Assembly: GCA_021852225.1 (NCBI GenBank) | Contig: JAJZOA010000322.1 | Coordinates: 1 to 17,859, forward strand | Origin: Planctomycetota bacterium | GTDB lineage: Bacteria > Planctomycetota > Phycisphaerae > WQYP01 | Direction of reading: 5' to 3' | Length of the DNA stretch: 17,859 nt | In this document: positions 1-17,859 of the stretch, one piece after another | Layout: each line of letters opens with the position of its first letter | Position numbering within the stretch: the first letter of the stretch is position 1 | Position numbers and translations under genes: made by a program | The notes under the pieces: model-generated | Databases searched by the model: none | Seen by the model: the letters and a program-made list of their open reading frames with translations, nothing else | What the model was told of the DNA's origin: nothing

Positions 1-251
1 CTGTGGTGTGTCCAATAAAATAGTGGGAGGAATGAGGGGCGGAAAAAACGCGACGAACTCTGGAATTTCCCGGCAACGCCGCCGAAAAATTTCCCCCGGG
101 CCGAACGCATGCCGGGTCGCAGAACTGGTATGCCGACGGCTCTTTGTTAAGACAGAGCCTCGCGCATGTCCAATTTCCGAATCCGGAAGTATAACAGACG
201 CGAACAGGCTGTTCAAGCACAAATTCGGGATATTGTCGTCCAGAAGTAGAA

Positions 252-266
252 ATGTCACCCTGACAT
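252..266. repeat. Perfect 6-bp inverted repeat, operator-like
   Basis: ATGTCA and TGACAT are exact reverse complements separated by CCC. The symmetric 15-bp form resembles a binding site for a dimeric regulator, but no gene start lies close by, so any role is unknown. Short palindromes of this size also occur by chance. Confidence 0.25.
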
Positions 267-429
267 CGATACTCCGGTGGCGTGGCGGCCCGCAAGACTC
301 GGACAGACGATTTGCCATCGCACCAAGCGGCCAACCAAAATGGCGCACAAAACTGCACTCTTTCCAGGTCATTCTGGTGCGCTTGGATGCACACCCGGCG
401 ATCTTGAAAATGGGAATGCCGATAGCGAA

Positions 430-457
430 CAAATATCTATAAATGCAGGAGTCTGCA
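430..457 (-). terminator. Possible weak terminator downstream of tRNA-Gly
   Basis: On the minus strand, about 26 nt after the tRNA 3' end, TGCAG-ACTC-CTGCA forms a five-pair hairpin. It is followed directly by TTTATAGATATTTG, which is T-rich but interrupted. The placement suits termination of the tRNA transcript. The short stem and broken T run make the call tentative. Confidence 0.35.
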
Positions 458-482
458 CGACGGTTCATAATGGTGTGTTGAA

Positions 483-554
483 AGCGGGCGATCGGAGTCG
501 AACCGACAACAGCCAGCTTGGAAGGCTGGCGCTCTGCCATTGAGCTACGCCCGC
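483..554 (-). tRNA. tRNA-Gly, anticodon UCC
   Basis: Read on the minus strand this folds as a complete 72-nt cloverleaf. The seven-pair acceptor stem is GCGGGCG/CGCCCGC with discriminator T. The D arm is GCTC/GAGC. The anticodon stem CCAGC/GCTGG carries loop CTTCCAA, and the T arm has the GGTTCGA sequence. Anticodon TCC reads GGA/GGG glycine codons. The 3' CCA is not encoded, so CCA-adding enzyme must supply it. It lies only 46 nt after the FKBP stop on the same strand, so it may be co-transcribed. A TAATAT hexamer 11 nt before the tRNA 5' end could also be its own -10 box, although no good -35 is visible. Confidence 0.97.
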
Positions 555-600
555 ATGGAGCGATCATATTAGCAAACCCGGATGGTTTTTGCCATAACCC

Positions 601-1596
601 TTACGGAGTGGGCATTTTTGGCTGAATCACCAGCAGATGAATGCGGAAGGTCAGTGTGGCATTGGGGGGAATGACCGGCGGCATGCCATCGGCTCCATAG
701 GCCAGATTCGCCGGGATCACCAACTGGCGTATGCCTCCTTGATGCATGGTGGCCACGCCAATATCCCAGCCGGGAATCACCTGTTGTTGGCCTAGATCAA
801 ACTGAAACGGTGTGTGACCTGGCAGATGGGAGGAGTCAAAAATTTTCCCATTGGCCAGCCAGCCCGTATAGTTTACCGTTACATTATCGCCCAATTGCGG
901 CATAGGGCCTTTCCCAATTTGGACATCTTCAATAATCAGACCATCCGCAAGTTTTTTGGTATCCACAAATTTGCTGGAAGGTTTCAGCGTCAGTGGTTTG
1001 ACTGGCTCGGTTGCCGGAGCTTTGGCCGCGGAACTGGGGCTGATGGTATCGGTCGGCACGGCTTGTATCCCGCCGGCATTCAAAAGATGCACGCGAAAAG
1101 TCAGCGTCGCATCCGGCGGAATGGTGGGGGGCATGCCATCGGCTCCATAGGCCTCTGCCGCAGGAATGACCAGTTGGCGAATGCCGCCTTGCCGCATGGT
1201 GGCCACGCCAATGTCCCAGCCGGAAATAACCTGGTGCTGGCCAAGATTAAACTGGAAAGGTGTGCGGCCGGGTAGATGGGATGAATCAAAAATGGTGCCA
1301 TTTTTCAGCCAGCCGGTGTAATTGACCGTTACCTTGGCACCTTCTTTGGGCTTAGGGCCAGTGCCAAGCTTTATATCTTCCAGTATCATGCCATTGGCAA
1401 GCTTTTTGATATGCACAAAATGCGTGGCAGGTTTCAGACTCGCGTTCGTTGCGGCCGGTTGAACGGCAGCCGGTTCCGAAGTATTTGTACCGGTGGCGGC
1501 ATTCGCATCGCTATGGTGCTGGCAACCGGCTTGCATGAACAAAAACGCCGCAGTGGCCAGCAAATAAATGGTGGTCTTGCCCGGATGACTTTTCAT
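601..1596 (-). CDS. Tandem two-domain FKBP-type peptidyl-prolyl isomerase, secreted or lipoprotein
   Basis: Protein of 331 aa that should catalyse cis/trans isomerisation of X-Pro bonds in exported proteins. Residues 1-25 are a signal peptide (KTTIYLLATAAFLFMQAGC). Cys25 could be lipidated, although Gln at -3 makes the lipobox poor. A Ser/Thr/Pro/Ala-rich linker follows, then two FKBP domains at about 66-172 and 216-322, joined by another low-complexity linker. Both keep the FKBP pocket residues: VNYTGW, IFDSS, PFQF, QVI-GWD, AYGADG, and F near the end. The start at 1596 is chosen because CGGAG sits 5 nt upstream and the signal peptide begins there. The upstream ATG at 1701 overlaps the preceding gene and adds 35 residues with no domain character. 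The gene lies 82 nt after the M29 peptidase gene on the same strand. Confidence 0.93.
   Translation of the reverse strand: MKSHPGKTTIYLLATAAFLFMQAGCQHHSDANAATGTNTSEPAAVQPAATNASLKPATHFVHIKKLANGMILEDIKLGTGPKPKEGAKVTVNYTGWLKNGTIFDSSHLPGRTPFQFNLGQHQVISGWDIGVATMRQGGIRQLVIPAAEAYGADGMPPTIPPDATLTFRVHLLNAGGIQAVPTDTISPSSAAKAPATEPVKPLTLKPSSKFVDTKKLADGLIIEDVQIGKGPMPQLGDNVTVNYTGWLANGKIFDSSHLPGHTPFQFDLGQQQVIPGWDIGVATMHQGGIRQLVIPANLAYGADGMPPVIPPNATLTFRIHLLVIQPKMPTP
631..987 (-). repeat. FKBP internal duplication, copy 2
   Basis: Codes for residues 204-322 of the FKBP protein, including the leading LKPSSKFVDTKK linker. It is a near copy of 1081-1437. The aligned FKBP cores match at about 83 of 107 residues by eye, and blocks such as QGGIRQLVIP and AYGADGMPP are identical. 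The DNA is also clearly similar, for example around 679-700 and 1132-1153. Confidence 0.9.
1081..1437 (-). repeat. FKBP internal duplication, copy 1
   Basis: Codes for residues 54-172 of the FKBP protein, with linker LKPATHFVHIKK and the first isomerase domain. It pairs with 631-987. The two units are the same length and are separated by a 31-residue spacer, which indicates an in-frame duplication of a linker-plus-domain unit. Confidence 0.9.
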
Positions 1597-1678
1597 GTTA
1601 GCTCCGAAAAAAAAGGGTGTATAATTCAAAGTCGGCCCACACTTTTGAGCTGTGTCCGCTAAAACCAGATGCATACCA

Positions 1679-2806
1679 TCAGCCGGGGTTGGGCCAGTCA
1701 CTGTTTAGAAACCGGCCGGCTTCCAGAATGGTTTTGCCATCCACTTCTATACGGCGGCCCGGCTCACGCAGATCGCAGACCATATCCCAATGCAGGCCAC
1801 TTTCGTTTATGCCGCCTGTTTCCGGATAGGCCGCACCAAGCGCGGCGTGGCAGGTTCCACCAATTTTTTCATCAAAGAGTGTATTTTTTGTATATTGGGT
1901 AATGGAAAAATTTGTACCAATGGCAATTTCACCCAGTGTTTTAGCTCCGGCGTCCTGTGCCAGCATCGCGTGCAGGAAGTCTTCTCCCTTACCGGCGCGG
2001 GCATCCGTCACTTTCCCGTCCTTGAACGTCAACACAATGTCATGGCATTCATGGCCATGGTGAACGGCCGGGAATGAATAGCGAATGGTTCCATTGACCG
2101 CATCTTCGATCGGGCCGGTAAATACTTCGCCATCCGGAAAATTTTCGTGGCCGCAACAGTTGATCCACGTACGGCCCTTCACCCCCAGGCGAAGGTCCGT
2201 ATCTTTGCCGATAATGCGTACTTCACTGGTTTTGTTCAGGTAATCCACCAGACGCTGCTGCTTTTCGCTGATGGCTTTCCACGCCGCCACCGGGTCAGGA
2301 AGGTGCAGCAATCCGGCCCGGAAAACAAAATCCTCATATTCATGCAAGGACATTTCCGCATCCTGGGCGCTGGCCTGCGTGGGATATTGAGTGCCAACCC
2401 ATTTGAGTTTGCCTTCCGCCGCGCGCTCCAGAAAACGTTTGGAAATGCCCCGGCGAGCCTGGGCCGCGGCGGCCTGCTTTTTGGGGTCCACATTCGTCAT
2501 GCTTTTCGTGTTTTCTTCGGCCCAAAGCCCTATGGACACATCCATGTTTTCCACAATAAATTTGCTGATCGGGGAAACGAATTCAAGTTGCGGCTTTTGT
2601 GCCAGGCGGTAAAACGCTTCGTCCATTGCGTCGGAAGTCATGCTGATAAAACAATGGCCGCCTGCGCGCAGAACCTGCTCGTAAATAGCTTCGATGAGCG
2701 GTAGACCAACGGTTTCCCCGGAAATTCGGCAAAGCTCACCGGGTTTAACGGCGGCGGAATATCCAACGAGCACAGAGGCCAGACGATCGAGTCTTTGGTC
2801 ACGCAT
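1679..2806 (-). CDS. M29 family aminopeptidase (thermophilic-type metallopeptidase)
   Basis: Protein of 375 aa, normal for the family, with no signal peptide, so probably cytoplasmic. M29 enzymes (AmpS, PepS, aminopeptidase T) remove N-terminal residues from peptides using a two-metal centre. The expected ligands are visible: Glu227 in GEVFTGPIE, Glu293 in GEIAIGTN, His320 in TCHAALG, and His339 with Asp341 in LHWDM. The 66-residue spacing of the two glutamates equals that of aminopeptidase T as I recall it. The family's N-terminal RLDRLASVLVGYS segment and the LFDEKIGGT stretch are also present. The start at 2806 has GAAAGGAA about 9 nt upstream. A good promoter lies at 2856-2884, so the gene is probably transcribed independently of hpnD. 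The FKBP gene follows after 82 nt. Confidence 0.93.
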   Translation of the reverse strand: MRDQRLDRLASVLVGYSAAVKPGELCRISGETVGLPLIEAIYEQVLRAGGHCFISMTSDAMDEAFYRLAQKPQLEFVSPISKFIVENMDVSIGLWAEENTKSMTNVDPKKQAAAAQARRGISKRFLERAAEGKLKWVGTQYPTQASAQDAEMSLHEYEDFVFRAGLLHLPDPVAAWKAISEKQQRLVDYLNKTSEVRIIGKDTDLRLGVKGRTWINCCGHENFPDGEVFTGPIEDAVNGTIRYSFPAVHHGHECHDIVLTFKDGKVTDARAGKGEDFLHAMLAQDAGAKTLGEIAIGTNFSITQYTKNTLFDEKIGGTCHAALGAAYPETGGINESGLHWDMVCDLREPGRRIEVDGKTILEAGRFLNSDWPNPG

Positions 2807-2855
2807 GAAGCTGAGTTCCTTTCACGGTTGCAGATACCTGATTCCTGCCGCGTTC

Positions 2856-2884
2856 ATATTATGGCAACAGGCGCAAGTCGCCAA
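2856..2884 (-). promoter_or_regulatory. Sigma70-like promoter of the M29 aminopeptidase gene
   Basis: On the minus strand TTGGCG (complement of 2879-2884) is followed after exactly 17 nt by TAATAT (complement of 2856-2861). Each box matches four of six consensus positions. Transcription would start near 2849, giving a leader of about 40 nt with the ribosome binding site. The box sequences and spacing are seen directly; use in vivo is inference. Confidence 0.5.
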
Positions 2885-2973
2885 GGGTGGCGAAAAGACA
2901 AATGAACCCTTCCGATAGCCCATGGCTAAATGGTTTGGGCCGCGCGTAACAGAGGTATGGCTGCCGCACCGCT

Positions 2974-2993
2974 GCCGGCCTGCCGGCTTTTTT
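2974..2993 (+). terminator. Orphan plus-strand intrinsic terminator
   Basis: GCCGG-CCTG-CCGGC is followed directly by six T residues, a textbook intrinsic terminator read on the plus strand. Both neighbouring genes, hpnD and the M29 peptidase, read on the minus strand. There the hairpin is preceded, not followed, by the homopolymer, so it would not serve hpnD. It may end an antisense or small RNA arising within 2700-2970. Confidence 0.55.
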
Positions 2994-3029
2994 CAGATTG
3001 TGCCGGTTTTCCTTCCCGAGCGACGACCG

Positions 3030-3926
3030 CTAGCGGGAAATCCATGCGCGCAAGGCGATCCAGGATTTACTCATGGAATTCAGCCTTACGCGGCCATTCA
3101 GCACACGCAGCGGATCATGTGAAATTTTGCTCAAAATACCGGAATAAATTGCTGTCATGGCCCACAACGAACTGCGACTGTCGGCGGAAATGCACGATTC
3201 CAGACCGTCGCTGCTGGCAAAAAAATCCTTGGCCCGCTGGATTTCAAAACGCAGCAAGGCCTCCATGCCCGCACGACTGGGCTCGGAAAGAAGTTCGCCC
3301 GGATCAATTGAAAATCGGCGCATATCTTCCAGTGGTAAGTAATAACGGCCTCGCGCGGCATCTTCGCGCACATCGCGCAATATGTTGGTCAGTTGAAATG
3401 CGATTCCCCGATCCACTGCCATGGCGCGCGTTTGTTCACCGCCCGTAAACCCCCAGATTTGAATGCTTGCCAGGCCCACCACGCTGGCCACGCGATAGCA
3501 ATATTCGCGTAACTGGGCAAAGGTTTGCGGCTGAGTGAACAGAATATCCCCTACCTGGCCATCAATCATGTCGTCCAGCAGATCAATTTTCAAACCGAAA
3601 GATTCCACACAGTGAATAAACGCGTGCCAGCCCGGCCAAGAATCATTTAAAGGTACGCGCCGCTCCTTCGCACCTTCGTGTGTGTTGCGACGGAACGCTT
3701 CCAATACAGCGATTCGGCTGGCCGGTGACTGGTCCGCCGAATCATCCGCCAGATCATCCGCCAGGCGCATCCATGCATAAAGCGCAAACATTCCCCGGCG
3801 CTTTGCCGGAGGCAGCAGTTTAAGTCCATAATAAAAATTGCGGGCCTGTACGCGCGTCACTTCTTCACAAAAGGCCTGCGATCTTGCCAGATTCGGGTCC
3901 GTTGAAGGGCTTATGACCGATGTCAT
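3030..3926 (-). CDS. hpnD: HpnD-type presqualene diphosphate synthase
   Basis: Protein of 298 aa in the squalene/phytoene synthase fold, without a signal peptide. HpnD condenses two farnesyl diphosphates into presqualene diphosphate. The two aspartate-rich Mg-diphosphate motifs are intact: DDLAD at 57-61 (LYAWMRLADDLADD) and DVRED at 185-189 (QLTNILRDVREDAARGRYYLP). FYYGLKLLPPAKRRGMFALY and YCYRVASVVGL are typical of HpnD. The start overlaps the hpnC stop as ATGA, and GGAGG lies 6 nt upstream inside the hpnC end, so the two are translationally coupled. Phytoene or diapophytoene synthase (CrtB/CrtM) is the main alternative. The HpnC partner and the absence of carotenoid genes in the window favour HpnD. 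Confidence 0.85.
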   Translation of the reverse strand: MTSVISPSTDPNLARSQAFCEEVTRVQARNFYYGLKLLPPAKRRGMFALYAWMRLADDLADDSADQSPASRIAVLEAFRRNTHEGAKERRVPLNDSWPGWHAFIHCVESFGLKIDLLDDMIDGQVGDILFTQPQTFAQLREYCYRVASVVGLASIQIWGFTGGEQTRAMAVDRGIAFQLTNILRDVREDAARGRYYLPLEDMRRFSIDPGELLSEPSRAGMEALLRFEIQRAKDFFASSDGLESCISADSRSSLWAMTAIYSGILSKISHDPLRVLNGRVRLNSMSKSWIALRAWISR

Positions 3927-4873
3927 TTCCGTCCTCCGGGCATCACGGTTTTGATCGCCATTGCCATTACCGCCCGCCCCATTAGTCCGAGCTTTTGTGT
4001 TTGGGAAAGTCTCGGACGGGTCGTAAGTGTGTCGTAATTTAATCGCCGAATCGACTCGAGTATCGCCAAGCCGCCCCGGCTGAACAACGATATCTGTGTC
4101 CGCATGGAAGCACGAATCAGCGGCAGCAGCGGGCGCCCCTGCCTGAACATGTCCGCTGCGCGATCCACTTCAAAATGCAGAAGATTGCGGTAATTCTGAT
4201 CGCAGCGGCCCGCGATTATCTGTTCTTGCGTAACCCCGAAGCGTTCCATGGATTCGGCTGGAATATAAATGCGATTGCGGCGCAGAATATCGGACCGCAC
4301 ATCCTGCCAGAAATTGGCAAGCTGCAGGGCGGAACAGATTTTGTCAGAATAGCTTTGTCTTTCCGGATCGCTGTAACCCCCCAGATACAGCACCAGACGC
4401 CCGACCGGATCCGCGCTGCGGCGGCAGTAATCCAGGACTTGATCAAATGTTTCATATCGCTGGACGCGCTGATCTTGCACAAAGGCGTCAATTAAATCCA
4501 AAAAGGGTTGAATCGGAATTTTGTGCCTGTCAATCGTCCCGCGCAACGCGGTAAATATTGCCGTTCGCGTATCGCCGGCATAACAGGCCACTGTTTGGCT
4601 GCGAAAATCATCCAGATATTTCAGTGCGGTCGTCCGGTCCGCCACTTCGTCGCCCAGGTCGTCCGCGGTGCGGCAAAATGCGTAAATATTACAAAAATCC
4701 TGCCGCAGGGCTTTGGGAACCAGCCACGAGACAACCGTGAAATTTTCGTAATGTTCGTGGGCCAGTTTCCAGGTGTATCGCGCCGCGGCGACCGTATCCG
4801 TCATCGGTGCCATGGCCATTGCAACCGTCGGCGGCGGGCCTGCGGGTGTTTGGGTAAGAATATTGGGGTCCAT
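3923..4873 (-). CDS. hpnC: HpnC-type hydroxysqualene synthase
   Basis: Protein of 316 aa, second member of the squalene synthase family here. HpnC converts presqualene diphosphate to hydroxysqualene, which HpnE then reduces to squalene. Recognised by HYENFTVVSWLVP near residue 41, the first motif DDLGD at 71-75 within IYAFCRTADDLGDE, RRSADPVGRLVLYLGG at 151-166, and the second motif DVRSD at 191-195 within LQLANFWQDVRSD. These are typical HpnC landmarks. The start at 4873 has only a weak GAG upstream. In-frame ATG codons at residues 20, 22 and 24 are possible later starts but also lack ribosome binding sites, and the first 25 residues are low-complexity Pro/Ala. The gene heads the hpnC-hpnD unit and is divergent from ispH. 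Confidence 0.87.
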   Translation of the reverse strand: MDPNILTQTPAGPPPTVAMAMAPMTDTVAAARYTWKLAHEHYENFTVVSWLVPKALRQDFCNIYAFCRTADDLGDEVADRTTALKYLDDFRSQTVACYAGDTRTAIFTALRGTIDRHKIPIQPFLDLIDAFVQDQRVQRYETFDQVLDYCRRSADPVGRLVLYLGGYSDPERQSYSDKICSALQLANFWQDVRSDILRRNRIYIPAESMERFGVTQEQIIAGRCDQNYRNLLHFEVDRAADMFRQGRPLLPLIRASMRTQISLFSRGGLAILESIRRLNYDTLTTRPRLSQTQKLGLMGRAVMAMAIKTVMPGGRK

Positions 4874-5129
4874 TCAGTTGCTCGGTACGCGATTCCTGTC
4901 TGCCATGAAAACCAGACCAAATACCCGGTCTAAGGGCTTGGTCAGCCGCCACCAGATCGGGTAAGATAATGGAGGCAGGGCTTCTTATTGTCCCGAATTC
5001 CGGCTGGCTTGCAAATAGGGCTGGCGGAATGAACGGGGTATAATCAGCCACTGCGGATGATCTCGCCGGTGGATCGGCCGTTTAACGCGACTGTCGGCGG
5101 GTCAGGACACCTTTTTCGGAGAAAACAAA
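4874..5129. promoter_or_regulatory. Divergent hpnC / ispH control region
   Basis: The 256 nt between two divergent isoprenoid genes must hold promoters for both. On the plus strand a perfect TATAAT at 5039-5044 is the likely ispH -10 box. No good -35 lies 16-18 nt before it; TTGCAA is 24 nt away. This would give a leader of about 79 nt. On the hpnC side no convincing promoter pair stands out. A short AGACC...GGTCT inverted repeat near 4915-4933 is a possible operator of low certainty. Confidence 0.45.
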
Positions 5130-6080
5130 ATGAAGATTCTACTGGCCAATCCGCGTGGCTTCTGTGCAGGCGTCAATATGGCCATCGAATGTGTGGATCG
5201 TGTACTGGAGCTAAAGGGGGCACCGGTTTATGTGTACCATGAAATTGTTCATAACCGGCATGTAGTGGAAAGGTTCACCCGCCAGGGTGTCGTGTTTGTG
5301 GATTCCGTCGATGAGGTTCCCAACGGCGGCACTGTGGTCTATTCCGCGCATGGTGTGTCGCCCGAAGTACGCGCCAGGTCCAATGCCCGTGGGCTGGTTC
5401 AAGTGGATGCAACTTGGCCGCTCGTAACAAAAGTCCATAACGAAGCCATTCGCTATGCTCGTCAAAAATTCACGATAGTTCTCATCGGACACGCCGACCA
5501 CGATGAGGTCGTGGGTACTCTGGGCGAAGCCCCTGCCGCCATCAGCATAGTGGAATGCGTTGCCGACGTTGAAAAATTAAGCATCCCCGATGACCACCGG
5601 GTGGCCTATCTCACACAGACTACTCTTAGTCTGGATGATGCCGCCAAAATAATTGCCGCCCTGAAGGCGAAATTCCCGCGGATTCAGGCTCCCCCTAAAG
5701 AAGACATCTGCTACGCCACCACCAACCGGCAGACCGCGGTGCAGAAACTTGCACCCGAATGCGATTTGGTTCTGGTTGTAGGCAGCCAGAACAGTTCCAA
5801 TTCAAAACGACTGGTGGAAATGTCCGTGAATCGCGGCACCCGGGCTTATCTGGTGGATGATGTCTCGCATCTCGATTACTCCTGGTTTGAAAATGTCGGT
5901 ACGGTACTGCTGACCGCTGGCGCGTCGGCTCCGGAAGACCTCGTCCAGGAAATCGTCAATCTCCTTAAGGCGCGTTACGGTGCCACGGTTGAATCCCGCC
6001 ATGTTACTGATGAAGACATGCACTTCGAATTGCCCGTATCGCTACGCCGTCTGGAAAAACAGCATGCTCAAACGGTGTAG
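5130..6080 (+). CDS. ispH: 4-hydroxy-3-methylbut-2-enyl diphosphate reductase with one cluster cysteine replaced by Trp
   Basis: Protein of 316 aa, full length. IspH performs the last MEP-pathway step, reducing HMBPP to IPP and DMAPP with a [4Fe-4S] cluster. In E. coli the cluster is held by Cys12, Cys96 and Cys197. Here Cys12 (PRGFCAGV) and Cys194 (EDICYATTNRQ) are present, but position 96 is Trp: VDATWPLVTKVH instead of the usual DATCPLVTKVH. Other active-site residues remain: His41, His74 (YSAHGV), His124 and Glu126 (HADHDEVVGT), the LTQTT threonines, Ser222/Ser223/Asn224 (GSQNSSNS) and Ser266 (AGASAPE). The start at 5130 has GGAG upstream at good spacing and begins in the family's canonical MKILLANPRGFCAG. 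The family is certain. Whether this copy works as drawn is not. Confidence 0.96.
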   Translation: MKILLANPRGFCAGVNMAIECVDRVLELKGAPVYVYHEIVHNRHVVERFTRQGVVFVDSVDEVPNGGTVVYSAHGVSPEVRARSNARGLVQVDATWPLVTKVHNEAIRYARQKFTIVLIGHADHDEVVGTLGEAPAAISIVECVADVEKLSIPDDHRVAYLTQTTLSLDDAAKIIAALKAKFPRIQAPPKEDICYATTNRQTAVQKLAPECDLVLVVGSQNSSNSKRLVEMSVNRGTRAYLVDDVSHLDYSWFENVGTVLLTAGASAPEDLVQEIVNLLKARYGATVESRHVTDEDMHFELPVSLRRLEKQHAQTV

Positions 6081-6348
6081 ATGCACGCTTTCCGGCGATT
6101 GCTCAGGTGGTACCACTTGCGAAAGTACGGTACCACCCGGCGAAAATTGGACTTCACCCACGGACCACCGCTGGCCGATAATACATGGCACGGCTGTTCG
6201 TTGTTTTCCCTCGGTGAATCGTGGGCATAATCGCGCAGTCCGTTGCGGTAAAGCCGTTTTCGGTAACGGTTACCTGCTGTGGCACAGATTTATGCGTGTG
6301 GCGGAAAATGCTTAGTTTATCGCCGCGCGCCAATCAGGCGGTTAATAC
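6081..6348. promoter_or_regulatory. Intergenic region with two perfect inverted repeats
   Basis: No gene is seen between ispH and the transglutaminase gene. GGTGGTACC at 6106-6114 pairs with GGTACCACC at 6129-6137 across a 14-nt loop, and the left arm is itself part of the palindrome GTGGTACCAC. With no T run after it, it is not a standard intrinsic terminator. A second symmetric site, GGTAAC-G-GTTACC at 6262-6274, lies about 75 nt before the next start and looks like an operator. CATAAT at 6225-6230 could be a -10 box, but no good -35 partner is clear. Confidence 0.4.
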
Positions 6349-8685
6349 ATGAATTTCCTTCGCCGATTTAAAGCACTTGCCTACATTCTGGTGCTTCTTA
6401 GCTTGGTTGGATTTACTTACGCTTCTGCGAATTACGGCTTGATGGCCATGGCCGTCGCCGCGGTGGGCATAAGCTGGTGGCTTGTGGAAAAGGGAGCCGC
6501 TCCGCCCGTCCCCCGATGGATCATCAATCTATCCGTCTTAACGATCGCGGTGATGTTGTTTTGGGAACTGGTTATTTATCGCCAGCCCAATCTGCTTTTG
6601 GGGCTGGGCCATTTTATTTTCGGCCTGGTCATCTGCAAACTTTTTGAAACCAAGACCAACCGGGACTATGGCCAGATCATGATTCTAAGTCTCCTGCTGG
6701 TGCTGTCCGGCGCGATTCTCAGTACATCGCCGGTTTTCGCCATGGTGTTGCTGCTTTATCTTGCCGCGGGACTTTACGTAAGTCTGATTTTTCATTTGCA
6801 GTGCGAAACTCAGCGGGCCATGGCCCGGCACGCGGGCGCAGACCTGATGATGACCGCGGCCGGACAGCAGAACGTGATTGCTCGAGATCTGCGCCGGTTA
6901 AGTGTGGGTATCGGCCTGTTTCTGTTTCTATTTGCCTGCCTTGTGTTTGTTCTGTTTCCGCGTTCCAGCGTCAATCAACTCTTTGCCAACTGGCAACTCA
7001 ATGGCGGTCCGGTGAAAACTGGATTTTCGCGGCACGTTACGATGGGCCAACTCGGAACGCTGCAACAGAGCAATGCCCGCGTAGCCGAAGTTGCGATTAC
7101 AAAAAATGGCAAAAATATCGGAAGTGAAGGGTATCAGCCATATTTTATTGGAGGAACCTTGAATGTATATGATGGGGCCACTCATGAATGGATTCGGTCG
7201 TACAATTCTATGCGTTCTAATCAGCGCGTTCACCTGATGGGCGGCGTGCCCGTGAACCTGGTTTCACCATCGCTTTACAATACGCAAGACGTAATTACCG
7301 AGAATTTCACCTTTGATCATCCCCAGGCCAATACGCTTTTCGCCATCGGACCAGCGGTGAAATTGTCCGGCAGGGGCCTCGGGCGGGTGCTTCGGTTGAG
7401 CGACGGCTCTATGATCTGCTCGCCAGTTCATTCCGGAGCAATCATCTATTCCGTAGCCACAGCGTTGAAATACAACCCGAAAATTATTGGTCCGCAGCGG
7501 CCCTCGCTTTTTCCCTCCGCCATGCGGTATCAGCCGTTTGATCTAAACTCCATGTCGCGCATTCATTCTGCGCCAATTCCGCAGCGGATCATCACATTGG
7601 CCAGAAAGGTGGCCGGGCCACTGTTAAAACTTAAACGCACGCCCGCAACCGAAGCCCGCGTGGATACGCTTCTGGCGGATCGTTTCTGTACCTGGCTTCG
7701 CGCCAATTACCCCTATTCCTTTGATATGACCCCCGTCGATTCAAACATGGACCCTACCGAAGACTTTCTCTTCAATAAACGGAAAATTGGCGGCTATTGT
7801 GAATTTTTCGCCTCTGCCATGGTCATGTTCTGTCGCAGTATGCACATTCCGGCCCGCATGGCGACCGGCTATCATGGCGGCGACTATAACCCGATTGCCG
7901 GTTATTACATTATCCGCCAGAAATTCGCCCACGCCTGGGTCCAGGTATTTATCCCGGGAAAAGGATGGTTAAATTATGATCCGTCGCCCGCGTCTTCCCT
8001 GACCAGCATTCAGCAGAAGCTGACCTGGTTCACTGAAATCGCTGATTTTTTTCAATGGGTCCGCCTCCAGTGGCTCCAAAGCATTATCGCATTCAATGAA
8101 TCCATGCGCCGCAATATTATTTTAAAAATTGAAATGCTCGGCAAAGCTGTCGGTCATACCGTTATGCAGTCGATCCATCACATTGAATTAATGATGCGAG
8201 TTCTTTTTACAGATCGGCATATTGGCGCAAGCGAACGGATTCTGTTTCTTATCGGCACACTGGGCGCGGTCGCCCTGGGATTGTTTTTTCTGCACCTGTG
8301 GCGAAAACAGCGACGAAGCCTGGTGGTGCAGATGGTCAAGGGAATGGAGCGCAGAATGCAGCGCCAATTAACGCGGGATCTGGCGTTTTTCGACCGGCTT
8401 GTGGAAATTCTTGAACGAATTGGCATCCAGCGCACCGATACCCAGACTCCCAGAGAATTCGTCTGCGCCGCAGCTGTCGCCGCTGGCAGCGAACTGCCCG
8501 AGGCTGACGAACTGGTTCGGATTTTTTACGATATTCGTTATGGCGGTCAGGATGTTTCTATTTCTGTAAGCACCCGTATTCGCGAGGCAATCGCGACACT
8601 CGACCGGCGCGTCCGGGGAATCAAGCCAATCATCCCCGTCTCGTCCGATCCACCAGTCGTTCCACCAAACCCTCACAGGACATAA
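6349..8685 (+). CDS. TgpA-like membrane transglutaminase (DUF3488 + transglutaminase core + DUF4129)
   Basis: Protein of 778 aa. Six or seven membrane segments fill residues 9 to about 203 (DUF3488-like). A long extracytoplasmic part follows with a transglutaminase/cysteine-protease core. Its triad is Cys484 in GGYCEFFASAMV, His528 in FAHAWVQVF and Asp544 in NYDPSPA. A further membrane segment lies at about 629-651, then a basic cytoplasmic tail with a DUF4129-like end (TPREFVCAA...DELVRIFYDIRYGG). The family includes P. aeruginosa TgpA, an essential periplasmic enzyme, but substrates are generally unknown. The start is supported by AGGCGG 7 nt upstream. The frequent family neighbours, a MoxR ATPase and a DUF58 protein, are not adjacent. 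It converges on the HAD gene with a 19-nt gap. Confidence 0.9.
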   Translation: MNFLRRFKALAYILVLLSLVGFTYASANYGLMAMAVAAVGISWWLVEKGAAPPVPRWIINLSVLTIAVMLFWELVIYRQPNLLLGLGHFIFGLVICKLFETKTNRDYGQIMILSLLLVLSGAILSTSPVFAMVLLLYLAAGLYVSLIFHLQCETQRAMARHAGADLMMTAAGQQNVIARDLRRLSVGIGLFLFLFACLVFVLFPRSSVNQLFANWQLNGGPVKTGFSRHVTMGQLGTLQQSNARVAEVAITKNGKNIGSEGYQPYFIGGTLNVYDGATHEWIRSYNSMRSNQRVHLMGGVPVNLVSPSLYNTQDVITENFTFDHPQANTLFAIGPAVKLSGRGLGRVLRLSDGSMICSPVHSGAIIYSVATALKYNPKIIGPQRPSLFPSAMRYQPFDLNSMSRIHSAPIPQRIITLARKVAGPLLKLKRTPATEARVDTLLADRFCTWLRANYPYSFDMTPVDSNMDPTEDFLFNKRKIGGYCEFFASAMVMFCRSMHIPARMATGYHGGDYNPIAGYYIIRQKFAHAWVQVFIPGKGWLNYDPSPASSLTSIQQKLTWFTEIADFFQWVRLQWLQSIIAFNESMRRNIILKIEMLGKAVGHTVMQSIHHIELMMRVLFTDRHIGASERILFLIGTLGAVALGLFFLHLWRKQRRSLVVQMVKGMERRMQRQLTRDLAFFDRLVEILERIGIQRTDTQTPREFVCAAAVAAGSELPEADELVRIFYDIRYGGQDVSISVSTRIREAIATLDRRVRGIKPIIPVSSDPPVVPPNPHRT

Positions 8686-8704
8686 TGCACAACCCGCCTG
8701 AAGC

Positions 8705-9613
8705 TTAACCGCGACCGGCGTCGCATTCTTTGAGCACCGCGGCAATCGCGGCCGCGACGCCGCTTTCCGATTGCTTAAGCGTGGTTCGTTTTGCGGCGGC
8801 TTTTACTTCCGCCGCGGCATTGTCCATGGCGAAGCTTAGCGCTGCGCCGCGCAGCATCGACATATCGTTGACATCATCCCCAATGGTCACCACACTTTCG
8901 GGGGCAATACCCATGCGCTGGCACAGACATTTCACACCGGTCCATTTATTTACGTCTGCGGCGAATACTTCAATGACATGGCAATCAAAAAGGGGTGCCC
9001 GCAAGGCTAGAAAACTGGCGCGTTCCGCAAATTTGGCATCTAATTCCTGAACGATGCGCGGGCTTTGGGGAAGATTCACCACAATGCCAGCGCGTAATAT
9101 GACTCCCGTCTGGCAGGCTTCTTTTTCATTAAGCAATGTGGCCTGCATTTTGTTTCGCAACAGCCATTCTTCGGTTGCCGCATGAATGGGACCGTGGCTG
9201 GTGATCACATAATGAATATTACCCGGCGCAGGCGTATCCACCAGCAGCAGCACGGCGTGCCCGAATTGGGCGAAAAAATCCACCAGTTCAGCCACCAGTT
9301 CCGGTGCCAGTCCGCGGGCCACACGCGTATGACCATCCGCAAGGCTGCTGATGGCAGCGCCCGTTACAAACACGCCTTCGCCGGTCAGTTCCAGCGGCGC
9401 GATAATATCCAGACTTTCGCGTGTACTCCGGCCGGTGCATACTGTCACCTCCAGGCCCATTCGTCGGGCTTCCGCTATCGCCTGTTGATCCTCCGTCGAA
9501 ATCTTGTGGGCGCGGGATATCAGCGTTCCGTCCAGATCGCATACAATCATGCGCCACGGACCAGCCGCTTTGTTTCTTCGTAACCGCACGCTGTCCAACA
9601 GTTGATCTTCCAT
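8705..9613 (-). CDS. HAD superfamily (Cof/IIB type) hydrolase, probable sugar-phosphate phosphatase
   Basis: Protein of up to 302 aa, cytoplasmic. HAD motif I is DLDGT (Asp26 nucleophile, Asp28), motif II is Thr60 in VCTGRS, the motif III lysine is likely Lys223 in VNKWTG, and motif IV is GDDVNDMSML (245-250). A large cap of roughly 90-200 residues lies between motifs II and III, as in class IIB Cof phosphatases acting on sugar phosphates or similar small phosphoesters. The exact substrate cannot be read. The start is uncertain. ATG at 9613 has GGAG directly touching it, too close for normal initiation. TTG at 9598 has GGAAG 8 nt upstream. A promoter at 9623-9650 would begin the mRNA almost at the ATG, allowing leaderless initiation. 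Confidence 0.9.
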   Translation of the reverse strand: MEDQLLDSVRLRRNKAAGPWRMIVCDLDGTLISRAHKISTEDQQAIAEARRMGLEVTVCTGRSTRESLDIIAPLELTGEGVFVTGAAISSLADGHTRVARGLAPELVAELVDFFAQFGHAVLLLVDTPAPGNIHYVITSHGPIHAATEEWLLRNKMQATLLNEKEACQTGVILRAGIVVNLPQSPRIVQELDAKFAERASFLALRAPLFDCHVIEVFAADVNKWTGVKCLCQRMGIAPESVVTIGDDVNDMSMLRGAALSFAMDNAAAEVKAAAKRTTLKQSESGVAAAIAAVLKECDAGRG

Positions 9614-9622
9614 CTCCGAAAG

Positions 9623-9650
9623 TTTATGCCAGCGCAGCCGGTTGCGTCAA
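9623..9650 (-). promoter_or_regulatory. Promoter very close to the HAD hydrolase start
   Basis: On the minus strand TTGACG (complement of 9645-9650, five of six consensus bases) is followed after 16 nt by CATAAA (complement of 9623-9628). An overlapping alternative -10, TAAACT, gives an 18-nt spacer. The predicted transcription start is at about 9613-9616, that is, at or within three bases of the annotated ATG. Confidence 0.5.
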
Positions 9651-9760
9651 AGGTGCCAACCCCTCCGTGGTTTAATTTCATCGGATAATGCGTATCATGC
9701 AGCCATATACGGTCTGGCAATCACGTTGTTCGTCGGCCGGTGGTATTTAGGAGTTTATTC

Positions 9761-10180
9761 ATGGCAGCTTCCCCCTCCGGTTCGGTTCCTTCGCAGCTTT
9801 CCTCCGCATTTGCCGCAGGCGTCGTCGGCGCGCTGGTGCTGTGCGGTGCTGCATGGCTGTTGGTTAAAATGCACATCTTTTCCCTGCTGCATTGCACCAT
9901 ATCACTTCCGATAGGCCGCGAATGGATATATTCGCGCCTGGTCTGGGGCGGAATCTTTGGTCTGTTTTTCGTACTGCCCATCTGGTCAGGAAAAACCGTT
10001 AGGCGCGGCCTCCTGTTTGGATTGCTTCCGTCGCTGTTCCAATTGTTTGTGGTTTTTCCGCTCCTTCTTCACCAGCGGGTCATGGGGTTGAATTTTGGTT
10101 ATACCACGCCGCTTTTTGTAGTGGTGCTGAATCTGCTCTGGGGTCTTGCCACTGCGGGTTGGCTGGCCATGCTGGGATAA
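9761..10180 (+). CDS. Small four-helix integral membrane protein, unknown function
   Basis: Protein of 139 aa that I do not recognise. Hydrophobic stretches suggest four membrane helices: SSAFAAGVVGALVLCGAAW, LVWGGIFGLFFVLPIW, GLLFGLLPSLFQLFVVFPLLL and TPLFVVVLNLLWGLATAGW. Short loops contain Arg/Lys, for example SGKTVRRG, and a conserved-looking GLNFGYTTPL before the last helix. The start at 9761 is chosen because TAGGAG lies 7 nt upstream; an in-frame ATG at 9740 lacks one. It is divergent from the HAD gene with 147 nt between, and 192 nt before the phosphoesterase, so no operon partner is evident. Confidence 0.75.
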   Translation: MAASPSGSVPSQLSSAFAAGVVGALVLCGAAWLLVKMHIFSLLHCTISLPIGREWIYSRLVWGGIFGLFFVLPIWSGKTVRRGLLFGLLPSLFQLFVVFPLLLHQRVMGLNFGYTTPLFVVVLNLLWGLATAGWLAMLG

Positions 10181-10372
10181 TGCCATTCCCAATGACGGAG
10201 GTTGGATTTACTCAATTTTAACAATTGCTCATCAGAATGACCGCCAGGCCGCATAGAAATGGGCGGCCCGAATACGTTCGGATACATTGTTGAAGGCCCG
10301 CTGGCATTATTTTCGCGCCAGGGCCGTCCCGGACCTGATTAAAAAAATATCCCCTTGAACCAAGGAGTTCCG
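10181..10372. promoter_or_regulatory. Leader region of the phosphoesterase gene with small hairpins
   Basis: No gene is present. Three small inverted repeats occur: CAATT-TTAAC-AATTG near 10214-10228, CCGAA-TACG-TTCGG at 10268-10281, and CTGGC...GCCAG near 10299-10319. None is followed by a T run, so I do not call a terminator. No convincing -35/-10 pair was found. Confidence 0.3.
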
Positions 10373-13108
10373 ATGAAAGTTCGATTCTTTGCCTGCCAAA
10401 CCTCCACCGCCACCGCTTTTGCTGGAATTATTCTAATGGCGGCATTCGGCTTGCCTTTACTTTCTGTCCACGCGTCCATCCCCGGCGGGCGCAGTGGTTC
10501 CAAGGTTCTGCTGCCCAGTGGGCGGGCACTTGCCCCGGCCGGCCGTTTGGTTGCCACCCCCAACTTCGCAGTGAATGTCGTGGTGTCCGCGGGAAAGGTC
10601 GTGGTTGCGGCCTCCGGTGCGTCGCAGACGCATTCCGTGAGTCTGTTTGACGCTGCATCCCTTAAGCCGGTCGCACAGCTTTTATTGTTTCGGCAAAAGC
10701 CCTGGTGGAGTAAAGTGATTCATGGGATTAACCATCAAAGCCTGTTTCAAGGCATGTTCGCAGGTCCGGGGGGGAATATTTACGTCGCTGGCGGCTGCAG
10801 TGATGATATTCTCGTTCTCCATGCAGTCGCTGAAAAGTTTCGGCTTATCCGGCGATTTGCCCTTCATGGCCAACCATTCCCCGCCACGCAATATCCCTAT
10901 GAATACCAGGGGCCGCATGGTGGAACCCGGCTCTTCTATCCTGATTCCGTCGCAGTTGGTGCCACTGGCCACCACATTTTCGCCACAGGTTTACTGAGCA
11001 ACGCCGTGGCGCGAATCAACCTGACCAGCGGCCGGGTGCAATATGCCAATTGCGGTCCATTTCCTTTTCAGGTTGCCGTTGCCAACCATGGCCACCTGCT
11101 GGTTGTGAGCAACTGGGGAGGCAACAGTCTCTCGGTACTGAACGCACAAAATCTCAAACCGCTTGGCCGCATTTCCCTCGGACCGCGCACCGGGCCGCAA
11201 AATCAGTTGCCGGGCGTTCATCCCACCGCCATAGTACCCGTCGGAAACTCCTCGCAACTGTGGGTTGCCTGCGCCAACACCGATGTGCTGGTGAAAGTCG
11301 ACGCCGTAAAGCTTAAAGCCATCGGACTGGCGGTGGACCTTCCGTACGCCGGCGCACCGCCCGGAACTTTTCCCGACGCCCTGGCAATTCAAGGCAAATA
11401 TCTCTTTGCCGCCAACAGTGGAAACAATGATGTTGCCGTATTTGACGCAGCCTCTGGAAAATCGCTTGGCCTTATTCCCACCGCTTGGTACCCCACCAGT
11501 CTGGCCGTAAAGGGTGGCAATCTTTTTGTTGCCTGTGCCAAAGGTCTGGGCAGCGGTCCGGGGACATACCAGCACTGGATAGGCGACTCGATGAGCGGCT
11601 CACTGGAGAAAATTCCGCTGCGGAATCTGTCAATCGACCTGGCGGCCTGGACACATACCGCGCTGGCTGATAACGGGTTTACTAGCCATCAGCGGGCGGC
11701 GCGCCGCCGGCACAATTCCCGCGTGGCACTATTTATTCACAAGCATATCCGTCATGTCGTCTTTATTCTGCGGGAAAATAAAACTTTTGATGAAGACTTC
11801 GGTGCCTATCGCCCCGCCGGCAAATGGGCTGACCCGAAATTAGACCTGTACAACGGTCATGAACTGCCCAATCTTTACAACTTGGCCCGCCGATCCGCGC
11901 TCTGTGTTAATTTTTATGTCGATGGCGAAGTCACCGCACAGGGGCATCAGTGGACGACCAGTGCCGAGGATTCTGATTTTGTGCAGCGCACCTGGCCAAT
12001 GTATTATTCCGGTCGCGGAATGGTGCCCGGTCCTGGCTGGACCCAGAGCCTCGGAGGCAATGCGGGTAAAAGCGGCAACGGCTTTGGCGACGGGGATAAC
12101 CCGTTCAGCGCATCAGAAAATCTTTCAGTACTGGGCCACTGGGCAAATCCATGGATTACTTATCCACAGGGAATGTTTCTTTTCAATAACCTGTTAACCC
12201 ATCATAAAAGTTTTATGGACTTCGGCGAATTTGCCGCGCGTAATCAGGCCGGTGATATTTCCGCCGCCATGCGCCGGCACATGTCCGCGAAATCCGCCGC
12301 TTGGGACCTGTTTATTCTGGACACCAATCGCGCCGCGGTTGTAACGCGCTATATCGCCGCGCATCAGAGCCATCTTCCAGATTGCATGTATATTTGGCTT
12401 CCGGATGATCACACCGCTGGCGGCACGCCGGGTTATTACACTCCGGATTATTACGTCGCCAACAACGACCGGGCAACCGGCCAGATTATCGCGGCTTTAA
12501 GTCGTCTGCCCGCCTGGCGGCATACCCTCGTCATCATCACCGAAGACGACGCGCAGTCCGGTGCCGACCATATCGACGCCCACCGTAGTCTCGCTTTGTT
12601 GGTTAGCCCTTGGATAAAGCCGGCTTGTCTGGTTACACACCGTTACTCGCAGATCGATCTGACCCGCATCATTGAGTGCGTCTGCCACATGCCCGCAATG
12701 TCTCAATGGGATGCGAATGGACGGTTGATTTCCGGCATCTGGACACACAGACCTCATCTGGCACCGATTCTGGCTCTGGCCATTGGCGTGCCCAAACAGT
12801 TGAATCCCGGCCATGTACCGGCCATGCGGCGCCTTCGTTTCAAGGCCGGCAGCGATGGCCAGTGGCTTTCACCAGAATGGCTCAAAGCACATGGAATTGG
12901 CTCGCGACTTGGCCATTCACTTCCGGCTTTTACGCCTACGGCGCTTGGGAAAATCCCCGGTCCTGAACAAATGCGGCAGGAATGGATTATTTCCAGGGGG
13001 CGCGTCAGTTATCAGAATGTGATGGCCTATATTCATCAGCTTGCAGCGCGTGAACATCGCCCATTATCAGCATTTGTCGCCACCACTGATGCCGACGACG
13101 GCGATTGA
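10373..13108 (+). CDS. Secreted YncE-like beta-propeller fused to an alkaline-phosphatase-type phosphoesterase
   Basis: Protein of 911 aa. Residues 1 to about 34 form a signal peptide ending in SVHAS. Residues of about 60-430 are repeated beta-propeller blades of the YVTN/YncE kind (for example YLFAANSGNNDVAVFDAASG and LVVSNWGGNSLSVL). From about 460 a phosphoesterase domain (PF04185-like, alkaline phosphatase superfamily) begins with VVFILRENKTFDEDFG, Glu468/Asn469 being likely metal ligands. It continues with GHQW (His525), WLPDDHTAG (Asp678, Asp679, His680) and ITEDDAQSGADHIDAHRS (Asp725/Asp726, His733, His737). This matches the known bifunctional YncE/alkaline phosphatase family architecture, likely releasing phosphate from esters outside the cytoplasm. 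The start at 10373 has AAGGAG 5 nt upstream; a TTG six codons earlier lies before this site. The MFS gene follows after 74 nt. Confidence 0.9.
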   Translation: MKVRFFACQTSTATAFAGIILMAAFGLPLLSVHASIPGGRSGSKVLLPSGRALAPAGRLVATPNFAVNVVVSAGKVVVAASGASQTHSVSLFDAASLKPVAQLLLFRQKPWWSKVIHGINHQSLFQGMFAGPGGNIYVAGGCSDDILVLHAVAEKFRLIRRFALHGQPFPATQYPYEYQGPHGGTRLFYPDSVAVGATGHHIFATGLLSNAVARINLTSGRVQYANCGPFPFQVAVANHGHLLVVSNWGGNSLSVLNAQNLKPLGRISLGPRTGPQNQLPGVHPTAIVPVGNSSQLWVACANTDVLVKVDAVKLKAIGLAVDLPYAGAPPGTFPDALAIQGKYLFAANSGNNDVAVFDAASGKSLGLIPTAWYPTSLAVKGGNLFVACAKGLGSGPGTYQHWIGDSMSGSLEKIPLRNLSIDLAAWTHTALADNGFTSHQRAARRRHNSRVALFIHKHIRHVVFILRENKTFDEDFGAYRPAGKWADPKLDLYNGHELPNLYNLARRSALCVNFYVDGEVTAQGHQWTTSAEDSDFVQRTWPMYYSGRGMVPGPGWTQSLGGNAGKSGNGFGDGDNPFSASENLSVLGHWANPWITYPQGMFLFNNLLTHHKSFMDFGEFAARNQAGDISAAMRRHMSAKSAAWDLFILDTNRAAVVTRYIAAHQSHLPDCMYIWLPDDHTAGGTPGYYTPDYYVANNDRATGQIIAALSRLPAWRHTLVIITEDDAQSGADHIDAHRSLALLVSPWIKPACLVTHRYSQIDLTRIIECVCHMPAMSQWDANGRLISGIWTHRPHLAPILALAIGVPKQLNPGHVPAMRRLRFKAGSDGQWLSPEWLKAHGIGSRLGHSLPAFTPTALGKIPGPEQMRQEWIISRGRVSYQNVMAYIHQLAAREHRPLSAFVATTDADDGD

Positions 13109-13182
13109 AACTCTCTGCCGTTTCAAGTGCCTTGCGTTGAATCCTGCCTCGCGCGGCGGTATTTATAAAGGACGAACATTCT

Positions 13183-14598
13183 GTGAGCGAACTTCTCGAT
13201 CAGATGGATCGTGCTCCAATGACCAGCCTTCATCGACGGCTCGCCTGGGCCGCCGGACTGGGCATTTTTCTGGACGGTTACGACCTGGTCATCATCGGAG
13301 TTGTGCTCGTGCAGCTTAAGGCACAGTGGCATCTGTCGCCTCACCAGATTGGAATTTTGGGCAGCGCCGCTTTGGCCGGTGCCTTTGTCGGTGCTCTTGC
13401 CGGCGGACGAATTGCCGATCGCTACGGCCGCAAAGCCGTTTACATTATTGATCTTCTTACATTTCTCGTGGCAGCGGTTCTTTGCGGCCTTTCCTGGAAT
13501 CTTTATTCGCTGGCAATCTTTCGCTTTATTCTGGGTGTCGGCGTGGGAGCGGATTATCCGATCAGTGCGACCTATCTGGCTGAATTCATGCCAGCAAAGC
13601 GGCGCGGGTCCATTTTGTCCTGGACCTTCGGGCTGTGGGTTTTTGGTGCCATCGCAGCTGGACTGATTGGCTTTATCTGTCTGCGGGACCCGGCCAATGG
13701 CTGGCGGTGGATGTTTATTTTTGGGGCGCTGCCGGCCACTTTCGTCGTGTACCTGCGAGGCAGCCTTCCCGAATCTCCCCGCTGGTACTTGCGCAATAAT
13801 CAGCCCGAAAAAGCCGCGCAGGTTATAGCCCGCCTGAACCCGGTCATTCATCCAGCCGAAATTCAGCGTATGCTGCGGGAGTTGCCGTTAACTTCATCCG
13901 CCCGCGTCAGCCCGCTACGACTTTTCCGTCCACCACTGCTTCGTTCCACGCTGCTGGTGTGCCTCCCATGGTTCGTCATGGATCTCGTTGGCTATTACCT
14001 GACAATTTACACGCCCCTTATTCTCGGCCAGCTTGGTTTCGGTTCCGCTGGCGATCGCGTGCTTGGCGGCGCAATTCTGAACATGTCATTTCTGCTCGGC
14101 TATATTCCGCTCGCCTTGTTCATTGACAAAATTGGCAGAATCTGGCCACAGATCATCGGATTTCTCGGCAGTGCAGTCGCATTGTGGCTTGTCGGCATGG
14201 CGTCGGTTCACGTCCATCGCGTCGCTCATGTCGTCGCCGGCCACACCGCCTTTATCATGCAGGCGAGCGCAGGTACGCTGGCGGTCATTTTTATCGGAAT
14301 GCTCCTGTCACAAATTACCAATAGCTTCGGACCTGGCAATACCACCTATATACTCGCATCTGAAGTTTATCCGACTGACGTGCGCGCCACCGGCCATGGT
14401 TTTGCCACTGCCTTTTCGCGGCTCGGAGCCGTGGCCAGCACCTTCATTTTGCCGATCATACAGGTGCGAATAACGCAACAGCATTTCTTTTTCCTGCTCG
14501 GTGCCCTGTCCGCAATTGGTGGTGCCCTCACCTGGCTCTTCCGAGTCAATACCACCGCCAAGCCGCTGTTACAGGACGTTTCGGCACCTGATCTTTAA
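13183..14598 (+). CDS. MFS transporter, sugar/metabolite:proton symporter type
   Basis: Protein of 471 aa with about 12 membrane helices. Family signatures are DGYDLVIIG in helix 1, the motif A loop GGRIADRYGRKAVY between helices 2 and 3, the GVGVGADYPISATYLAEFMPAKRRG region, PESPRWYL before the central loop, and EVYPTDVRATGHGFATAFSRLGA in the second half. These place it in the sugar (and other) transporter branch, close to the metabolite:H+ and aromatic acid:H+ symporters. The substrate is not predictable from this. It uses a GTG start at 13183 with AAAGGA about 10 nt upstream; no ATG nearby is better placed. It lies 74 nt after the secreted phosphoesterase on the same strand, so uptake of a product of that enzyme is possible but unproven. 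Confidence 0.9.
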   Translation: MSELLDQMDRAPMTSLHRRLAWAAGLGIFLDGYDLVIIGVVLVQLKAQWHLSPHQIGILGSAALAGAFVGALAGGRIADRYGRKAVYIIDLLTFLVAAVLCGLSWNLYSLAIFRFILGVGVGADYPISATYLAEFMPAKRRGSILSWTFGLWVFGAIAAGLIGFICLRDPANGWRWMFIFGALPATFVVYLRGSLPESPRWYLRNNQPEKAAQVIARLNPVIHPAEIQRMLRELPLTSSARVSPLRLFRPPLLRSTLLVCLPWFVMDLVGYYLTIYTPLILGQLGFGSAGDRVLGGAILNMSFLLGYIPLALFIDKIGRIWPQIIGFLGSAVALWLVGMASVHVHRVAHVVAGHTAFIMQASAGTLAVIFIGMLLSQITNSFGPGNTTYILASEVYPTDVRATGHGFATAFSRLGAVASTFILPIIQVRITQQHFFFLLGALSAIGGALTWLFRVNTTAKPLLQDVSAPDL

Positions 14599-14679
14599 TT
14601 AAAGACAAATGCTTCGCCGCGTCATTTTCGATTTTTAAATATGCTGATTAAGTCAGCACGCTATCGCTGCGCGTCTTCG

Positions 14680-14695
14680 AATCGGCAGGCCGATT
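14680..14695. repeat. Perfect 16-bp palindrome
   Basis: AATCGGC-AG-GCCGATT is exactly self-complementary apart from the central AG. A two-base loop is too tight for a full RNA hairpin, so a dimeric DNA-binding site is more likely than a terminator. It sits 24 nt before the candidate kinase promoter. Confidence 0.35.
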
Positions 14696-14718
14696 GGCGA
14701 GTGCGGGTTCCAGCCCGG

Positions 14719-14746
14719 TTGGATTTTGCAATCTGCATCCGATAAA
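14719..14746 (+). promoter_or_regulatory. Possible promoter of the kinase-like gene
   Basis: TTGGAT at 14719-14724 and GATAAA at 14741-14746 are separated by 16 nt. Matches to consensus are three and four of six. It is the best pair I see in the 370-nt gap, but it is not strong. Confidence 0.3.
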
Positions 14747-14968
14747 ATTCATCGTTATCAGGCGTATCTGGGGCTTCCCTGGCCACGGCAATTTGCGAGC
14801 TTAAAACTCTCATGGATTTGCCTTGCCGCCTCCGATGAAAGATAGGTTACAGGCCCCGGAGACTTGCCTGCCGCGATCCGACCTATGATATCGGCGATTC
14901 GCCGCAGCTCGGATTTGCCAGACGCATGGGAGGGCCTGAGGCGTCTATTTTTCAGAAGGTGATTTTCC

Positions 14969-16441
14969 ATGAGTACGCCCCATCAACACCAATCACACGG
15001 TACGACCGGCCACGCCGGGGACAAGCGCTCGGATGCTCGTGCTGCGGCCAAGGCGGCCCGTCAACAGATGGCTAAAAAGCTCGCCAGCCTGACCACCGGC
15101 TCAGAACTTCTGAAGCTTGTCGAGAAACGCGCCTTTTTAACCGATCCCGAATTTCAAACTTGCCAGCGCTGCACCAATCCCAAACTTGCGGATGGTCTGC
15201 CCTATCACCTTTTCCTGCCCGCCGAAATGGCCCTCTCGCCGGAAGATGTGTTTCCTAACCTGCGCTGGGGCGGGCGAGCGGTTATGGTAAGCGAAAATTC
15301 CATGCTCATTAGTGAACTTGCTCAAAAGTTTGTCCGCTGGGACGGCTTTGTCATTGAAAAGCAGCCCACCGCCATGCGACAACCGGTTCTGGGAATGCAC
15401 CTGCCCTGGTTCGGCAAACCGCTGCATTATTTTATCGCGCGTAAGGTGGACCTGCTGAAGCCCGGTGAATCCACAGACCGGTTTACCTACCAGGTTCGTC
15501 TGACCAAACGCGCTGCCACAGATTCCGAATATGTCGTCGTCAAACAGGTACCGACCGTGGACCGCGTCATATCGCGTTTGCGCGCCAAATTTCCCGATGC
15601 TCCGCTGGATGATATTCGCCGTCGGGCCATGAAATTCACGGAAAAGATATTTCCCGTCTTTCTGACCCGCGAGGCCGCCATGCTCCAGATTCTGGAACGC
15701 GACTTGCCCGCACCGTATAACGAACGCGTGCCGCGATGTCTGGGGGTGGAACATGATTCCAAGGGGTTTGTACGGGTTATGTACATGAATTGGCTACGCA
15801 ATGGGGGCGATGGTATTTCCCAACTGGATTTCGCTATTCAGGCCACCGAGTTGCTTTCCGCCCTGCACGATAAAGTTGGTGTTATTCACCTGGACTTGCG
15901 ACTTGATAATTTCGTTATCACTGAAAAAGGCGTCGGATTCATCGACTTTGGATCGGCGGTCCGCGTGGGTGAAAAATTTGCCGACAATTCCCTGCTTTCA
16001 ACCCTTTTTGAGGAAATGATGCGCACGAGTCAGATTCAGCGCATGTTGTACCATATGACTGAAACCGGCCTGGTCACTTCCGACGTTCTTCGCAGCGGAG
16101 TGCATCGCATGGACAAAGCCGTGGATATGTTTTATCTGGCTGTGCAGATGAACAAACCCCATTCCAACCCGGATTTCAAAGGCCTTGTTCACATGAATGC
16201 CAAAAGTCTGGAAGCCCAGCACATCAAGCGCCTTTCCGATGAAATTCTCCGCCCGGTGGATGCCAACGCCGTTCCTTACCGAAACGCTCAAGAAATTCTG
16301 CAGGGCCTGCATAAGGTGCGCGAAGATGTCTTGAATGGACGCGAGGTGGATGCTTCCAACAAAACAGCGGTCAGTTTTCACGACGACCCCGCCGAAAGCA
16401 ATCCTGCGCCTGCCGCCACCAAGCGGACCGCAATTGCCTGA
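14969..16441 (+). CDS. Divergent protein-kinase-like protein with an unrecognised N-terminal domain
   Basis: Protein of 490 aa without signal peptide or membrane segment, so probably cytoplasmic. The kinase-like part spans about 175-400 and keeps the catalytic elements: Lys192 in VVVKQV, a candidate helix-C Glu235 in TREAAML, the catalytic loop HLDLRLDNFV (His307, Asp309, Asn314) and DFG at 326-328. No clear Gly-rich loop is visible before Lys192. Ahead lies a basic Ala/Lys-rich start and a roughly 130-residue region I do not recognise, with Cys65-x2-Cys68 and WGGRAVMVSEN. The C-terminal tail is Ala/Pro-rich. The start is supported by AAGGTGA 7 nt upstream. A phosphotransferase of the APH/RIO-like fold, rather than a true Ser/Thr kinase, is the main alternative. 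No substrate or partner is evident nearby. Confidence 0.8.
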   Translation: MSTPHQHQSHGTTGHAGDKRSDARAAAKAARQQMAKKLASLTTGSELLKLVEKRAFLTDPEFQTCQRCTNPKLADGLPYHLFLPAEMALSPEDVFPNLRWGGRAVMVSENSMLISELAQKFVRWDGFVIEKQPTAMRQPVLGMHLPWFGKPLHYFIARKVDLLKPGESTDRFTYQVRLTKRAATDSEYVVVKQVPTVDRVISRLRAKFPDAPLDDIRRRAMKFTEKIFPVFLTREAAMLQILERDLPAPYNERVPRCLGVEHDSKGFVRVMYMNWLRNGGDGISQLDFAIQATELLSALHDKVGVIHLDLRLDNFVITEKGVGFIDFGSAVRVGEKFADNSLLSTLFEEMMRTSQIQRMLYHMTETGLVTSDVLRSGVHRMDKAVDMFYLAVQMNKPHSNPDFKGLVHMNAKSLEAQHIKRLSDEILRPVDANAVPYRNAQEILQGLHKVREDVLNGREVDASNKTAVSFHDDPAESNPAPAATKRTAIA

Positions 16442-16447
16442 GCCGAG

Positions 16448-16486
16448 CCGGAATGCGATTGTCGCAATGCCGGATTGCTCTGTTTT
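16448..16486 (+). terminator. Possible imperfect terminator after the kinase gene
   Basis: An inner stem TGCGA-TTG-TCGCA (16454-16466) is extended by outer CCGG/CCGG arms with a small internal loop. The interrupted T-rich run TTGCTCTGTTTT follows. It begins 7 nt after the kinase stop. The gap before the T run lowers certainty. Confidence 0.35.
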
Positions 16487-16607
16487 CCGCAGCGACACAA
16501 GCGGCCGCGCAGGCCGTCAACTGTATACTGCCCATGGCCCCGATTCAAAAAACGCGCGAACGCACACAGAATTAGCTCGCATCTGGGCCACCCGGCCCAA
16601 ATTGGTG

Positions 16608-16613
16608 TATAAT
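16608..16613 (+). promoter_or_regulatory. Perfect -10 box (TATAAT) upstream of csrA
   Basis: TATAAT matches consensus exactly and lies about 148 nt before the csrA start. No recognisable -35 is found 16-18 nt upstream (GGGCCA/GGCCAC there), so another sigma factor contact or an activator may be used. Confidence 0.35.
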
Positions 16614-16760
16614 CCGTCTTATTGCTAAGATTGCCGGTTGCGGCGGGGCGTAAAACGGCAGACGCCAGGCTTCATGACCGCATGGCGGGAATCTGACTGC
16701 CGGACGGATTTTAGTGGCCGCCAGGCCTGATTGAGTTTTCGCGACACGGAAAGGGCGCGT

Positions 16761-17054
16761 ATGTTGGCATTGAGCCGAAGTGAAGGACAAAGCATCATTA
16801 TTAACGGCACTATTGAGGTAAAAGTCGTCAAATGGTCGCGAAGCAGCGTGCGCCTGGCCATTCAGGCCCCACGCGATGTCGCCATCGACCGCGACGAAAT
16901 CTGGCGGCGAATGCATCCCGGCCAGAAGTCCCCTTTGGAAAAGGCCGAAGCTGATCGGCACATACCGTTGCCCGCATCGACCCCCTCAAATCCGGTCGCC
17001 AGCCAGTCAAAGGCGGACGATGCACCCTCAGACTCTGCCCGGCAATCCGACTGA
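16761..17054 (+). CDS. csrA: Carbon storage regulator CsrA with C-terminal extension
   Basis: Protein of 97 aa. The first 50 or so residues are a clear CsrA: MLALSRSEGQSIIINGTIEVKVV, then VRLAIQAPRDVAIDRDEIWRRM, with the RNA-binding edge (Leu4, Arg6 and the Arg of DRDEI, Arg44 in E. coli) retained. CsrA dimers bind GGA motifs in mRNA leaders and alter translation or stability. The last 40 residues are a Pro/Ser/Ala/Asp-rich tail absent from the 61-residue E. coli protein. The start at 16761 is chosen because MLALSR is the conserved N-terminus and AAGGG lies 5 nt upstream; the in-frame ATG at 16731 would add ten non-family residues. No flagellar genes or fliW are in the window. Several GGA motifs in its own leader suggest autoregulation. 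Confidence 0.94.
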   Translation: MLALSRSEGQSIIINGTIEVKVVKWSRSSVRLAIQAPRDVAIDRDEIWRRMHPGQKSPLEKAEADRHIPLPASTPSNPVASQSKADDAPSDSARQSD

Positions 17055-17301
17055 ACGGCCCGGCGGCTGATTCCGCCAGTTCCGTGGGCTAGCCTGGGGG
17101 GCCAATCCAGGTACGGCAATCGATCTATAGCATCGCCGTTAGGTTTCTTAATATGCTGGATTGGACCGCACCGGCCCCATCCGGCGTACAATATACGCAG
17201 GTCCGGCATACCGATTAGGGCCAGGCCAGGGAGTGATTGAACGGTGGCTCGTGTGGCGTGGAACGCTTCACACGCTGAAGGATTCAAGCGGCGAGACATT
17301 T
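17055..17301. promoter_or_regulatory. Intergenic region with palindromic -10-like site
   Basis: After csrA, GGCGG-CTGATT-CCGCC (about 17060-17075) can form a hairpin but has no T run. Further on, GCGTA-CAATA-TACGC at 17184-17198 is a perfect inverted repeat that contains a -10-like TACAAT (17187-17192). TTGGAC lies 20 nt before that box, longer than ideal. A regulator binding the palindrome would cover the promoter of the next gene. Confidence 0.35.
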
Positions 17302-17766
17302 ATGAAATCATGTATGCATTCATTCCGTGCAGAGCGGCTGGCCGTGGTTTGCGTTCGCGGCCGTGTTGGTTCTTTGTGCATATTGGTACCGATTCTTTTT
17401 CTTGTTGCATTGCTTCTGCCCGCGGCACCGTGCGGCTGGGCCGCACCTGTTGATCGCGGCTCGCCTGCGCATTTACGCCGTTTGTCAAATTCCGGCGGCC
17501 CGCCCCAACCTTGGCACGCGTCACATGACGCCAGTCCATCCAACAATTCGCACCTCGCTGATTCATCCGCGCAACCACCCGCAAAGCCCCCGCGGCTTCC
17601 GAGAAAGATGCAGATAAATCTGGCCTGGCAAATTGCCCTGGCGGCGAATAACTTCTCGCCTGGCATTATTGACGGTGTCTTCGGCCCTAATTCACGCATC
17701 GCTTTGCGGGAATATTCACGAGCCTTTTTTCCTGGCCACAACCCATTCAATCCCGAGCCGACCTGA
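17302..17766 (+). CDS. Small secreted protein with a peptidoglycan-binding repeat, possibly cut short
   Basis: Protein of 154 aa. Residues of about 25-47 (LCILVPILFLVALLLPAAPCGWA) are the core of a signal peptide or anchor. A disordered Ser/Pro/Ala/His-rich stretch follows to about 100. Residues 104-140 resemble PG_binding_1: LAWQIALAANNFSPGIIDGVFGP, then SRIALREYSRAF, including the family's pattern of pG-iDG-fGp followed by a helix. In the family this module targets cell-wall hydrolases or L,D-transpeptidases to murein. No catalytic domain follows here, since the frame ends at 17766. Another frame stays open from the stop region to the window end, so a frameshift is possible. The start at 17302 is favoured by the signal peptide; the ribosome binding site (GGCGAG) is weak. 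Confidence 0.65.
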   Translation: MKSCMHSFRAERLAVVCVRGRVGSLCILVPILFLVALLLPAAPCGWAAPVDRGSPAHLRRLSNSGGPPQPWHASHDASPSNNSHLADSSAQPPAKPPRLPRKMQINLAWQIALAANNFSPGIIDGVFGPNSRIALREYSRAFFPGHNPFNPEPT

Positions 17767-17859
17767 CGGCGCAACCGCCCGAGGTCCCCCGCGCTGATGC
17801 GCCCGGTGTACGCACTCGCACACCGCGGCACGCACCCCGCGCCGCGTGCCAGGCAACAT
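17767..17859. other. GC-rich tail of the window
   Basis: These 93 nt are strikingly GC-rich compared with the genes before them. One plus-strand frame, beginning GACCTGACG at about 17759, stays open to the end and would read DLTAQPPEVPRADAPGV and on. It could be the frameshifted continuation of the preceding gene or noncoding sequence; the window ends too soon to tell. Confidence 0.3.

Follow-up and report, generated by a model that had tools for sequence, protein, structure and literature searches.

Does the ispH gene of this planctomycete encode an enzyme that has lost a ligand of its iron-sulfur cluster, or does its sequence record contain a wrong base? The window, by which we mean the whole 17,859-nucleotide stretch of DNA analysed, contains an ispH gene whose codon 96 reads as tryptophan at the position of a [4Fe-4S] cysteine (Table 1). 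IspH, an essential enzyme of isoprenoid synthesis, reductively dehydroxylates HMBPP to give IPP and DMAPP. According to one article, its cluster is bound through three cysteines (PMC8837944); on that basis, a genuine Trp96 should abolish activity. A review states that mutating any one of Cys12, Cys96 and Cys197 leads to complete loss of activity (PMC9745026).

The ispH gene and its codon 96

The ispH reading frame is full length (316 amino acids), begins with an ATG that follows a GGAG stretch and contains no internal stop. In profile searches, its product passed the cut-offs of TIGR00216 (317.5 bits; cut-off 187.85) and NF002190 (420 bits; cut-off 389), scored 306.7 bits against PF02401 and remained under the cut-offs of two narrower models, NF002189 (425.6; 444) and NF002188 (416.1; 420). 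A phmmer comparison with the IspH chains 3urk and 3ke8 of the PDB, which we take to be E. coli IspH, aligned residues 1 to 103 of the query without a gap and placed Trp96 opposite the cysteine of DATCPLVTKVH. The first-pass annotation had read codon 96 as tryptophan and had used E. coli numbering up to that point, and this alignment bears it out. Further along, the PDB chain is longer by three residues, a pair following query residue 134 and a single one following 135, and the third cysteine is therefore numbered Cys194 in the window protein.

We also observed that the other active-site residues checked are intact, as the first-pass annotation had held. Cys12 is present, as are His41, His74, His124 and Glu126, the residues of substrate binding or proton transfer, and the SSNS and ASAP stretches are shared with known IspH/LytB proteins. 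If the record is right, the difference from these proteins is a single base, which puts tryptophan in place of the ligand Cys96 and leaves Cys12 and Cys194 as the two remaining cluster cysteines.

Table 1. Coordinates of the features discussed, in the window unless a relative's locus is named
Feature	Position	Strand	Evidence or remark
hpnC, squalene synthase HpnC, divergent neighbour	3923..4873	-	TIGR03464, 334.9 bits (cut-off 250.45)
ispH, IspH/LytB (HMBPP reductase)	5130..6080	+	Open reading frame; TIGR00216; PF02401; 93% protein identity with nearest relative
Codon 12, Cys, conserved cluster ligand	5163..5165	+	Cys in 181/189 homologues, gap in the other 8
Codon 96, TGG (Trp); TGC/TGT (Cys, [4Fe-4S] ligand) in relatives examined	5415..5417	+
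Codon 194, Cys (= E. coli Cys197), conserved cluster ligand	5709..5711	+	Cys in 189/189 homologues; PDB-chain alignment
TgpA-like transglutaminase-domain membrane protein, downstream neighbour	6349..8685	+	PF11992, PF01841, PF13559; collinear with L001
Second IspH of relative, locus L107	1501-2427	+
Second IspH of relative, locus L108	1501-2427	+
Second IspH of relative, locus L109	1501-2349 (matched part)	+
Second IspH of relative, locus L110	1498-2331 (matched part)	-

Column 96 in relatives

Two protein searches listed 189 distinct homologues (120 listed of 8000 scored, and 85 from the second search, with 16 common to both), and all 189 have cysteine at column 96. The second search used words from residues 78-118, Trp words included, and none of its 85 matches had tryptophan at this column. 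The listed proteins stand for 90% clusters, with 13 members in that of P0001, and these members could conceal an uncommon Trp form. At the DNA level, 325 loci were confirmed in the genome collection; the best 80 were kept, and each has a cysteine codon. Together with four repeat copies of genes among these 80 (L081-L084), the 84 loci comprised 51 with TGC and 33 with TGT, either of which is one third-position base away from TGG.

The nearest relative (locus L001 on contig JAKBBN010000091.1, genome G001), which is among these best 80 loci, reads TGC at codon 96, and the protein P0001, likewise of the canonical planctomycete (Phycisphaerae-type) kind, has cysteine. The window protein resembles this kind in its 93% identity, and its gene neighbourhood is the same as that of L001; it differs at codon 96, at which the other relatives examined have TGC or TGT. 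Of the 28 genomes searched in the family of the nearest relative, 26 yielded a canonical IspH, and all 26 proteins have Cys96; at least 8 of the genomes also supplied loci to the genome-collection set. A narrow DNA pattern for the Trp form of ispH had no match in 392 genomes drawn from the phylum. The Cys form of this pattern matched all canonical loci (80/80 and 26/26) and none of four loci of a second, divergent IspH described below, so the zero covers canonical-type genes only. Among the partial texts returned by a literature search, we met no natural Cys96 variant of IspH, which is no proof that none is in print.

Judged from the sequences compared, tryptophan at column 96 is outside ordinary IspH variation. 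If the tryptophan is real, the window protein stands alone among the IspH proteins compared in lacking Cys96, and it would challenge the model of how the cluster is held. The first-pass annotation had named TGC or TGT in sister genomes as the mark of a sequence error, and every relative examined has one or the other. Because the nearest relative belongs to another species, these codons suggest a base error and do not prove it.

Constraint on the rest of the gene

Over positions 3111-6065 (hpnD-hpnC-ispH), the nearest relative shares about 72% nucleotide identity with the window and, on this comparison, is clearly a different species. Of 312 ispH codons compared, 157 differ synonymously between the two and 21 nonsynonymously, which corresponds to a dN of 0.052 and a saturated dS of 2.55 (dN/dS about 0.02) and points to purifying selection on ispH until recently. 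The 23 close loci L001-L023 agree at 190 IspH columns, and the window protein matches them at 189, deviating only at Cys96. Four genes could be scored in this way, the other seven being covered by too few loci; deviations at invariant columns numbered 0 of 77 in HpnD, 2 of 112 in HpnC and 2 of 169 in TgpA. By these measures, the remainder of ispH is under strong constraint. The first-pass annotation had seen no premature stop or other decay, and the open frame and the kept columns agree with it.

Other readings of the codon were considered and set aside. A pseudogene is argued against by the open frame, by a dN far below dS and by the kept invariant columns. A compensating cysteine was rejected; the window protein has cysteines at positions 12, 21, 143, 194 and 211, L001 has the same set plus 96, and none was gained relative to it. 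An altered genetic code does not help, since TGG stands for tryptophan in the codes known to us.

These data bear on the possibility of a genuine Trp96 in a protein that remains active, its cluster resting on two cysteines and some other ligand. The gene is otherwise as strongly conserved as that of a functional enzyme, which is the one observation in favour of such a protein. Against it, the Trp form was absent from the 189 proteins and from the 392 phylum genomes screened with the narrow pattern, and no cysteine was gained; the review reports Cys96 as essential in E. coli IspH (PMC9745026). We therefore consider a working Trp96 IspH very unlikely and found no support for a new mode of holding the cluster. 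To our knowledge, iron-sulfur clusters are not normally ligated by tryptophan, which also speaks against such a protein.

The first-pass annotation had offered three outcomes, namely an inactive protein, a cluster held differently or a wrong base. Inactivation by a real Trp96 agrees with the review (PMC9745026). A differently held cluster fares badly, with no gained cysteine and no other change among the columns invariant in the 23 loci, and the wrong base is the outcome that we favour by inference.

A second possibility is that the ispH product has changed its function and become a cluster-free protein, moonlighting or regulatory. Nothing besides the missing ligand suggests this. Such a change should alter other active-site columns, whereas the 189 others are kept at a dN/dS of about 0.02, and the hpnC-ispH-tgpA arrangement is in the same position as in L001; a change of function has a slender chance at most. 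More generally, had Trp96 persisted for long, the gene should bear traces of it. We saw none, which suggests either a wrong base or a very recent change.

A second IspH in the family

In the relatives' lineage, isoprenoid synthesis appears to rely on the MEP route, because IspG/GcpE was present in all eight relatives tested (G001-G008) and neither HMG-CoA reductase nor HMG-CoA synthase was matched in any of the eight. The HMG-CoA synthase profile is not specific, as it also matched control genomes that include E. coli and B. subtilis, and this does not weaken its zero.

Of the 28 family genomes, 12 contain a second IspH-like gene with 30-34% identity. Both kinds occur in 11 genomes; in G415 only the second kind was found and in G417 neither. 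We read four of the 12 second copies (L107-L110), all of which keep Cys12, Cys96, Cys194, His41, His74, His124 and Glu126, and the two that were tested against TIGR00216 (L108 and L109) exceeded its cut-off. This gene, known from the genomes of relatives, thus shares with the window protein its assignment to IspH by profile in the two copies tested; it differs in its sequence, in having all three cysteines and, in L107 and L108, in its neighbours. Its presence in 12 of 28 genomes suggests that members of this family may survive the loss of the canonical IspH.

The distribution of the second copy was compared with a tree of canonical IspH proteins, whose 27 rows are those of the window and of 26 relatives, G415 and G417 being absent from it. 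The window and G001 have three sibling clades, with moderate support at the fork. No second IspH was found in G001, a metagenome-assembled genome (MAG) of unstated completeness, and two of the sibling clades (G002-G004 with G409, and G006, G007, G410 and G411) have a single IspH only, in genomes whose completeness is likewise not stated. In the third clade, four of six genomes have a second IspH, and the row second closest to the window, behind G001, is that of G413, a two-copy genome. The single-copy genomes G008 and G412 sit in this third clade among nearly identical two-copy neighbours; this placement and the unstated completeness make the absence of a second copy unsure.

The second IspH gives weight to another explanation, that TGG is real and a very recent loss of function. 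It would then be a strain variant or a first step of decay, with a second IspH supplying IPP and DMAPP, or else deleterious and transient. The intact cluster and catalytic residues of the four second copies read, the profile scores of L108 and L109 and the position of G413 and the third clade are in its favour. The single IspH found in G001 and in two sibling clades argues against it, as does Cys96 in the canonical copy of all 11 two-copy genomes, where redundancy has brought no visible relaxation. Because of the second IspH in the family and the unsure absences, we keep a recent loss as the main rival, although we consider it rather unlikely. For TGG to be real and fixed, either in a two-cysteine IspH or in a canonical protein left cluster-free after its reaction passed to a second IspH, there is little chance indeed.

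Origin of the TGG codon

We consider it probable that the record has one wrong base in the TGG of codon 96. The G at position 5417 would then have arisen in sequencing or assembly, and the organism itself most likely has a normal IspH gene with a cysteine codon at 96; that base 5417 itself is wrong is our inference. The deviation is confined to the ligand column, with every other invariant column kept and cysteine in all relatives examined. An inactive IspH would also fit poorly with a lineage that appears to rely on the MEP route. In addition, several contigs of related MAGs are labelled as low in coverage ('cov_1.61' for L001 and 'cov_1.52' for L005), labels that belong to the relatives and not to the window. 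At low coverage, one faulty read may be enough to leave its mark. An error presumably also has a high prior, because a scan for missing catalytic residues selects such errors; with many genes scanned, one-base deviations at catalytic codons are expected now and then from errors alone.

Against an error, the other deviations at invariant columns number four, two in HpnC and two in TgpA, of which three are conservative and the fourth, a serine for arginine in HpnC, falls at a column that is variable in the wider set. We saw no other clear sign of poor sequence in the scored genes. Moreover, a real and recent null allele would look identical in sequence, and the second IspH in part of the family could make one tolerable.

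Neighbouring genes

The first-pass annotation had placed hpnC divergent from ispH, and its identity as HpnC is confirmed by a TIGR03464 score above the cut-off. HpnC has serine at codons 168 (4370-4372) and 274 (4052-4054), where 19 close loci have arginine and alanine, respectively; both columns are variable in a wider set of 29 loci. In the TgpA-like protein, codons 94 (6628-6630) and 554 (8008-8010) each carry a conservative exchange between Val and Ile, at columns that do not vary among 22 and 21 close loci, respectively. Elsewhere in the window, a 490-amino-acid protein at 14969-16441 gave weak kinase-like matches to APH (5.3e-5; 23.5 bits, cut-off 23.2) and to Bud32 (4.5e-4, far under the cut-off), and a 917-amino-acid protein at 10355-13108 matched a beta-propeller repeat (TIGR02276) and a phosphoesterase family (PF04185).
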